Source of the DNA: Myxococcus stipitatus
Lineage (GTDB): Bacteria > Myxococcota > Myxococcia > Myxococcales > Myxococcaceae
Assembly (NCBI RefSeq): GCF_037414475.1
Contig: NZ_CP147913.1
Location: 1,116,001 to 1,180,000 of the forward strand
DNA: 64,000 nucleotides
Direction of reading: 5' to 3'
The first letter of the stretch is position 1. Each line of letters begins with the position of its first letter. Below, in pieces: positions 1 to 64,000 of the stretch. Made by a program: the position numbers and the translations under genes. The notes under the pieces were generated by a model that made no database searches, had not been told where the DNA came from, and saw nothing but the letters and a program-made list of their open reading frames with translations.

Positions 1-1787
1 GGCACCGCGCGACGCCCTGTCGACGTCAGTAGCAACAGCGGAATCTTCCGGAGATCCTCTCGTTCCCGGATACGCGCCGCCAACGCCGGCCCATCCAGCC
101 CCGGCATCTGCTGGTCGATGAGCACCAGGTCGAACCGCGCGCCGGGTTGGAGCTTCGCCAGGGCCTCCATCCCCGAGCCCGCCTCCACCGGCTCCGCGCC
201 CCAGGTCTGCAACTGCCGCCCCAGCAACCGGCGGTTGATGGCGTTGTCGTCGACGATGAGCACGCGCCGGCCCTGCAGCGCCGGCTGGTCCGCGCGCAGA
301 TAACCCGCGGTCGTCTGCGGCGCCGCCTGCAAGGTGAGCGCGAAGTGGAACGTGGCCCCCTTTCCGGGAACGCCCTCGCTCTCCACCCAGATGCTCCCGC
401 CCATCGCCTCCACCAACCGCTTGGAGATGGCCAGCCCCAGCCCCGTGCCACCGAACCTGCGCGTCACCGACACGTCCAGCTGATTGAACGGCTGGAACAA
501 TCCCTGCTGTTTCGCGACAGGGATGCCAGGGCCCGTGTCCTGCACCGCGAAGGAGAGCACCCACGGCGCGTCGGGTGTCTCCCCCCGGTGCACGCCGTCC
601 ACGGACACCACGGCGCCTCCGGACTCGGTGAACTTGAGCGCGTTGCCCACCAGGTTGAGCAGCACCTGGCGCAACCTCGACGCATCCCCCATCACCACCT
701 GCGGCACCTGCGGCGAGATGTCCGCGCCCAGGTCCAACCCCTTCTCGCTGGCGCGCACCGCCAACAAGTCGAGCACCGACTCCACGCACTGCCGCAAGTC
801 GAACGGGTGCAGGTCCGCCTCGAGCCGCCCCGCTTCAATCTTGGAGAAGTCCAGCACGTCGTTGAGCAGCGTCAGCAAGGCCTCGCTGCTCTGGCGGATG
901 GTGGAGACGAACTCGCGCTGCTCCTCGGAGAGGTGCGTCTCCAGCATCAGCCCCGTCATGCCGATGATGGCGTTCATCGGCGTGCGAATCTCGTGGCTCA
1001 TCGTCGCCAGGAACAAGCTCTTGGCCTGATTGGCGGCCTCCGCCGCCTGCCTCGCGCGCTGCAGGTCGGTGATGTCGTGGTAGATGGCGATGAAGCCCAA
1101 CTGCCGGCCTCCCACGGACACGGGCAGCGCCAGCAACTCCACGTCGACGATGGTGCGGTCCTTGCGCAGCCGCCGGGTGACGGAGTGGACGCGCCCGCGC
1201 TGGTTGACGTCGCGCTGGGCCTTCTTCGCGTCGGGGAGGATGGTCTCCTCGGTGGCCACCAGGTCGAAGATGTGTTTGCCCAGCGCCTCCTGCGGCGTGT
1301 ACCCGAAGAGCCGCTCCGCCGCGGGATTCCACGAGAGCACGATGAACTGGCGCGAGATGGTGACAATGGCCACCGGGCTGTTGCGCACCACCGCCTCGAA
1401 GAACTCCTTCTGCTGGCGGATGGAGGCCTCCACCTCCAGGCTGCCGCGCATGTCCTGGAGCTGGAGCACCCAGCCCAGCACGTCGCCGCGCGCATCCATC
1501 TGCGACAGCGTCTGCACCCGCAGGTAGTAGGCCACGCCCACGACTCCCGGACGCTGGCCCGCAAGCTCCGTCTCGTGAGGCGAGTCCTGCGCGCCGCGCG
1601 CATCCGGAGGGCGCCATCCGGGAAGCAGGCGCATCACCGCCGTGCCCACCAGCTCCGCGCGCGGCCCGAAGAGGCGCTCCGCGGCGCGGTTGACCGCCTG
1701 GATGTTTTGCGCAGCGTCGAGCACGAGCACCGCGTCGCGCGCGTGCTCGAAGACGGTGGAGTGTGCTCGTGACGCCAGGTCGGACAC
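1..1787 (-). CDS. Hybrid sensor histidine kinase with two PAS domains and a receiver (3' end cut by window)
   Basis: A soluble two-component sensor of about 595 visible residues; its C-terminus lies beyond base 1. Two PAS domains occupy about residues 8-100 and 120-240. They are followed by a HisKA dimerisation helix with the H-box SHEIRTP (phospho-acceptor His265) and an HATPase domain with the G-box GTGLGLAISK. A receiver domain begins near residue 508 with VLIVDDN (Asp513/Asp514) and has its acceptor Asp558 in LIDQQMPG. No signal peptide or membrane segment is visible, so it probably senses a cytoplasmic cue through PAS. The GTG at 1787 is preceded by a G-rich ribosome binding site, and an in-frame TGA lies about 30 bases upstream, which fixes the start. 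More receiver or output domains could lie outside the window. Family assignment is firm; the signal and partner regulator are unknown. Confidence 0.93.
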   Translation of the reverse strand, partial: MSDLASRAHSTVFEHARDAVLVLDAAQNIQAVNRAAERLFGPRAELVGTAVMRLLPGWRPPDARGAQDSPHETELAGQRPGVVGVAYYLRVQTLSQMDARGDVLGWVLQLQDMRGSLEVEASIRQQKEFFEAVVRNSPVAIVTISRQFIVLSWNPAAERLFGYTPQEALGKHIFDLVATEETILPDAKKAQRDVNQRGRVHSVTRRLRKDRTIVDVELLALPVSVGGRQLGFIAIYHDITDLQRARQAAEAANQAKSLFLATMSHEIRTPMNAIIGMTGLMLETHLSEEQREFVSTIRQSSEALLTLLNDVLDFSKIEAGRLEADLHPFDLRQCVESVLDLLAVRASEKGLDLGADISPQVPQVVMGDASRLRQVLLNLVGNALKFTESGGAVVSVDGVHRGETPDAPWVLSFAVQDTGPGIPVAKQQGLFQPFNQLDVSVTRRFGGTGLGLAISKRLVEAMGGSIWVESEGVPGKGATFHFALTLQAAPQTTAGYLRADQPALQGRRVLIVDDNAINRRLLGRQLQTWGAEPVEAGSGMEALAKLQPGARFDLVLIDQQMPGLDGPALAARIREREDLRKIPLLLLTSTGRRAV

Positions 1788-2008
1788 CGTTCCCCCTACC
1801 TTCCCGAGTGTAGGTCAGCTCGGGTCCCCTCACCATTCAACGACCATCCAACACGGGACGCGCCCCTCTCTTCCCGGGCACGTCCGTCCCGGGCCCGCTC
1901 GTGCGCGAGCCCGGCCCCAGACGGGGCGCCGAGCGGCCATGACGGCACACCCCGGCCCTCCCGTCCCCGGAAGAAAGGCCCCGCGCCCGTCCGCACGGCG
2001 TCAATGAC

Positions 2009-2680
2009 CTAGCGGCTGTTCCACCAGGTCTTGAACTCGCTCCAGGAGATCTGCCCCGTGTTGTCGGTGTCGACGATGTCGAGGGCGATCTCCAGCTCCT
2101 CGTCCGTGATGTTCTGCCCGAGCGCCTCCAGCAGCCGCGCGAACTCCGCGCGCTCGATGGCGCCCGTCCGGTTGCGGTCATAGCGCTGGAAGATGTCGAG
2201 CAGCTCGTTGCCGGAGCTGGTCAGCTCGTCCACGGGAGCGTGCTCGGGCGCGAGCGGCAGAAGCCCCGCGGACGAGGTCTCCACCTGCTCCTCGAACGAA
2301 GCGCTCTCCACCTCGGGCTCGTCCCACGCCACGGCCACGATGGAGACCTCCACGGGCGCAGGCGGCTCCCGGGGGACGGCCAGGCGCGCGGTGCGCGGCG
2401 TGGAGGCACTCGCGGCCTTCTTGCCGCCTCGTACGCCGGACGAGGACTTCTTCGCGGCGCTCTTTCGTGCCGGACTCTTCTTCGCGGTGCTCTTTCGCGC
2501 CGCGCTCTTCTTCGCGGTGCTCTTTCGCGCCGTGCGCTTCTTGGCGGCGCTCTTTCGCGTCGCGGCCTTCTTCGCGGTGGCCTTTCGTCCCGCGGACTTC
2601 TTCGTCGCGGACTTCTTCGCGGTGGAGGCGCGCCGGGATGACTTCTTCGCAGCACTCGACTTGCGTTTCTTCGTCGCCAT
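2009..2680 (-). CDS. Histone-H1-like lysine/alanine-rich protein fused to a C-terminal EF-hand pair
   Basis: A 223-residue protein in two unlike halves. Residues 1 to about 95 are almost only Lys, Ala, Ser, Arg and Thr in repeats of the type AAKKS, ARKSTAKK and KKSAARKS, as in histone H1 tails and bacterial H1-like DNA-binding proteins. After an acidic linker, residues of about 165-223 form a pair of EF-hands. Their loops are DRNRTGAIERAE and DTDNTGQISWSE, and acidic residues sit at most calcium-ligand positions. The ATG at 2680 follows a strong AGGAGG site seven bases upstream; a longer in-frame extension has no such support. It is transcribed away from the RIO kinase gene. Known families suggest DNA or polyanion binding by the tail and calcium binding by the C-terminus. 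A calcium-responsive nucleoid protein is inference. Confidence 0.85.
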   Translation of the reverse strand: MATKKRKSSAAKKSSRRASTAKKSATKKSAGRKATAKKAATRKSAAKKRTARKSTAKKSAARKSTAKKSPARKSAAKKSSSGVRGGKKAASASTPRTARLAVPREPPAPVEVSIVAVAWDEPEVESASFEEQVETSSAGLLPLAPEHAPVDELTSSGNELLDIFQRYDRNRTGAIERAEFARLLEALGQNITDEELEIALDIVDTDNTGQISWSEFKTWWNSR

Positions 2681-3136
2681 GAGTGAGCCCCTCCTGGGCG
2701 GCGCGCATCGTAGCGCTCTCGTGGTGCGGGTCGGCAGCCCCCCTGCGTGCAAGTCGCCCTCCGCCCGACCTCGCGCGCCTCGCTTCGGCCACCTGCCCCA
2801 GCCCGCACCGGGCGTCGCATGGACGCTTGCCTGCCCCCGGCAGCGGCCCGCAGGGGCTCCCATGGCGCCTTGATTTCCGTCCGGCAAAGGACTCGGACCG
2901 GCCCTGGGGGGCATGGTCATTCGTGACTCACCCCCTCCCGTGGCCGATTGATACCCTGGAACCTCGACAGACAAACTGTTAGCAGGCCGAGCGTTGGGCC
3001 TTCTGGAAGCTCCCGGCGTCAAGGCGGTAGCAAGAGGGCCTTGCTCGATGTTCACATGCCGTTGCGCGGTGCGAGCAGGGCCGCCCGCGCGCTTCAGCAC
3101 ACACCCGCCCAAGCCCCTCAGGACTTCCGCCTCGGA
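2681..3136. other. Intergenic region between two divergent genes
   Basis: About 455 bases separate the EF-hand gene from the RIO-type kinase gene, which point away from each other. The stretch therefore should hold both promoters. It is somewhat less GC-rich around 2930-2990. I see no convincing small gene, RNA gene, repeat or paired -35/-10 elements. Confidence 0.4.
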
Positions 3137-5428
3137 ATGAATGACTCGCTAGAGACTCTCCTCACCGACGGAATCATCGAGGCCGTCATCGGCCAGTTGA
3201 AGACGGGAAAGGAGGCGGAGGTGTGGCTGGTCCAGCACGCCGGGCAGGTGGTGGCGGCCAAGCTGTACAAGGAACGCCACGAGCGCAACTTCCGCAACAA
3301 TGTGGGCTATCGAGAGGGGCGCGAGGTACGCAACTCCCGGACTCGCCGCGCCATGGAGAAGGGCAGCCGCTTCGGGCAGGCCGCCGCCGAGGAGGCGTGG
3401 AAGAGCGCTGAGTCGGATTCGCTCTACAAGCTCCACGCCCAGGGCGTCCGAGTGCCGGCGCCGGTGCTGTTCTACGAGGGCATCCTGTTGATGGAGGTGG
3501 TGGTCGACGCGGAGGGCCACCCGGCGCCGCGGCTGGTGGAGGCTCCGCCAGCGACCCCCGAGGACGCGCGGATGATGTACCTGGACCTGCGGGCCCAGGT
3601 CGTCAGCATGCTGTGCGCGGACCTCATCCACGGGGACCTGTCGCCGTACAACATCCTGATGAGCTGGGCGGGTCCCACCATCATCGACTTCCCCCAGACC
3701 ATCGCCGCCGCGCGCAACAACCGCGCGGAGTTCTATTTCCGGCGCGACCTGGACAACGTGCGCGAGTTCCTGGCGGCCTTCTGCCCTTCGCTGCACGGGA
3801 TGTCAGGGGACACAGGCGAAATCTGGAACGCGTACGTGAAGCGCGAGCTCACGCCGGACTTCGTCCCGTCCGGGAGCTTCCGTGAGGCGCCTCGTCGTCA
3901 GGGCGGGCCTAGCCGGGGGGGGCGTCAGGACGCTCGGCCCCAGGGTGGAGACCGGCGCCGAGACTTCCGGGTGCAGGAGGAAGTGGTGGCTCCCGAGCCG
4001 CCCAAGGCCCCGATGACGCCCGAGGAGGCCGCCGAGGCCGAGTTGCTTGAGTTGCAGGCGCTGGTGCTTCGGCAGGGAGGCGGCGAGCGCGGCAAGCCCC
4101 CCGCGTCTCCTCCGCAGCGAGGTGGGCGCCGAGGCGCGGGCCGTCCGCCGCCGCGACAGGGCAACAACCGTCCCAATCCGCCCGCCGCGCAGCGGAGCGG
4201 GGCCTCGACGGACTCGCGCACGGGCGCGCATCCGCCAAATGCAGAGCAGCGTGGCGCCAACGGGCACCCGCCCCGGGGGGAGACGCGCAACGGGACCCCA
4301 GGTCCCGGGCAGGGAGACCGGCGCAACGGCGGGCCGCGCGCATTCCAGGGCGATTCACGCAATGGTGGGCAGGGCCCCGTCCAGGGCGATTCGCGCAATG
4401 GAGGGGCGGGCGCCTTCCGAGGAGATTCGCGCAACGGAGGGCACAGCGCCGTTCAGGGTGACTCGCGCACTGGTGGGACGGGGTCCTTCCAGAGTGACTC
4501 GCGCACTGGTGGGACGGGGTCCTTCCAGAGCGACTCGCGCAACGGAGGGCCGCGGTCTTTCCAAGGTGAGAGACGCAACGGAGGAGGGCCGCGGTCTTTC
4601 CAGGGCGACGCGCGCAATGGGCGGCAAGGGGCCTTCCAAGGTGACTCGCGCAATGGCGCTGCGGGCGCGGTCCAGGGTGATGCACGCAACGCGGGGCAAG
4701 GTCCCTTCCAGGGCGATGCACGCAACGGAGGTCCGCGTTCCGTCCAGGGCGACCGACGCAACAGAGGTCCGCGCTCCTTCGACGGCAATGCGCGCAATGG
4801 GGGTCCAGGCTCCTTCCAGGGCGACGCACTCAACGGGGGTCAAGGCTCCTCCCCAGGCGGCGCACACAACGGAGGAACGGGGCACTCGCATCACAGCGAG
4901 CAAAGCGCCCACTCCGGCGACGAGCGCAACGAAGCTTCGCAGCCCTTCACCAGTGAGCCGCGCAACAACAGCCAGCGCAACCCGCGCAATGGCGCCCCCC
5001 GCTCCGGCCCCGACGGCGCGTCTCGCTCCTCGGGCGGACGCCGCAACGAGCGGCATGAGCGCCAGGCCAACAACCAGCCCTCCGAAGCGGCAGGCCGCTA
5101 CGACAACGGCGCTGGCGCGCAGGACGGAGCCAACGGCTCGTTCCAGCCAAACGATTCGAGGCCACCTCGAAACGAACAGCGGCGAGGAGGCCCCGGCCGG
5201 GGAGCACAGCCCCTCGTGGAGAACCGTCCCGCCATGAGCGCGGCGCCAGCATCTCCACAGGGCGGCAACACGGTGCGAGAGCCCCGGCAAAACAGCAACG
5301 GGCCGAGGCAGCAGCACCCCAACGCGAATCGGAGTGGCCCGCGTGCCTCTCGTGGCGGACCACAGGTGAGCTACGTGGCCCGGCCCGCCACACCGTCCGA
5401 CTCGGGGCCCACTGAAACGGGCTCCTGA
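3137..5428 (+). CDS. RIO1-type atypical serine kinase/ATPase with a ~500-residue repetitive disordered tail
   Basis: A 763-residue protein. Residues 1-245 form a RIO-family kinase fold. They include a flexible nucleotide loop TGKEAEVW (23-30), the probable ATP-binding lysine Lys42 in AAKLYKE, the catalytic loop LIHGDLSPYNIL (Asp167) and the metal-binding Asp184 in TIIDFPQ. In eukaryotes and archaea RIO proteins act in small-subunit ribosome maturation; the bacterial role is poorly known. From about residue 250 to the end the protein is low complexity, rich in Arg, Gly, Asn, Gln, Ser and Pro, and includes a tandem 12-residue repeat. Such RGG/RNGG-like tails often bind RNA or form condensates, but that is inference here. 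The ATG at 3137 is chosen because it directly precedes the domain; its ribosome binding site is weak, and an in-frame ATG at about 3056 is possible. Confidence 0.88.
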   Translation: MNDSLETLLTDGIIEAVIGQLKTGKEAEVWLVQHAGQVVAAKLYKERHERNFRNNVGYREGREVRNSRTRRAMEKGSRFGQAAAEEAWKSAESDSLYKLHAQGVRVPAPVLFYEGILLMEVVVDAEGHPAPRLVEAPPATPEDARMMYLDLRAQVVSMLCADLIHGDLSPYNILMSWAGPTIIDFPQTIAAARNNRAEFYFRRDLDNVREFLAAFCPSLHGMSGDTGEIWNAYVKRELTPDFVPSGSFREAPRRQGGPSRGGRQDARPQGGDRRRDFRVQEEVVAPEPPKAPMTPEEAAEAELLELQALVLRQGGGERGKPPASPPQRGGRRGAGRPPPRQGNNRPNPPAAQRSGASTDSRTGAHPPNAEQRGANGHPPRGETRNGTPGPGQGDRRNGGPRAFQGDSRNGGQGPVQGDSRNGGAGAFRGDSRNGGHSAVQGDSRTGGTGSFQSDSRTGGTGSFQSDSRNGGPRSFQGERRNGGGPRSFQGDARNGRQGAFQGDSRNGAAGAVQGDARNAGQGPFQGDARNGGPRSVQGDRRNRGPRSFDGNARNGGPGSFQGDALNGGQGSSPGGAHNGGTGHSHHSEQSAHSGDERNEASQPFTSEPRNNSQRNPRNGAPRSGPDGASRSSGGRRNERHERQANNQPSEAAGRYDNGAGAQDGANGSFQPNDSRPPRNEQRRGGPGRGAQPLVENRPAMSAAPASPQGGNTVREPRQNSNGPRQQHPNANRSGPRASRGGPQVSYVARPATPSDSGPTETGS
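4313..4891 (+). repeat. Sixteen tandem 36-base repeats inside the RIO-kinase tail
   Basis: About 16 in-frame units of 12 residues, one of them 13. Each follows the pattern G-D-S/A-R-N-G-G-x-x-x-F/V-Q, for example GDSRNGGAGAFR. DNA copies have diverged, but two neighbouring copies near 4465-4540 are almost identical, which suggests recent duplication. Copy number probably varies between strains. Confidence 0.9.
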
Positions 5429-5443
5429 GTCGTCTCCGCTCGA

Positions 5444-5480
5444 GCCGGTCCCGGTGAACACACCTCGTCACCGGGCCGGC
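5444..5480. terminator. Stem-loop between convergent genes
   Basis: GCCGGTCCCGGTGA at 5444 pairs with TCACCGGGCCGGC ending at 5480, giving 13 pairs with one bulged base and a 10-base loop. It sits between two convergent stops, so it can serve either strand. There is no U-tract. Confidence 0.5.
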
Positions 5481-5482
5481 CT

Positions 5483-6496
5483 TCAGCCCACGCGCACCAC
5501 GACCTTCCCGAAGTGGGCTCCACTCTTGAGGTGCCGGAACGCAGCCACGGCCTCCTCGAACGGGAAGACGCGGTCCACCACCGGACGCACCGCATGTTGA
5601 GTGAAGGCGCGCACCAGCGCCTCGAAGCTCTCGCGGTGCCCCACCACGACCCCCTGCACCCGCAGGTTCTGCATCAGGATGGGCGTCAATGGCACCGTCG
5701 CCGCGCCACCACTCAACACGCCGATGACGGACACGGTGCCTCCCGGCCGCACCGCGCGCAGTGACTTCTCGAACGTCCCCGCCCCTCCGACCTCCACGAC
5801 GTGGTCCACCCCCACGTTCCTCGTGAGCCCTCGCGCCACCTTCTCCCAGTCCGGCGTCGTGACGTAGTTGATGACGTCATGCGCGCCAAGCGCCCGCGCC
5901 CGCTCGAGCTTGTCGTCTCGACTGGAGGTGATGACGATGTGCGCACCCATCAGCTTCGCGATCTGCAACGCGAAGATGGAGACCCCTCCCGTCCCTTGGA
6001 GCAACACCACGTCCCCGGCCTTCAGCGCACCGTGCGTCACCAGCGCGCTCCACGCCGTCACCGCCGCGCACGGGAGCGTCGCCGCCTCCTCGTCCGTCAG
6101 GTAGTCCGGCGTCCGCACCACGCCGTCCTCCCGAAGCAACATCATCTCTGCCAGCGCACCATCCAGCGGCCCCCCCAGCGCGTTCAGATGCACCGCGCGC
6201 GAGGGCACTCCCGCAACCCACGCCTGCGAGAACGCCGCCATGACCCGGTCACCCGGCTTCACCCGCGTCACCCCCGGCCCCACCGCGTCCACCACCCCCG
6301 CTCCATCCGAGTTCGGAATCAGCGGGAGCCGCTGCGAGGGGTTGTAGCGACCTTCCACCATCATCAGGTCGCGGGCGTTGAGGCTCGTGGCCTTCACTCG
6401 CACCCGCACCTGGAACGGTCCCGGCGTCGGGTCCGGCCGCTCACACCTCACCAGGTTCTCCAGCCCGAACTTCTCGCGAATCTCGTAGGCCTTCAT
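5483..6496 (-). CDS. Zinc-independent medium-chain alcohol dehydrogenase / quinone oxidoreductase-like protein
   Basis: A 337-residue NAD(P)-dependent oxidoreductase of the MDR superfamily. The N-terminal GroES-like domain carries SLNARDLMMVEGRY and the GDRVMAAF segment. The Rossmann domain shows GTGGVSIFALQIAK, a GTGGVS-type dinucleotide loop. The Cys/His/Asp zinc ligands of true alcohol dehydrogenases are not in their usual places, which favours the quinone-oxidoreductase side of the family. The length is typical. It lies tail-to-tail with the RIO kinase gene and is followed by the PIN gene about 50 bases upstream on the same strand. The substrate cannot be deduced. No strong ribosome binding site precedes the ATG at 6496. 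Confidence 0.9.
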   Translation of the reverse strand: MKAYEIREKFGLENLVRCERPDPTPGPFQVRVRVKATSLNARDLMMVEGRYNPSQRLPLIPNSDGAGVVDAVGPGVTRVKPGDRVMAAFSQAWVAGVPSRAVHLNALGGPLDGALAEMMLLREDGVVRTPDYLTDEEAATLPCAAVTAWSALVTHGALKAGDVVLLQGTGGVSIFALQIAKLMGAHIVITSSRDDKLERARALGAHDVINYVTTPDWEKVARGLTRNVGVDHVVEVGGAGTFEKSLRAVRPGGTVSVIGVLSGGAATVPLTPILMQNLRVQGVVVGHRESFEALVRAFTQHAVRPVVDRVFPFEEAVAAFRHLKSGAHFGKVVVRVG

Positions 6497-6544
6497 GAGG
6501 CGCGTTCTATCGCGCCACCTGTCCCCTCGGAAATCGCCTCCGCC

Positions 6545-7006
6545 TCAGTCCTGCCGAGAATCCAACCGCGTCAACGCCTGCCGGAGCGTGAGGATGCTGA
6601 ACGGAAGGTCGCGCCGGTCCGCCATCGACAGGACCCGCTTGTCCTTGCTCACCAGCCAGGTGGCCTGGGACCTCGCGGCCAGCACCAGGAACCGCTGGTC
6701 ATCCCGGTCCCTGCACCGGGGCAGGTTCGGCACCGCACCACCCTCCCCCTCGCGGAGCAGCCGCGCACAGGCCCGATAGCGCTCGAGCGCCGTCCCCCGC
6801 GCCTCCACCTGACGCCCCGGCAGGAAGTTGCGCGAGGCGAGCACGTAGCCCAGTTCCAGAAGCGTCCCCTCGTCCACCCACGCCACCACCCGCCCCTCCT
6901 CCAACGCCTCCCTCAACGCTCGCGTGGCGGGGGCCTCGAAGACGTAGAGGTCCAGGACGACATTGGTGTCGAGCACCACGGACAGGGGCGGCGTTGCGGG
7001 CGTCAT
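6545..7006 (-). CDS. PIN-domain protein, putative endoribonuclease
   Basis: A 153-residue protein with the PIN nuclease layout. An early acidic residue lies in VVLDTNVVLDL (Asp13), a mid-protein acidic pair in CRDRDDQRFLVLA (Asp100-Asp103), and a late one in LVSKDKRVL (Asp122). Together these can build the metal site that cleaves RNA. The sequence resembles the COG1569-like putative toxin PIN family. No small antitoxin gene lies immediately upstream or downstream: the neighbours are an oxidoreductase and, divergently, a DEAD-box helicase 80 bases away. It is therefore an orphan PIN protein, perhaps a housekeeping nuclease rather than half of a toxin-antitoxin pair. Confidence 0.8.
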   Translation of the reverse strand: MTPATPPLSVVLDTNVVLDLYVFEAPATRALREALEEGRVVAWVDEGTLLELGYVLASRNFLPGRQVEARGTALERYRACARLLREGEGGAVPNLPRCRDRDDQRFLVLAARSQATWLVSKDKRVLSMADRRDLPFSILTLRQALTRLDSRQD

Positions 7007-7086
7007 TCGACGCTCAACCTACCGGACGACAGTGCCCCGCCGAGGCTCTTTCCCATCGAACCGCCCGCCGTGATACCCCCGGGTCC

Positions 7087-8346
7087 GTGAGTGATTCCTT
7101 TGAACGGCTCGGACTGTCTCAAGCCACCCTCGGAGCGCTGCGCCGGGTGCGCTTCACCCAGCCCACGCCCATCCAGTCTCAAGCCATCCCTCCCGCCCTC
7201 GCCGGCAAGGACATCATCGGCTGCGCGGCCACGGGCACCGGCAAGACGGCCGCCTACGTGCTCCCCCTCGTGGAGCGCCTCGCGGGCAAGAAGGGCACGC
7301 TCGCGCTGGTGCTCGCCCCCACCCGCGAGCTCGTGCAGCAGATCTCCGAACCCGTCCAGGTCTTCGCCGAGGCCCGAGGCCTCACCCAGACCGTCGTCAT
7401 CGGCGGCGAGGACATGTCCGCCCAGGTCGAGGCCCTCCAGGCCCAACCCACGTTCGTGCTCGCCACCCCGGGCCGGCTGGTGGACCTGCTCGACACCGGA
7501 GCCGCCCGCTTCCCCCGCCTGGAGGCCCTGGTCCTCGATGAAGCGGACCGGATGCTCGACATGGGCTTCCTGCCCCAACTCCAGCGCATCCTCTCCGCGC
7601 TTCCTCGCAAACGGCAGACCCTGCTGTTCTCCGCGACGCTGGGCGCGGACGTGGGCCGCTTCGCCCGCGAGCAGTTGGTCCGTCCGGTGCGCGTGGAGGT
7701 CACCCGCAGCGGCACCCCCGCCGAGCGCGCCGAGCAACGGCTCTACATCGTCAAGCCCGAGGAGAAGTCCGCGCTCCTGCTCACCCTGCTCGCCCAGGAC
7801 ACCACCACCGCGCTCATCTTCGCGAAGACGAAGGAGCGCGCGGACAAGGTCCTCCGCACCCTCCAACGCGCGGGCCACAAGAGCGCGGTGCTGCACGCGG
7901 ACCGGACGCAGAACCAGCGCCGCCAGGCCCTCGAGGGCTTCCGCCAGGGGACGTACCGCTGCCTCGTCGCCACGGACATCGCCGCGCGGGGACTCGACGT
8001 GGAGGACGTGGGCCAGGTCATCAACTACGACCTGCCACACTCCCCCGAGGACTACGTCCATCGCATCGGCCGCACCGCGCGAGCGCAGGCGAGCGGCGTG
8101 GCCTCCACGTTCGCCACCTCCCGCGACAAGAGCGTGGTGGAGAGCATCGAGCGCATCATGCGGGACCAGATTCCCCGCGTCCCCGTGCCGCGCGAGGACC
8201 CCGTGTTCCAGGAGGCCTGGACCCGCTTCCTCGCCTCGCAGAAGGACCCGGGCCCTTCCCAGAAGGACGCGGGCACCGCCTCGCGAGCCTCCGGCCAACC
8301 CGAGGGCCGCCACGCCCGCACGCATCGCAAGGCGCGGCGAGACTGA
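7087..8346 (+). CDS. DEAD-box ATP-dependent RNA helicase (RhlE-like)
   Basis: A 419-residue RNA helicase with both RecA domains. Visible motifs are the Q-motif FTQPTPIQSQAIP, motif I ATGTGKT (48-54), PTREL (79-83), motif II DEAD (151-154), SAT (182-184), the ATDIAARGLDV segment and motif VI HRIGRTAR (325-332). A short basic tail with Lys/Arg/His follows and probably helps RNA binding. It should unwind short RNA duplexes in ribosome assembly or mRNA turnover. The GTG at 7087 begins the conserved SFERLGL segment. An upstream ATG at 6994 would overlap the divergent PIN gene and adds unconserved residues, so I reject it. Confidence 0.93.
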   Translation: MSDSFERLGLSQATLGALRRVRFTQPTPIQSQAIPPALAGKDIIGCAATGTGKTAAYVLPLVERLAGKKGTLALVLAPTRELVQQISEPVQVFAEARGLTQTVVIGGEDMSAQVEALQAQPTFVLATPGRLVDLLDTGAARFPRLEALVLDEADRMLDMGFLPQLQRILSALPRKRQTLLFSATLGADVGRFAREQLVRPVRVEVTRSGTPAERAEQRLYIVKPEEKSALLLTLLAQDTTTALIFAKTKERADKVLRTLQRAGHKSAVLHADRTQNQRRQALEGFRQGTYRCLVATDIAARGLDVEDVGQVINYDLPHSPEDYVHRIGRTARAQASGVASTFATSRDKSVVESIERIMRDQIPRVPVPREDPVFQEAWTRFLASQKDPGPSQKDAGTASRASGQPEGRHARTHRKARRD

Positions 8347-8367
8347 GCCCCCGCCCCCGAGCGGCGG

Positions 8368-9249
8368 TCAGGGGGCCTGGGTCCGCTGCTCCCGCGCGAG
8401 CTCCTCGCGGAAGAAGGCGCTGCCCTTCGCCAGCTGCGCCATGTAGCCGCGCACGTCCTCGCGCGCCTCGACGGACAGCTCCGCGAAGGGCGTCACGTGG
8501 ACGTCCGGCACGTAGCGGAACGTGAGGTTGATGCGGCGCGTCCGGAAGTCGGGCAGCTTCGGCGCCAGGTCATGGCCTCCGCGCGTGTCGACCCGCTGGA
8601 CCCGGTGGAACGTCTCGTCCTTCCACCGCGCCCCGCCAAAGAGCTCCAGCGAGCCATCATCCAGCCACTGCTCCAGCACCACCTCGTCGCGCTCACCCGG
8701 ACGCGATGACGTGACGAACTGGATGAGCGCCCGCTCGCCAAAGGAGAGCGAGGCCACCGGCCCGGGCTCGAAGTCCTTGTGCTCGCCCACCCGCGCCGTG
8801 TCCACCCAGCGGTCTGCCTCCAGGCGGCTGCCGTAGAAGTTCACCAGACACGTGTTGAGGTGCCAGCCCTTGGGCATCTCCGGGCCCCGGAACATGCGCC
8901 GCGCCAGCTCCTCCACCTTCGACACCTGCCGCTGGAGCACCCCGGGAAAGGGCTCCGCCTTCACACACCGGTTGAGCACCCCCTTGGGGGGTCGGTAGTA
9001 GTCCAGGCACGCGAACTGCCAGTTGCCCAGCCAGTACACCGGCCTCAAGAGGCGCCGCTGCTGCTGCCCCGGGGGCGGCGGGAAGTGCTGGGAGTAGCGC
9101 TCCTCCCAGAGCGGATGGAGCCCTCCCAGCCAGGTCAGGATGTCCGCCCGGTCCGCCGAGGAGAGGAAGCTCGCGTTGTAGTGGTGGCCGGGGCTGCGCT
9201 GACGGGCCTTGTGGGCCAGTGAGGGGCCTCGGCGGGGAGGGAGTGCCAT
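8368..9249 (-). CDS. AlkB-like 2-oxoglutarate/Fe(II) dioxygenase
   Basis: A 293-residue protein with AlkB-family active-site signatures. The iron-binding triad is His157/Asp159 in GEHKDFEPG and His215 in DETFHRV. The 2-oxoglutarate-binding Arg239 and Arg245 lie in RRINLTFRY. LNTCLVNFYG (131-140) corresponds to the conserved strand before the metal site. AlkB enzymes remove alkyl groups from DNA or RNA bases by oxidative demethylation; some homologues act on proteins. It is somewhat longer than E. coli AlkB (216 residues), with an N-terminal extension. It converges with the helicase gene (21-base gap) and diverges from the sigma-factor operon. The exact substrate is not inferable. Confidence 0.85.
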   Translation of the reverse strand: MALPPRRGPSLAHKARQRSPGHHYNASFLSSADRADILTWLGGLHPLWEERYSQHFPPPPGQQQRRLLRPVYWLGNWQFACLDYYRPPKGVLNRCVKAEPFPGVLQRQVSKVEELARRMFRGPEMPKGWHLNTCLVNFYGSRLEADRWVDTARVGEHKDFEPGPVASLSFGERALIQFVTSSRPGERDEVVLEQWLDDGSLELFGGARWKDETFHRVQRVDTRGGHDLAPKLPDFRTRRINLTFRYVPDVHVTPFAELSVEAREDVRGYMAQLAKGSAFFREELAREQRTQAP

Positions 9250-9345
9250 GCGCGGCCCGTGCTACCACAGCACCCCGTCCACGGGGGACCTTGCGCAATC
9301 CCCGGACCCCGGGTGTTGGTTGGGTGGCCGGAACCCGAAAAAACC

Positions 9346-9831
9346 ATGTCCGAAGATCGCCTCCAAACGCTGTACCGCACGTACGGGCCTTCTCTCTATG
9401 CCCGGTGCCGGCAGATTCTGGGTGACGACGCCGCGGCGGCGGACGCCACCCAGGAGACCTTCCTTCGTCTCCACCGACAGTTGGAACGCGCACCGGATGC
9501 CCATCACGCGTTGGCGTGGATCTACCGCGTCGCGACCAACTACTGCCTCAACCAGGCGAGGGACCGGCACCGCCGAGCCATGCCCGTCGCCGAAGTGCCG
9601 GAGGTCGCAGGTCTTGATTCCGAGCGGCTTCTCGAGGACCGGGACCTGGCCCGGCGCCTCATCGCCACGGCCCCCCCGAAAGTGGCGGAAGTCGCCTGGC
9701 TCCACCTCGCCGATGGGATGACGCAGGACGAGGTGGCCCAGGTGCTTGGCATCTCCCGGAGAACCGTCGTCAACCGCCTCGCTGATTTCCACCGGCATGC
9801 GCATGCGCACGCCGGGAGGCCCCCCGCATGA
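9346..9831 (+). CDS. ECF-type RNA polymerase sigma factor
   Basis: A 161-residue extracytoplasmic-function sigma factor. Region 2 is seen in LYRTYGPSLYARCRQILGDD and the following DATQETFLRLHR. Region 4 is seen in DGMTQDEVAQVLGISRRTV, a helix-turn-helix that should read the -35 element. There is no C-terminal extra domain. The ATG at 9346 is taken because SEDRLQTLYR is where region 2 begins; the upstream in-frame sequence is non-conserved. Its stop overlaps the next gene's start in ATGA, so sigma and anti-sigma are translationally coupled. Like most ECF factors it probably activates its own operon. Confidence 0.92.
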   Translation: MSEDRLQTLYRTYGPSLYARCRQILGDDAAAADATQETFLRLHRQLERAPDAHHALAWIYRVATNYCLNQARDRHRRAMPVAEVPEVAGLDSERLLEDRDLARRLIATAPPKVAEVAWLHLADGMTQDEVAQVLGISRRTVVNRLADFHRHAHAHAGRPPA

Positions 9832-10583
9832 ACGCCCCCCCTCATGTCTCCAACCTCAAGTTGGAGGCACTTTCGATGGATGTCCTTTCCCCGCAGGAGC
9901 GCGATGCCACCCAGGCCCACCTGGACTCGTGCCTCACCTGCCGCGCACGCGCCGAGGAGCTCGCGTCGTATCGGCGCCACTTCACGGCCCAGGTGCTCCC
10001 GCGCGCCGACCGCCTCCCCTCGCGGACAGCGCCGTGGCGCTTCCCGTGGCGCCCCTGGGTCCCCGCGCTGACGGCGTGTTCGGCCGTCCTGCTCGCCGTG
10101 GCGCTCATCTGGGTGCCCATGCCCCCCGACGAGCCGGAGTTCTCCCCCAAGGGGGGCACCCTCTTCCAACTCTTCGCGCACCGCGGCGAGCGCACGTGGA
10201 AGGTGGAGGAAGGCGAGGCCCTCTCCCCGGGCGACCAGGTGCGCTTCGTGGTGGAGGGGCAAGGCCTGCCCTACGTCCTCGTGGTGTCGGTGGACGGCGC
10301 GGGGCAGGTGAATACGTACTTCCCCTTTGGTGGAACCCAGAGCGGCCTGCTGCCGTCGAATGGCCTGCCCGTGGAGATTCCCGGGAGCGTGGTACTCGAC
10401 AACGCACCAGGACCCGAGCGACTGTTCGCTCTTTTCTCTCGGCAGCCCCTGACTTTCGAGTCCGTGGCGCCCGCGCTTGAAGAGCTCTCGGCCGGGGGGC
10501 CTGACGTCATCCGCGACCACACGCGGCTGGCGGTGCCCGCGGGGGCCCAAGTCACCTTCCTCTTCGAGAAGACCGAGCCGTGA
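9828..10583 (+). CDS. Membrane anti-sigma factor with zinc-finger motif and DUF4384-like periplasmic domain
   Basis: A 251-residue protein. Its N-terminus has His31, Cys35 and Cys38 in the H-x3-C-x2-C pattern of zinc-binding anti-sigma domains. One membrane helix follows at about 77-98. The C-terminal half resembles DUF4384, with GDQVRFVVEG and a YFPF segment. The expected topology is N-terminus inside holding the sigma factor and DUF4384 in the periplasm as the sensor. It is sandwiched by start/stop overlaps between the sigma gene and the caspase-like gene, which ties the three into one unit. Functional assignment rests on domain layout and context. Confidence 0.82.
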   Translation: MNAPPHVSNLKLEALSMDVLSPQERDATQAHLDSCLTCRARAEELASYRRHFTAQVLPRADRLPSRTAPWRFPWRPWVPALTACSAVLLAVALIWVPMPPDEPEFSPKGGTLFQLFAHRGERTWKVEEGEALSPGDQVRFVVEGQGLPYVLVVSVDGAGQVNTYFPFGGTQSGLLPSNGLPVEIPGSVVLDNAPGPERLFALFSRQPLTFESVAPALEELSAGGPDVIRDHTRLAVPAGAQVTFLFEKTEP

Positions 10584-12370
10584 TGACCGTCATCCGCTGC
10601 CTCGTGCTCGCCGCCGTGTTGTGCGCCACCCTGCCGGCCCAGGCCGGCACCCGTCGCATCGCCGTGCTGGTGGGACACAACGTGGGCAGCGGGACACGAC
10701 CTCCCTTGCGCTACGCCGAAGCCGACGCCGTGAAGCTCGCGGGGGTGCTCACCGATTTGGGCGACGTGGCGGACACGGACCTCATCGTCCTGCGGGGCAA
10801 GGGCCTGGCGACGGTGCGCGAGGCGTTGGCCGCGGCGGCGAGGAAGGTCGACGCGCTGCGAGGCACGCCCGACACGCGGGTGGTGCTGCTCTTCTATTTC
10901 TCCGGCCACTCGGATGGCGTGGCGCTGGAGCTGGGCACGGAGCGCTTGCTGTACAAGGACCTGCGCGACTGGCTGGAGGCCACACGCGCGGATGTGCGGC
11001 TGGCCATCGTCGACAGCTGCCGCAGCGGCGCGTTGTTGCAGGTCAAGGGCGGGCGTCCGGGGCCCTCGTTCGAGCTGCGGCTGACGGATGACATCCACAG
11101 CAAGGGCCATGTGCTGCTGACCTCCAGCGCGGAGGACGAGCTGGCGTTGGAGTCGCGCGAGGTCGGTGGCTCGCTCTTCACGCACCATCTGGTCTCGGGC
11201 CTGCGGGGCGCGGCGGATGCGTCGGGGGATGGGCTGGTGACGTTGATGGAGGCGTACCGGTACGCGTACTTCCACACGGTCTACGCCACGGCGGACGTGC
11301 TCACCGGCGCGCAACATCCCAGGTATGACTACCGGCTGTCGGGCATGGGGGAGCTGGTGCTCACGCAGTTGCCCAGCCCCGGCACTGCGCTGGAGTTGCC
11401 TCCCGACTTCGAGCGAGCGTTGTTGCTGCACGCGGGCCGAGGCTCGGTGCTCGCGGAGCTGGGCGTGGGGGCCGTGCCCCGGCTCGCCGTGCCTCCAGGA
11501 GAGTACGAGCTGCGAGCGTGGCGAGGAGGCCAGCAGCACATCGGAACCGTGCAGGCGCGCTGGGGACAGGTCCGCAAGGTGCGATGGGAGGACCTCCTGC
11601 CGGTGGCGCGGAAGTCCGTCCAGGGGCTCGCGAAGGGAGTGCTCGCCCTCGAGTACGCCGGCGACGCGCCAGCGCCGGACGCGGTGGCTCCAGGTGGAGA
11701 CATGCCCTCACTGGCCGCGACCCTGGCGCTGTCCGAGCGGCCGATGAGTGAAGCGCCGGAGTCCCGGAGGAACCCCCTCGCGGGCGACGATGACCTTGAG
11801 CCGTTGTCCCCGGCCCCGCTGCGTGCCGCGCCCGACATCGTGTCGGCGGGGCCCGTGGGGGTGCGCATCGTCCCGCATGAGATGGCTCCCGCCGGCGGGG
11901 GATTGGCGCAGGGCTCCCCTTTCGAGCGCGCGCTGAGCATGTCGATGGGCGTGCGCCACACGGTGATTGCGCCGGCGGGGGCGCTGCTGGCGCTTCGCCT
12001 GGAGCTGTCTCAGGCTCGCGCCCAGGGACTGACGTTCTCACTCGAGATGGGCAAGGGAGCCCGCGAGAACAACGGCGAGTTCATCAGCGGCCTGGGCGTG
12101 GGCTACGCGTGGAAGAAGCCGGGACGCCACACGGAGCTCTCGCTGGGGCTCGAGGGAAGCTTGCAGCTCGTGGTGCAGTCCACGCCGGGGAGAACCCACT
12201 GGACGGTGGGCCCGGCCGCGGGGCCCGTGGGGTCCTTCGGGGTGTACGTCATGCCGGAGCTGGCGTTGGTCATCGGCGCGCGCGTGCCGGTCGTCTACCT
12301 GCGCATCGAAGACAAGAACGCCGTGCGGGTCCTCCCCGCGCTCGACCTGGGGGTAAGGCTGCCGCTCTAG
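10583..12370 (+). CDS. Secreted caspase-like (peptidase C14) protein with C-terminal beta-rich domain
   Basis: A 595-residue protein with a signal peptide (about 1-21, cleavage after AQA). The caspase-like domain spans about 24-270. The catalytic dyad is His109 in FYFSGHSDG and Cys146 in IVDSCRSG, and GHNVG marks the first strand. Residues of about 285-450 are a carboxypeptidase-regulatory-like segment plus a Pro/Ala-rich linker. The last ~150 residues alternate in a way that suggests a beta-barrel or beta-sandwich, with many Leu/Gly/Val strands and a final hydrophobic LGVRLPL. Start: the TGA of the anti-sigma gene overlaps this ATG by one base. Prokaryotic caspase homologues cut after basic residues. 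An envelope-located, ECF-controlled protease is inferred from signal peptide and operon. Confidence 0.82.
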   Translation: MTVIRCLVLAAVLCATLPAQAGTRRIAVLVGHNVGSGTRPPLRYAEADAVKLAGVLTDLGDVADTDLIVLRGKGLATVREALAAAARKVDALRGTPDTRVVLLFYFSGHSDGVALELGTERLLYKDLRDWLEATRADVRLAIVDSCRSGALLQVKGGRPGPSFELRLTDDIHSKGHVLLTSSAEDELALESREVGGSLFTHHLVSGLRGAADASGDGLVTLMEAYRYAYFHTVYATADVLTGAQHPRYDYRLSGMGELVLTQLPSPGTALELPPDFERALLLHAGRGSVLAELGVGAVPRLAVPPGEYELRAWRGGQQHIGTVQARWGQVRKVRWEDLLPVARKSVQGLAKGVLALEYAGDAPAPDAVAPGGDMPSLAATLALSERPMSEAPESRRNPLAGDDDLEPLSPAPLRAAPDIVSAGPVGVRIVPHEMAPAGGGLAQGSPFERALSMSMGVRHTVIAPAGALLALRLELSQARAQGLTFSLEMGKGARENNGEFISGLGVGYAWKKPGRHTELSLGLEGSLQLVVQSTPGRTHWTVGPAAGPVGSFGVYVMPELALVIGARVPVVYLRIEDKNAVRVLPALDLGVRLPL

Positions 12371-12458
12371 CCAGGAGCGCGCCTCTCACAAAGCGTCGTT
12401 CAGGGGGAGCGGCAACCGCCACTGAGTCACGTCCACCGCGACGGCGGCGGACCGGGAA

Positions 12459-14069
12459 CTAACGCGAGTGGGAGATACCGGCCGACGTCCCCTGCCCCAC
12501 CGGGAGGTTCGTCGGAGCGGGCGCGGTCGCCGACTGCGCCGGCGTCACGAAGGGTGTGGACGGAACGACACCCTCCACCGGCACCTCGGGCGGCGCGGCC
12601 ACGGCCGGAGCGGAGACGGACGGCACCACCGGCTCGGGCAAGGTCGCCGCGGCGGCGGGCGCGACGGGCAACGCGGAGGCCGCGGCCCCTTCGCCCGCGG
12701 GAGCCGTGAGCGTCGAGGCAGGAGACACCACACCGGACGCGGCGGCCGCCGCGGTGGTGGCCTGCTGCACCGGCGTCGCGGGCTTCACGCAGTTCGACGC
12801 CACCGTCGAGTGCTCGGCGCTCGCGGTGGAGGCCACCATGGGCGCCTTGGGCTCGGGCGGCATGTTGCGCGGCGGAAGCACCACGGGCGGCGGAACCGGG
12901 CAGTGCGTGCACGGCCCGCGCAGGGGCACGGACAGCCGCTGCCCGGCGCGCAGGAAGGTGTTGCGCATGTGGTTCGCCTTGCGAATCAGCGCCACCGTCG
13001 ACCCGTAGCGCAGCGCGATGCCCCCCAGCGTGTCTCCCGAACGCACGCGATGGGTCGTCACGTTGTGCTCGGGCTGGAGCGCCAGCAGCGGCTGCACCCG
13101 CCGCCCCAGCTCCTGGGCGCGCGGATTGTGGAAGCGCATGTGGAAGTGGTCCCGGTGACGGCGCGCGTGCCGGATGATGCCCGCCGGGTTGAACAACGAG
13201 TCCAACCACGCCTTGTCCTCGCCCACCGACAGCGCGTAGTCGTACAGCACCTTCTGCACGCGCTTGTCGACGAGGATGAGCTGGATGTCCGTCTTCGTCA
13301 CGACCGAGCGGACCAGCGCCCAGTTGAGCGGCACGTTGATGTACTTCTCGCGCTCGCGCTCACGGATGGGGTCCACCGTCGGGTAGTAGAAGCCGACGTC
13401 CACGTCCCGGCCGTTCTGGTGGCTCTTGTGCGGACGCTTGTGGCCACCGTCCTTGTTGCTGATGCCGTTGACGCGCAGGAGCGGCGCGAAGGGGTAGCGC
13501 GCGCGCACGTCCTTAATCGCGGCCACCATGTAGTCGATGCTCTCCTGCGTGCCCCACGCAATCTCGGGCGAGACGACAATCCAGTCGTCCCCCTTGGGGA
13601 ACTGCACGCCATTGACCAGCCGGCCGCTGTGCGCGAAGCCCACGGCCATGGAGCCCAGCGACGCGACGTCGCCCTTCCACCGCCGCGCCAGCTCCTCGTC
13701 GGAGATGTCCGCCGTGTACAGCGGCCCCGTGGGGACCTCGCCACCAACGACGGGCGTCTCGCCCTCGCCGACGTCGCCCTCCGCGTCACCCGCTTCGGCC
13801 GAGTCGTCGTCGCTCTCGAGGTCCTCCGCCGACAGCGCGCAGCGCTCGTCGGCCTGAGCCACCTGCGCCCCCGGGGCCGTGCCTTCCACGGCGGCCGCGG
13901 ACGCGGCGGCTGTCGCCGGGGCTTCCGTCGGCGCCGGAGGTGCTTGCTCGGGCGCCGCCGTCAGCCCTGGCGAGCGAACGGACGCAAGGGCGGCATCGCC
14001 GCCCGAAGGGGGAACCATGCGCCCGGCACAGCCAGCGCAAACCAAGAGGAGCCAGATGGGGTAACGCAC
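12459..14069 (-). CDS. Penicillin-insensitive murein endopeptidase (MepA/M74-like) with LysM domain
   Basis: A 536-residue envelope protein that should cut peptide cross-links in peptidoglycan. The N-terminal signal ends in a lipobox-like AGC (Cys14). A Pro/Ala-rich and acidic linker runs to about residue 115. The MepA-type metallopeptidase domain occupies about 120-330, with zinc ligands in KSHQNGRDVDVGF (His217, Asp224) and RHRDHFHMRF (His308, His310). A LysM module (about 339-382, HRVRSGDTLGGIALRYGS) binds glycan. The last 150 residues are a low-complexity Ala/Pro/Val tail. The start is GTG at 14069 without a clear ribosome binding site. It converges with the caspase-like gene. Confidence 0.9.
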   Translation of the reverse strand: MRYPIWLLLVCAGCAGRMVPPSGGDAALASVRSPGLTAAPEQAPPAPTEAPATAAASAAAVEGTAPGAQVAQADERCALSAEDLESDDDSAEAGDAEGDVGEGETPVVGGEVPTGPLYTADISDEELARRWKGDVASLGSMAVGFAHSGRLVNGVQFPKGDDWIVVSPEIAWGTQESIDYMVAAIKDVRARYPFAPLLRVNGISNKDGGHKRPHKSHQNGRDVDVGFYYPTVDPIREREREKYINVPLNWALVRSVVTKTDIQLILVDKRVQKVLYDYALSVGEDKAWLDSLFNPAGIIRHARRHRDHFHMRFHNPRAQELGRRVQPLLALQPEHNVTTHRVRSGDTLGGIALRYGSTVALIRKANHMRNTFLRAGQRLSVPLRGPCTHCPVPPPVVLPPRNMPPEPKAPMVASTASAEHSTVASNCVKPATPVQQATTAAAAASGVVSPASTLTAPAGEGAAASALPVAPAAAATLPEPVVPSVSAPAVAAPPEVPVEGVVPSTPFVTPAQSATAPAPTNLPVGQGTSAGISHSR

Positions 14070-14194
14070 CGGGCCGCAGAATTGCCCGAGAATCGTTCGA
14101 GCACAAAGCCCCTCCCTGATTTTTTACGCCTCCCTGCCCTGGGGGGCGCTCCAGGAGTGCCCCCTACCGCACATCGGGCGCGGGAGTTTCGCGC

Positions 14195-14920
14195 TCAGGG
14201 CGTCGGCGCGGGGACCTTGAGCGCGACGTCGAGCGCCAGCTCAATCATCTCGTCGAACGAGGTCTGCCGGTCCTGCGGCGACAGGGCCTCGCCCGTCTTG
14301 AGGTGGTCCGACACGGTGAGCAGGCCCAGCGCCCGGGCGCCGAACTCGGCCGCCACGCCGTAGAGGCCAGCGACCTCCATCTCGATGGCGAGGACGCCCA
14401 TCCGCTCGAGCACCGCGTTGAGCTCCTGCTGCGGGTGGTAGAACAGGTCCGAGGTGAAGACGGAGCCCGCGCGCACGGCCTTGCCCCGGCGCTCGGCGGA
14501 CTCCATGGCCCACCGCGCGAGCTGGAAGTCCGCCACGGCCGGGAAGTCGTGCCCCATCAGCCGCATCCGGTTCACCTTCGAGTCGGTCCCCGCGCCGGTG
14601 GCCACGATGACATCCCGCAGCTTCACGTCCGTGCGCAGCGCGCCGCAGCTCCCCACGCGAACGAGCACCTTGGCGCCGTACACCTTGATGAGCTCGGTGG
14701 CGTAGATGGAGATGGAGGGCACGCCCATGCCATGTCCCATCACCGAGATGCGGCGCCCCTGATAGGTGCCGGTGAAACCAAACATGTTGCGCACCGAGGT
14801 GACGCCACGGGCGTCGGTGAGGAAGCGCTCGGAGATGTAACGAGCCCGGAGGGGGTCACCGGGCATCAGCACCACGTCGGCGAAGTCGCCGGGTGCGGCG
14901 GAGATATGAGGGGTTGCCAT
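14195..14920 (-). CDS. deoD: Purine nucleoside phosphorylase DeoD
   Basis: A 241-residue hexameric-type purine nucleoside phosphorylase, close to the usual 239. It cleaves purine (deoxy)ribonucleosides with phosphate in purine salvage. Recognisable segments are the N-terminal TPHISA, the phosphate-site [12 protein letters not shown], the MGHGMGVPS loop, VRVGSCGA, and the nucleoside-binding [10 protein letters not shown] with catalytic Asp in TVSDH. The ATG at 14920 matches the family N-terminus exactly. A longer in-frame start exists upstream but would add unrelated sequence overlapping the next gene. Confidence 0.95.
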
Positions 14921-14981
14921 GGGGGCGAACCATATACGCTCGGTGCGCCTCCCCGCGACGACCAACTCGAGCCCTCCTGTT

Positions 14982-15383
14982 TCAGGGCGAGGACACCCAC
15001 GCGACGTGAAAGTGCGCGTCCAACGTGGAGAGGGGATAGTCCTTGGGCAGCGGCGCGAAGGGCGCGGCCTTCCGCACGGCCGACAGCGCCGCCGCGTCCC
15101 AGCTCTTGGAGCCAGACTCCATGGTGACGTCCGCCGAGATGAGCTTGCCGTCGCGGCCAATCACCGCCTGGACCACCGTCTTGCGCCCCACGGTGGGCAG
15201 CCCCTTCTTCCCGGGCTGCGTCCACTTGCCGGCGACCTGCGAATAGACGCGCTGCTGGTAGGCGGCGCTCTTCAGCTCGGGCGAGAAGAAGGCCTGGAGC
15301 TGCGGCCCCGCGGCGGCCAACGCCAGGGGAACCACAGCCAGCGAGAGCAGAACCACCAGGGGCAGCGAACGGGAGCGGAGCAT
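14982..15383 (-). CDS. Small secreted protein with a TonB-C-like domain
   Basis: A 133-residue protein with a signal peptide or N-terminal anchor (hydrophobic about 5-25, ending AAAGP). The C-terminal domain follows a TonB-like beta-alpha-beta pattern: [23 protein letters not shown], here split by function, then a helix with [16 protein letters not shown]. TonB C-terminal folds bind peptidoglycan or outer-membrane proteins. There is no proline-rich spacer, so this is not a full energy transducer. It follows the next upstream gene on the same strand by about 70 bases. Start chosen at the ATG before the signal sequence; another in-frame ATG lies nine codons upstream. Confidence 0.7.
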
Positions 15384-15455
15384 GGCGCGCCATCGTAGTC
15401 GCGGTGGCACGTGCCGCCCAGCGAGCTCGTCCCGCCCAGCGTCCCCCCGCGGGCC

Positions 15456-16373
15456 TCAACGCCGCCGCGCCAGGGTGAACGCGGTGAGCGCGAGCACGCC
15501 GCCCACTCCGGTCATCACCGCCAGGGGCCTGCGCAGGCGCTCCGACAGCGCGGAGAGCACCCCCAGCGTCACCTCGCGACTGGCCACACGCAGCGCAGGC
15601 CCTCCGCCCGCATCGCGCGTCGCGCGGAACTGACGTCGCAGCTCCTCGGAAGCTCCGCGCACCGTCGCCACCGCCGTGCGCTCGGCCACCGAGGCCACCG
15701 CGCCTCCCATGTCCAATTGGGAGCGGGACCGCAGCGCTCGCAGCTCCAGGTCGAGCTGTTCCACCACGGCGTGGACGAGCCGCCGGCCCGCCTCGTCGAG
15801 CACCTCGTCGAACTTCTCGGAGCGGGACTCCAGCGCCTCGCCCAGGCCCTGGATGAACCCCCTCCCCGCCTGGGCCGCCACCTCCGCGCCCATGGGAGAC
15901 ACCGCCGGCAGCGCGTGCTCCAGCTCCTTCACCACGCCCTCCACCACCCCCGTGGCCATCTCCCGGGCTCGAGCGCCGGGCTCACGCAGCTCGCGATTGC
16001 GCAGGGCCGCCGCCTCGGATGAACGCTCCAGCCACCCGTTCATCCGCTCGATGAGCTCTCGCGACAACGCATCCACGCCCGGCATGGAGCGCCGCAGCTC
16101 GTCCACCGCCCCCGCCACGGCGCTCTCCGCCATCGAGCGTGTCCAAGCGCCCGGGGGCCGCTCGGCGGCGTCCTGGACCCGACGCGCCAGCAGCGCCACG
16201 CCATCCTCGATGAGCGCGCGGAGCTGGCCATCGAGCGCCGGCAGCTCCGCCTGGAGACCTTCGGAGGCGCCTCGGACCGCGCCACTCGCCAGGCCCTGCA
16301 CCGCGAGCTGCTCCAACGACAGGGTGACGCGCCTCAGAAGTTCGACCGGCGACAACCGTCCCTCGTGGCGCAT
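15456..16373 (-). CDS. Uncharacterised helical protein with C-terminal membrane anchor
   Basis: A 305-residue protein of unknown function. It is predicted to be almost wholly alpha-helical, rich in Glu, Arg, Ala and Leu, with recurring segments of the form V-x-G-A-S-E-x-L/R (GAVRGASEGL, ATVRGASEELRRQ) that look like internal duplication. The C-terminus has one hydrophobic segment (about 283-302) capped by Arg-Arg-Arg, which fits a tail anchor. The ATG at 16373 has a GAGGGAG site six bases upstream. I recognise no enzymatic motif. A scaffold or membrane-tethered coiled-coil role is a guess. Confidence 0.7.
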   Translation of the reverse strand: MRHEGRLSPVELLRRVTLSLEQLAVQGLASGAVRGASEGLQAELPALDGQLRALIEDGVALLARRVQDAAERPPGAWTRSMAESAVAGAVDELRRSMPGVDALSRELIERMNGWLERSSEAAALRNRELREPGARAREMATGVVEGVVKELEHALPAVSPMGAEVAAQAGRGFIQGLGEALESRSEKFDEVLDEAGRRLVHAVVEQLDLELRALRSRSQLDMGGAVASVAERTAVATVRGASEELRRQFRATRDAGGGPALRVASREVTLGVLSALSERLRRPLAVMTGVGGVLALTAFTLARRR

Positions 16374-16597
16374 CACACACTCCCTCGAGCCAAGACGCAC
16401 ACTGCTCGACAAATCTGGGCCCCCACTCCGCCGACCGGCACCCAGGCAGGCCGATGGAGCCAGCGCTCGGCGTGCCCGCCCGCCCTCGGCACCAGGCCGT
16501 CGGCCTCCTGCCCGTGCCCCAGCCTTGCACCTGGATGGCGAATGCACATTGGTTGCACCACCCGGCACGCTCCGGAACAGTAGGCGGCGGCGGGACG

Positions 16598-17305
16598 ATG
16601 CTCGGCTACCAGACCCATTCCCAGTGGCGAGACATGTCTGACTTCGTGGTGCACTTCACGAAGCCCGGGCCGCCGTTTCGCGACGCCTACCAGAACATGA
16701 TGAACATCCTGGGCACGCGGACGCTCATCCCTGGTGCCCAGGGGTTCGGCCTCGCGCGCAAGGAGCCCCAGGTCGCCGAGCGCCACCGCGCGGTCTGCTT
16801 CAGCGAGATTCCGCTCGACCAACTCGGAAGGCTGGTCCATCGCCGCAGCCTCTACGGCATCGGCTTCAGCAAGAGCTTCATCCTCTCCCAAGGCGGCGGC
16901 CCCGTCTGGTACGTCCAATACGCCTCCGCCGCGCACCTCGCGCTCAAGCATCAGGTGGATGAGGCCCTGGCGGCCCCCGATTCCAAAGGCCACCCGCTCT
17001 GGTCCATGACGCCCTTCGTGGACATCCAGGGTGAGAGCCACAACGCGCCCTACCAGTACCGCTTCGACTGGGAGCGGGAGTGGCGCGTGCCGGGCATGCT
17101 GCGCTTCACGGAGTACGACGTGGCGGTGCTCTTCCTGCCCGAGGAGATGCATCCGACGGCCCGCGGCTTCTTCGAGTGGGCCGTGCGCGAGAAGGCGGGC
17201 CCGGGCTACTTCTGCCCGTGCCTGGACCCGCTGTGGTCCGCCTCGCAGATTGCGCGCGCGCTGGAGAAACACGCCGAGGACTCCGTGCGGCTCAAGGCGG
17301 GATGA
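16598..17305 (+). CDS. AbiGi-like protein (putative abortive-infection antitoxin family)
   Basis: A 235-residue soluble protein. The segments DFVVHFTKPG, AVCFSEIPLDQL, YGIGFSKSF and GGPVWYVQY follow the pattern of the AbiGi/DUF2971-like family: an HFTK motif, then a CF-E-P-L motif, then YGIGF-K. AbiGi was named for the antitoxin half of a phage-abortive system, but many family members stand alone and their biochemistry is unsettled. No toxin gene adjoins it: upstream is the anchored helical protein on the other strand, downstream a CotH-like lipoprotein. The ATG at 16598 lies just before the conserved part; a longer N-terminus is possible but lacks support. Family call is from memory of motifs. 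Confidence 0.55.
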   Translation: MLGYQTHSQWRDMSDFVVHFTKPGPPFRDAYQNMMNILGTRTLIPGAQGFGLARKEPQVAERHRAVCFSEIPLDQLGRLVHRRSLYGIGFSKSFILSQGGGPVWYVQYASAAHLALKHQVDEALAAPDSKGHPLWSMTPFVDIQGESHNAPYQYRFDWEREWRVPGMLRFTEYDVAVLFLPEEMHPTARGFFEWAVREKAGPGYFCPCLDPLWSASQIARALEKHAEDSVRLKAG

Positions 17306-17400
17306 CCCCGCCGCCCACCCCATGAGTCCATGAGCCGACACCCGTGCGGAGATGGGGGACTGCCGCCACGGCCTGGAGTGCCTATTCCTTCGAGCCGGAC

Positions 17401-19116
17401 ATGGACTCGGGGGGTTGCACGGTGGCCTGGAGGAGCTTGTCGCGGGGCGTGCTGGCATGTGTCGTGGCGCTGACGCTGGCGTGTGGTGGAGGAAGCCCCC
17501 CCACGGAGGTCCCGCCGCCCGTCGACCCTCAAGTGGAGCCACCCGACTCGGGCACGAAGCAGCCGCAGGAGACGCCCGACTCGGGCACGCAGCAGCCGCA
17601 GGAGACACCCGACGCCGGGCCCCGCTGCGGCCCCACCGCGGGAGACACCCGCTGGCTCACCGAGGGCCAATCCCTCACCGCCACCGTGACGTGCTCCACC
17701 GGAAGCACTCCCACAGGCGCGCGCTTCACCGTGGACAACCCGCCGCCCGGCGCCACCTTCGACACGGCCACGGCCACGCTGCGTTGGACTCCCGCCAGGG
17801 ACCAGGCCGCGGTGTGGAACCTGGTCCTGCGTGAACAGGGCAGCGGCGAGACGGGCACCCTCAAGGTGGGCGTGGCGGAGAACGACGGCGCCCCAGGCAA
17901 CGTGCGCATCGTCGACCCGGTGGTCTACACCGAGGAGTACGGCCTCCCCGTCTTCCACATCACCTATCCCGTCCCTCCGGGCCTCACGGGCGGTGGCGAC
18001 AGGCCCGCGCAGCTCACCTACCGGGGACGCAAGTACTCCATCCAGGCCAAGTACCGGGGCGCCACCTCCGGCGCCTTCCCCAAGCGCAGCCTCACGCTGG
18101 AGTTCCCGGACGAGGACCTCTTCAACGAGCCCGTCTTCGGCGACGGCTTCCTGAAGCGCAAGCGCGTGGCGCTCATCTCCACGTTCAACGACAACTCATA
18201 CATCCGCACGCGGCTCGCCTTCGACCTGTGGAACCGCATGTCGCCCGACCACATCCGCATCCCCGTCTTCAGCGCCGTCGTCTACGCCAACAACCGCTTC
18301 CTCGGCCTCTTCACGGCGGCGGACCTGCCCCACAAGAGGGTCATGGCCCAGAGCGGGATGAACAAGGACTCGGACCTCTTCAAGGCGGTGGAGAAGGAGG
18401 CCAACTTCTCCCGCCTGCGCCGGGACGGACAGCCCAAGGAGTCCCTGCGCGAGGGCTTCGAGAAGAAGGTGGGCGAGCCGCCCATGGGGCAGCCTCACGC
18501 CTGGGACAACCTGGAGGCCTTCGTCGCCTTCGTCGCGGACTCCACCGACGCGACCTTCCGCGCGGAGTTCCCCAGGCGCGCCAACGTGCTCGACTACCAG
18601 GACTGGTGGATCTTCAACACGCTCATCCTGGGAACGGACTCCGGAGGCAAGAACGCCTACCACGCCTATGACCCGGGCACGAAAGGCCCCTGGCGCTTCA
18701 TCCCCTGGGATTTGGATGCGAGCCTGGGCCAGAACTTCGACACCACGCGCACCGGGCCCACCACGCGGCTGAACTTCGCCTCGCAGAACCGCATCTTCGA
18801 GCGGCTGCTGGAGGACCCCTCCTTCGCCAATCCCATGCGCGAGCGCTACCAGGCGCTGCTGCGAAACGAGCTGAAGCTGGAGAACGTGCTCGCGCTCATC
18901 GACCGCTACGAGAAGGAGACCTCGGCCGTGGCGAAGCGGGACTGGGCGCGGTGGCAATTGGAGTACCGCGCGTTCGGCGAGCCCGGGAGCATCGGCGAGG
19001 GCAACTTCCCCAACTGGTACAAACGCGCGGACTTCAACACCTACGAGCAGGAACTGGAGTACGTGCGCCAGTGGGTGCGCACCCGCTGGCCCGCGCTCCA
19101 GTCCCAGCTCCCCTGA
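17401..19116 (+). CDS. CotH-type kinase-fold lipoprotein
   Basis: A 571-residue lipoprotein; the signal ends in TLAC with Cys28. A short Pro/Asp/Gln-rich linker holds two near-identical copies of PDSGTKQPQET. An Ig-like domain (about 75-160, resembling putative-Ig repeats) follows. The CotH domain occupies about 175-560, shown by KYRGATSGAFPKRSLTLEF, DNSYIRTRLAFDLWNRM, LGLFTAADLPHK and the metal-site-like PWDLDASLG. CotH proteins are atypical kinases that phosphorylate spore-coat or surface proteins in Bacillus. In myxobacteria the target is unknown and could be extracellular or spore related. It converges on asnS with only 15 bases between stops. Confidence 0.85.
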   Translation: MDSGGCTVAWRSLSRGVLACVVALTLACGGGSPPTEVPPPVDPQVEPPDSGTKQPQETPDSGTQQPQETPDAGPRCGPTAGDTRWLTEGQSLTATVTCSTGSTPTGARFTVDNPPPGATFDTATATLRWTPARDQAAVWNLVLREQGSGETGTLKVGVAENDGAPGNVRIVDPVVYTEEYGLPVFHITYPVPPGLTGGGDRPAQLTYRGRKYSIQAKYRGATSGAFPKRSLTLEFPDEDLFNEPVFGDGFLKRKRVALISTFNDNSYIRTRLAFDLWNRMSPDHIRIPVFSAVVYANNRFLGLFTAADLPHKRVMAQSGMNKDSDLFKAVEKEANFSRLRRDGQPKESLREGFEKKVGEPPMGQPHAWDNLEAFVAFVADSTDATFRAEFPRRANVLDYQDWWIFNTLILGTDSGGKNAYHAYDPGTKGPWRFIPWDLDASLGQNFDTTRTGPTTRLNFASQNRIFERLLEDPSFANPMRERYQALLRNELKLENVLALIDRYEKETSAVAKRDWARWQLEYRAFGEPGSIGEGNFPNWYKRADFNTYEQELEYVRQWVRTRWPALQSQLP

Positions 19117-19131
19117 TGCAACGAGCGCGGC

Positions 19132-20532
<1,401 letters not shown>

Positions 20533-20791
20533 TGACGCTCTCCCTTGAGCGGATTCAGGGCGCGAGTTAGCCGGGCGGCGGCCCCGAGGACAAGTCCGGT
20601 GTGCCCCCCAGGCCCCCGAAACCCCCGTTTTCAGGCCCCGCCGCATGCCTGGAACCCGGCCAACCGTGTCAGACCCTCTAGGTACTCTTCTCCCATGGTC
20701 GCCCGAGAAGGGGACCAGGAATCCCACGAAACCCTCACGCCATTCGCGGGCCCACCGGGCCCGGCTGGCCGTGCCCTACCTGGAGAGTCAC

Positions 20792-21820
20792 ATGGCTTCG
20801 CGCAAGTCCGCTTCCCGCAAGTCCACCCCCCGCAACCGTTCCTCGGAGTCCACCAAGGCCGCCTTCGAGGACCTGGCGCGCAAGGCGCGCAACAAGCCCG
20901 TGGTCCCGGCCAAGGAGCAGGAGGCGCGCGACAGCCACGCCAAGAACGTGCTCGCGGACGTCTCCACCCTGTCCGCCGAGTCCGCCGTGAAGAAGGTCAC
21001 GGAAGCGGGCCTCACCATCAACAAGACGCTGGCCGGCATCAACGAGCAGGTCATCGCGCTGGTGGAGGAGATGAAGCAGTTGGACGAGGCCATCCACCTC
21101 AAGACGGAGGAGCTGTCGGAGCTGCATGGCCGGGACGTGGCGGCCAGCGCCGTGGACGTGCTCGTCGCGGAGTACGACAAGCGCAAGGCGGAGCTCCAGG
21201 AGGAGATGACGGGATTGCAGAAGGACATCGTCGACACGCGCGCCAAGGCGGCGGCGGACCTGGCCGCGGAGAAGGAGTCCGCGCAGGTGGCGCGGCAGCG
21301 GGCCGAGGAGCAGTACGCGTATGACGTGCAGATTCAACGCAAGAAGGAGCAGGACGCGTTCGCCGAGGGGCTGCGCGTGCAGGCCGCCACCGAGCGGGAC
21401 CGCAAGGAGAAGCTGGAGAAGGAGTGGGCCACGCGAGAGGAGGCCCTGAAGCTGCGGGAGAAGGAGCTGGAGGACCTGCGCAAGCAGGTGGCCGACTTCC
21501 CCGCCACGCTGAAGAAGGAGGCCGACACGGCCGCCGCCATCGTGGGCAACCGCGTGAAGTCGGACTGGGAGCTGAAGCTCACCCTCGCCACGAAGGACGC
21601 GGAGACGGCGCAGCGCGTGGCCAGCATGGAGATTGGCTCGCTCAAGGACACGAACACCAAGCAGGCCCAGGCCATCCAGACGCTCCAGACGGAGCTCGCC
21701 GAGGCCAAGCGTCAGGTGCAGGCCATCGCGGAGAAGGCCCTCGAGTCCGCCTCGGGTGCTCGGGCGCTCGCGGAGGTCCAGGGCGTCATCGCCAGCCGCG
21801 AGTTCAGCAAGGCGAAGTAA
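20792..21820 (+). CDS. Long coiled-coil protein with basic N-terminus
   Basis: A 342-residue protein with a Ser/Arg/Lys-rich start (MASRKSASRKSTPRNRSS). From about residue 110 to 320 it is an almost unbroken heptad-rich coiled coil dominated by Glu, Lys, Ala, Leu and Gln. There is no signal peptide, membrane segment or enzymatic motif. The basic tip could contact nucleic acid and the rod could dimerise. The ATG at 20792 has GGAG six bases upstream. It diverges from asnS by about 260 bases and ends in a strong stem-loop shared with the RCC1 gene. Function unknown. Confidence 0.8.
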   Translation: MASRKSASRKSTPRNRSSESTKAAFEDLARKARNKPVVPAKEQEARDSHAKNVLADVSTLSAESAVKKVTEAGLTINKTLAGINEQVIALVEEMKQLDEAIHLKTEELSELHGRDVAASAVDVLVAEYDKRKAELQEEMTGLQKDIVDTRAKAAADLAAEKESAQVARQRAEEQYAYDVQIQRKKEQDAFAEGLRVQAATERDRKEKLEKEWATREEALKLREKELEDLRKQVADFPATLKKEADTAAAIVGNRVKSDWELKLTLATKDAETAQRVASMEIGSLKDTNTKQAQAIQTLQTELAEAKRQVQAIAEKALESASGARALAEVQGVIASREFSKAK

Positions 21821-21834
21821 TCCGCCCCACCCCA

Positions 21835-21870
21835 CTGCCGGGACACGGCCCGCGCGCCGTGTCCCGGCAG
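21835..21870. terminator. Perfect 15-bp stem-loop between convergent genes
   Basis: CTGCCGGGACACGGC at 21835 pairs perfectly with its complement ending at 21870 around a six-base loop. It lies between the stops of the coiled-coil gene and the RCC1 gene, so it can terminate both directions. There is no U-tract. Confidence 0.65.
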
Positions 21871-21878
21871 GGCTCGCG

Positions 21879-24800
21879 CTACCAGACCTGCACGGGGCTC
21901 ACGCGGAGGTTGGACATGCCCGTGCCGAGCTGGCCCATGTCTCCGTGGCCCCAGGCCCAGACGCTCCGGTCAGAGAGCAGCGCCAAGGAGTGCTCCCCTC
22001 CGCCCGCCACCGCCACGGCGCCGGTGAGCCCTGGCACTTGCAGCGGCAGAAGCTGCCAGTTCGACTTCACGCCGTTGCCCACCTGGCCGTACTGGTTGCG
22101 GCCCCAGCCCCAGACCCTGCCTCCCGACGTCACCGCGAGGCTGTGGTGGTCTCCCGCGTCCACGGCCCCCACGCCCGTCAGCGTGGCCACCTGCACGGGC
22201 GCGAGCTTCCGGACCTGGGTGCCATCTCCCAGCTCGCCGTAGGTGTTGGAGCCCCAGGACCAGAGTGTCCCGTCTCCCTTCAACGCCAGGGCATGGTTGC
22301 GACCGGCCGCCACGGCCGTGACGCCCGTGAGGCCCTGCGTCTGCGCCGGCGCCACCTTCCGCACGGAGGTGCCGTCGCCGAGCTGGCCCAGGGTGTTGCC
22401 CCCCCAGGCCCACACCGTGCCGTCATGCTTGAGCGCGAGGGAGAAGCCATCTCCCGCCGCGATGGCGGCCACCCCCGTCAGTCCTTGGACTCGAACGGGC
22501 AACACGCGCGACACCGTCGACCCGTCGCCCAGTTGGCCCTGCGTGTTCGAGCCCCACGCCTGCACCGAGCCGTCTCCCAGGAGCGCCAGCGAATGACGGG
22601 CGCCCACGGCGATGGACAGCACACCCGCCAGCGAGCCCACCACCGCGGGCGCGCGGCGAGGCGCGGTACTTCCATCCCCCAATTCGCCCTCCAGGTTCGC
22701 GCCCCAGGAGAGGACCCGCCCGTCGGTCTTCAACGCCAGGGCATGCGTCGCGCCCCCCGCGATGGCCCGGCACTCCGCCAGGCCGATGACGGGCACGGGC
22801 TCGGCCCGGGGAAACAGCGTCCCGTCACCCAGCTGCCCGGAGCTGTTCGCCCCCGTGGCCTGGACGCTGCCATCCAACGCCACGCCCATGGAGTACTGCG
22901 TCGCCGCGGCCAGCCCGCGCGACGCGGCGAGCCCCGAGCGCGCGGGCACCGCCTGCCAGTCCAAGGCGCCATCCCCCACCTGGCCCTCGGCGTTGCTCCC
23001 CCAGCCCCAGAGCGTCAGGTCGTCCTTCACGACCAGGGCGTGCACCGCGCCCATGGCCACCGTCCGGACATCCACCAGCGTGGGCACCTGCGCGGGCCGC
23101 GTGCGTGGCGCCGAGAGTCCGCCCCCGAGCTGGCCGTGCTCATTGAGTCCCCAGGCCCACACCGTCCCGTCCGCCTTGAGCGCCAGGGTCTGCTCTCCGC
23201 CGACCGAGAGGGAGACCACTCCGGTGAGGCCATCCACCCTGGCGGGTGTCATGCGGTGGGCGAGCGTGCCATCTCCCAATTGGCCCTCGGCATTGCGCCC
23301 CCAGGCCCAGATGGTGCCATCGGCCCGCAACACCGCGGAGTGGCAGCGCCCCGCGCGCACCGCCACCACGTCCGTCAGACCCTGCACCTGCTCGGGCACT
23401 CGCAGCACGCGGCCCACGTTCTGCGGGTCCGCACACGTGTCCTGGCGGCCCCAGACCCAGACCGTGCCATCCGCCTTCAAGGCCAGCGAGTGCTCCACGC
23501 CCGCGGCCAGGGAAACCACTCCCTCCAGGTTCGGCACCCGGAAGGGCTCATTCCGAGTGGGGGTGATGGACCCGTCTCCCAGTTGCCCCACGCTGTTGTC
23601 CCCCCACGCCCAGACCGAACCCTCCACGCTCAAGGCCAGGGAATGAAACGCCCCCGCGGCCACGGTCATCGCCACCAGCGTGCCGCTCACCTTGACGGGC
23701 TGGCTGCGATTGAGCGCCGTCCCATCCCCGATGGCGCCCCAGGAATTGGCGCCCCATCCCCACACCGTGCCGTCCTCCTTGAGCGCCAGCGAGTGGTACG
23801 TCCCCGCGGAGACCGCCGCCACCCGCGACAGGGTGAGCACCTGCACGGGCACGGCGCGTCCCGTGGCCGTTCCGTCACCGAGTTGCGACTGCGTATTCAG
23901 CCCCCATCCCCACGCCGAGCCATCCGCCTTGATGGCCAGCGTATGCCCGCCTCCCGCGGAGACGTCCGCGCGCTCCACCAGCACCCGCGCCGACGTGGGC
24001 ACGAGCTTCATGAAGTAGGTCCCATCCCCCACCTGCCCTTCGCTGTTCGAGCCCCAGGCCCACACCTCGCCGTTGCCCTTCACCGCCACCGAGTGCTGTC
24101 CTCCTCCCGCGGCCACGCCCTTCACCTGCGTGAGCCCAGGCACCTGGAACGGAGACAACCGTTGCGTCTGGGTTCCATCCCCCAACTGCGCCCGGACGTT
24201 GCTGCCCCAGGCCCACACGGAGCCGTCCACCTTCAACGCCACCGAGTGCTGACCTCCCCCCGTCACCGCGACGACCTCGGTCAGCCCAGGTATCTGCGCG
24301 GGCGTGGGGCTCGACACGAGGGTGCCCAGACCCAGCTGGCCCGCATCGTTCTTCCCCCAGCTCCACACCGTCCCATCCATCTTGAGGACGAGCGAGTGGG
24401 AGCCTCCGCCCGACAGCGCCACCACCCCGGTCATCCCAGGCAACGAGCCCGGGAGCGAGCGGCCCACGAGGTCGCCCGTGCCGAGCTGTCCATCCACGTT
24501 GCCGCCCCACGTCCACAGCCGCCCATCGGCCGTCAGCGCGAGCGAGTGCACGTTGCCCGCGGCAATCTCCTTCACCCCCGTCAGCCCCTGCACCTGTACG
24601 GGGGTCAGCCGCCGCGTCGCCGTTCCATCCCCCAGCTGCCCCGCCGCGTTGAGCCCCCAGGCCCACACCGTCCCGTCCGCCTTCAGCACCATCGAGTGGG
24701 AGAAGCCCGCGGCGATGGACACCACGTTGGTCAGCCCTGGCACCGGCGCGGGCACCGCGCGCGACACCGTGGTTCCATCCCCCAGCTGTCCATTCGTGTT

Positions 24801-25169
24801 GGCGCCCCATGCCCACACCGTCCCGTCCGACTTGAGCGCCAGCGAGTGCAGCTCTCCCGCGCCAATGGCGGTGATGCTGAACAAGCGCCAGACCCGCGCC
24901 GGCATCGGGTTCTGCCGCATCGAGCCGGTGCCGAGCTGGCCATAGTTGTTGCCACCCCAGCTCCACACCGTCCCGTCCGCTTTCAACACCAGGGTGTGGT
25001 GACGCCCGGCCAGCACCGTCCCTTGCCGTGAAGCCCCCTCGGCGGCACGGACTGAGCCCAGCGTTTCGGGCGCGGCGAAGTCCTCCGGCCCCGCGCAAGC
25101 CACGAGACACAGCACACACAACCACCAGCGCCAGACAGCCACGGCGGACTGACTTCGCACACGGTTCAT
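21879..25169 (-). CDS. RCC1-repeat lipoprotein with 21 propeller blades
   Basis: A 1096-residue secreted lipoprotein. The signal ends CLVAC (Cys26). After about 25 residues of linker, the protein is built wholly of RCC1 (regulator of chromosome condensation) repeats of ~50 residues with the core HSLALKADGTVWAWG...GQLGDGT. I count 21 units, the number needed for exactly three seven-bladed propellers. Degenerate blades are number 11 (lost GQLGDG, with RQDTCADPQN instead) and 15 (VQATGANSS). RCC1 propellers serve protein-protein binding; a surface adhesin or scaffold is likely. The ATG at 25169 follows a GAGGGGGGAAC site. The open frame continues upstream to 26597 but there only mirrors the Kelch gene. 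It is back to back with the Kelch gene. Confidence 0.93.
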   Translation of the reverse strand: MNRVRSQSAVAVWRWWLCVLCLVACAGPEDFAAPETLGSVRAAEGASRQGTVLAGRHHTLVLKADGTVWSWGGNNYGQLGTGSMRQNPMPARVWRLFSITAIGAGELHSLALKSDGTVWAWGANTNGQLGDGTTVSRAVPAPVPGLTNVVSIAAGFSHSMVLKADGTVWAWGLNAAGQLGDGTATRRLTPVQVQGLTGVKEIAAGNVHSLALTADGRLWTWGGNVDGQLGTGDLVGRSLPGSLPGMTGVVALSGGGSHSLVLKMDGTVWSWGKNDAGQLGLGTLVSSPTPAQIPGLTEVVAVTGGGQHSVALKVDGSVWAWGSNVRAQLGDGTQTQRLSPFQVPGLTQVKGVAAGGGQHSVAVKGNGEVWAWGSNSEGQVGDGTYFMKLVPTSARVLVERADVSAGGGHTLAIKADGSAWGWGLNTQSQLGDGTATGRAVPVQVLTLSRVAAVSAGTYHSLALKEDGTVWGWGANSWGAIGDGTALNRSQPVKVSGTLVAMTVAAGAFHSLALSVEGSVWAWGDNSVGQLGDGSITPTRNEPFRVPNLEGVVSLAAGVEHSLALKADGTVWVWGRQDTCADPQNVGRVLRVPEQVQGLTDVVAVRAGRCHSAVLRADGTIWAWGRNAEGQLGDGTLAHRMTPARVDGLTGVVSLSVGGEQTLALKADGTVWAWGLNEHGQLGGGLSAPRTRPAQVPTLVDVRTVAMGAVHALVVKDDLTLWGWGSNAEGQVGDGALDWQAVPARSGLAASRGLAAATQYSMGVALDGSVQATGANSSGQLGDGTLFPRAEPVPVIGLAECRAIAGGATHALALKTDGRVLSWGANLEGELGDGSTAPRRAPAVVGSLAGVLSIAVGARHSLALLGDGSVQAWGSNTQGQLGDGSTVSRVLPVRVQGLTGVAAIAAGDGFSLALKHDGTVWAWGGNTLGQLGDGTSVRKVAPAQTQGLTGVTAVAAGRNHALALKGDGTLWSWGSNTYGELGDGTQVRKLAPVQVATLTGVGAVDAGDHHSLAVTSGGRVWGWGRNQYGQVGNGVKSNWQLLPLQVPGLTGAVAVAGGGEHSLALLSDRSVWAWGHGDMGQLGTGMSNLRVSPVQVW

Positions 25170-25380
25170 GTTCCCCCCTCGGTTCAGCTCGAGGCGGACA
25201 GAGAAACACCAGACACACGCGCCAGACAAGCCGCGCCCCGGCGTGTCTGGCTTCAATCCCTCGCACGGCCCTGTCAGCCCTCGGTGACACGACGCACCCG
25301 CACCCACGGAAGCCAGGTCAGCGCCGACCTCATGTCCGGTGTGAGGCACGACGCGGCGCAACGACATACGATGGAGGCGC

Positions 25381-26490
25381 ATGGCATCCAGCCCGTCCTC
25401 CACCGCGCGCAGGCGCGTCCCCTTCTCCGGGCTCTGGCTCGAGGGTTTCCGCGTGGCGCCTGTCGCGCAGGGTGCGCTGCTCACCGGGGGCAGGGCCTCG
25501 CATCCGGACGGGAGAGGCGTCAGGTCCCGGTCCTCGACGACCGCCGCGCTCTGGGACACCGCCCGAGAGGAGTGGTTGGAGGTCCCGCCCCTGCCCGAGC
25601 CCCGTGACGACCACGCGGCGGTGACGCTCCCCGACGGGCGGGTGTTGCTCATCGGCGGAAGGGACGACCAGACGATGGAGCTGGCCTCCACCCGGTTCTG
25701 GGAGCCCGGCCCCCGGCGCTTCGTTCCGGGGCCACCGCTGCTCACGGCGCGCTCGAGGCCCACCGCCGTGGTGCTGCGCGACGGCGCGGTGCTGGTGCTG
25801 GGGTCGGACCATGACCACGACATCGAACGAGGCACTCGCGCGGAGCTGCTGCGCCCCGGCTCCGAGGCCTGGGAGCCCGCGGGCCAGACGGTGCGCCTGT
25901 TCCACGTCGGCCCCGTGTGTGTGAGCGGCGAGCACGTCATCATCGCGGGCGGGCGCGACAACGGCATGGGGTTCGCCGTCATCGACGGGCAACACCTGGC
26001 GCCGCCGCTCGACCGGAACACCGAGGTCTGGGAGCCCGAGGGCCGAACGTGGAGCACCACGCCCCATCCGCTCAACGAGTCGCGGGACGAAGCCTCCGGC
26101 GTCACGCTCCGCGATGGCCGCGTCCTCGTGGTGGGAGGCTGGCTGGGCGGAGAGACGCTCGCGAGCGCCGAGGTCTTCGACCCACGGACGCGGCGGTGGA
26201 GCGCGACGGGGAGCCTGGACATCGCCCGCTCTGGCTTCGCGCTCATCGCGCTGCCGGATGGACGCGCCGCGGTGCTGGGCGGGATTCGCTCCAACCCCTC
26301 CGAAGAGACCAGCGCCGTGGAGCTGTGGGACCCGGCCACGGGCACCTGGGCTCCTGGCATGCCGCTGGCGGTGGCTCGCGCGGGGCACCAGCTGGTCGAC
26401 CTGGGCCACGGCGCGTTCCTGGTGGTGGGCACCTCGCGAGTGACGCAGGACGGCTCGCTGGAGACGACCTCCGAGGTCTGGCTGCCCTGA
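25381..26490 (+). CDS. Kelch-repeat beta-propeller protein
   Basis: A 369-residue protein of six or seven Kelch-type repeats. Repeated signatures include LPDGRVLLIGGRDD, LRDGRVLVVGGWLGG and LPDGRAAVLGG, each followed by a W-x-P type strand (TEVWEPEGRTWS, AEVFDPRTRRWS, VELWDPATGTWA). There is no clear signal peptide, so location is uncertain; the first 15 residues are basic and Ser-rich. The ATG has GGAGG four to eight bases upstream. It lies 42 bases before the methyltransferase gene on the same strand and back to back with the RCC1 lipoprotein gene. Kelch propellers bind proteins or sugars; no ligand is deducible. Confidence 0.88.
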   Translation: MASSPSSTARRRVPFSGLWLEGFRVAPVAQGALLTGGRASHPDGRGVRSRSSTTAALWDTAREEWLEVPPLPEPRDDHAAVTLPDGRVLLIGGRDDQTMELASTRFWEPGPRRFVPGPPLLTARSRPTAVVLRDGAVLVLGSDHDHDIERGTRAELLRPGSEAWEPAGQTVRLFHVGPVCVSGEHVIIAGGRDNGMGFAVIDGQHLAPPLDRNTEVWEPEGRTWSTTPHPLNESRDEASGVTLRDGRVLVVGGWLGGETLASAEVFDPRTRRWSATGSLDIARSGFALIALPDGRAAVLGGIRSNPSEETSAVELWDPATGTWAPGMPLAVARAGHQLVDLGHGAFLVVGTSRVTQDGSLETTSEVWLP

Positions 26491-26532
26491 ACTTCCCCCG
26501 ACGTACGTCTTCCCCCCGACGGAGAAAACCGG

Positions 26533-27342
26533 ATGGACAACCCGGAGCTGGCTCGCATTCCAGGCGTCAACCCCCACGTTCCCGATGCGGCCCGCATCTA
26601 CGACTATGCCCTGGGCGGCACGCACCACTTCGAGGTGGACCGCCAGGCCGCTGAGTTCATGTTCTCGCTGGTGCCTTCCACCCGGAAGTGGGTGCGCATG
26701 TTGCGAGGCTGTCTGCGCACCGCGGCCCAGCGCCTGTCCGCCGGCGGCTATCACCACTGGGTGGACTTCGCGTCGGGCCTGCCCACGAGCGACCACGTCC
26801 ACTCGGTGCTCCCCCACGCCAAGGTGCTCTACAGCGACATCAACCCGCTCACCATCACCACCGGCAAGCACCTGCTGGGCGACAATCCCCACACGCGCTA
26901 CCTGGAATGCGACATCCGCAACGCGGGCGAGTTCCTGCACCGGCCCGACGTCCGCGAGTTCCTGGATGGAGAGCGGCGCGTGGCCTTCGGCGCCAACGCC
27001 ATCACCGTGTTCCTCTCCGCCGAGGAGAACCGCAAGTTCTTCATGGACCTGTACGAGTGGGCCGCGCCCGGCTCCAAGCTCTTCGCCACCTTCGAGACCA
27101 AGGCCCCGGGGCTGAGCACGCCCAAGTGGGAGCAGTTCGTGGGCATGTTCCAGCGGATGGGTGAGTCCTTCCACCTCTACTCGCTGCGCGAGTACCTGGA
27201 CATGTGCGGCCCCTGGACGCCCGGGCCCGGGGGCGTGACGACGGTGCGCGAGTTCCTGGGCCTCCCCCTGGGCCACGTCACCGAGGAGGACCGAGAGGGC
27301 GTCGGCATCGAGTTCTACTCCGTCATCCTCGAGAAGCGCTGA
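26533..27342 (+). CDS. SAM-dependent methyltransferase (PF04672-type)
   Basis: A 269-residue protein of the Methyltransf_19/DUF574 family, common in actinomycetes and myxobacteria. Family hallmarks are the N-terminal PHVPDAARIYDYALGGTHH, the SAM-site WVDFASGLPTSDHVH and VLYSDINPLTITTGK, and a C-terminal YSVILEKR strand. SAM binding is expected, while the acceptor substrate is unknown. It follows the Kelch gene on the same strand by 42 bases and could be co-transcribed. Its stop meets a perfect 11-bp hairpin shared with the convergent TPR gene. Confidence 0.88.
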   Translation: MDNPELARIPGVNPHVPDAARIYDYALGGTHHFEVDRQAAEFMFSLVPSTRKWVRMLRGCLRTAAQRLSAGGYHHWVDFASGLPTSDHVHSVLPHAKVLYSDINPLTITTGKHLLGDNPHTRYLECDIRNAGEFLHRPDVREFLDGERRVAFGANAITVFLSAEENRKFFMDLYEWAAPGSKLFATFETKAPGLSTPKWEQFVGMFQRMGESFHLYSLREYLDMCGPWTPGPGGVTTVREFLGLPLGHVTEEDREGVGIEFYSVILEKR

Positions 27343-27350
27343 GCCCGCGC

Positions 27351-27384
27351 GTCTTCCGGCCTCCTACTTGGGCGGCCGGAAGAC
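27351..27384. terminator. Perfect 11-bp stem-loop overlapping the TPR gene's stop
   Basis: GTCTTCCGGCC at 27351 pairs with GGCCGGAAGAC ending at 27384 around a 12-base loop. Part of the hairpin is the end of the minus-strand TPR coding sequence. It is placed for termination on both strands of a convergent pair. Confidence 0.55.
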
Positions 27385-28818
27385 ATACTGGAAGATGGGC
27401 GCGTCCACGGCCGGCGGGTACTGCGCGTCCAGGAACGCGAAGTAGGCATGACCGGCGATGAGTGAGTCCTGGAGGCTGTCGTAGAGCACGCTCACCTGCG
27501 TGGCCCGGCCCGTCGCATCCACCTGGACCTGCATCTTGAGGTTGCCCTTGAGGTCCGGCTGCTCCTTGAGCCGCTCCATGTAGAGCGCCACCAGGCCCAA
27601 GGACACACGGCTGTAGATTTTGTCCTGCGGGCCCTTGGCCGGCGTCGCGGGGAGACGGAAGCGGCGCACCAGCTCCGCGGCCTCGGCCTCGGCCTCCGGC
27701 ACCTTGCGCTCCGGCGCCGTGGCCGCGGCGCGATAGGACACCAGCGCGTCCTTCCACCGCTCCTGCTTCACGCACAGCCGGGCCCGGCGCACGTGGATGT
27801 CGGAGCGCTCCGGTGCACGCTCCGAGGCACGCACCAGGAAGCCCTCGCTGGCGGCGGCGTCACCGCGCGCGTCGGCCAGCTCCGAGAGCCGGAGCATGGG
27901 CTGCGCGTCCTTCAGCTCCACCTCGACGAGGCGGCCCAACGCCTTCTCCTCGTCCTCCGCGCGGCCCAGCTCCGCGTAGACCCGCGCGAGCAGCGCCAGG
28001 GGCACGGGGTCCGCGCCCCCCAGCTCCACGTACCGCTCCAGCGAGCGCGCGGCCTTGTCCTTCTCCGACGCCGCGAGCCACAGGTCCGCCTGGAGCCGGT
28101 GGGCCTCGCGGTCCGAGGGCTTGAGCGCCACCAGTTTCTCTCCCGCGACCGCCGCCGCGCTCACGTCCTTGGCGGCCTGGGCCAGCGAGGCGAGCTTGCG
28201 CAGGGCCTCGGGCTGCTCCAGCCAGACATCCACCGAACGCACCAGCTCCGCGCGGGCCTCCGCCTCGCGCCCCGGCAACCCGGCCAGCAACAGCCCCAAC
28301 GCGGTGCGCGTCTGGGGCACGTCCAACATCGCCAGGGATTCGCGCAGCCGCGCCTCCGCGTCGCCGGACTTGCCCTCCGCCTGCAACAGCAAGCCTTCGC
28401 CCCAGAGCGCGGGAGCGAAGTCGGGCGAGACGCGCCGCGCGGTGGCCAGCGGCCCACGCGCCTCCGCGAGCAGTCCCCAGCGGATGTAGATGAGCCCCAT
28501 GCCCAGGTGCGGCCAGGGGTTCTCCGGCTCGAGCGTGGACAGGGCCTTGAGCTCGTTCCAGCACGTGTCCGCGGGGAACGCGAGCCACGCGCGGTAGACG
28601 CGAGGCATCAGGTCCTTGGGCCGGGCGCGCCCCTGCTCTTCCAGCTCGCTGTCGAGCACCCGCAACGTGCCGCGCACGCGGGCGGTCTCCACCCGCCGCA
28701 GCATGCCCATGACTTCGCTCGCGGGAGGCAGCGAGGCCCTGCCGTTTCCCGCGCCGGCCGGAACGGCCCACGTCAGGAGTAGCAACAGCAGCACACGAGG
28801 CAGGAGGTGGGGCGCCAT
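27364..28818 (-). CDS. Secreted TPR-repeat protein with C-terminal TonB-like domain
   Basis: A 484-residue protein with a signal peptide (about 1-23, LLLLLLTWAVPAGAG). Successive TPR helical pairs follow from about 70 to 390, for example PWPHLGMGLIYIRWGLLAEA and LALLARVYAELGRAEDEEKA. The final ~90 residues carry a TonB/AgmX-like strand-helix-strand with GNLKMQVQVDATGRATQVSV and end in a YVFRPPK strand. The same C-terminal arrangement occurs in myxobacterial envelope and motility-associated proteins. A role as an envelope scaffold is likely, but the partner is unknown. Confidence 0.8.
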   Translation of the reverse strand: MAPHLLPRVLLLLLLTWAVPAGAGNGRASLPPASEVMGMLRRVETARVRGTLRVLDSELEEQGRARPKDLMPRVYRAWLAFPADTCWNELKALSTLEPENPWPHLGMGLIYIRWGLLAEARGPLATARRVSPDFAPALWGEGLLLQAEGKSGDAEARLRESLAMLDVPQTRTALGLLLAGLPGREAEARAELVRSVDVWLEQPEALRKLASLAQAAKDVSAAAVAGEKLVALKPSDREAHRLQADLWLAASEKDKAARSLERYVELGGADPVPLALLARVYAELGRAEDEEKALGRLVEVELKDAQPMLRLSELADARGDAAASEGFLVRASERAPERSDIHVRRARLCVKQERWKDALVSYRAAATAPERKVPEAEAEAAELVRRFRLPATPAKGPQDKIYSRVSLGLVALYMERLKEQPDLKGNLKMQVQVDATGRATQVSVLYDSLQDSLIAGHAYFAFLDAQYPPAVDAPIFQYVFRPPK

Positions 28819-29004
28819 GGAGTCGCGCGGAAGATACCAGACGCCCTCGCGAGGGAAGCCTCGGGAGTAGGCCCACCTGCCTGCTCCCTTGGCGCCCCCT
28901 CGTGGTCACTCCTGCCCCAGGGGCACCCGCTGATCCGCGCCGAGCGGACCTCGAGCCGCTCCGGAGCACCAGGCCCGGAGCGGCCCTTCACGACGAGCCG
29001 AGCC

Positions 29005-30786
29005 TCAGTTGATCTCGATGCGGCACTGCGAGTTGCAGCCGTCGTTGTTCGCGGTGTTGCCGTCGTCGCACTCCTCGTTGGCGGGAGCGTCCGACTGCAC
29101 CTTGCCGTCGCCGCAGCGCGGGCCCCACACGCAGCCACGGCTGCACTGACCGTAGCCACCGGCGTTGACGCCGTCATCGCACTCCTCACCCTCGTCAATC
29201 ACGTTGTTGCCGCAGGTGGCACGGCACTCGGTGCGACGGGTGATGAAGTTGTTGAGCGTCAGGCGGTACGAGGACTGCGTCGTGTGGCGCTCGGCCTGGA
29301 ACACGACGACCTCGTAGATGCGGCCCACCTGGAGACCCAGGTCCGCCGCCTTGGTCGACAGCGTGAGGGACGCGCTCTCCGCGCCGTGGACACCGCCCAG
29401 GTCGACCGCGAGCTTGCCGTTGATGAACACCCAGACGTCGTCGTCACCGCGGAAGGAGAGGACCTCGGTGCCCTTGTACTCGAACCAGTAGCGCGCCTCG
29501 CTGGTGAAGTGGAAGTTGCGCGCCGTCCCGTTGTTGTCGTTGCGCTTCTGCTCCTTGCCCTCGGTCACCCACGTTCCCTGCAGGGTGTCGAGCGGGAAGA
29601 AGTCCTGGTCGTCGAACACGTACGAGCCATTGGACTGGCGCACCAGGTCCAGCGTCCCGACGACGGTCCGGTTGACGGTGGGGTCGTCGGTGTACCACTG
29701 CTCGAACAAGGTCCGGCCGTTCGTGGTCGACAGCGACAGGTCGGTTCCATCCTTCGCGTAGTCGGGCTTGCCACCCGGGTACGTCTTGCCTTTGATGGTC
29801 TTCGTCAGGTCCGCCTTGACGATGCCGCGCTCGGACTGGCCATTCTTGTTCTGGAAGTCCGCGTGGCCCCCCGTCCAGGGGAACCCGATGAAGTCACGGA
29901 ACACGGCGGGGATGACCACTCGCGCGGGCGGCTCGCTCTCGATGAGCTTGCACACGAAGCCCTCCTCGAGCTTGCACGTCGACGAGCACCCGTCGTTGGA
30001 GCGGACGTTGCCGTCGTCGCACTCCTCGGCCGTGCTTCCGGGCAGCATCACGCCGTCGCCGCAGGTGGCCGTGCAGGTGCCGTTGGTGCACTGGGGCTCG
30101 CGCTTGCAGAACGGCGAGCAGCCATCACCCATGTCCTTGTTGCCGTCGTCGCACTCCTCGGTGCCTTCGACGATCTTGTCGCCGCAGGTCGTCTTCGTGC
30201 ACGCCGCGCCCACCGTCGGGCACTTCCAACCTTCCTCCAGCCGGCACGTCGAGCTGCAACCATCGCCGTTGGTGACGTTGCCGTCCTCGCACTCCTCCTC
30301 GCCGACCTTGATGCCGTCGTTGCACTGGGCCGCGTGGCAGCGCCCACCAGAGGAGGGGCAGTTCCACCCAGGCTCCACCTTGCACGTCGCGCTGCAGCCG
30401 TCGCCCGACGTCACGTTGCGGTCATCACACTCCTCGTCGGCTTCCTTGCGGCCGTTGCCACAGCCCTCCAGCTTCACGCACGGCCGGCCCACCACTTCGC
30501 AGGACCAGCCGGACTCCACCGTCTTGCAGTCCGCGGAGCACCCGTCGCCGTCCGTCTTGTTGCCGTCATCACACGCTTCGGCCGTCTGACGAAGGCTGTC
30601 GCCACAGGTGTCCGTCGAGCACGGTCCCCCATCACACGTCACTGAACCATCGGGGCCGTCGCCGCCGCCATCCGGCTTGCCAGCACCACCTCCGCCGTCT
30701 CCACAAGAGAACGACACAATCGAGAAGAGAAGAGATGCGAGTACGAGACTCGCGAGCCGCTTTCCAACCAAGGGGACGGTCGCCAT
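29005..30786 (-). CDS. Fibro-slime domain lipoprotein flanked by Myxococcus cysteine-rich repeats
   Basis: A 593-residue surface lipoprotein; the signal ends SFSC (Cys28), followed by a Gly/Asp linker. Five Myxococcus-type cysteine-rich repeats (core EECDDGN...GDGCSxxC) fill about 55-300. A fibro-slime domain of about 300-515 follows, with FRDFIGFPWTGGHADFQ, DDQDFFPLDT and DDDVWVFINGKLAVDLGG, a PA14-like fold known from slime-mould and Fibrobacter surface proteins. Two more cysteine repeats close the protein. Acidic Asp-rich loops suggest calcium-dependent carbohydrate binding. A TTGACA matches a -35 at 30818-30823 but would leave a very short leader. Matrix or prey adhesion is inference. Confidence 0.93.
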   Translation of the reverse strand: MATVPLVGKRLASLVLASLLFSIVSFSCGDGGGGAGKPDGGGDGPDGSVTCDGGPCSTDTCGDSLRQTAEACDDGNKTDGDGCSADCKTVESGWSCEVVGRPCVKLEGCGNGRKEADEECDDRNVTSGDGCSATCKVEPGWNCPSSGGRCHAAQCNDGIKVGEEECEDGNVTNGDGCSSTCRLEEGWKCPTVGAACTKTTCGDKIVEGTEECDDGNKDMGDGCSPFCKREPQCTNGTCTATCGDGVMLPGSTAEECDDGNVRSNDGCSSTCKLEEGFVCKLIESEPPARVVIPAVFRDFIGFPWTGGHADFQNKNGQSERGIVKADLTKTIKGKTYPGGKPDYAKDGTDLSLSTTNGRTLFEQWYTDDPTVNRTVVGTLDLVRQSNGSYVFDDQDFFPLDTLQGTWVTEGKEQKRNDNNGTARNFHFTSEARYWFEYKGTEVLSFRGDDDVWVFINGKLAVDLGGVHGAESASLTLSTKAADLGLQVGRIYEVVVFQAERHTTQSSYRLTLNNFITRRTECRATCGNNVIDEGEECDDGVNAGGYGQCSRGCVWGPRCGDGKVQSDAPANEECDDGNTANNDGCNSQCRIEIN

Positions 30787-31011
30787 GATTCCGAATGCTG
30801 GAATTGCTCGCGGTGCGTGTCAACGCAGTTGCGCAAGGCTCTGTTCGCACCCTCCGTGAAAGTCCAGGGGACACACAGATGTGAAGGAAGGTTGGACTGA
30901 ATCAGCTCAGTACGTATCGCCGGCCCACATCCGCATCCATGTGCGCCGCACTCCGAAGGGCGGCCCTCCGAGGCCGAAACCCGCCGGGTTCTGGACTGTT
31001 ATCAGGATGTC

Positions 31012-32472
31012 TCAGAACGCGGTGTTGCGCAGGTATTGCGCATAGAACCGGACAGCGTCGAGGTAGGTCGGCACGGCGATGCGTTCGTCCTGGCCATGAA
31101 CCCGCGCCAGGTCCTCACGCTGCAAGTGGACGGGAAAGAAGCGATAGATGTTGTCGCTCAGACCCACGAAGTGGCGTGAGTCCGTGGCGGCCACATTGAG
31201 GTAGGGCGACACGACCACCTGGGGGAACACCTGGCGCACCGAGCGCTCCAACTGGCGCCAGGAGTCGGAGTGGGTGGGAGACACGGGCGAAGGCTCGCTC
31301 TGGAAGGCCAGCGTGCCCACCTCCACGCGGGAGTCGTCCACCGTCTTGCGCACATGCGCCAGCACGCCCTCCACGCTGTCGCCGGGGAGGATGCGGAAGT
31401 TCACCACCGCGCGCGCGTCCGAGGGCAGGACGTTGTCCTTCACGCCGCCCTCGAACACCGTGACGGCGGTGGTTGTACGCACCGCCGCGTTGGTGGTGGG
31501 CTTGGCCGCCAGCTGCTTCACCACCAACGGCTCGGTGAGCCACAGGTTGGCGAAGAGCAGCCTCATGCCGAAGCCCATCTCGGGCCCCACCCATTCGAAC
31601 AGCTCACGGCTGCCCCCCGCGAGCCGGGCGGGCATGGGTGTCGCCTCCAGCTTCGACACGGCCCGCGCCAGGGTGCCCACGGCGGTGCTCGGCGGAGGCA
31701 TGGAGGAATGTCCCCCCTCCCCCTTCACCTTGAGCTCCACGCTGACAAAGCCCTTCTCGGATGTCCCCACCAGCGCCACCGGCGCGGCGACTCCCGGCAC
31801 GGTGCCGGACATGATGACGCCGCCCTCATCCAGCACGGACTCCAGCCGGACGCCCCGCTCCTTCAGCAGCGCCGCGATGGCCACCGCGCCCTCCTGTCCT
31901 CCCACCTCCTCGTCCCCGCCAAAGGCAAACAGCACCGTCCGCCGGGGCCGCTCCCCCGCGGCGAGCAACGCCTCCACCGCCTCGAGCTGGGCCAGCACGC
32001 TGCCCTTGTCGTCGAGCGCGCCTCGCCCCCACACATGCCCCTCCGCCACCACACCCGCGAAGGGCGGGTGGACCCACGCGGACTCAGTCACAGGCGTCAC
32101 GGGCACCACGTCCAGGTGCCCCATCAACAGCACGGGCCGGGTCGACATGTCCGTCCCTTCCCACGTGTAGAGCACCGAGTGCCGGCCCACCGGCTCGCGC
32201 TTCAGCGAGGCATGGACGCGGGGGAAGTGCTCCCGCAGGTAGACATGGAGCGCGTCGAAGGCCGCGTCGTCCGCGGGCTGCCCCTCGGACGCGGCCACCG
32301 TCTTCAGCCTCAGCGCCCCGGCGAGCCTCGCCGACGCCGCCTCCGCGTCCACCACCAGCGGGGCTCCCGCCTCCGGCGCCACCTGCCGTGACGTGAATGC
32401 CACCGTGCGGACCACCAGCACCGCCGCCACGGCAATGACCCCAAGGGCCAGGGACAAGAACAGTCGTTTCAT
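31012..32472 (-). CDS. M20-family metallopeptidase (carboxypeptidase PM20D1-like)
   Basis: A 486-residue di-zinc peptidase with an N-terminal signal or anchor (about 3-24). Metal and catalytic residues sit in LLMGHLDVVPV (His119, Asp121), GRGALDDKGS (Asp154) and FGGDEEVGG (catalytic Glu188, Glu189); the C-terminal ligand His is in SDSRHFVGL. The dimerisation domain begins near 235 (GTSEKGFVSVELKVKGEGGH). The length and an N-terminal anchor match the PM20D1/CPS1-like branch, which hydrolyses or forms N-acyl amino acids and small peptides. Start at ATG 32472; the frame is open further upstream but not conserved. Confidence 0.92.
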   Translation of the reverse strand: MKRLFLSLALGVIAVAAVLVVRTVAFTSRQVAPEAGAPLVVDAEAASARLAGALRLKTVAASEGQPADDAAFDALHVYLREHFPRVHASLKREPVGRHSVLYTWEGTDMSTRPVLLMGHLDVVPVTPVTESAWVHPPFAGVVAEGHVWGRGALDDKGSVLAQLEAVEALLAAGERPRRTVLFAFGGDEEVGGQEGAVAIAALLKERGVRLESVLDEGGVIMSGTVPGVAAPVALVGTSEKGFVSVELKVKGEGGHSSMPPPSTAVGTLARAVSKLEATPMPARLAGGSRELFEWVGPEMGFGMRLLFANLWLTEPLVVKQLAAKPTTNAAVRTTTAVTVFEGGVKDNVLPSDARAVVNFRILPGDSVEGVLAHVRKTVDDSRVEVGTLAFQSEPSPVSPTHSDSWRQLERSVRQVFPQVVVSPYLNVAATDSRHFVGLSDNIYRFFPVHLQREDLARVHGQDERIAVPTYLDAVRFYAQYLRNTAF

Positions 32473-32579
32473 TCGCAAGTGCGCCCACGGTATCAAAGGC
32501 GCACCCCGCAGCGGCCGAAACGTCCACTCCCGGTCTGCCGGATTCTCGGACTGTGAGACGTTCCGCGCGCGCGTGTCAC

Positions 32580-32608
32580 CTGACAATCACATCCAACACC
32601 GTTATACA
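32580..32608 (+). promoter_or_regulatory. Sigma70-like promoter of the GH18 gene
   Basis: CTGACA at 32580-32585 and TATACA at 32603-32608 are separated by exactly 17 bases in a locally AT-rich stretch. The predicted start of transcription is near 32615, about 60 bases before the GTG at 32674. Confidence 0.5.
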
Positions 32609-32673
32609 TTTCCAACACAGGTTTGTCAGACTTTACCGTATAGTCTTAAGAAGCTAGTTCCAAGAGGTGTGCA

Positions 32674-34434
32674 GTGAAGACTCGACTCATGACGCAGTGG
32701 CAGTGTGTCCTCGCGGTGGGTGTGGGGACGCTGCTTGGGGGATGCGGCAAGGGGGACGAAGGTCCGGGGCTCCCGGGGCAACCTTCCTCCGTGGAAGCGC
32801 AGGCGGCGGATGCGCAGGCGCTCGTGACGTGGAGGCCGCCGAGCAGTGATGGTGGCCACCCCTTGCTTTACTACATCGTGAAATGTGAGCCCACGTGTGG
32901 TGGCGCCATCGTCAGCGCGGGCGACCATCAGGCCACGGTGCTGGGGCTCAACAACGGCTTTCAATATCTCTTCAAGGTCTCCGCGGTGAACGCGCGGGGC
33001 GAAGGAGAGTCGTCCGTCCCGTCGGAGTCGGTGATGCCGCTTGCGGGGCTGTCCATCCGCAATCCCACGGTGCCGGGCCAGCCGCGCTCGGTCCGCGCGA
33101 CGGCGGGCAATGGACAGGCGTACGTGAGCTGGCTTGCGCCGGCGAGCTTCGGCGGGCGCCCGTTGCAGCGCTATGTCATCACCGCGGAGCCCGGGGGCCG
33201 GTCGGTGACGGTGGACGCTCCGGCGGCGAGCGTGAACATCCCGGACCTGGCCAACAACAAGCCGCACTCCTTCACGGTGCGGGCCGTCAACGAGATGGGC
33301 GAGGGCCCTTCCGTGTCCGCCGGTTCCGTGACGCCGCGGGCCGGGGGCGCGCCCTCCCAATGGGTGTCCGGCTACTACGTGGGCTATCAGCGCGGCCTGT
33401 TGCCCGTGGAGTCGGTGGACTTCTCCGGCATGACCCACCTGATGGTGGGCCGTGTGCGCCCGCGGTTCGACGGGACGCTGTTCTCGGACTTCGACGTCAC
33501 GACCTACGAAGGCCCCATCATGGCGAAGGCGCTGGCGACGCGGGCGCGCGAGGCGGGGCGCAAGTCGCTCTTGATGATTGGCGGCTTCGGTGAGCACGAC
33601 GGCTTCGTGTCGGCGTCCACGGGAGACAGCCGCATCGTGTTCGTGCGCGAGCTGCTCAAGCTCATGGACGAGCTGGGCTACGACGGCCTGGACCTGGACT
33701 GGGAGCCCATCAACCTGCCGCCCGCGGGCAATGACGGCGAGCTGCTCCTGGCGCTCCTGGATGACCTGCGCGCGGCGCGTCCGGACATCCTCCTCACGGT
33801 GCCGGTGGGCTGGCTCAACGCCAACTTCGGGATGCCCGCGCAGGAGGCGGAGTTCATGGCCCAGCTGGCCGCGCGCGTCGACCAGCTCAACATCATGTCC
33901 TACAAGATGAGCGGCAACTGGGGCAGCTGGGAGAGCTGGCACTCCAGCCCGCTCAAGGATGACTCCCCGGGCCGCCCCAGCTCCGTCGCCAACTCCGTGG
34001 AGGGCTACCTGCGGGCGGGAGTTCCCCCGGGACGGCTGGGCATCGGCATCGGCTTCTTCGGCACCTGCTGGCAGGGCGTCACGGAGCCGCGCACCCCGCT
34101 GGACGGGCGGCAGCACGTCTCCGAGGGCCAGAGCGACAACGCGATGAGCTACAGCAACATCATGCAGTCGTACTACGACCCGCACGCGCGCCGCTGGGAC
34201 GAGAAGGCCGCGTCACCCTATCTCTCGTTCCCGTCCGTGAGCGGGCCCGGCCACTGCAACTACATCTCGTACGAGGATGGTCAGTCCGTCGCGGCCAAGG
34301 GCCAGTGGGCGCGCTCCCTGGGACTGGGCGGCACCATCATCTGGACCATCAACCAGGGGCACATCCCCAACGCCCCCGACGGCCGCAAGGACGAGCTGCT
34401 GCACCAGGTGAAGCGCTCGTTCCTGGACCCGTGA
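32674..34434 (+). CDS. GH18 chitinase-like lipoprotein with two fibronectin type III domains
   Basis: A 586-residue lipoprotein; the signal ends LGGC (Cys24). Two FnIII domains (about 33-125 and 133-225, each with a W...P and NxxG(E)GE/PS pattern) precede a GH18 TIM barrel (about 230-580). The catalytic motif DGLDLDWEP has Asp337, Asp340, Asp342 and the acid Glu344 of the canonical D-x-x-D-x-D-x-E. MSYKMSG and the late GGTIIWTINQ strand match the substrate floor. Expected activity is endo-hydrolysis of chitin-like or peptidoglycan-like polymers at the cell surface. The start is GTG with AGAGG upstream; an AT-rich promoter lies at 32580. Confidence 0.93.
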   Translation: MKTRLMTQWQCVLAVGVGTLLGGCGKGDEGPGLPGQPSSVEAQAADAQALVTWRPPSSDGGHPLLYYIVKCEPTCGGAIVSAGDHQATVLGLNNGFQYLFKVSAVNARGEGESSVPSESVMPLAGLSIRNPTVPGQPRSVRATAGNGQAYVSWLAPASFGGRPLQRYVITAEPGGRSVTVDAPAASVNIPDLANNKPHSFTVRAVNEMGEGPSVSAGSVTPRAGGAPSQWVSGYYVGYQRGLLPVESVDFSGMTHLMVGRVRPRFDGTLFSDFDVTTYEGPIMAKALATRAREAGRKSLLMIGGFGEHDGFVSASTGDSRIVFVRELLKLMDELGYDGLDLDWEPINLPPAGNDGELLLALLDDLRAARPDILLTVPVGWLNANFGMPAQEAEFMAQLAARVDQLNIMSYKMSGNWGSWESWHSSPLKDDSPGRPSSVANSVEGYLRAGVPPGRLGIGIGFFGTCWQGVTEPRTPLDGRQHVSEGQSDNAMSYSNIMQSYYDPHARRWDEKAASPYLSFPSVSGPGHCNYISYEDGQSVAAKGQWARSLGLGGTIIWTINQGHIPNAPDGRKDELLHQVKRSFLDP

Positions 34435-34454
34435 ACCGCGGGTGAGAACAGCCG

Positions 34455-34519
34455 GGGGCGCGGGAGCCCGAAGCCCCGCGCCCCGAAGCCGCCGTCACGG
34501 TGAGGCCTTCCGTGACGGC
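34455..34519. terminator. Two consecutive 10-bp stem-loops between convergent genes
   Basis: GGGGCGCGGG at 34455 pairs with its complement ending at 34484. GCCGTCACGG at 34491 pairs with CCGTGACGGC ending at 34519. Both stems are perfect. They occupy the 96-base gap between the GH18 and M3 peptidase stops and lack U-tracts. Confidence 0.6.
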
Positions 34520-34530
34520 GACCGTGTTCC

Positions 34531-36744
34531 TCAGCGCGTCGACTTCGACTGCGCGCCCGCGGCGGCGGGCACCGGGAAGCCGCGCTTGCGCATCAGCGCG
34601 TTGATGCCAGCGTCCCGGCCGCGGAAGGAGCGGTAGCCGTCCGCCGGGTCCACCGTGTTGCCCACGGAGAAGACGCTCTTGCGCAGCCGCTCCGCCACCG
34701 ACTTGTCGTAGGCGCCCTTGCCCTCGGTGAAGGTCTCGAAGGCATCCGCCGTCAGCGTGTCGGACCACAGGTAGCTGTAGTAGCCCGCAGAGTACCCGTC
34801 GCCCGCGAAGACGTGGCCGAACTGCGGCGTGCGGTGGCGCATGACGATTTCCTTCGGCATGCCCAGCGCCTTGAGCGTGTCGCGCTCGAAGGCGTCCGCG
34901 TCGATGGGCTTGTCACCCGCCAGGTGCAGCTTCATGTCCACCAGCGCGGACGACAGGTACTCCACCGTGGCGAAGCCGTTGTTGAACGTCGCCGCCTTCT
35001 CGATGCGCGTCACGAGCGCCTGGGGGATGGGCTTGCCCGTCTGGAAGTGCAGCGCGAAGGTGTTGAGCACCTCGGGCGTGGACAGCCAGTGCTCCAACAG
35101 CTGCGAGGGGAACTCCACGTAGTCGCGCGCCACGCTGGTCCCCGCCAGCGACGGGTACGTCACGGACGAGCTGAGGCCGTGCAGCGCGTGGCCGAACTCG
35201 TGGAACAGCGTGGTGGCGTCCTCCCACGAGATGAGCACCGCCTCACCCGGAGCGCCCTTCACGAAGTTGGAGTTGTTGGAGACGATGGTCGTCACGTCGC
35301 CCCGGAAGCGCTCCTGGGGACGGTACGCGTTCATCCACGCTCCCGAGCGCTTGCCCGGACGCGCGTACGGGTCGAAGTACCACAGGCCCACGAGGCGGCC
35401 GGAGTCGCGGTCCTTCACCTCCCATACCCGCACGTCGGGGTGGAAGACGGGCACGTCCGACACCTGCGTGAAGGTGAAGCCGAACAGCTCGCCGGCCACC
35501 CAGAACATGCCCTCGCGCAGCTTCTCCAACTGCAGGTAGGGCTTCACCTCGTTCTGGTCCAGGTCGTACTTCGCCTTGCGGACCTTCTCCGCGTAGTAGC
35601 GGTAGTCCCACGGTTCAATCTTCAGCTTCGCGCGCTCCTTGTCGGCCACCTTCTGCATGTCCGCCACCTCTTCGCGGACGCGGGCCACGGCGGGCTTCCA
35701 CACCGCCTCCATCAGCTCCATGGCGCGCTCGGGCGTGCGGGCCATGGCGTTCTCCAGACGCCAGTGCGCGTGCGTGGGGTAGCCCAGCAGCCTGGCGCGC
35801 TCGGCGCGCAGCTTCAGCACCTCCGAGATGATGGCGTTGTTGTCGCGCGCGTCCCCGTTGTCGCCGCGGTTGACGTAGTTGCGCCAGACCTTCTCGCGCA
35901 AGTCGCGGCGGGACGAGTACGTGAGGAACGGCTCCATGGAGGAGCGCGTGTTGGTGATGACCCACTTGCCCTTCAGGCCCCGGGACTCGGCCGCGGCGGC
36001 GGCGCCCGCGCGCACGGAGTCCGGCAGGCCCGCCAGGTCCGCCTCGTTCTCCAGGACGACGGTGTAGCCTTCCTCGTCGCCCAGCACGTTCTGGCCGAAG
36101 GACGTGTACAGCGACGCCAGCCGCTGGTTGATGGCCGCCAGGCGCTGCTTCGCGGCGGCGTCCAGCTTGGCGCCGGAGCGCACGAAGCGCGTGTACTGCA
36201 CCCACGCCAGCCGCTGCTGCTCGGGCGTCAGCTTCGCCTTCTCCGGCGACTGGTAGACGGCCTCGATGCGGCGGAAGAGGGCCTCGTTCTGGGTGATTTC
36301 GTCGTCGAAGGCCGCGAACCGGGGCGCCATCTCCCGCTCCACCACCTGGAACTCGGGGCTGCTCAGCGACGAGCCCCAGATGCCATAGAGCGTCTCCACG
36401 TTGGCGTACGCCCGGCCCGCGTCTTCCATGGCGGCCAGCGTGTTCTCGAAGGTGGGGGCCTCGGGGTTGTTCGCGATGGCGGCCAGCTCCGCGCGCATCG
36501 CGTCCATGGCGGCCTCGATGGCGGGCTTGAACTCAGCGACCTTCACCTGGTCGAACGGCGGCACGCCGCCATGGGGACCGGACCACTTCGCCAGCAGGGG
36601 GCTCACCGGCGCCACCGGCGCGGCGGGGGCCTCCGGGGCGGGCGCCGCCGCGGCGGCTTCGGGACGGGGCTCGGGGGACGTCGTCGCACAACCGGAGGTG
36701 ACAAGGGCAGCCACGCCGGCTCCTGCGATGAAGAGATTGCGCAT
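34531..36744 (-). CDS. M3-family oligopeptidase / peptidyl-dipeptidase (lipoprotein)
   Basis: A 737-residue zinc peptidase. The N-terminal signal ends TSGC (Cys19), then an Ala/Pro linker, then a full thimet/Dcp-like M3 domain (about 50-730). The zinc site TTLFHEFGHALHGL has the HExxH motif, with a downstream Glu expected about 25 residues on. FDPYARPGKRSGAWM and NGFATVEYLSSALVD are typical of Dcp/OpdA. It should trim short peptides in the periplasm or at the surface, fitting a predatory, proteolytic lifestyle. The ATG at 36744 follows GGGAGAACC. It diverges from the OMPLA-like gene. Confidence 0.93.
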   Translation of the reverse strand: MRNLFIAGAGVAALVTSGCATTSPEPRPEAAAAAPAPEAPAAPVAPVSPLLAKWSGPHGGVPPFDQVKVAEFKPAIEAAMDAMRAELAAIANNPEAPTFENTLAAMEDAGRAYANVETLYGIWGSSLSSPEFQVVEREMAPRFAAFDDEITQNEALFRRIEAVYQSPEKAKLTPEQQRLAWVQYTRFVRSGAKLDAAAKQRLAAINQRLASLYTSFGQNVLGDEEGYTVVLENEADLAGLPDSVRAGAAAAAESRGLKGKWVITNTRSSMEPFLTYSSRRDLREKVWRNYVNRGDNGDARDNNAIISEVLKLRAERARLLGYPTHAHWRLENAMARTPERAMELMEAVWKPAVARVREEVADMQKVADKERAKLKIEPWDYRYYAEKVRKAKYDLDQNEVKPYLQLEKLREGMFWVAGELFGFTFTQVSDVPVFHPDVRVWEVKDRDSGRLVGLWYFDPYARPGKRSGAWMNAYRPQERFRGDVTTIVSNNSNFVKGAPGEAVLISWEDATTLFHEFGHALHGLSSSVTYPSLAGTSVARDYVEFPSQLLEHWLSTPEVLNTFALHFQTGKPIPQALVTRIEKAATFNNGFATVEYLSSALVDMKLHLAGDKPIDADAFERDTLKALGMPKEIVMRHRTPQFGHVFAGDGYSAGYYSYLWSDTLTADAFETFTEGKGAYDKSVAERLRKSVFSVGNTVDPADGYRSFRGRDAGINALMRKRGFPVPAAAGAQSKSTR

Positions 36745-36934
36745 GAAAAGTGGTTCTCCCGACGAAAGGGGGTGTGCACCAAAGCACGGAATCGCGGCGC
36801 CCAACACGTTCCGCGGCCCGGCTCTTCCCGACCGCCGACAGACGCCCCCCGGTCCAGGGGAGCGCCCCTTCCATTGGGGCTAGAGCACGCTCCCACCGCC
36901 GGGGCGACTCCCGGTGCGCACCGAGGAGAGCCCC

Positions 36935-37999
36935 ATGTGGAAAGCCCCGAGCAGGCGCCTGGCCAGGCCTTGGCTGCCCGCGTTGAGGCTCCTCATGCTG
37001 CTGCTGGCGTCCCGCGCGGGGGCGGACTGGAAGCTGGAGTACAGCGCCCCCACCCCGCTCTTCCTGGACCGCAGCTACATCTTCGTCTCCCCCAACCGCA
37101 TCCACCGAGTGGGCGACCCCGAGTCCCCCGAGCGCCTGCTCTTCGAGGCGCAGATTGCCCCCAACCTCTTCTTCCCCCAGTTGCACATCGGCAGCCTGAA
37201 GGGCCCGTCCGGAGAATGGTTCCTCTCGGCGATCTTCACCCCGTATATCCGGCTACGACTGGTGGACCTGGAAAGCAGGCCAGTCATCCCGCCGTCCTAC
37301 ATCCCCAAGCTCACGTTCCAGGTGGCGCACCTGCGCCGGCTGAAGGACCTCCCGGGCCGGGCGCGTCCGGGGCGGGGGCTGGTGCTCGCGGCCAACCTCA
37401 TCCTGGGGCATCACTCCAACGGGCAGAACGGGTGTTTCTTCTCGAACCAGACGGGGGTGGACCCGAACTGTGAGCCAGAGGAGGGCGAGCTGCCGCTCAA
37501 CGAGGTGACGGGCAGCTTCTCCACCAACTTCGTGCGCGGGGAGTTGCATGGGCAGTACGCGTTCTCAGTGGACCGCGGGCTGGACAATGCGTGGCTCGTG
37601 GGCGGCGGCTCGTTCCTGGAGTTCAACCTCTCGATGGGGCCGGGAGGAATCACGAACCAGCAGCGGCGCGTCTACGGGGATGGGAGCGGAGGGTTCAACG
37701 CACGGGCCGAACGCATCTGGAGGCAGCATCGCTTCCGGGGAGAGGCCTCGCTGTCGGTGCCCTTCGGGGAGACGCCGCATCAGCGGGCCTCGGTGAGCGT
37801 CGAGGTCGCGGCGCATCCCTACTGGGGCGCGGGCTTCGGCGTCTTCGCGCGCTTCTTCCACGGGCAGGACTACTACAACATCCTCTTCCTGGAGAAGGTG
37901 AGCCTGTGGCAGTTCGGGCTCGTGTTCGAGGTGTCTCCGGCCGCTCGCCTGAGGCTCGAGGGAGTGGATGAGAACTGCGAGTACGCCGAGCCACGATGA
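36935..37999 (+). CDS. Outer-membrane phospholipase A-like beta-barrel
   Basis: A 354-residue protein with a signal peptide (about 1-31, RAGA-DW) and alternating amphipathic strands ending near the C-terminus. LGHHSNGQNGC (157-167) resembles the OMPLA catalytic segment, in which His and Ser act two residues apart (here His159 or His160 with Ser161/Asn162). The GQDYYNILF segment near the end recalls the ESLIDYN strand of OMPLA. If active, it would release fatty acids from outer-membrane phospholipids. The ATG at 36935 has a GAGGAG site. Barrel assignment is fairly firm; phospholipase activity is inferred from motif similarity only. Confidence 0.68.
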   Translation: MWKAPSRRLARPWLPALRLLMLLLASRAGADWKLEYSAPTPLFLDRSYIFVSPNRIHRVGDPESPERLLFEAQIAPNLFFPQLHIGSLKGPSGEWFLSAIFTPYIRLRLVDLESRPVIPPSYIPKLTFQVAHLRRLKDLPGRARPGRGLVLAANLILGHHSNGQNGCFFSNQTGVDPNCEPEEGELPLNEVTGSFSTNFVRGELHGQYAFSVDRGLDNAWLVGGGSFLEFNLSMGPGGITNQQRRVYGDGSGGFNARAERIWRQHRFRGEASLSVPFGETPHQRASVSVEVAAHPYWGAGFGVFARFFHGQDYYNILFLEKVSLWQFGLVFEVSPAARLRLEGVDENCEYAEPR

Positions 38000-38051
38000 G
38001 GGCCCCAGGTGTGCCATCCTCGCGCCCGCGCGAACGGTCCGCCTCCAGCGG

Positions 38052-39608
38052 ATGTCCCCGCGAACGAACATGAACGCACCGAGCTCGCTGAAGGACCGCA
38101 TCCAGAACACCGACCTGCTCGCCAAGGTGGTCCCCGTCGAGGAGGCGGTGAAGCACGTCGTGGATGGGAACACGGTGGCCATCAGCGGCTTCACCAAGTC
38201 CGGGGAGCCCAAGACGTTCTTCCCCGCCCTGGCCGCGCACCTGGCCCGGTCCGCGCCGCAGACGCGCCTGACGCTGCTGTCGGGGGCCTCGCTCTCCGAG
38301 GACGTGGAGGGGCCCATGGCGCCCTTCATCCGCAAGCGCGGGCCGTACATGTCCTCGTCCGCGTCGCGCCGGCGCATCCACGCGGGAGAGATGGACTTCA
38401 CGGACGTCCACCTGTCCGCCTTCGCGCGCAACCTGATGTATGGCTTCTACGGGGACATCGACGTGGCGGTGGTGGAGGTGTCGCGCATCCGGCCCAACGG
38501 CAGCGTCATCCTCACGTCGTCGGTGGGCATCAGCGCGGAGGCGCTCACCCGCGCGAAGAAGATCATCCTCGAGGTGAACACCTCGGTGCCGGACTACACG
38601 GGCTATCACGACATCGTCCTGCCCACGGTGCATCCCCACGTGGGTTGGCCCCTGCCGTTGTTGAACGTGCGGGACCGCATCGGCAATCCGTACGTGGAGA
38701 TAGACCTGAGCCGGGTGGTGGCGGTGGTGGAGTCACGGACGCCGGACCATCCGGTGCCCTTCAAGGCGGCGAACGCCACGGACCGGCGCATCGCGCAGAA
38801 CGTGGTCGACTTCCTGCTGCGCTGCCGGGATGAGTTCCAGTGGGGCAAGCGCCTGCCACCCATCCAGTCCGGCGTGGGCAACGTGGCCAACGCCATCATC
38901 GGTGAGCTGTATGCGTCACCGTTCCAGAAGATTCGATTCTGGACCGAGGTGTTCCAGGACGGGATGCTGCGCTACGTGGAGGACGACGCGAAGTTCGAGT
39001 ACGCGTCCGCCACGGCCGTGTCCTTCTCCGCCGAGGGGCGCCAGAAGTTCCTGCAGATGTTCGAGCGATGCCGGGAGCGGCTGGTGTTGCGGCCGATGTG
39101 GCTGTCGAACAGCCCCGAAATCATCTCGCGCCTCTTCGTCATCGCGATGAACACGCCCATCGAGGTGGACATCTACGGGCACGTCAACTCGACGCACATC
39201 GACGGCTCGCGCATCGTCAACGGGCTGGGCGGCTCCGGGGACTTCTTCCGGAATGCGTACCTGAGCATCGTGCACACGCCTTCGGTGCGGAAGTTGAAGG
39301 ACGGCCGCACGGTGAGCTGTGTCATGCCGTACGTGCGGCACATCGACCACACGGAGCACGACATCAAGTGCGTCGTCACGGAGCATGGGTATGCGCGCAA
39401 CATGGACATCCGTTCGCCCCGGCGGCGCGCGGTGGACATCATCGACCAGTGCGCGCATCCATACTTCCGGCCGCTGCTGCATGCGTACCTCGACATGGCG
39501 GGGCCGGGGGATGAGCCTCGGGCGACGGACATGAAGGTTCTCGAGGGCTGGTGGCGGGAGTACGACGCCGCGTGCCGCACCTTCCCTGGCGAGTCCGACC
39601 CGGAATGA
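38052..39608 (+). CDS. Acetyl-CoA hydrolase / succinate CoA-transferase family enzyme
   Basis: A 518-residue family I CoA-transferase. It shows the N-terminal AISGFTKSGEPKTFFPAL, the CoA-site PIQSGVGNVANAI, the catalytic glutamate in RFWTEVFQDGML (Glu299) and C-terminal GLGGSGDFFRNAYLSI. This pattern matches AarC-like succinyl-CoA:acetate CoA-transferases, about 500 residues long, which move CoA between carboxylates through a glutamyl-CoA intermediate. The precise substrate pair is not decidable from sequence. No strong ribosome binding site; ATG 38052 and ATG 38070 are both possible. Its TGA overlaps the next gene's ATG, so the TPR protein is coupled to it. Confidence 0.9.
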   Translation: MSPRTNMNAPSSLKDRIQNTDLLAKVVPVEEAVKHVVDGNTVAISGFTKSGEPKTFFPALAAHLARSAPQTRLTLLSGASLSEDVEGPMAPFIRKRGPYMSSSASRRRIHAGEMDFTDVHLSAFARNLMYGFYGDIDVAVVEVSRIRPNGSVILTSSVGISAEALTRAKKIILEVNTSVPDYTGYHDIVLPTVHPHVGWPLPLLNVRDRIGNPYVEIDLSRVVAVVESRTPDHPVPFKAANATDRRIAQNVVDFLLRCRDEFQWGKRLPPIQSGVGNVANAIIGELYASPFQKIRFWTEVFQDGMLRYVEDDAKFEYASATAVSFSAEGRQKFLQMFERCRERLVLRPMWLSNSPEIISRLFVIAMNTPIEVDIYGHVNSTHIDGSRIVNGLGGSGDFFRNAYLSIVHTPSVRKLKDGRTVSCVMPYVRHIDHTEHDIKCVVTEHGYARNMDIRSPRRRAVDIIDQCAHPYFRPLLHAYLDMAGPGDEPRATDMKVLEGWWREYDAACRTFPGESDPE

Positions 39609-40486
39609 CGAAGGACGACGGCAAGGCGCCTCCGCCTGGGCCCGGAGAGCCTCCGGGCACGGGGGACTCGGGGACAGTGCGGACTCAAGGGCCGAGGGTG
39701 TCCGCTGGAGGGCCCGAGGGCAGTGCACACGAGAAGGTGGCACCTCGGAGGCCGACGCGGCCCGATATGGGTGAGCGCAACGGACGAGAGCCCTGCCCTC
39801 CCGAGGTCGCGGAGAAACTTCGCGAGCTGGACCACCTGCGCAGGACGGGGCGCTACGCATCGGCGCTCGCGTTGGCGCTCGCGCTCGCGGAAGCCCATCC
39901 GCGTCTGGCGCGTGTGCTGATGGACGTGGCGATGACGATAGGCATCTGGGGCGGTGCGCCTTCGGAGGCCCTGCCGTGGTTCGAGCGCGCGCTGGAGCTG
40001 GCGCCGGGACACCGAACGACTCGGCTCCACCGGGCATTGTGCCTGGCTCGGCTCGGCCGCCATGCGGAGGCGGTGGCGGAGTTCGACGCGCTGGTGGAGG
40101 GGGGCTACCGGAAGGCGCTCGTGCTCCACATGAAGCGGGCGGAGTCGTTGGAGGTGCTTGGGCGTCACGCGGAGGCGGAGCAGGACTGGACGCTCGCGCT
40201 CGCGGAGGACTCCGACAACCCGTGGCTCCTCCAGCAGCGGGCGACCGCGCGAACCCGGCTGGGACGCGGAGCCGAGGCGCTCGAGGACCTGACGGACGCG
40301 CTGGCGCTCCAGCAGGGCGAACAGGTCGACCCGGAGCTGCTCCATGAGCGCGGGCTCTTGCGTGCGCAACTGGGTGATGTCGAGGGGGCCCGCACGGACT
40401 TCCAGGCCGGACTCGCGGCGCTGCGCCGAGGCGACCCACCGGATCTTCCCGAGGCACTTCGCGCGGCACTTCGAGCACTCTCGTAG
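39605..40486 (+). CDS. TPR-repeat protein translationally coupled to the CoA-transferase
   Basis: A 293-residue protein. Its first ~75 residues are a Pro/Gly-rich, probably disordered segment. The rest is tandem TPR helices, for example TTRLHRALCLARLGRHAEAV, KRAESLEVLGRHAEAEQDW and LHERGLLRAQLGDVEGARTD. There is no signal peptide. The ATG overlaps the CoA-transferase stop (ATGA), which argues for shared translation, though a second ATG at 39767 closer to the TPR part is possible. It probably mediates protein contacts. No specific partner is evident. Confidence 0.8.
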   Translation: MTKDDGKAPPPGPGEPPGTGDSGTVRTQGPRVSAGGPEGSAHEKVAPRRPTRPDMGERNGREPCPPEVAEKLRELDHLRRTGRYASALALALALAEAHPRLARVLMDVAMTIGIWGGAPSEALPWFERALELAPGHRTTRLHRALCLARLGRHAEAVAEFDALVEGGYRKALVLHMKRAESLEVLGRHAEAEQDWTLALAEDSDNPWLLQQRATARTRLGRGAEALEDLTDALALQQGEQVDPELLHERGLLRAQLGDVEGARTDFQAGLAALRRGDPPDLPEALRAALRALS

Positions 40487-40533
40487 GCCGTCCCATGTGC
40501 GTCACGAGGCGCATCCTGAGATAAACCACTGAA

Positions 40534-40595
40534 TCGACTTGACTGGTTGCACGTCTCGGGTCGGGCCATTACCTTCCAGACACCAGTCAATTCGA
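40534..40595 (+). promoter_or_regulatory. Inverted-repeat operator upstream of the arginase/CGNR operon
   Basis: TCGACTTGACTGGT at 40534-40547 and the complement of TCGAATTGACTGGT at 40582-40595 match in 13 of 14 bases and face each other across 34 bases. The left half is itself the right arm of an imperfect palindrome starting ACCACTGAA at about 40525. The repeat ends 31 bases before the arginase start. It is a good candidate binding site for a dimeric regulator, most simply the CGNR protein two genes on. Confidence 0.65.
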
Positions 40596-40626
40596 AATGA
40601 AGGTTACACTACTCTCCGGAGCCCGC

Positions 40627-41556
40627 ATGCCGTCGCCCATCGCCCTCGTCGCCGCGCCGTCGAACCTGGGACTCAGCCGCCCTGGTGGAAGAGTGCCGCG
40701 CGTGGACCTGCTCCCGGAGGCACTGCTGGAGGCGGGGCTCGGACTACGGCTCGGGGCGCAGGTGGCGCACACCGTTCTGCCCGGACCGTATGAGCCCGAG
40801 GTGGATGTGGAGACCCGGGTCCGCAATCCTCGAGGCATCGCGGCGATGAGCCTTCGGCTCGCGGACGTGGTGGAGCACCTCGTGCGTGCGAAGCGATTCC
40901 CGCTGGTGTTGGGGGGTGACTGCGCCATCTTGTTGGGCTGTCTGCTGGGGCTGAAGCGCACGGGCGAACACCACGGGCTTGCGTTCATGGACGGCCACAC
41001 GGACTTCTGGCCTCCCGAAGCCTCGTCGACCGGCGGCGTGGCGGGCATGGACTTGTGGTTCGCCTCGGGCCGAGGTCCTTCGGTGTTGTCGAACCTGGAA
41101 GGAAGAGGCCCTCTGGTGCGGGATGCGGACGTGGCCGTGCTTGGGGTCAGGGACCCGGAGCACTGGGGCGCGAAGGTCTCCGCCGAGCACGTTCGCGACA
41201 CCGCCATGGCGTGGTTGGACCTGGGCGCCTTGCGCCGTGAGGGCATCGCGGCGGGGGCGGAGCAGGCGCTCGCGCGATTCCGGTCCAAGGGTGTCCAAGG
41301 GTTCTGGATGCATCTGGACGTGGACGTCATGGACGACGCGGTGATGCCCGCTGTCGACTCCCGGCAGCCGGATGGGCTGCGCGTGGATGAGTTGGGTGAG
41401 CTGGTGGCGCGGCTCGTGGGTTCAGGGATGGCGGTGGGGATGGACGTCACCATCTACGACCCGAGCCTGGACCCCGAGCGGCATGCGGCGCGGGCGTTGG
41501 TGGACACGCTGGTCAAGGGACTGGGGGCCCTGGTGCCTTCAGCGGGGACGCGGTAG
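40627..41556 (+). CDS. Arginase/agmatinase-family hydrolase with Cys in place of a metal-ligand His
   Basis: A 309-residue ureohydrolase-fold protein. Binuclear metal motifs are FMDGHTDF (Asp122, His124, Asp126) and HLDVDVMDDAV (Asp231, Asp233). The first motif, normally GGDHS, reads GGDCA with Cys99 at the histidine position. That substitution recurs in some family branches, and it means true arginase activity should not be assumed. The ATG at 40627 has CCGGAG five bases upstream; the in-frame ATG at 40597 has no such site and lies next to the operator. It is followed after 9 bases by the CGNR regulator gene, which suggests a small self-regulated operon acting on a guanidino or amide substrate. 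Confidence 0.85.
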   Translation: MPSPIALVAAPSNLGLSRPGGRVPRVDLLPEALLEAGLGLRLGAQVAHTVLPGPYEPEVDVETRVRNPRGIAAMSLRLADVVEHLVRAKRFPLVLGGDCAILLGCLLGLKRTGEHHGLAFMDGHTDFWPPEASSTGGVAGMDLWFASGRGPSVLSNLEGRGPLVRDADVAVLGVRDPEHWGAKVSAEHVRDTAMAWLDLGALRREGIAAGAEQALARFRSKGVQGFWMHLDVDVMDDAVMPAVDSRQPDGLRVDELGELVARLVGSGMAVGMDVTIYDPSLDPERHAARALVDTLVKGLGALVPSAGTR

Positions 41557-41565
41557 GTCCTCGTC

Positions 41566-42117
41566 ATGGCCGACGCGCGCAGCCCCGGGCTCCCCACGGA
41601 TGTCGTGCTGTTGCTCGACTTCGTCAACACGTTGGACGTGGAGAAGCTGACCGACGCGGTGCCTACCGCGGAGTCCTTCGCGTCGTGGTGCCGCGCCCGG
41701 GGGCTGCTGTCGAACGTCGACACGGTCTCAGCCGAGTCCTTCAAGGCCGCCATCGAGGCACGCGAGGCGTTGCGGGCCGTGCTGCTCTCGCACACGGGAG
41801 AGCCGCTGCCCGCGTCGGAGCTCCGCACGCTGGAGCGGGTGGCCTCCAACAGTCCGCTCACCGTGGGATTCGGCGGTGATGAGCTCCTGTTGCGCCCCGT
41901 GGGTCAGGGTGGATGGAAGGCACTGGGCCACCTGTTCGCCGCGGTCGTCTCCACGCAGAGGGAGGGGCACTGGCTCCGGATGAAGGTCTGCGCGGCGGGG
42001 GCGTGCCAGGAAGCGTTCTACGACACGTCGAAGAACCGCTCCGGACGCTGGTGCTCGATGGCCGTGTGCGGCAACCGGACCAAGCTCCAACGATTCCGCT
42101 CGGGCGTGCTCAAGTGA
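41566..42117 (+). CDS. CGNR zinc-finger (ABATE-domain) transcriptional regulator
   Basis: A 183-residue putative regulator. The N-terminal ABATE domain covers about 15-130, with LLLDFVNTLD at its start. The C-terminal zinc finger has Cys142, Cys147, Cys163 and Cys168, the last in the diagnostic CGNR (168-171). Proteins of this family regulate transcription in actinomycetes and proteobacteria. It begins 9 bases after the arginase-family gene, so it is very likely co-transcribed and may bind the inverted repeat upstream of that gene. Autoregulation and ligand response are inference. Confidence 0.88.
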   Translation: MADARSPGLPTDVVLLLDFVNTLDVEKLTDAVPTAESFASWCRARGLLSNVDTVSAESFKAAIEAREALRAVLLSHTGEPLPASELRTLERVASNSPLTVGFGGDELLLRPVGQGGWKALGHLFAAVVSTQREGHWLRMKVCAAGACQEAFYDTSKNRSGRWCSMAVCGNRTKLQRFRSGVLK

Positions 42118-42195
42118 TGTCCCACTGACTCTCAACACATTCGGCGCTTCTCGATGAGCCTCCTCGCGATTGAATCACTCGCTGGGGGGCACCGC

Positions 42196-43539
42196 ATGTT
42201 GATTCGATGGGTGGCACCGCTACTCATGCTCACCACTGTCGCCGGCTGCGCGACAAGTCGAGTCGTGCGGTTGGAAACCGGACGGGACTCCTTCGTCATC
42301 ACTCCGCGCGAGGAGCCAGGCGCGGAGGTTTCGGAGGCAGAGCTCGACGATGACGAGTTCGAAGAGGCCCTCTCGGCACTCGCGCGGGACGTGCGCCCAC
42401 TGCGCAATCCCATGCAGCAGGCCAGGGACCTCTTCGGCATTCCATCTCGCAGTGGGGTGTACCGCTATGAGAGCCGTGCCCCTCGGCTGACACCCCAGCG
42501 ACACGAGGACGCAGACGGCCCGCATCTCCTGGAGTCCTACGCCGACGAGGAACTGACGCGCGCCTATGGTCAGTGGTGCAGGCGGAAGGACCGGCCCGGA
42601 GACTGCTTGCGCTTGCTGGAGGAGGGCCCCCTGCTGGCCAGTGACGGCAAGTTCACATGGGCATTTGCCATCGCGATGGACTCCGTGTGGACGGAGACCG
42701 CCGAAGCCCTGGAGGACATGACGGACCCCGTCGCGGTCATGTCCACCATCACCGCTGGCGCGACGATGTACCTCATGCTCTGGGCGCTCCCTGAACCGCT
42801 CTCGAAGGGCGTGGCGGCGACACTGACGGCTCTTGCCATCGCCTACCTGGGTGTGGACACCGTGTGGCGGCTGCTGGATGGGTGGCTGCCCCTGGTTCGC
42901 GAGGTGGAACAGGCGACGACCTACGCACAGCTCAGCGCGGCGGGTGAAGCATATGGGGAGGTGCTCGGAGAGAACGCGGCGCGCGTTTTCGTGATGCTGG
43001 CCACGGCCGCGGTTGGCAGCACCGCGGGGCTCGCCGCGAAGGCTGGGAGGTTGCCCGGCTCTGCCCAAGCGGCCCTTGCCGTCGAGACTCAAGCGGGCAT
43101 CCAGTTCTCCGCCGTGGGTGGAGTGCGGTCCGTCGCGGTGTCAGCGGAGGGCTTCACCATTGCGCTCGCCCCCAACGCCCTGGCCATGGCGAATCAGGGG
43201 ATGGGGGGAGGCCGAGGAGAGCGCCACCATATCGCCACGAACAAGAATGACATCTCGAGTGCGAGGGGTGGCCCTTGGACACCTGAGTTCCGAAAACTGT
43301 TCAGACGAGCAGGAATGGACCTGAAGGACCCCGAAAACATCGTCGAGATCACAGGTCACAAGGGGCCACATCCCCAGAAGTACCATGATACCGTCTACTT
43401 GCGCCTTTCGCAGGCGTTGGAGGGCTGCCGTACTGTGATTGCTTGCCAAAAAGCCCTGACGCTCGAACTGCGCAGCCTCGCAAAAGAAGTCCAGACTCCA
43501 GGAACGCTTCTCCACAGGCTCGTGACGAAGGGCAAGTAA
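42196..43539 (+). CDS. SitA5-family polymorphic toxin lipoprotein with AHH nuclease tip
   Basis: A 447-residue toxin. The lipoprotein signal ends VAGC (Cys18), with Ala at +2 as expected for outer-membrane sorting. The long N-terminal region (about 19-320), including RAYGQWCRRKDRPGDCLRLL and the hydrophobic MSTITAGATMYLMLWALPEP, matches SitA5-type proteins. In Myxococcus, SitA lipoproteins pass between kin by outer-membrane exchange and kill cells lacking the matching immunity. The C-terminal tip (about 335-447) has His344-His345 in GERHHIATN, then FRKLFRRAGMDLKDPEN and GPHPQKYH, the layout of an AHH/HNH nuclease. The ATG at 42196 follows a GGGGGG site. GC drops toward the tip. The SitA5 label is from remembered family features. 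Confidence 0.82.
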   Translation: MLIRWVAPLLMLTTVAGCATSRVVRLETGRDSFVITPREEPGAEVSEAELDDDEFEEALSALARDVRPLRNPMQQARDLFGIPSRSGVYRYESRAPRLTPQRHEDADGPHLLESYADEELTRAYGQWCRRKDRPGDCLRLLEEGPLLASDGKFTWAFAIAMDSVWTETAEALEDMTDPVAVMSTITAGATMYLMLWALPEPLSKGVAATLTALAIAYLGVDTVWRLLDGWLPLVREVEQATTYAQLSAAGEAYGEVLGENAARVFVMLATAAVGSTAGLAAKAGRLPGSAQAALAVETQAGIQFSAVGGVRSVAVSAEGFTIALAPNALAMANQGMGGGRGERHHIATNKNDISSARGGPWTPEFRKLFRRAGMDLKDPENIVEITGHKGPHPQKYHDTVYLRLSQALEGCRTVIACQKALTLELRSLAKEVQTPGTLLHRLVTKGK

Positions 43540-43558
43540 TGCCTTCAAGCAATCAACC

Positions 43559-44134
43559 ATGACAGAGCATTCTCGATACTTCAGGCTCATGCCCGAGATG
43601 CTGAGCGGGAAATGGTCCTTGGACGAGCCGCTGAACAGTCAAGGCCACGAAATGGAGGACTGGCGGGAATTCACGTCAGGCCGACCCGCACGCGTATCCG
43701 GTCGGCTGTCGATTCCCATCGATGAGCCCGGAAGCCGGTTGGACTACAGCACCGCAGGCGCGTCCATGACGCCCATTGTCCACGTCAAGGTCGCCACCCT
43801 CTTCACGGAGTTGGCCCCCAACGACGTGCAACTCATCCCCGTGGACATCAAGGGGTGCCCCGACCAGTACCTCATTCTCGTGGCGACAAAGCTGGTCCGG
43901 TGTATCGACGACGAGGCTTCCGAAGAGGTGTTGTATTGGAAGCCCGAGGACGAGCGGCCGGACAAGCTCGGCAAGTACCGCAGCGTCTACGGCATGCGGA
44001 TCGACCCCACGAAGGTGGGCGGCGTCAAGGTGTTCCGCACCTGGGGGTGGACTGGCGTCCTCATCGTCTCCGAGGACATCAAGGACGCCCTGGAGCGCGC
44101 CCACGTCACGGGCGCGGAGTTCGAGGAAGTCTAG
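43559..44134 (+). CDS. Cognate immunity protein (Imm11/DUF1629-like)
   Basis: A 191-residue soluble protein starting 19 bases after the toxin stop, the expected place for SitI immunity. It begins SRYFRLMPEMLSG, a Tyr-Phe-x-Leu opening seen in Imm11-type proteins, and contains VATLFTELAPNDVQLIPVDI and a C-terminal ALERAHVTGAEFEEV helix. There is no signal peptide, fitting neutralisation of a cytoplasm-acting nuclease. Its base composition, like that of the toxin tip, is less GC-rich than the flanking genes, and third positions are more varied. This suggests the tip and immunity moved together as a cassette. Specific pairing is inferred from adjacency. Confidence 0.75.
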   Translation: MTEHSRYFRLMPEMLSGKWSLDEPLNSQGHEMEDWREFTSGRPARVSGRLSIPIDEPGSRLDYSTAGASMTPIVHVKVATLFTELAPNDVQLIPVDIKGCPDQYLILVATKLVRCIDDEASEEVLYWKPEDERPDKLGKYRSVYGMRIDPTKVGGVKVFRTWGWTGVLIVSEDIKDALERAHVTGAEFEEV

Positions 44135-44141
44135 TCAGCAC

Positions 44142-45140
44142 TCAGGCCGCGACCACCGTCTCGGGCTCGCGGCGCACCTTCGCGAGCGCGGCCACCACGA
44201 CCTCCGGCCCCGCGCCCGGCTTGTGCGCGTTCTCGCTCAAGTGCCTGCGCCATGCGCGCGCGCCGGGCAGGCCCTGGAACAACCCCAGCATGTGCCGCGT
44301 CACGGAAGAGAGCGGCGCCCCCCGCTGACGGCTCCGCTCGATGTACGGGAGCATCGCCTCGACGACCTCGTGCCGCGCACGAGGCGCCTCCTGCCCCCCG
44401 AAGAAGCGACGGTCCGCCTCCGCGAGCAGATAGGGATTCTCATACACGGCGCGGCCAATCATCACCCCGTCCACCTTCGTCAGGTGCTCGGCGGCCGCAT
44501 CCAACGTCTTGATGCCTCCGTTGATGCTGATGTCCAAGTGCGGCAGCTCCTGCTTGAGCTGATGCACCAGCTCGTAGCGCAGCGGCGGCACGTCGCGGTT
44601 CTCCTTCGGACTCAACCCCTGGAGCCACGCCTTGCGCGCATGGACGATGAACCGCGTGCAGCCCTCCGCGGCAATCAACCGCACGAAGCGCTCCAACGTG
44701 GGCCACTCCTCCAACTCATCAATGGCGATGCGCGACTTCACCGTCACCGGGATGCGCACCGCCGAGCGCATCGCCGCCACCAACCGCGCGACAAGCTCCG
44801 GCTCCGCCATCAAACACGCACCAAAGCGCCCGGACTGCACCCGGTCACTGGGGCACCCCACGTTGAGGTTCACCTCGTCGTAGCCCCACGACTCGGCGAT
44901 GCGAGCGGCCTCCGCCAGCGCCTCCGGCTCCGAGCCGCCCAACTGGATGGCCACGGGGTGCTCGGCCGGCTCGTAGCCCAGCAGCCGCTCGCGGTCCCCG
45001 TGGAGCACCGCCCCCGTGGTCAGCATCTCCGTGTACAGCAGCGTGTGCCGGCTGATTTGACGGTGGAAGTAGCGGCAGTGCCGGTCCGTCCAGTCCATCA
45101 TCGGCGCGACACACAACGGCATGGGGCGCGAAGGCATCAT
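44142..45140 (-). CDS. dusA: tRNA-dihydrouridine synthase A
   Basis: A 332-residue flavoenzyme reducing uridine to dihydrouridine in the tRNA D-loop. Hallmarks are the N-terminal VAPMMDWTDRHCR, YTEMLTTGAV, EVNLNVGCPSDRVQSGRFG with the catalytic cysteine in the following GACLM, FIVHARKAWLQGLSPKENR, and the FMN-binding INGGIKTLD and GVMIGRAVYENP. The NVGCPS and AWLQGLSPKENR segments point to DusA rather than DusB. It converges with the immunity gene, with seven bases between stops. Confidence 0.94.
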   Translation of the reverse strand: MMPSRPMPLCVAPMMDWTDRHCRYFHRQISRHTLLYTEMLTTGAVLHGDRERLLGYEPAEHPVAIQLGGSEPEALAEAARIAESWGYDEVNLNVGCPSDRVQSGRFGACLMAEPELVARLVAAMRSAVRIPVTVKSRIAIDELEEWPTLERFVRLIAAEGCTRFIVHARKAWLQGLSPKENRDVPPLRYELVHQLKQELPHLDISINGGIKTLDAAAEHLTKVDGVMIGRAVYENPYLLAEADRRFFGGQEAPRARHEVVEAMLPYIERSRQRGAPLSSVTRHMLGLFQGLPGARAWRRHLSENAHKPGAGPEVVVAALAKVRREPETVVAA

Positions 45141-45250
45141 GAGTCAACCCGAAGGCGGGCCTCGGATATCCCGAGGTCCCCCGCCTGCATCTACCCGGGT
45201 TTCCCTCGCGTGCCCACCCCCCAGTGAACCCCAACGGTTAATCTCCCACC

Positions 45251-46183
45251 GTGCCTCCAAGCCCTCCCCTGCTGGATGACATGGTCCTCTTCTCGGAGGT
45301 GGTGTCCTCCGGCGGCCTCACCGCCGCGGCCCAACGTCTGGGCCTGCGCAAGTCCACCGTGAGCCGCCGCCTCTCCGCCCTCGAGGAACGGCTGGGCGTT
45401 CGCCTCGTCGAGCGCAACCCGAGACACCTCCGCCTCACCGAGGCCGGCCGCGACTACCTCGCCCACTGCACCCGCCTGGTCTCCGAGGCCCGCGAGGTCA
45501 ACCGCGCGATGGGTGAATCCCGCGCCACGCCCCAAGGCACCCTGCGCATCGCCACCCTCTCCCTCCTCGGCGAGCTGCTCACCCCGCTCGTCTCCGAGCT
45601 GCTCCTGCGCCACCCCCTGCTTCGCGTGGAGCTCTCGCTCGCCGAAGCCCACGTGGACCTCATCGCCCAGGAGTACGACCTGGCGCTGCGCACCGGTCCC
45701 CTCGCGGACTCCTCCCTCGTGGCGCGCAAACTGGGACGTCTGCGCACCGGGTACTACGCCAGCCCCGCCTATCTCTCCCGGCACGGCACACCCCGCACAC
45801 CCGCGGACCTCCAAGCCCACGACTGCGTCCTCCTCGCCGAGCCCGGCACGGATGAGGTCTGGTTCTTCGGCGAAGGACGCGGCGCCAGGAGTGTCCCCGT
45901 GTCAGGCCGGCTGCGAGTCCCCAGCGTCCGCGCGGGACAAGCCGCCGCGCGCTCGGGCCTGGGCGTGGTGCGGCTGCCCACGTCCCTTGTCGTCGAGGAC
46001 ATCCGCACCGGCCTGCTCGTCCCCGTGCTCCAGCCCGATACACCTCCAGGCATCCCCGTCTTCGCCGTGTACCCCAGCAGCCGACAACTCCCTCCCAAGG
46101 TGCGAGCCTTCCTGACGCTCCTCGGAGAGCGCGGCGCTGCCCTCCCCTGGGACGAGGACGCGCCTTCGACGCGCTCACGCTAG
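45251..46183 (+). CDS. LysR-family transcriptional regulator
   Basis: A 310-residue regulator. The winged helix-turn-helix covers about 9-66 (SGGLTAAAQRLGLRKSTVSR, then LEERLGVRLVERN and LTEAG). The effector-binding domain covers about 95-300 and starts GTLRIATL. The layout resembles the CrgA/YhjC-type branch, whose members often control adjacent oxidoreductases, though none adjoins here. The start is GTG at 45251 without a clear ribosome binding site. It diverges from dusA by 110 bases. Target unknown. Confidence 0.92.
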   Translation: MPPSPPLLDDMVLFSEVVSSGGLTAAAQRLGLRKSTVSRRLSALEERLGVRLVERNPRHLRLTEAGRDYLAHCTRLVSEAREVNRAMGESRATPQGTLRIATLSLLGELLTPLVSELLLRHPLLRVELSLAEAHVDLIAQEYDLALRTGPLADSSLVARKLGRLRTGYYASPAYLSRHGTPRTPADLQAHDCVLLAEPGTDEVWFFGEGRGARSVPVSGRLRVPSVRAGQAAARSGLGVVRLPTSLVVEDIRTGLLVPVLQPDTPPGIPVFAVYPSSRQLPPKVRAFLTLLGERGAALPWDEDAPSTRSR

Positions 46184-46301
46184 GGCCCCCTGGCGCAACC
46201 CAGTGTTCCGCCAGGGCCTCTCGTTCCCGGGCCCTCCGGCCACTACACCTCCCTCACCCGGGCGCGGCCTCTCCGCCGCGCCGCACCAAGGAGGACAGGA
46301 C

Positions 46302-46628
46302 ATGGCCAAGGACGTCATCGAGCTGGGAGACGCGCAGTTCCAACGCGAGGTGCTGGAGGCCCAGGAGCCCGTGCTGGTGGACTTCACGGCCACCTGGTGC
46401 CCACCGTGCCGCGCCATCTCCCCCATCCTGGACGCGCTCGCCTCCGAATACCGGGGCCGGCTGAAGGTCACGAAGATCAACGTCGACGACAACCAGGAGA
46501 CCGCCCAGCGCTATGGCATCCGCGCCATGCCGTCGCTGCTGCTCTTCAAGGAGGGAAAGGTGGTGCGGCAGCTCGTGGGCGCCAGGCCCCGGGCCCAGTT
46601 GGAAGAGGAGCTGCGCGCACATCTCTGA
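46302..46628 (+). CDS. Thioredoxin with WCPPC active site
   Basis: A 108-residue thioredoxin. The active site is Trp32-Cys33-Pro34-Pro35-Cys36 in TATWCPPCRAIS, where canonical TrxA has WCGPC. The cis-proline Pro77 lies in IRAMPSLLLF, and FKEGKVVRQLVGA completes the fold. There is no signal peptide, so it is cytoplasmic. The ATG at 46302 has an excellent AAGGAGG site. The Gly-to-Pro change should alter redox potential or specificity relative to housekeeping thioredoxin. It stands alone, about 235 bases before the phosphate transport pair. Confidence 0.93.
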   Translation: MAKDVIELGDAQFQREVLEAQEPVLVDFTATWCPPCRAISPILDALASEYRGRLKVTKINVDDNQETAQRYGIRAMPSLLLFKEGKVVRQLVGARPRAQLEEELRAHL

Positions 46629-46864
46629 TGTGCTCCCCCACCCCCGGCTAATGGCCGGAGGCAACCAGGCCCAGGCCGCCGGGCCCCGCCCGAGAGCAGA
46701 CCTGTAGCACCGGCCAGGGAGCCGGCCGCCCCTCGCGGCGTCCGGATTCCCGTTGCAAGTCAAAAAGGATCTCTGGCGTATCTCTCCAGGTGAGGTAGTC
46801 ACGGGCGCGCCACGGCAACGTCACACGCAGGTGACGTCCGGACGTGCCCCCCCGGGAGGGAGCA

Positions 46865-47491
46865 ATGCTCGAAAGGCTGATGCCCAAGTCGGACGAGTTC
46901 TTCGACGACTTCGACAAGCAATGCGCCGCCACAGTGCAAGGCGCGAAGATGCTGCATGAACTGCTGAGCGACTACCGCGACGTGCCCGAGCGCGTCCGGG
47001 CGCTCAAGGACGTGGAACACCAAGGCGACGAGGTGACCCACACCGCCTTCAACCGTCTGCACAAGCAGTTCATCACCCCGTTCGACCGGGCGCAGATCCA
47101 CACGCTGCTGTCGCGCATCGACGACGTGCTGGACCTGGCCAACGCGGCTGCCTCCCGGCTGCACTACTACGAAATCGAGAGCAGCCTGCCGGACGCCACG
47201 GAGCTGTCGCGGCTGCTCCTGCTGTCCGCGCAGAAGGTGCAGGAGGTGGTGGCGGCGCTGCGGCTCATCAAGAAGCCGGAGCAGATCCTGGCGGGCTGCA
47301 AGGAAATCAAGAAGCTGGAGGCCCAGGCGGATGAAGTGCTGCGCTCGGGGTTGGGCCGCCTCTTCAAGAGCGGGGTCGACACTCTGACCATCATCAAGTG
47401 GAAGGAGATCTACGACCTCATCGAGACCGCCACGGACAAGTGTCAGGGCGTGGCGAACGTCATCGAAGGCGTGGTGCTGGAGCACTCCTGA
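46865..47491 (+). CDS. DUF47/PhoU-like phosphate transport accessory protein
   Basis: A 208-residue all-helical DUF47 protein. Segments typical of the family are FFDDFDKQCAATVQGAKML, VEHQGDEVTHTAFNRLHKQF, PFDRAQIHTLLSRIDDVLD and CQGVANVIEG, with the acidic E/D-x3-D metal-binding patterns of PhoU-type proteins. DUF47 partners regulate PiT transporters, probably by metal- or phosphate-dependent contact at the membrane. The ATG at 46865 follows GGGAGG. The PiT gene starts two bases after its stop, so they form one operon. Confidence 0.92.
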   Translation: MLERLMPKSDEFFDDFDKQCAATVQGAKMLHELLSDYRDVPERVRALKDVEHQGDEVTHTAFNRLHKQFITPFDRAQIHTLLSRIDDVLDLANAAASRLHYYEIESSLPDATELSRLLLLSAQKVQEVVAALRLIKKPEQILAGCKEIKKLEAQADEVLRSGLGRLFKSGVDTLTIIKWKEIYDLIETATDKCQGVANVIEGVVLEHS

Positions 47492-47492
47492 G

Positions 47493-48518
47493 ATGCTACT
47501 CGCCGCCGTCATCCTCATTGTCGGAGTGGCCCTCATCTTCGACTTCATCAATGGATTCCACGATGCGGCGAACTCCATCGCCACCGTGGTGTCCACTCGG
47601 GTGTTGTCGCCGAACCTGGCCGTGGCCTGGGCCGCCTTCTTCAACTTCATCGCCGCGTTTGGTGGAGGCGTCCACGTCGCCAACACGATGGGCAAGGGCA
47701 TCATCAACTTCGAGATGCTCCGCGCCGCGGGCCCCAACGCGGTGCTGTCCGTCATCTTCGCCGCGCTGGTGGGCGCCATCGCCTGGAACCTGCTGACGTG
47801 GTGGTGGGGCCTGCCCTCCTCTTCGTCCCACGCGCTCGCCGGAGGCATGATTGGCGCGACGCTGCCGGTGCTGAGCTTCGAGGGCCTGGTGGGCTCGGGC
47901 ATCGCGAAGATCGCCGCCTTCATCGTCCTGTCGCCACTCATCGGCATGGTGCTGGGCACCTCGCTGATGCTGTTGAGCACGTGGGTGGTGCGCAAGCAGA
48001 CGCCGCGCTACGTGGACGTGTGGTTCCGCCGGCTCCAGCTGGTCTCGTCCGCCATCTTCTCCTTCAGCCATGGCACCAACGACGCGCAGAAGGTGATGGG
48101 CATCATCGCCGTGGTGCTCTTCGGCACCATCTGGAAGGATCGCCCGTTCCACATCGACTGGTGGATGATCATCTCCTGTCACGCGGCCATCGCCATGGGC
48201 ACCTTCTTCGGCGGCTGGCGCATCGTGCGCACCATGGGCCACAGCCTCACGAAGCTGGCGCCCATCGGAGGCTTCAGCGCGGAGACGGGTGGCGGTGTCA
48301 CCATCATCGCGCTGGCGGCAGCCGGAATCCCCGTGTCCACCACGCACACCATCACCGGCGCGATTGTCGGCGTGGGTGCCACCCGTGGCTGGCGCGCGGT
48401 GAAGTGGGGCGTGGCCGGTCGCATCATCTGGGCGTGGGTGTTCACCATCCCCGCGGCCGCGCTGATGGCGGCGCTCGTCTACGGGCTCACCCAGCTCGTC
48501 GTCCGGCTCGTGAGCTGA
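47493..48518 (+). CDS. PiT-family low-affinity inorganic phosphate transporter
   Basis: A 341-residue inner-membrane transporter with about ten hydrophobic helices. The two inverted PiT signatures are DFINGFHDAANSIATVVSTR (18-37) and FSFSHGTNDAQKVMGII (about 188-204). Each has the conserved Asn/Asp pairs for phosphate and cation. GLPSSSSHAL and GIPVSTTHTITGA are the paired re-entrant motifs. It moves metal-phosphate or phosphate with H+ or Na+. It is translationally tied to the DUF47 gene, a standard pairing. No Pho box was recognised upstream of the operon. Confidence 0.95.
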   Translation: MLLAAVILIVGVALIFDFINGFHDAANSIATVVSTRVLSPNLAVAWAAFFNFIAAFGGGVHVANTMGKGIINFEMLRAAGPNAVLSVIFAALVGAIAWNLLTWWWGLPSSSSHALAGGMIGATLPVLSFEGLVGSGIAKIAAFIVLSPLIGMVLGTSLMLLSTWVVRKQTPRYVDVWFRRLQLVSSAIFSFSHGTNDAQKVMGIIAVVLFGTIWKDRPFHIDWWMIISCHAAIAMGTFFGGWRIVRTMGHSLTKLAPIGGFSAETGGGVTIIALAAAGIPVSTTHTITGAIVGVGATRGWRAVKWGVAGRIIWAWVFTIPAAALMAALVYGLTQLVVRLVS

Positions 48519-48603
48519 CGAGCCCAGCCCCCCGGGGAGGCGATTCCGCCTGAGTCCGACGAGGCCCCCGCCTCGTCAGGGCGCTCGGGTCGCCTCCCCG
48601 CCT

Positions 48604-48800
48604 TCATCCCCCGGCATCCACCGCACGGGCGGCCCGAGGGGCCAGGCGCATCAGGTCTCGAAGCGCCGAGGGAGGCACGTCGTTGTATCTCCGAAAGGTC
48701 CTGGAGAAGTGGGCCTGTTCGGAGAAGCCCGTGCAGAACGCGACGTCCGTGAGCGTCAGGCGCGAATCCGAGAGCAGCGCGTGCACGGCGTCGACCCGTG
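48604..48800 (-). pseudogene. AraC-type regulator remnant, 5' part missing
   Basis: Only the last ~65 codons of an AraC-family regulator remain. They carry the second half of the DNA-binding domain: SRLTLTDVAFCTGFSEQAHF and then SRTFRRYNDVPPSALRDL. Homology stops abruptly at about 48800, where sequence of a cyclase gene on the opposite strand begins. The open frame continues to 49095 but there only mirrors that cyclase. No start or ribosome binding site precedes the remnant, so it is very unlikely to make a working regulator. Confidence 0.75.
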
Positions 48801-48801
48801 A

Positions 48802-49125
48802 GCGCTGCAAGGGCTCAACACCCAGCTGCGCGCACGAGGACATCCCGAGCTGCGCATCCACGTGGGCCTCAACAGCGGGCCCGCCGCCGCGGGCAACATC
48901 GGCTCCGAGCACTATCTCCAGTACGCGACCCTCGGCGACGTCACCAACGTGGCCAGCCGCGTGTGTGGCGTGGCGCGCGCCGGGGAAGTCGTGCTCTCGG
49001 AGTCCACGCGGGCGCGCCCCAAGAAGTCGCCCTGGCTGCTCACGCCGCTGCCGCCCCCCCGGGTCAAGGGGAAGGATGAACCCCTGACGCTCCACCGGGT
49101 GGAGTGGGAGGCGTCGAGCGGCTGA
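48802..49125 (+). pseudogene. Class III adenylate/guanylate cyclase remnant, 5' part missing
   Basis: About 107 codons of the C-terminal part of a class III nucleotide cyclase. Visible are IHVGLNSGPAAAGNIGS, the ATLGDVTNVASR helix that normally carries transition-state residues, and GEVVLSEST. In-frame TGA at 48799 closes the reading frame immediately upstream, and the metal-binding first half of the domain is gone. It cannot be catalytic alone. It abuts the AraC remnant head to head. Confidence 0.8.
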
Positions 49126-49151
49126 GCTGCCCGCCTGTCCGGAAGGGTGGC

Positions 49152-49180
49152 TTGACTCGCACCGGGCTCATCGGTCAGCG
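49152..49180 (+). promoter_or_regulatory. Possible promoter of the thr leader
   Basis: TTGACT at 49152-49157 matches the -35 consensus in five of six positions. A hexamer 17 bases on (TCAGCG, 49175-49180) is a poor -10. Transcription would begin about 12-15 bases before the leader ATG. Position fits; strength of evidence is modest. Confidence 0.35.
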
Positions 49181-49198
49181 TTCCGGTTCGTGAGCGAC

Positions 49199-49321
49199 AT
49201 GCGCCTCGACACCACGCGGGCTTCGGGACAGACGTCCCTGGCCTCCGTTCGCGCGTCGACCCTGTCCTCCACTCCTCGCACGACGACGACTACGACGACC
49301 CGCGGAGCGCGGGAGGTCTAG
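49199..49321 (+). CDS. thrL: Threonine-rich leader peptide of the thrA attenuator
   Basis: A 40-codon ORF ending at TAG 49319-49321. Codons 28-34 (49280-49300) are seven consecutive threonine codons, and 12 of 40 residues are Thr. The peptide has no other recognisable character. It plays the role of E. coli ThrL: ribosome stalling at the Thr run when charged tRNA-Thr is scarce. The last threonine codon overlaps the first arm of a hairpin, and a U-tract terminator starts 27 bases after the stop codon. A weak GTGAG element precedes the ATG. Sequence similarity to ThrL is only in the Thr run; the call rests on architecture. Confidence 0.85.
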
Positions 49322-49373
49322 CTCGGAACTGGCTGTGCTTCCGAACTGGCCCCGCGCTCCCCGGCGCGGGGCC
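49299..49373 (+). promoter_or_regulatory. Transcription attenuator: alternative 1:2, 2:3 and 3:4 stems
   Basis: Segment 1 CCCGCG (49299-49304) pairs with CGCGGG (49308-49313), giving a 6-bp 1:2 stem. Segment 2 GGAGCGCGGG (49304-49313) is the perfect 10-base complement of segment 3 CCCGCGCTCC (49351-49360), the antiterminator. Segment 3/4 forms the 10-bp terminator at 49348-49373, whose left arm and loop are consumed by the antiterminator. A ribosome stalled early in the Thr run leaves segment 2 free for 2:3. One that reaches the stop codon covers segments 1 and 2 and allows 3:4. A small pause-type hairpin lies at 49324-49343. Confidence 0.88.
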
Positions 49374-49383
49374 TTTTTGTTTT
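49348..49383 (+). terminator. Intrinsic terminator of the thr attenuator
   Basis: GGCCCCGCGC (49348-49357) pairs perfectly with GCGCGGGGCC (49364-49373) around a six-base loop, followed by TTTTTGTTTT (49374-49383). It is the clearest rho-independent terminator in the window, and it sits upstream of a gene rather than after one. Confidence 0.93.
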
Positions 49384-49405
49384 CCCTCCACCCACCAGGA
49401 ACTCC

Positions 49406-49486
49406 ATGACGACGCAGACCTCGACGACGCCCCCCTCCCCCGCCTCCCACCCGCGCTCCTTGCTCGAGGTGCCACCATGCGCGTGA
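49406..49486 (+). CDS. Small Thr/Pro/Ser-rich ORF overlapping the thrA start
   Basis: A 26-codon ORF between the terminator and thrA. It starts with ATG after AGGA at a good distance and begins [12 protein letters not shown], with five Thr in the first eight residues. Its TGA (49484-49486) lies inside the thrA start region, overlapping by ten bases. It could couple thrA translation to its own or be a second Thr sensor. It could also be a chance frame in a short gap. No homologue is recognised. Confidence 0.4.
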
Positions 49487-51933
49487 TGAAATTCGGAGGG
49501 ACCAGCGTCGGCGGCACCGCGCAGATGCGGCGCCTGGTGGACCTGGTGGAAGTCGCCCGGAGGGAGACGCGGGTCATGGTGGTGGCCTCGGCCGTCTCGG
49601 GCATCACCAACCTGCTGGTGGAGTCAGCGAAGCTCGCGCAGGAAGGCGGCGAGGTGGACTCCGCGCTGTCTCGCTTCGAACAGACGCACCTGGCGCTCGC
49701 CCGGGAGCTCGCCGCGGGGGACCGGCTCGCGCTCGTGCCACTGGAGCTGGGCCTGGCGTCCATCTCCACCGAGCTGCGTGGACTGCTTCAGGGCGTGGGG
49801 CTCTTGCGGGAGTGCTCTCCCTCGGTGCTGGCCCACCTGTCGGGCCTGGGAGAGCGCGCCTCGTGCCTGCTGCTGGAGGCGCTGATGGCCGCGCGCAACC
49901 TGTCGCCCCACACGGTGGAGCCCCGGGAGATGCTCATCTGCTCGGGAGACCCGCTCCAGGCCACGCCGCGCATGGACGAGATTCGCGCCCGCTTCGCGCC
50001 GCTGCGCGAGGCCAGTGGCCCCGGGTTGATGCTGATGCCCGGCTTCTTCGGCGGCGACGAGCGGGGCAAGACGATGTCGCTGGGACGGGGCGGCTCGGAC
50101 TACTCGGCCGCGTTGGCCGCCGCCGCGCTGGATGCGGCGCTCCTGGAGATATGGACGGACGTGGACGGCATCTACAGCGCCGACCCGCGCATGGTCCCCG
50201 AGGCCTTCCCCCTGCCCGAGGTGAGCTTCGAGGAGGCGATGGAGCTGGCGTACTTCGGCGCCAAGGTGCTCCACCCGAAGACGATTTCCCCCGCCCGCGA
50301 GCGCGGCATCCCCGTGCGCGTGTGCAACAGCTTCCGCCCCGAGCACCCGGGCACCCTCGTGACGGACTCCGCGGCGCCGCCGGACCATCCGGTGCGCGGC
50401 CTGTCGTTCCTGAAGGACGTGGCGCTCATCAACATCGCCGGGGCGGGGCTCAAGGGCGTCCCCGGCACCGCCGCGCGCGTCTTCGCGGCCATGGCGCGCA
50501 CCGGCATCTCCGTGGTGCTCATCACCCAGGGCTCCAGCGAGTGCTCCATCAGCTTCTGCGTCCAACAGTCCGAGTCCGCCGCCGCCGTGCGCGCGCTGGA
50601 GTCGGAGTTCGAGGTGGAGCGCGAGGCGGGCAAGGTCGATACGATTGAAAGCCAGGGCCAGCTCGCGGTGCTCAGCATCGTGGGCGACGGCATGCGCCAC
50701 CGGGTCGGCGTGGCGGGCACGTTCTTCAAGGGCCTGGCCGAGGTGGGTTGCAGCATCGCGGCCATCGCCCAGGGCTCCAGCGAGCGGAGCATCTCCGCCG
50801 TCATCACCGAGGCGGACGGCCCCCGGGCCATGGCCCATGTGCACCACCGCTACTTCGGCACCACGGAGGTGGTGGAGCTGCTGGTGGCGGGCGTGGGCAG
50901 CGTCGGCGGAGAGCTGATGCGCCAGCTTCGCCAGCAGGCCCCGCATCTGAGGGCCCAGGGCGTGGACCTGCGCGTGTGCGCCATCGCCAACAGCCGAGGC
51001 GGGCTCGTCGAACCCGCGGGCATCTCCCTGGAGAGCTGGAAGGAGCGGCTGGAGTCCTCCAACGCCCCCGCGTCGCTGGAGTCCTTCCGTGAGCAGGCGC
51101 GCGCGAAGCGTCCGGGCAGGCCCATCTTCGTGGACTGCACCAGCAGCGAGGACGTGGCGCTCGCCTATCCCTCGCTCCTGGCGGCGGGGCTCCACGTCGT
51201 CACCGCGAACAAGAAGGCCAACGCGGGGCGCATGGCCCACTGGCGCGCCATCCGGGAGACCGCCTCCCGCCACCAGCGGCGCTTCCTGTACGAGACGAAC
51301 GTGGGCGCGGCCCTGCCCGTCATCGACACGCTCAAGAACATGCTGCGCACCGGAGACCAGGTGCGGCGCATCGACGGCATCCTCTCCGGCTCGCTGTCCT
51401 TCATCCTGGGCCTGACGGAGCAGGGCGAGCCGCTGTCCCAGGCCGTGGGCACCGCCATGGAGAAGCGCTTCACGGAGCCGGACCCGCGCGACGACCTCCA
51501 GGGCACGGACGTGGCGCGCAAGGTGCTCATCCTCGCGCGGGAGCTGGGGCGCCAAGTCGAGCTGGAGCAGGTGTCGCTGGAGTCGCTGTTGCCCGAGGAC
51601 TTCGATGCGTCCGGGCCACTCGACGCGTTCCTCGCGCGGCTGCCGAGCATCGACGCGGCCTTCCAACGCCGCGTGGAGCGACTGCGCGACGAGGGCCAGG
51701 TGCTGCGCTACGTGGGCAGCGTGGGGCCCGACGGCTGCGCGGTGGGGCTCAAGGCGGTGCCCCTGGAGAACCCGCTGGCGGCGGTGAAGGGCGGAGAGAA
51801 CGCGCTGAGCTTCCTCTCGGAGCGCTACAGCCCCACGCCGCTGGTCATCCGAGGCTACGGCGCGGGCGCGGCGGTGACGGCGTCGGGCGTGCTCGCGGAT
51901 GTGCTCCGGCTGGTGGAAGGCCCGCTGACGTAA
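49477..51933 (+). CDS. thrA: Bifunctional aspartokinase - homoserine dehydrogenase I
   Basis: An 818-residue fusion enzyme for the first and third steps of threonine/methionine synthesis from aspartate, near the E. coli ThrA length of 820. The aspartokinase domain (1 to about 290) starts [12 protein letters not shown] and has [13 protein letters not shown] and [15 protein letters not shown]. Two ACT regulatory segments (about 305-450) include [20 protein letters not shown] and [20 protein letters not shown]. The homoserine dehydrogenase domain (about 465-815) has [21 protein letters not shown] and [12 protein letters not shown]. The ATG at 49477 has GAGG upstream and matches the family N-terminus. 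No thrB or thrC follows. Expression is governed by the leader attenuator, and threonine feedback through ACT is expected from the family. Confidence 0.96.
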
Positions 51934-54338
51934 GTCCACTGGGGCAGCTCGACCACGAAGCGGGCGCCCCGCCCCGGCTCACTCTCCACCCACACCCGGC
52001 CGCCATGGGCTTCCGCAATCTGCCGGGTGATGAAGAGTCCCAGGCCCAGTCCGCCGTAGTTGGCGGACGCCGCGCGCTCGAAGCGCTCGAAGATGCGCGC
52101 CTGGGACTCCCGGGGGATGCCCATCCCATGGTCCTCCACGCTCAGCCACACCTGCTCACCGTGGTGGGCCAGCCGCACCCAGATGGGCTTCCCCGCGCCG
52201 TACTTCGCCGCGTTCGTGAGCAGGTTCATCAACACCTGCTCAAGCCGCAGCTTGTCCCACCGGCCCAGCAACACGGGCGGCGCCTCCAGCACCAGCTCAC
52301 AGCCCGCCTTCTCCATCTGCTCCTTCAGGTGCGCCACCACTTCGCGCGCCACCGCCGCCAGGTCCATGTCTTCCAGCCGGAGGGCCAGGCGCGACTCATG
52401 GATGCGGGAGACGTCCAGCAGGTGCTCCACCAGCCGCGACAGCCGGGCGAGCTGGCTCTCGCAGACGAGCAACATGCCGGACAGCCGCGCGGCGAACGGC
52501 GACTCATGCCGGGGCCGCTCCAGCAGGGCCGCCATCTGCTGCATGCGCAGCTTCATGGACGTAAGCGGCGTCTTCAGCTCGTGTGAGGCGATGGAGAGGA
52601 ACTCGTCGCGGACGTGGATGGACTCCTGGGACTTGCAATACAGTTGCGCGTTGTCGATGGCGAAGGCCGCGCGCCGGCCGAGCTCCTCCGCCAGCGCCAC
52701 GTCCTCCGACGAGAAGCCCCGGCCGGAGTGCGATGACAGCAGCATCAGCACGCCCAGGTTCCGGCCTCGCGCCTGGAGGGGCACGCAGAGCGAGGGCTGT
52801 CCCCCCAACTCCCCCGTGCCCTCCGGGCCCTGGAGTCCCCGGGGCAATGGCAGACACTCCGAGCGCCCCGTCGCCATCACCCCCGAGGGGCCATGCCGCA
52901 CGTCGGGCACCAACGGGTGGTCCTCCAGCGAAGTCCTCACCCGCCGGGCCTGCCCGGGCTCGCGGGCCGCCACCGCCACCGCGCGCAGGTGCGTCCCATC
53001 TCCCGGCATGAAGACGACACACACGTCCGCGAGCCTGGGCACGGTCAGCTCCGCGACGAGCTGGAGCGTCGTCTCGGAGTCGAGCGACGTGCCCAGCTCC
53101 CGGCTGGCCTCCGCGAGGAAGCGCTGGGCCTCCTCCCGGCGCTTGCGGTCGGTGATGTCCGTGGAGATGCCGCAGACGGCATAGGGCTCGCCTCGCGCGT
53201 CCATCAGCGGGAACTTCTGGGTGATGTGCGTGTGCATGCCGTCCACCTGGGGGACACGCACCTCCTCGGTCACCGCCATCCGGCGCTGGAGGACCTCCCC
53301 GTTCACCTGGTGGAGGCGGTCGGCGAGGTCCGCGGGGAACACGTCGTGGACCGTCTTGCCGGCGACCTCCTCACGGGTGCGGTGGAAGACGCGCTCCCAC
53401 TGGCGGTTGACGAAGATGTAGCGGCCCCGGGTGTCTATCAGGAAGAAGACGGTGGTGGCGTTGTCGAGGATGGCGCGCAGCTGCCGCTCGCTCTGGTGGA
53501 GCGCGGCCTCGGCGCGGTGGCGCTCCGTCACGTCGAGCAGCACGGCCAACGAGCGGACCCAGCGGCCGGCGGCGTCGCGCTCCGCGATGGCCGACAGCAG
53601 CACGTCGATCCGCTCTCCGTTCTTCTTCACCAGCTGGTACGGCACGTCCTTGCAGACGCCCGTTGCGAAGAAGGCGGGCAGCACCTTCTCCCGGGCGAAG
53701 CGCGCGGAGTCCTCGGTGAGGAACTCCACCGAGTCACGCCCGATGACCTCCTCGCGTGAGTACCCCAGCGTGGACAGCCAGCAGTCGCTGACGCTCACCA
53801 GCCGCCCCTGCGAGTCGATGGAGTGCATCATCACCGGCGTGCTGTTGTAGAGCGTCCGGTACTTCACCTCGCTCTCGAGCAGGGCCTTCTCGGCCCGCTT
53901 GAAGCCGGTGATGTCGCTGAAGACGGCGACCCCTCCCCTGGGAACCCCCGCGGCGTCGCGGATGGGACGGCAGCTCACCAGCAGCCAGGCCCCCGTGGGC
54001 CTGTCGGGGTTGCGCAGGAACATCTCCACGTGGCTCACCGACTCGCCCCGCAGCGCGCGGGCCATGGGCAGCTCGTTCGCGGGGAACGGCGTCACCTGGT
54101 CCGGAAGAAACAAGCCGTAGTGCGCGGGCCAGTCGGAGACCGTCGTGTCGGAGAGGACCCGGCCGACGAGCTGCTCCGCCATGGGATTGAAGAGGACGAG
54201 CCGCCCCTGCTCGTCCACCACCGCCAGCCCCTCCGCCATGCCGTCGACGATGGACCGGAGGATGCTCTCGTCGGGGGCTCGGTGGGACTCCCCGCTCCAC
54301 GGAGAGGGCGGGCTGAGGCTGTCGGTCGGAGTGGGCAT
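51855..54338 (-). CDS. Sensor histidine kinase with three PAS domains and a GAF domain
   Basis: An 827-residue cytoplasmic sensor. PAS domains lie at about 25-145, 155-275 and 285-400; each ends in a DIT/DVT-x-R/K linker ([31 protein letters not shown]). A GAF-like domain follows at about 415-570. HisKA has the H-box [13 protein letters not shown] (His586), and the HATPase shows [19 protein letters not shown] and [19 protein letters not shown]. There is no receiver domain and no transmembrane segment. Its last 79 bases overlap the 3' end of thrA on the opposite strand, so either gene's readthrough would be antisense to the other. The partner regulator is not adjacent. Confidence 0.94.
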
Positions 54339-54613
54339 GGCGAGGAGCCGATGGGCTGGGGGGTCGCCCGCCCCCCGCGCGCGACTTCTGCCTCAAAGAT
54401 TCATGCGCCCCCGCGCGCCGCCAACCCACGCTCGAGCGGCTGGCCGGCCCCGCGAGCCCGGGAAGACGGGCACCTCCGCCCGGCTGCCCCGCCTGGCCCG
54501 GACACGGCGTGCGCCCATTGTGGGCCCCCCTGTTCGCGGTGTTTGAAGTTCGCGGGGGACCCACCGAGAATGCTCCGTCACCCATCGAAAGCGAAAGGAA
54601 GGGGGAGGACGGA

Positions 54614-56224
54614 ATGTACGTGTCTCGCACATCGGTCTGGGGCCGCACCAGCGTGACGCTGGCGCTCGCGCTCGGCCTCACGGTTCTCGGCTGTAACGAC
54701 GAAGGCGACGGGGAGGAAGGACCTCCCGTCACCGCCACTCTCACGGGAAAGGTGACGTACGACTTCGTCCCCGCCACCTATTCTCCCCTCACCCGGAGCG
54801 GGACCCTGGGCTTCAACCAGGCCACCGCGAAGCCCGTCCGGAACGTCACCGTCCAGGTGCTCGGCAAGGACAACGCCGTGCTCGGCAAGGCGACCACGGA
54901 CGAGACCGGGCGCTATGAGCTCACGTACACCGCCGGAGAAGGCGCCAACGTGACGCTGGCCGCGCTCGCGAAGACGACGACGCCGTCCATCCAGGTGGAG
55001 GACAACACCTCCAACAACGCCATCTGGGCCGTGTCCACGCAAATCAAGGGCGGCGCGACGAGCCAGGACCTGCACGCGGGCCACGGCTGGACGGGCTCCG
55101 CCTACAACGCGACGACGCGGGCCGCCGCGCCGTTCGCCATCCTGGACAGCATGTACACCGCCTCACAGGCGTTCCTCGCCGTGCGGCCGGTGCCCTTCCC
55201 GCCGCTCAAGGTGAACTGGAGCCCCAAGAACGCGCCGGAGCGGGGGTCGGTGTCCTCGGGCCAGATTGGCACGTCCCACTACTCCCCCAGCGAGAACGAA
55301 ATCTACGTGCTGGGCATGGCCGGCGTGGACACGGACGAGTTCGACAGCCACGTCATCGTCCACGAGTGGGGGCACTTCTTCGAGGCCAACCTCTCGCGCT
55401 CGGACAACCCCGGCGGCTCGCACAGCGCGGGCGATGTCCTGGACCCCCGCATCGCGTTTGGCGAGGGCTACGGCAACGCCATCTCCGCCATCCTCCTGCC
55501 GACGTCCATCTACGTCGACACCCTCTGGGGCCGCAACGGCCTCGCCGCGTTCGGCTTCGACATGGAGACGGCGCCAGCGCCCACCGACGACCCGAAACCG
55601 GGCGTCTTCTCCGAGTTCAGCGTCATGCGGTTCCTCTATGACCTGTACGACGGCACCAGCGTCGCGGAGGCCACGTATGACCAGGTGTCCATCAACCTGG
55701 GCGTCCTGTACGACGTGCTCGTGGGGCCGCAGCGGTCCACGCCGGCGCTGACGACCATCGGCTCGTTCATCCACGGGCTCAAGGCCCAGCCGGGCGTCAA
55801 CGCGTCGGCCGTGGATACGCTGGCCGCCCACTACGGGATGGGCTCCATCCGCTCCACCTGGGGCGAGGGCGATTCCGGTCTGGTGAGCATGTACACCAAC
55901 CTGACCAGCCTGCCCTACAACACGACCGGCACGCTCCTGAGCGGCGCCGCGCACAACCGCCAGACGCAGAACCGCTACTACGTCTTCACCGGCACGGGCA
56001 GGACGGTGACGGTCACCGCCAGCTCCAACGACGACGTGGCCATCCAGGCGCTCCTGAACGGCACGACGAAGGGCGAAGCCGACGCCACCGTCAGCGGCAC
56101 GGAGTCCTTCAGCTTCGCCAGCGAGACCGGCAAGGTCTACGTCGTGGTGCTCACCGGCTTCCGGGAAGGCGACGACGACGCGCCCCAGAGCTACAGCTTC
56201 AACCTCTCCATCACGAGCAATTGA
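54614..56224 (+). CDS. Secreted zinc metalloprotease-like lipoprotein
   Basis: A 536-residue lipoprotein; the signal ends VLGC (Cys27). A carboxypeptidase-regulatory-like (CarboxypepD_reg) domain (about 40-125: VRNVTVQVLGKDNAVLGKA, then TDETGRYEL) leads into a peptidase domain with the zinc motif HEWGHFFEAN (His250, Glu251, His254) and a downstream acidic segment AFGEGYGNAISA that probably supplies the third ligand. The C-terminal 100 residues form a beta-rich prepeptidase-type domain (RYYVFTGTGRTVTVTASS). The ATG at 54614 has GGGGGAGGA upstream. It is followed after 35 bases by a small lipoprotein gene, probably co-transcribed. Confidence 0.87.
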   Translation: MYVSRTSVWGRTSVTLALALGLTVLGCNDEGDGEEGPPVTATLTGKVTYDFVPATYSPLTRSGTLGFNQATAKPVRNVTVQVLGKDNAVLGKATTDETGRYELTYTAGEGANVTLAALAKTTTPSIQVEDNTSNNAIWAVSTQIKGGATSQDLHAGHGWTGSAYNATTRAAAPFAILDSMYTASQAFLAVRPVPFPPLKVNWSPKNAPERGSVSSGQIGTSHYSPSENEIYVLGMAGVDTDEFDSHVIVHEWGHFFEANLSRSDNPGGSHSAGDVLDPRIAFGEGYGNAISAILLPTSIYVDTLWGRNGLAAFGFDMETAPAPTDDPKPGVFSEFSVMRFLYDLYDGTSVAEATYDQVSINLGVLYDVLVGPQRSTPALTTIGSFIHGLKAQPGVNASAVDTLAAHYGMGSIRSTWGEGDSGLVSMYTNLTSLPYNTTGTLLSGAAHNRQTQNRYYVFTGTGRTVTVTASSNDDVAIQALLNGTTKGEADATVSGTESFSFASETGKVYVVVLTGFREGDDDAPQSYSFNLSITSN

Positions 56225-56259
56225 GTGGCCGCATTCCTCAGTCACTTCAAGGAGCTTCC

Positions 56260-56778
56260 ATGAATCGCATTGCCCCCGCGGTCCTCGCTGGCCTCCTCGC
56301 GCTGGCGGCGCCCGTTGCTTGCACCTCTCCCGCCAAGAACAGTCCTGGCACGTCGGACTCCGCCTCGCACAAGGAAGGGGCGCCCGTCGGCAAGTTCGGC
56401 GCTCCCGTGGAGGTGGGCGCGAAACTCCACCAGAACAAGGCCACCGTCACCGTGCGCTTCCTGTCCGCGGGCAGCGACGTGCGGGTGGACCTCTCCGGTG
56501 TCGACGGGCTCCAGGTGTCGGGTGACGCCTCGCCCGTGCGTGGCGCCCAGGTCCAGGGTGCGTCCACGCAGACGTTCGACGTCGACTTCACCCCGGGCGC
56601 CGGCCGCTCGCACCTCGTCGTCACCGTCAGCGGCACGTTCGACGGCAACCCGCTGTCGAAGGTGGCCAGCTTCTCCGTGGGCGACGCCACGGAGGCGCAG
56701 CAGAAGAGCGCCGGCTCGGTGGTGACGGACGAGTCGGGGCAGAGCATCAAGCTGATGCAGTCCACGGACGCGAAGTAG
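56260..56778 (+). CDS. Small lipoprotein of unknown function
   Basis: A 172-residue protein with a lipoprotein signal ending PVAC (Cys21). It is followed by a Ser/Asn/Lys linker and a beta-sandwich-like core rich in Val, Asp and Gly (VTVRFLSAGSDVRVDLSG, FTPGAGRSHLVVTVSG). The ATG at 56260 has AAGGAG. It lies 35 bases after the metalloprotease gene and may be its partner or inhibitor, but nothing in the sequence shows that. I do not recognise the family. Confidence 0.72.
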   Translation: MNRIAPAVLAGLLALAAPVACTSPAKNSPGTSDSASHKEGAPVGKFGAPVEVGAKLHQNKATVTVRFLSAGSDVRVDLSGVDGLQVSGDASPVRGAQVQGASTQTFDVDFTPGAGRSHLVVTVSGTFDGNPLSKVASFSVGDATEAQQKSAGSVVTDESGQSIKLMQSTDAK

Positions 56779-56790
56779 CGCGTCCGGCGC

Positions 56791-57094
56791 GCCGGGCCTT
56801 CGTGGCCCGGCACCTGCCCCCTGAAAAGAACCGCGGGGAGCGCGCCCCCTCGACGCGCTCCCCGCCGTATGAAGGACTGCGAAATTTCGAACTTCCGGTA
56901 CGGCGCGAGCACGCCCCAAAGGCGTGCCCCCCGGAAGCCACGCCCCTCCCCAGGGGCGCCCCCTCGTCAAGGTCAGAGACGAGCCCCCCGGCGCGCCTCT
57001 TTCCCCCCTCGAACGCCGTGCGTTCGAAAACTCGAGTGCCGGAAAACCACGCCCGGACACTCCCCCAAGCCCCCATCAAACGCTCTGCGCTTGA
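56791..57094. other. String of consecutive stem-loops in a gene-free convergent gap
   Basis: The 424-base gap 56779-57202 has no credible gene but at least seven closely spaced hairpins. They are 56791-56811 (8 bp), 56833-56865 (12 bp perfect), 56892-56937 (7-bp outer stem enclosing a 7-bp hairpin at 56909-56927), 56941-56958 (7 bp), 56963-56983 (6 bp), 57009-57027 (8 bp) and 57076-57094 (8 bp with one mismatch). The first can terminate the lipoprotein operon. The rest could be a structured RNA, a REP-like cluster or stacked terminators. Confidence 0.55.
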
Positions 57095-57202
57095 ATCCCT
57101 TGGACCCCAGGCTCAGCCCGGTGCCCCCACCTTTCGAGTATCCAAACGCGACACGCCTGAAATCTTGAGCGAGGGATTTTCGGCGGATTTTCGGGGCCAG
57201 GC

Positions 57203-58291
57203 TCAGTCGCGGCGACGCTTGGCGCGGACGGCGTCCCACCCCATCAAGGTCCGGCCCCGCTCGAAGCGGCGGTGCTCCTGCTGGGCGGAGGCGCTCGACT
57301 GGCGCGCGTGGTAGGCCTGCTCCCGCCTCAGCTTTTCGTAGCTGGCCAGCCGCTCCGGGGGGAGTGTCCCGGACTGGACGGCGGCGCGGACGGCGCAGCC
57401 CGGCTCCGACTGGTGGACGCAGTCGCTGAAGCGGCAGCCCTCGGCGAGCTCCAGGATGTCGTTGAAGGTCTGTTCGACCCCCTCCTCCTCGTCGCCCAGC
57501 AGCCCCAGCTCCCGCATCCCGGGCCCGTCGATGAGCAGCCCCCCATGCGGGAGCAGGAACAGCTCCCGGTTCGTGGTGGTGTGACGCCCCTTGTCATCCT
57601 CGGGGCGGACCTCCTGGGTGGCCAGCCGCGCCTCGCCCAGGAGCCGGTTGACCAGGGTGGACTTGCCCACGCCGGAGGAGCCCAGGAGAGCGCCCGTCTT
57701 CCCCGGCGGCAGGAGCGCCTGGACCGCCTGCAGTCCCTCCCCGGTCCACGAGCTCAGGGCGAGCACGGGGACGCCGGGGGCCAGCGACTCCACCTCATGG
57801 ACGGCGCTGAGCGCATCCTCCAGGAGGTCCGCCTTGGAGAGCAGCACCGCGGGGGACGCGCCACTGCTCCACGCCATGGCCAGCGCGCGTTCGATGCGGC
57901 GGGGGTTGAAGTTCCCATCCAGCCCGGCGACCAGCAGCACCACGTCCAGGTTGGCCGCGATGAGTTGGCCGGCCCGCTCCCGGCCCACGGCCCGGCGCAT
58001 GAGCAGGCTGCGCCGGGGGAGCACGGCGTGCAGCATGCCGTCCCCTTGTCCGGGGGGCATGAGCAGCGCCACCCAGTCCCCCACGGTGGGGAGCGACTCG
58101 GTGCCAGGGGCGTGGTGGAGGAGCCGGCCGGCGGTGCGCGCCAGCAGGAGACGTTCGGCGGTCTGGACGGTGAGAAGCCCGCGCTCCTGGCGCACCACAC
58201 GGCCGGGGACGAGGGGAAGAGGAGACGATTCGACGATTCGAGAGAACTGCTGGGCCAGCTCAGGCCCCCAACCAAGTGATTCAAGTGACAC
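57203..58291 (-). CDS. rsgA: Ribosome small-subunit-dependent GTPase RsgA
   Basis: A 362-residue circularly permuted GTPase for late 30S assembly. An N-terminal OB-fold (about 28-105) precedes the permuted G domain, ordered G4-G1-G3. G4-like LLSKADLLED (152-155 SKAD rather than NKxD), G1 GSSGVGKSTLVN (204-215), switch segment DDKGRHTTTNREL, and G3 LIDGPGMRELG, where DGPG replaces the usual DTPG. The C-terminal zinc site has Cys286, Cys291, His293 and Cys299. Two G-motif substitutions are unusual but the fold is complete. The GTG start has GGAG upstream. Length is typical. Confidence 0.92.
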   Translation of the reverse strand: MSLESLGWGPELAQQFSRIVESSPLPLVPGRVVRQERGLLTVQTAERLLLARTAGRLLHHAPGTESLPTVGDWVALLMPPGQGDGMLHAVLPRRSLLMRRAVGRERAGQLIAANLDVVLLVAGLDGNFNPRRIERALAMAWSSGASPAVLLSKADLLEDALSAVHEVESLAPGVPVLALSSWTGEGLQAVQALLPPGKTGALLGSSGVGKSTLVNRLLGEARLATQEVRPEDDKGRHTTTNRELFLLPHGGLLIDGPGMRELGLLGDEEEGVEQTFNDILELAEGCRFSDCVHQSEPGCAVRAAVQSGTLPPERLASYEKLRREQAYHARQSSASAQQEHRRFERGRTLMGWDAVRAKRRRD

Positions 58292-58393
58292 TGTGAAGGA
58301 CTCCGGACAAAGCGGTGCCAGCGGCGCACCTGGATTCTTCAGGGCACCTGGAGGTAGGGACCGCGCTGTGACGGGCCTTCGGGCGGGCCTGGA

Positions 58394-58459
58394 TTAAGCG
58401 GCCCGCGTCCCCCAGGTGAACAGGGCTTCCACCGCGGCAAGATCAAGGTCGGCGTACAT
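58394..58459 (-). CDS. 21-residue small ORF with perfect Shine-Dalgarno
   Basis: A 22-codon frame (stop included) on the strand of rsgA and 102 bases ahead of it. AGGAGG lies six bases before the ATG at 58459, the best-spaced ribosome binding site in the region. The peptide is acidic at first (MYADLDLAAVEALF) and ends TWGTRAA. It has no signal peptide and no Cys. It could be a leader peptide, a small regulatory protein or a chance frame. No family is recognised. Confidence 0.45.
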   Translation of the reverse strand: MYADLDLAAVEALFTWGTRAA

Positions 58460-58569
58460 GGAGCCTCCTGGGAGAGAAGGGATGGCGGGTGTCGCCATCG
58501 TGCGGCTTGCATATCAAGTCGGCTTGGCGGCCGCACGGGGGAAGTCGACCGGGCAGGCAGGGCTTTCCA

Positions 58570-59934
58570 CTACTGGGCGGTGGCGTGGTGGACGTGGCCC
58601 TCCACCCCCTCCAGCCCCCCGGAGAGCCGGCGGATGAGACGACGGCGGACCACCTCGATGTGCTCGCGGAAGAAGTAGAGGTTCTCCGCGTACGACAGCG
58701 GCATGGGGATGCGGTTGACCTCCCGCTCGGCCTCCTCCAGCCGCTTGAGCATGTCCTCGAGCATCTCCCGCCCGGGGTTCTCATCGAGCTGGATTTCAAT
58801 CTCCTTCAGGCGCGCGTACCAGCGGACGATGCGCGAGCGGATGCGCCACTGGTAGAGCGCGGGGACGATGCGGAACAGCGGCACCATCACCGCGATGATG
58901 GGCACGAGCATCACCCAGAGCCGGTCCACCAGGTTCGCCGCCCAGAACGGCAGGTAGCGCTGGAGCAGCGGCACACCGGCCTCGTAGTAGCGGCGGGCCT
59001 CGCTGCTCAGCGGGAAGCCCGTCTCGCGGGGCGCGGGGAACTCACTGGCGCCGTCCAGCAGGCCCGCCTTGCCGTGGACCTCGCTGGCCGCGCGCATGAG
59101 CAGATAGGCCAGCGCCGGGTGCAGCGAGTCACGCGCCACCAGGTTCGCCGTGGGCGCGACCACCACCACGTCCCGCTCCGGGATGTCCGCCGCCAGGTTG
59201 AACACACCGCGCGGCAGCACCAACCGGGACAGGTACGTGAAGCGGCGCGAGTACGCCTCCGCCCGCGAGAAGCTGAGCAGCCGGATGCCCGGCACCGCCG
59301 CCAGCTTGTGGATGATGGGTGACTCCGCGGGGGAGATGAGGAACACGGCGTCGAGCTGGCCCTGCTTGAGCTGCTCGACGGCTTCGTCGCGCTCCAGCGG
59401 CAAGAGCTGCGTGGGCTCCGCGTCCACGCCATTGGCCTTCAAGAGCGTGAGCGCCAGCGCCCGCGTGCCGCTGCCCTCCGGCCCCACCGCGATGCGGCGC
59501 CCCTTCAGTTCGCGCACGTCCTCCAGCGGCTCTCCCCGGTGGAAGACCCAGAGGGGCACGTACGAGAGGCTCCCCAGCGACACCACGTTCTGCGCCTTGT
59601 CGCCCGCCACGGTGCCGCTCTGCACGAAGGCCACGTCGACGCCGGAGTTCTCGTCCGAGAGCAGCGCGACGTTGTCGATGGAGCCCTTCGTCGAACGAAG
59701 CTCCAGGGTGACGCCGTGCCGGGCGAGGAAGTCCTGGTACTTCCGGGCGTAGTACCGGAAGCCGCCCTCGTCGGGCGACATGGCCAGCACGAGCGTCTTG
59801 GGGGGCGCGGGCTTGATGAAGTGGAACGCCGCGACGAAGGCGGCGCCCAGGAGGAGCACCGCGGGCGCGAGAGTGAGCCACAAGTCCCGCCGCGTCGTGC
59901 GCCGCAGTTGCTGCTTGAGGGAATCCGCCGTCAT
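58570..59934 (-). CDS. Membrane-anchored TAXI-family solute-binding protein
   Basis: A 454-residue protein. An N-terminal basic stretch and membrane helix (about 19-40) precede a TAXI-type solute-binding domain of two lobes (about 45-320: TLVLAMSPDEGGFRYYARKY, VDVAFVQSGTV, RRIAVGPEGSGTRALA, LDAVFLISP). A second membrane helix lies at about 343-365 (WVMLVPIIAVMVPLFRIVP), followed by a cytoplasmic helical tail with coiled-coil character. Ordinary TAXI receptors are free periplasmic partners of TRAP transporters. Here there are two anchors and no transporter gene nearby, so a sensory or scaffolding role is possible. The ATG at 59934 has no strong ribosome binding site. Confidence 0.82.
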   Translation of the reverse strand: MTADSLKQQLRRTTRRDLWLTLAPAVLLLGAAFVAAFHFIKPAPPKTLVLAMSPDEGGFRYYARKYQDFLARHGVTLELRSTKGSIDNVALLSDENSGVDVAFVQSGTVAGDKAQNVVSLGSLSYVPLWVFHRGEPLEDVRELKGRRIAVGPEGSGTRALALTLLKANGVDAEPTQLLPLERDEAVEQLKQGQLDAVFLISPAESPIIHKLAAVPGIRLLSFSRAEAYSRRFTYLSRLVLPRGVFNLAADIPERDVVVVAPTANLVARDSLHPALAYLLMRAASEVHGKAGLLDGASEFPAPRETGFPLSSEARRYYEAGVPLLQRYLPFWAANLVDRLWVMLVPIIAVMVPLFRIVPALYQWRIRSRIVRWYARLKEIEIQLDENPGREMLEDMLKRLEEAEREVNRIPMPLSYAENLYFFREHIEVVRRRLIRRLSGGLEGVEGHVHHATAQ

Positions 59935-60228
59935 GGTGGGCGCGGAGTATAGACGCGACCCCAGGACGGATGGGCGGGCGGCCAGCCACGCGGCAGGTGC
60001 CTCCCAGGGCCATCCGCGGCAGGAATTCCACCCCGCCTGAACCCGCATGAAGCCCCCGCACCCTCCCGGCGTCGGCTCGGCGACACGCGCTTCGCGGCGA
60101 GGCTGAGCGCTCAACACAGGCCCCGCGAGAAGCCCGACGCCGGGGGCGTCCCCCGCCTTGGGGATAGCCAGCTTGCAGACAGGTGCCGCGAGCAGCGGCC
60201 CTCACGACGGACAGGGAGAACCATCCAA

Positions 60229-62238
60229 ATGGAGACGACACGTCGCGCCGCCTGGGTCGGCGCGAGCTTCCATCTCGCAATCCTGGGCGGAGCGCTCACC
60301 GCATGCCGCCCGGCCAGCGAAGCCCCCTACGAAGAACCCAGGGCGACACCCCAGCAGGTGCAGTTGGCATATCGGGACTACTACGACGTGGCCCTGTCTC
60401 CAGGTGGCCCCATGGCCAGCAGCCAGCTCAGCCGCGGCACCCTCTTCGTCCCCATCCGCGAACCCATCTCCCATGAGCCTCGCCTGGGCCTGGATGGCAG
60501 CCCCTTGCGCTACACGTGTGGCGTCACCTTCATCTCCCCGCGCAGGGCCGTCACCGCCGCCCACTGCGTGGACGCCACCAACGTATGGGACCCGCCCAAC
60601 CAACCGCTCGAGGTCCGCATGTACGACCCGATGGTGGAGGCGGACGTGGGCTGGGAGACGACCGCCCGGAGCCTGAGGGGCACCTTCCCCAACTACCGGC
60701 GCGCGCCGCTGGGAGCCGGCTACAGCACCACGACCTACCAGTGCCGCGTCGTCGCCCGCTGCGGCAACACCTATGGCGCTTACAACTGCCCGGGCAACTT
60801 TCCCCGCGCGGACACGGCCCTGCTTGACTGCGGCCCCTCGAGCCCCGGCTGCCGCTACGACTACCTGGGCGTGGCCGACAGCGAGGGCGAAGGTGTCCCC
60901 GTCTCCATGGCCTGGGCTCATGAGGTCTACGCCATCCCCGACGACCGGACGACCGACCTCTGGCAGCACTACACGCGCTACGCCAACTACGACCCGGTCC
61001 TGAACTACCACTACTACCCGGCCAACCAGCTCCTGCCGCTCGTCTCCAAGCCCTGGAGCGACCCGACCCGCCCCACCGTCTCGCTGGGCGTGACGGCGAC
61101 GGGCACCGACGCGCGGCTCACGGAGCTGCACGGCTGCCATGGCTCGTCGGGCTCCGGCGTCACCCAGCTCAACGAAGGCCTGGGCACCCAGGAGCTTCTG
61201 GGCCCCGTCGCCACCTGGGATGGCTGGGTCTTCCGGGCGCATGACTACGAGTTCCTGTGCGAAGACCCCGCGCTCACCGCGCGCGGACCGGGCGACGCCG
61301 GACTGGGCTATGCGCGGCTCGCCGTCACCCAGAAGCTCGCGGAGAGCAAGAGCGCGGCGGACGTCTGCGGCACCGACGAGCCGGGCCTGTTCCCCAATCC
61401 CCTCCTCTGGCTGACGCACGACATCTGGATACTGCGCAAGGGACTGGTGAGTAGACAGGCCTTCCCCAAACGCTGGCCCTGCACGGATGAGACGTGCAGC
61501 ACCTGGGAGCGCCTGCGCGTGGCCAACGAGCCCATGGTCCCCATCGCGAGAGGGGAGACCCTCACCCTGCCCTCCGCGAACATCATCGCGGGAACGACCT
61601 ATCGCGTGTCGGTGCGCATCCACTCCCTCGAGAGCACGCCCCCGCTCGTCACCCTCTCGCTGGGAAACCAGACGCTGGCGCAAGGCGTGCGCCCCACCGC
61701 GTTCGCCAGCGAAGCCGCCGGGCTCGTCGGCGTCGCCTTCACGGCCACGCGCGGCGGCGGCCAGGTGCTCCAGGTCACCGCGGCGCAGGGCTCGGGGGCC
61801 TTCGCCGTGACGGAAATCGTCGCGGTCGCGGACGCGATGGCCAATGGCTTCGAGTACCGCTCCCAGCGCGTGGGCATGGGCATCATCGAGTCTGGGACCC
61901 GCACGCCCGTCCCCGCGACATGGACACGCATGGCGCCCTCCCGCTTCGCCGCGCGCCTGCAAGCGGGCCAGCGCTTCATCGTGACGCGGCAGGCGTTCGT
62001 CCGGGGCCGCGCCTGGCGGGTGGAGTTCGACACGTCACGCGACGTGCAGGGCATGTCGTGCGGCTTCATCACCTCCGACGGCCGCGAGCTGCGCCTGCGC
62101 TGCAACTCCGTGAACCGCCACATCCTGGCCCACTTCCATCTCGGCGACGCGCAGCCCGTCGCCTTCTTCGTCGACCTGCCCAAGGGGCAAGCCGACCTGG
62201 CGCTGGACAACCTCCGACTCGAAACCCGGACACAGTAG
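60229..62238 (+). CDS. Trypsin-like serine protease lipoprotein
   Basis: A 669-residue lipoprotein; the signal ends LTAC (Cys26). The chymotrypsin-fold domain (about 80-370) has the catalytic His112 in RRAVTAAHCVD, the Asp in RADTALLDC and the Ser in GCHGSSGSGV (Ser307). Several Cys pairs (for example CRVVARCGNTYGAYNC) suggest disulphides. The C-terminal ~250 residues form two beta-rich carbohydrate-binding-like modules (TYRVSVRIHSLESTPPLVTL; WRVEFDTSRDVQGMSCGFI). GGGAGA lies about ten bases before the ATG. Surface-exposed proteolysis fits a predatory myxobacterium. Confidence 0.88.
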   Translation: METTRRAAWVGASFHLAILGGALTACRPASEAPYEEPRATPQQVQLAYRDYYDVALSPGGPMASSQLSRGTLFVPIREPISHEPRLGLDGSPLRYTCGVTFISPRRAVTAAHCVDATNVWDPPNQPLEVRMYDPMVEADVGWETTARSLRGTFPNYRRAPLGAGYSTTTYQCRVVARCGNTYGAYNCPGNFPRADTALLDCGPSSPGCRYDYLGVADSEGEGVPVSMAWAHEVYAIPDDRTTDLWQHYTRYANYDPVLNYHYYPANQLLPLVSKPWSDPTRPTVSLGVTATGTDARLTELHGCHGSSGSGVTQLNEGLGTQELLGPVATWDGWVFRAHDYEFLCEDPALTARGPGDAGLGYARLAVTQKLAESKSAADVCGTDEPGLFPNPLLWLTHDIWILRKGLVSRQAFPKRWPCTDETCSTWERLRVANEPMVPIARGETLTLPSANIIAGTTYRVSVRIHSLESTPPLVTLSLGNQTLAQGVRPTAFASEAAGLVGVAFTATRGGGQVLQVTAAQGSGAFAVTEIVAVADAMANGFEYRSQRVGMGIIESGTRTPVPATWTRMAPSRFAARLQAGQRFIVTRQAFVRGRAWRVEFDTSRDVQGMSCGFITSDGRELRLRCNSVNRHILAHFHLGDAQPVAFFVDLPKGQADLALDNLRLETRTQ

Positions 62239-62254
62239 CCACTCAGAAACACCA

Positions 62255-62292
62255 AGACTCCGCCTGACGTCCCCATGCGCCAGGCGGAGTCT
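62255..62292. terminator. Perfect 12-bp bidirectional stem-loop
   Basis: AGACTCCGCCTG (62255-62266) pairs with CAGGCGGAGTCT (62281-62292) around a 14-base loop, between the convergent stops of the protease and propeller genes. There is no U-tract on either side. Confidence 0.65.
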
Positions 62293-62302
62293 CGTGGGTC
62301 TC

Positions 62303-63226
62303 TCAGCGCTGCACGTCGCACACGCCCAGCTCGGGGAGGAGGCGCCCCACCCGGACGTGGTAGAGTTCGCTCGGGACGAACGGCTCATACTGATGCCGCA
62401 CGAAGTAGAGCGTGCGGTGGTCCGGGGAGAGCGTGGGGTGGTACTCGTCCAGCGCCGTGTTCACCGCCGGGCCCAGGTTGCGCGCGGGCTGCCAGCCTCG
62501 CCACGTGCGCGTGGAGACATACAAGTCCCCGTAGCCATACCCATCCGGGCGGCCAATGGACGCGAACAGCATCGTCTCCCCATCCGGCGTGACGTGGGGG
62601 TTGAACTCCCAGGACTCCGTGTTGACGCCGGGGCCCAGGTTCTCCGCGGGGCCGTAGCCGCCGTCCGCGCGGAGCCTGGAGCGGTACAGGTCCCACGCGC
62701 CGTAACCGCCCTCCCGGTCCGAGGCGAAGTACAGCGTGCCCTGCGCATCCACGCTCGGGTAGAGCTCGTCGCCGGTGCTGAGCACCGTGGCGCCCAGGTG
62801 GCGCGGCTCGCTCCAGCCTCCATCGCGGCGGCGCTCCACCACCCACAGCTCCACGTCGGCGCGCGGCACGCCGTTGACCGGGCGGATGGAGGAGAAGAAC
62901 AGCCGGCGCCCATCCGGAGAGACGAACGGGTCGATGTCCGAGTACACGCCCGAGAAGGGCGCGGGGCGAGGCTCCGTCCAGCGGCCGTCACGCCACTCGG
63001 AGAAGACGATGGTGGCCTGGCGTGTCTCCGGGAAGAAGCCGGAGCTCACGCCCCAGAAGGCCATGCGTCCATCCGGCGTGAAGGCGATTCTCCACTCCTC
63101 CCGGTCCGGCAGGGAGATGAAGCCTGGAGCCAGCACCTCCGGCGTGGGTGGCGCCGATGCCGACGCGGGGGTGGACAGGGCAAACGCGGCGAGCAGCGCG
63201 GGGATGCGACGCGATGACGATGACAT
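62303..63226 (-). CDS. Secreted PD40/TolB-like beta-propeller protein
   Basis: A 307-residue protein with a signal peptide (about 1-21, cleavage near SASA). It has repeated PD40-type blades: RIAFTPDGRMAFWGV, DPFVSPDGRRLFFSS, YPSVDAQGTLYFASDREGG, NPHVTPDGETMLFAS and HPTLSPDHRTLYFV, the xP-xG-x-x-(L/I)-x-F core of TolB-like propellers. Periodic W...P linkers (WSEPRHLGATV, WQPARNLGPAVNT) join the blades. No OmpA domain follows. It lies about 146 bases downstream of the LytTR regulator gene on the same strand. The ATG at 63226 has AGAGG upstream. Role unknown; probably surface or periplasmic binding. Confidence 0.87.
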   Translation of the reverse strand: MSSSSRRIPALLAAFALSTPASASAPPTPEVLAPGFISLPDREEWRIAFTPDGRMAFWGVSSGFFPETRQATIVFSEWRDGRWTEPRPAPFSGVYSDIDPFVSPDGRRLFFSSIRPVNGVPRADVELWVVERRRDGGWSEPRHLGATVLSTGDELYPSVDAQGTLYFASDREGGYGAWDLYRSRLRADGGYGPAENLGPGVNTESWEFNPHVTPDGETMLFASIGRPDGYGYGDLYVSTRTWRGWQPARNLGPAVNTALDEYHPTLSPDHRTLYFVRHQYEPFVPSELYHVRVGRLLPELGVCDVQR

Positions 63227-63372
63227 GGCGAGGTCCTCTTCGTGGGTGGCGGGAGGAGCGGCACTCGCTCCCGCCATGCTTGAAGAGGTACGCCCAGGAG
63301 TCTCGCGTGTCCGGGAAGCGGGGACGAAGGGACGCGTGCGCGGGATGAACGGACGCGGCGCGGGGACAGCCC

Positions 63373-64000
63373 TCAGCGCGATTCCGACGGCGATGCCCCC
63401 AGCCCCAGCGCAGCCTCCACGCGGGCGCGGTGGCTGCGCCCGGTGCGCACCGCGACGCCGCGCGTGCCCAGCACCAACAGGTACTCCCCCTGCGAGAGCG
63501 GCTCCATCTCCCGCACCTTGTCCAGGTTGATGAGCACGGAGCGGTGGACCCGCAGGAAGCGCCGAGGGTCCAGGCGCTCCTCCAGGTGCGTCAGCGTCTC
63601 GCGCAGGACGTGCTGCTCGCCGTCCGCGTGCACACGCACGTAGTTGGCTTCGGCCTCCACGTGGGTGATGGAGGCGCAGTCGACGAAGCGGATGCGCCCG
63701 TCCACCTTGACGGGGAGCCGGCGCAGGGGGGCCTCGGCCAGGGCCAGTCCGGACAGGAGCGCCTCGCGCCGCGCCACGGCCTCGCCTCGCCGCAAGAGAC
63801 GGACCTGCTGGCGCGCCCGGGCGAGCGCGGCGCGGAAGCGCTCCTTGTCATAGGGCTTGAGCAGGAAGTCGAGCGCCTGGGCCTCGAAGGCCCTCACCGC
63901 GTGTTGCTGCCAGGCGGTGACAAAGACGACCACGGGCAACACCTCGGGAGGTAGCGCGCGGAGGACCTCGAACCCATCTCCCGCGGGCATCTCGATGTCG
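63373..64000 (-). CDS. LytTR-family response regulator (5' end cut by window)
   Basis: The C-terminal ~209 residues of a response regulator whose start lies beyond base 64000. The first visible codons, D-I-E-M-P-A-G-D-G-F, are the phospho-acceptor loop, with the acceptor Asp probably encoded at 63997-63999. VVVFVTAWQQHAVRAFEAQA and FLLKPYDKERF are the later receiver strands with the conserved Thr and Lys. The LytTR DNA-binding domain covers the last ~105 residues (RIRFVDCASITHVEAEANYV, RFLRVHRSVLINLDKV). Such regulators usually pair with a LytS-type kinase just upstream, which would be outside the window. Confidence 0.94.
   Translation of the reverse strand, partial: DIEMPAGDGFEVLRALPPEVLPVVVFVTAWQQHAVRAFEAQALDFLLKPYDKERFRAALARARQQVRLLRRGEAVARREALLSGLALAEAPLRRLPVKVDGRIRFVDCASITHVEAEANYVRVHADGEQHVLRETLTHLEERLDPRRFLRVHRSVLINLDKVREMEPLSQGEYLLVLGTRGVAVRTGRSHRARVEAALGLGASPSESR

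Follow-up and report, generated by a model that had tools for sequence, protein, structure and literature searches.

A probable threonine attenuator on a nearly leaderless transcript before thrA of Myxococcus, with relatives in the Holophagae

The thrA gene of the Myxococcus strain analysed here is preceded by what is in all likelihood a ribosome-mediated attenuator that responds to charged tRNA-Thr, acts on a nearly leaderless transcript, shares its ancestry with leaders of the Holophagae (Acidobacteriota) and was acquired together with thrA. The parts of this switch, their conservation, their alternative pairings and their likeness to the Holophagae leaders are read from the sequence. The locus lies in a 10.3-Mb genome; the stretch analysed, here called the window, is 64 kb long (1116001-1180000), and coordinates below 64,000 refer to it. 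The initial annotation had claimed a complete classical leader-peptide threonine attenuator before thrA in a myxobacterium, and on this central point it was right: the parts are exact and are conserved at 26/26 loci of the genus for which upstream DNA is available. The features by which ribosome-mediated attenuators are recognized are present, namely a probably translated leader bearing codons for the amino acid that the pathway makes (its frame is kept at 24/24 aligned loci) and, after the control codons, an antiterminator and an intrinsic terminator that exclude each other. The elements of the locus are as follows.

49152-49157, + strand: -35-like TTGACT of the putative leader promoter, its role predicted (GCTTGACT, invariant at 24/24 loci)
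49190-49321, + strand: leader ORF with GTG start, 43 codons and stop TAG at 49319-49321, probably leaderless (frame conservation, alignment)
49280-49300, + strand: seven consecutive Thr codons, the predicted sensor (sequence)
49299-49304, + strand: segment 1, pairing with 49308-49313 of segment 2 (RNA folding, alignment)
49304-49313, + strand: segment 2, GGAGCGCGGG, pairing with segment 1 or with 49351-49360 of segment 3 (complementarity; few shuffles match the strength of its duplex with segment 3)
49348-49360, + strand: segment 3, common to antiterminator and terminator (complementarity)
49364-49373, + strand: segment 4, the 3' arm of the terminator (complementarity)
49374-49383, + strand: terminator U-tract, TTTTTGTTTT (sequence; T-run at 24/24 aligned loci)
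49406-49486, + strand: second short ORF with a 26-residue product, its last 10 nt shared with the start of thrA (frame conservation)
49477-51933, + strand: thrA, bifunctional aspartokinase/homoserine dehydrogenase I, 818 aa (NCBIfam and Pfam matches)

The identity of the regulated gene is clear. Its product scores 987 bits against NCBIfam NF006959 (cut-off 726), contains the Pfam domains AA_kinase, ACT_9 and Homoserine_dh, and is identical to E. coli ThrA at 371/819 positions (45%). The 3' neighbour, a PAS/GAF histidine kinase gene, is convergent with thrA, whose end it overlaps, so that thrA is probably the only gene behind the switch. On the other side, upstream of the leader promoter, lies an open stretch (48799-49125) that begins just past an in-frame stop and by eye is reminiscent of the C-terminal region of a class III nucleotide cyclase (GLNSGPAAAGNIGSEHYLQYATLGDVTNVASR); it is perhaps a gene remnant. 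A search of a plasmid collection with 49150-49700 gave zero matches.

Segment 2 is a perfect 10-bp complement of 49351-49360, and 49348-49357 pairs with 49364-49373 over a perfect 10 bp that is followed by TTTTTG at 49374. The 2:3 antiterminator and the 3:4 terminator both need segment 3 and are therefore mutually exclusive. When the positions originally given for the Thr run, the 1:2 stem, the two 10-bp pairings and the U-tract were re-derived from the sequence, all were found correct. In the folding of the leader region that had been proposed as a check, the RNA of 49280-49400 forms both the terminator and the 1:2 stem (-53.4 kcal/mol, z -2.33, with 4/200 shuffles as good).

From this arrangement we infer the following course of events. 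The transcript would begin at about 49187-49190, on or just 5' of GTG 49190, and a ribosome would load on its nearly leaderless end. With threonine plentiful, the ribosome should cross the seven Thr codons, reach the stop at 49321 and cover segment 2; 3:4 would then pair and RNA polymerase would halt at the U-tract, releasing an RNA of ~190 nt. With charged tRNA-Thr scarce, the ribosome would stall in the Thr run and cover segment 1, which would otherwise compete through the 1:2 stem with 2:3 pairing; 2:3 could then pair, the terminator would be blocked and thrA would be transcribed. Translation of thrA would follow, probably through coupling with the second ORF, which overlaps the gene.

The leader had been presented as a 40-codon ORF from ATG 49199. 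Its stop and its Thr run stand: the reading frame 49199-49321 encodes 12 Thr, seven of them consecutive. The start, in contrast, is probably GTG 49190. In 24/24 relatives, ATG or GTG stands where the window has GTG 49190, and counted from this codon the differences in leader length are all multiples of three at the 24 aligned loci, whereas the spacer 3' of the leader stop shows all three length remainders (8, 8 and 8 loci); it is this difference that places the start. Seven successive ACN triplets occur at only four places in the whole 10.3-Mb genome, the leader included, and the other three, which lie in in-frame open stretches of 783, 216 and 135 codons, are by eye not leader-like. In the 26 Myxococcus leaders, Thr accounts for 77% of the control segment as against 15% of the remaining peptide. 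It makes up the whole of the Thr/Ile/Met/Asn share on its own, and Ile is absent from the Myxococcus control segment. The codon ACU makes up 16% of control-segment Thr codons in Myxococcus and 46% in Corallococcus; within thrA its share is only 1%.

The distance between promoter and start codon suggests that the leader is probably leaderless. The -35-like box lies 37-38 nt before the start codon at 26/26 Myxococcus loci. Across 72 Myxococcus and Holophagae leaders, collected by a search that itself required a -35-like box at a distance of 30-45 nt and, where candidates tied, preferred the one closest to 36 nt, the distance from TTGAC to the start is 35 (37 loci), 36 (9), 37 (9) or 38 nt (17). 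A promoter of sigma-70-like geometry with this spacing should start its transcript at, or within ~3 nt of, the start codon, which is how the start at ~49187-49190 is predicted, although the -10 region departs from consensus. Shine-Dalgarno sequences are found at none of the 15 distinct Myxococcus leader starts and, 3' of the terminator, at the best start of 15/15 distinct loci. The leader starts of Corallococcus (5/5 distinct) and of some Holophagae (41% of 37 distinct) do score as Shine-Dalgarno, and these scores arise from purine-rich, -10-like sequence. A precedent is the S. meliloti trpL leader transcript, which begins at the ATG of its leader ORF according to the relevant passage of PMC7298713.

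Orthologues of ThrA were found in 25/25 genomes of the genus in one search and in 27/27 in a second, the genome of the window being counted in both. Upstream DNA is available for 26 Myxococcus loci (L001-L025 without L016, plus L031 and L032; L016 is cut off upstream, and in its genome, G011, the element lies on a different contig). All 26 have the leader, a Thr run and the terminator, the longest uninterrupted Thr run ranging from 5 to 13; the conservation of the run and stems in relatives, which had been named as a test of the proposal, thus holds throughout the genus. GCTTGACT, GGTCTAGC, GGCCCCGCGCT and CGCGGGGC are invariant across the 24 aligned loci, and the attenuator is present in M. 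xanthus (L061). Among 13 Corallococcus-type loci (three more with the same leader, L065, L066 and L072, were left uncounted because at least L066 repeats a genome), 12 have a homologous leader in which the control segment is thinned out (e.g., LTETRTRTGLTPRGARTA); no Thr run longer than two occurs in these 12. At the remaining locus, L041, the leader frame is broken by a deletion. The Corallococcus-type loci retain the 2:3 pairing and have a longer terminator. More distant relatives of thrA are different: 13 AK-HSD genes of other Myxococcaceae genera, 39-43% identical, show no Thr-run leader within 600 nt or the remainder of the contig, and none was seen in the upstream 600 nt or available contig of the second AK-HSD gene in the genome of the window (L055).

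The consequences of ribosome position were modelled by folding leaders of 26 Myxococcus, 12 Corallococcus and 41 Holophagae loci (L041 and five Holophagae leaders without a called terminator were excluded), with the RNA masked to 13 nt beyond the first base of the A-site codon; according to PMC4833913 the ribosome covers ~12 nt past the codon. When the ribosome occupies a Thr, Ile, Met or Asn control codon and segment 4 is yet to be made, upstream RNA captures a mean of 10.5 of 11 segment 3 bases in Myxococcus, 10.3 of 12 in Corallococcus and 8.4 of 9.8 in Holophagae; with the ribosome at the stop the means fall to 4.0, 2.1 and 0.8, and the full-length fold is the terminator in 79/79 leaders. 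In these models, then, the control codons are so placed that a stalled ribosome would free 2:3 and a ribosome at the stop would not. Before segment 4, capture of segment 3 is likewise seen when the ribosome is upstream of the control codons (26/26 Myxococcus, 12/12 Corallococcus and 40/41 Holophagae leaders) and when there is no ribosome (23/26, 12/12 and 39/41). The folds therefore separate a ribosome that is past the run from one that is not, rather than Thr codons from others, and they do not establish termination as the default of an untranslated leader. Full-length folds without a ribosome contain the terminator in 25/26 Myxococcus, 12/12 Corallococcus and 29/41 Holophagae leaders. Full-length folds keep the antiterminator at some control codon in 22/26, 5/12 and 29/41, that is, only in part, and the order of synthesis must therefore matter. 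In the leader of the window, 6/11 segment 3 bases are still captured when the ribosome has reached the stop, and one of its eight control codons lets the full-length fold retain the antiterminator. E. coli thrL, passed through the same script as a control, has 6-9 bases captured at Thr and Ile codons and 0-1 from the next codon on, and its full-length folds keep the antiterminator for no control codon.

Shuffling gives a measure of how special the 2:3 pairing is. Its duplex energy is within the best 5% of shuffles for 44/51 distinct leaders; the count of captured bases is so for only 28/51, and shuffled Myxococcus leaders already pair 7.1 of the ~11 segment 3 bases. Pairing each segment 2 with its own rather than a swapped segment 3 lowers the energy from -18.0 to -19.9 kcal/mol; 0/5000 permutations do as well, a figure that is no strict probability because the leaders are related. 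Covariation, also suggested at the outset as a check, has borne out the proposal only in part. Within the genus it is seen at 0/19 pairs because the sequences are too alike. Across phyla (32 of 71 distinct sequences used) it is clear for the terminator, with nine two-sided cells at one inner pair (0/500 shuffles), and weak for 2:3, where eight two-sided cells are reached by 69/500 shuffles and the score by 26/500.

Between the terminator and thrA lies the second short ORF, which is conserved and was absent from the initial annotation. Its length differs among the loci by multiples of three in 24/24 cases, and it is for this reason treated as translated. It overlaps thrA by 4 nt in part of Myxococcus and by 10 nt in the rest, including the window. 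This is the layout expected for translational coupling, and translation of thrA is probably coupled to that of the ORF. The leader/gene pairs surveyed in PMC4833913 are ones in which the leader lies close to the gene without overlapping it. In the window the second ORF is itself Thr-rich (5 Thr among its first eight codons); in the M. xanthus group it is not. At many loci it starts MQPTP or MQPSP, resembling an in-frame N-terminal extension of Holophagae ThrA (MQPTPIRVMKFGG), and it looks as if it were an old thrA start that slipped out of frame.

The nearest leader-bearing ThrA proteins outside the Myxococcaceae are encoded in Holophagae MAGs (54-56% identity). At 1e-150, ThrA matches occur in 58/93 Holophagae genomes, four of them distant (37-40%); no leader was seen at these four (L181-L184), nor at ThrA loci L069 and L070. 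At 46/50 further Holophagae loci a leader ORF precedes thrA, with its start codon 35 or 36 nt past TTGAC. The four misses are L076, where the contig is cut, L144, where a leader with only two Thr is seen by eye, and L176 and L177, which have Thr-rich ORFs but lack TTGAC at this distance. Thr, Ile, Met and Asn, residues of the aspartate family, make up 64% of the Holophagae control segments and 15% of the peptide outside them. A hairpin with a U-tract follows 41/46 of the leaders; in 5/46 none was found. The Holophagae leaders resemble those of Myxococcus in the gene they precede, in a near-equal -35 spacing, in the placement of the stop codon, in a GCCCCGC terminator and in the register of the 2:3 pairing, and GCGCGGCCGGTCTAGC is nearly letter for letter common to Holophagae L075 and Myxococcus L009. 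They differ in that Thr is mixed with Ile, Met and Asn, with a longest Thr run of mostly 2-5, and in that Holophagae ThrA appears to start at an upstream in-frame ATG with no separate second ORF (loci read by eye, e.g., L146).

The distribution of ThrA points the same way. At 1e-180 it is found in 42/195 Myxococcota genomes but in just 2/90 sampled genera; 20 of 297 sampled Acidobacteriota have it, 19 of which were already in the Holophagae search. In a 30-row ThrA tree, with the long rows L069, L070 and L178 included, the Myxococcaceae form a group with L070 and 11 Holophagae rows that leaves out four other Holophagae (support 95/95); 0/200 bootstrap trees unite the Holophagae as one group. 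Given the homologous leaders at 46/50 Holophagae loci, the nesting of ThrA there and the 2/90 Myxococcota genera, joint transfer of attenuator and thrA from a Holophagae-like donor is the simplest reading. Most likely the ancestor of Myxococcus and Corallococcus gained both at once; this direction, which we infer, rests on the distribution and on a root that was drawn, rather than inferred, between the gammaproteobacteria and the rest.

A covariance model of the element, R1, was built from 32 sequences, and many of the sequences that it matched were members of its training set. It has one match in the 10.3-Mb genome of the window and matches 27/27 genomes of the genus, 15/16 Corallococcus-type genomes (one partially; the miss, G064, has thrA at a contig end) and 59/93 Holophagae genomes. 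Its E-values are not specific and R1 alone proves no homology, because ordinary terminators match it too: matches in other Myxococcota, in G033 (L212), G113 (L195) and one of four in G125 (L213), were read as such and rejected. E. coli thrL scores 28.5 bits, which is not taken as proof of homology. Twenty further matches were read, of which seven are ordinary terminators and 13 have leader-like ORFs; in 9 of the 13, TTGAC lies 35-38 nt before the candidate start (counted by eye). The 13 are as follows.

L196 and L197 (Holophagae): before thrB (gene family called)
L203, L204 and L206 (Holophagae): before ilvD (gene family called)
L208 (Holophagae): before an aspartokinase gene (gene family called)
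L199: before asnB (gene family called, NF006949)
L198, L200, L201 and L202: before LysR-type genes (L198 and L200 called; L201 and L202 by likeness to L198)
L207: gene family called; thrC ~1.1 kb downstream
L214: downstream gene not settled

The Holophagae leaders before thrB, ilvD and aspartokinase genes follow the same plan, Thr/Ile-rich or Val/Leu/Ile-rich to suit the pathway. At L198, L201 and L202 (Holophagae) a conserved Val/Ile-rich leader (NLSVVVIIDHGAGAI) and a terminator precede a gene for a LysR-type regulator, which may itself be under attenuation. Before Holophagae asnB, at L199 (the L215 locus) and L216-L219, a leader with clustered Asn (VNFANINPPPGWSW and variants) stands 35 nt past TTGAC and is followed by a hairpin and a T-run, making an asparagine attenuator possible. 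Among 30 AsnB loci, five (L215-L219) have the TTGAC-spaced Asn leader, 19 have a T-run without a leader by the filter applied, two have neither, and at four the start was not located. One may go further and picture the Holophagae as holding a toolkit of leaderless attenuators of one plan (Thr/Ile/Met/Asn for thrA and thrB, Val/Leu/Ile for ilvD, Asn for asnB), from which the unit of attenuator and thrA crossed to the ancestor of Myxococcus and Corallococcus, the sensor then becoming pure Thr in Myxococcus and the old ThrA N-terminus a separate coupling ORF; for this fuller history we regard the case as evenly poised.

Other readings of the locus have to be set against a leaderless, cis-acting and transferred attenuator. 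The mildest departure keeps the switch and gives it an ordinary 5' untranslated region, with translation from ATG 49199 or another start. ATG 49199 is indeed in frame and has counterparts in L001-L006 and L031, and the thrL start codon of E. coli has a TTGACT 79 nt upstream; on the other hand no counterpart of this ATG is listed at the remaining loci, which, as stated, have ATG or GTG at the position of GTG 49190 (24/24), and the missing Shine-Dalgarno sequences at Myxococcus leader starts (0/15) speak against this reading as well. The spacing is also hard to reconcile with an untranslated region of ordinary length: within 150 nt upstream of the 72 leader starts there are 76 TTGAC boxes, 72 of them at 35-38 nt, where chance would supply 0.07 per 150 nt. 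We regard an ordinary 5' untranslated region as unlikely. That the terminated leader RNA or the peptide acts in trans, with control of thrA secondary, is very improbable. Its model is S. meliloti rnTrpL/peTrpL, of which PMC7298713 states, in the part concerned, that the terminated leader RNA beginning at its ATG acts in trans; against it, conservation at the Myxococcus loci is concentrated in the Thr codons, the stems and the U-tract, and the N-terminal half of the peptide drifts.

The initial annotation had suggested a possible independent origin of the myxobacterial attenuator, a suggestion that is probably wrong in view of the homologous leaders before Holophagae thrA, the near-identical GCGCGGCCGGTCTAGC and the nesting of Myxococcaceae ThrA among Holophagae ThrA. 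What can be said for independence, with a mere resemblance to Holophagae and enteric leaders, is that the peptides differ strongly outside the control segment, that the long Thr run is missing from most Holophagae leaders (longest run 1-3 in 32/46) and that R1 also matches ordinary GC-rich terminators (L195, a tRNA-Ser with a hairpin, at 46.8 bits). The shared gene, order of parts, pairing register and similar -35 spacing, together with the ThrA trees, make it quite improbable nevertheless. Hardly credible, finally, is an absence of regulation, the Thr-rich ORF having arisen by chance ahead of a terminator that is constitutive or unrelated. GC-rich genomes form hairpins readily, as the pairing of the shuffled leaders attests, but chance would have to account for 26/26 loci of the genus and for another phylum with the element before the same gene, for a frame that is kept, and for a single model match in 10.3 Mb. 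A ribosome-mediated attenuator shared with the Holophagae remains the preferred reading.

Leader-peptide attenuation is a textbook mechanism. What is probably new here is the leaderless leader, itself a probable feature, the switch common to two phyla and the second, probably coupled ORF. Searches of the open-access literature found no threonine attenuator described for either Myxococcus or Acidobacteria, and the earlier statement that none was known from myxobacteria agrees with this; comparative surveys elsewhere may list some, most subscription papers being outside the scope of the search. M. xanthus, in which the switch is present, is genetically tractable and has amino-acid starvation as its developmental signal. 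As its transcript probably has no 5' untranslated region, the switch offers a natural system for attenuation that begins with leaderless initiation. A 2010 survey (PMC2965389), in the parts that bear on this, describes leader peptides as previously known only from Proteobacteria and Actinobacteria, adds the Firmicutes, leaves undecided whether they reached the Firmicutes by transfer or arose repeatedly, and states that a function had been assigned to almost no predicted attenuator of the Acidobacteria. Here two phyla share both the switch and the gene behind it, and with a tree that favours joint transfer the question of transfer or repeated origin becomes testable on one locus.

Known systems provide two comparisons. 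Covariance searches keep the element apart from the thr attenuator of E. coli (thrL; Rfam RF00506, Thr_leader): RF00506 has no match up to E=10 over 48900-49700, where the Rfam search gave sub-threshold matches only, and none at the gathering threshold (55 bits) in nine related loci, two of them gammaproteobacterial, with E. coli thrL as the positive control at 122.1 bits. The RF00506 family is defined by mixed Thr/Ile control codons, which E. coli ThrL has; the Myxococcus leader, with Thr-only control codons (Ile is present in Holophagae), falls outside the family on this count as well as by score. The S. meliloti trpL leader is alike in that its transcript starts at the leader ATG, the 5' end being predicted in Myxococcus and given for S. 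meliloti in the passage cited (PMC7298713); it is unlike in sensing Trp, in preceding another gene and in belonging to an alphaproteobacterium. The E. coli thr attenuator is alike in having a Thr-coding leader directly before the gene for AK-HSD I, a segment common to antiterminator and terminator, and the same stall-folding pattern. It is set apart by the absence of Ile from the Myxococcus control segment, by the probably leaderless start, the second, probably coupled ORF and the other phylum, and by what lies 3' of thrA: a convergent gene in Myxococcus, thrBC in E. coli.
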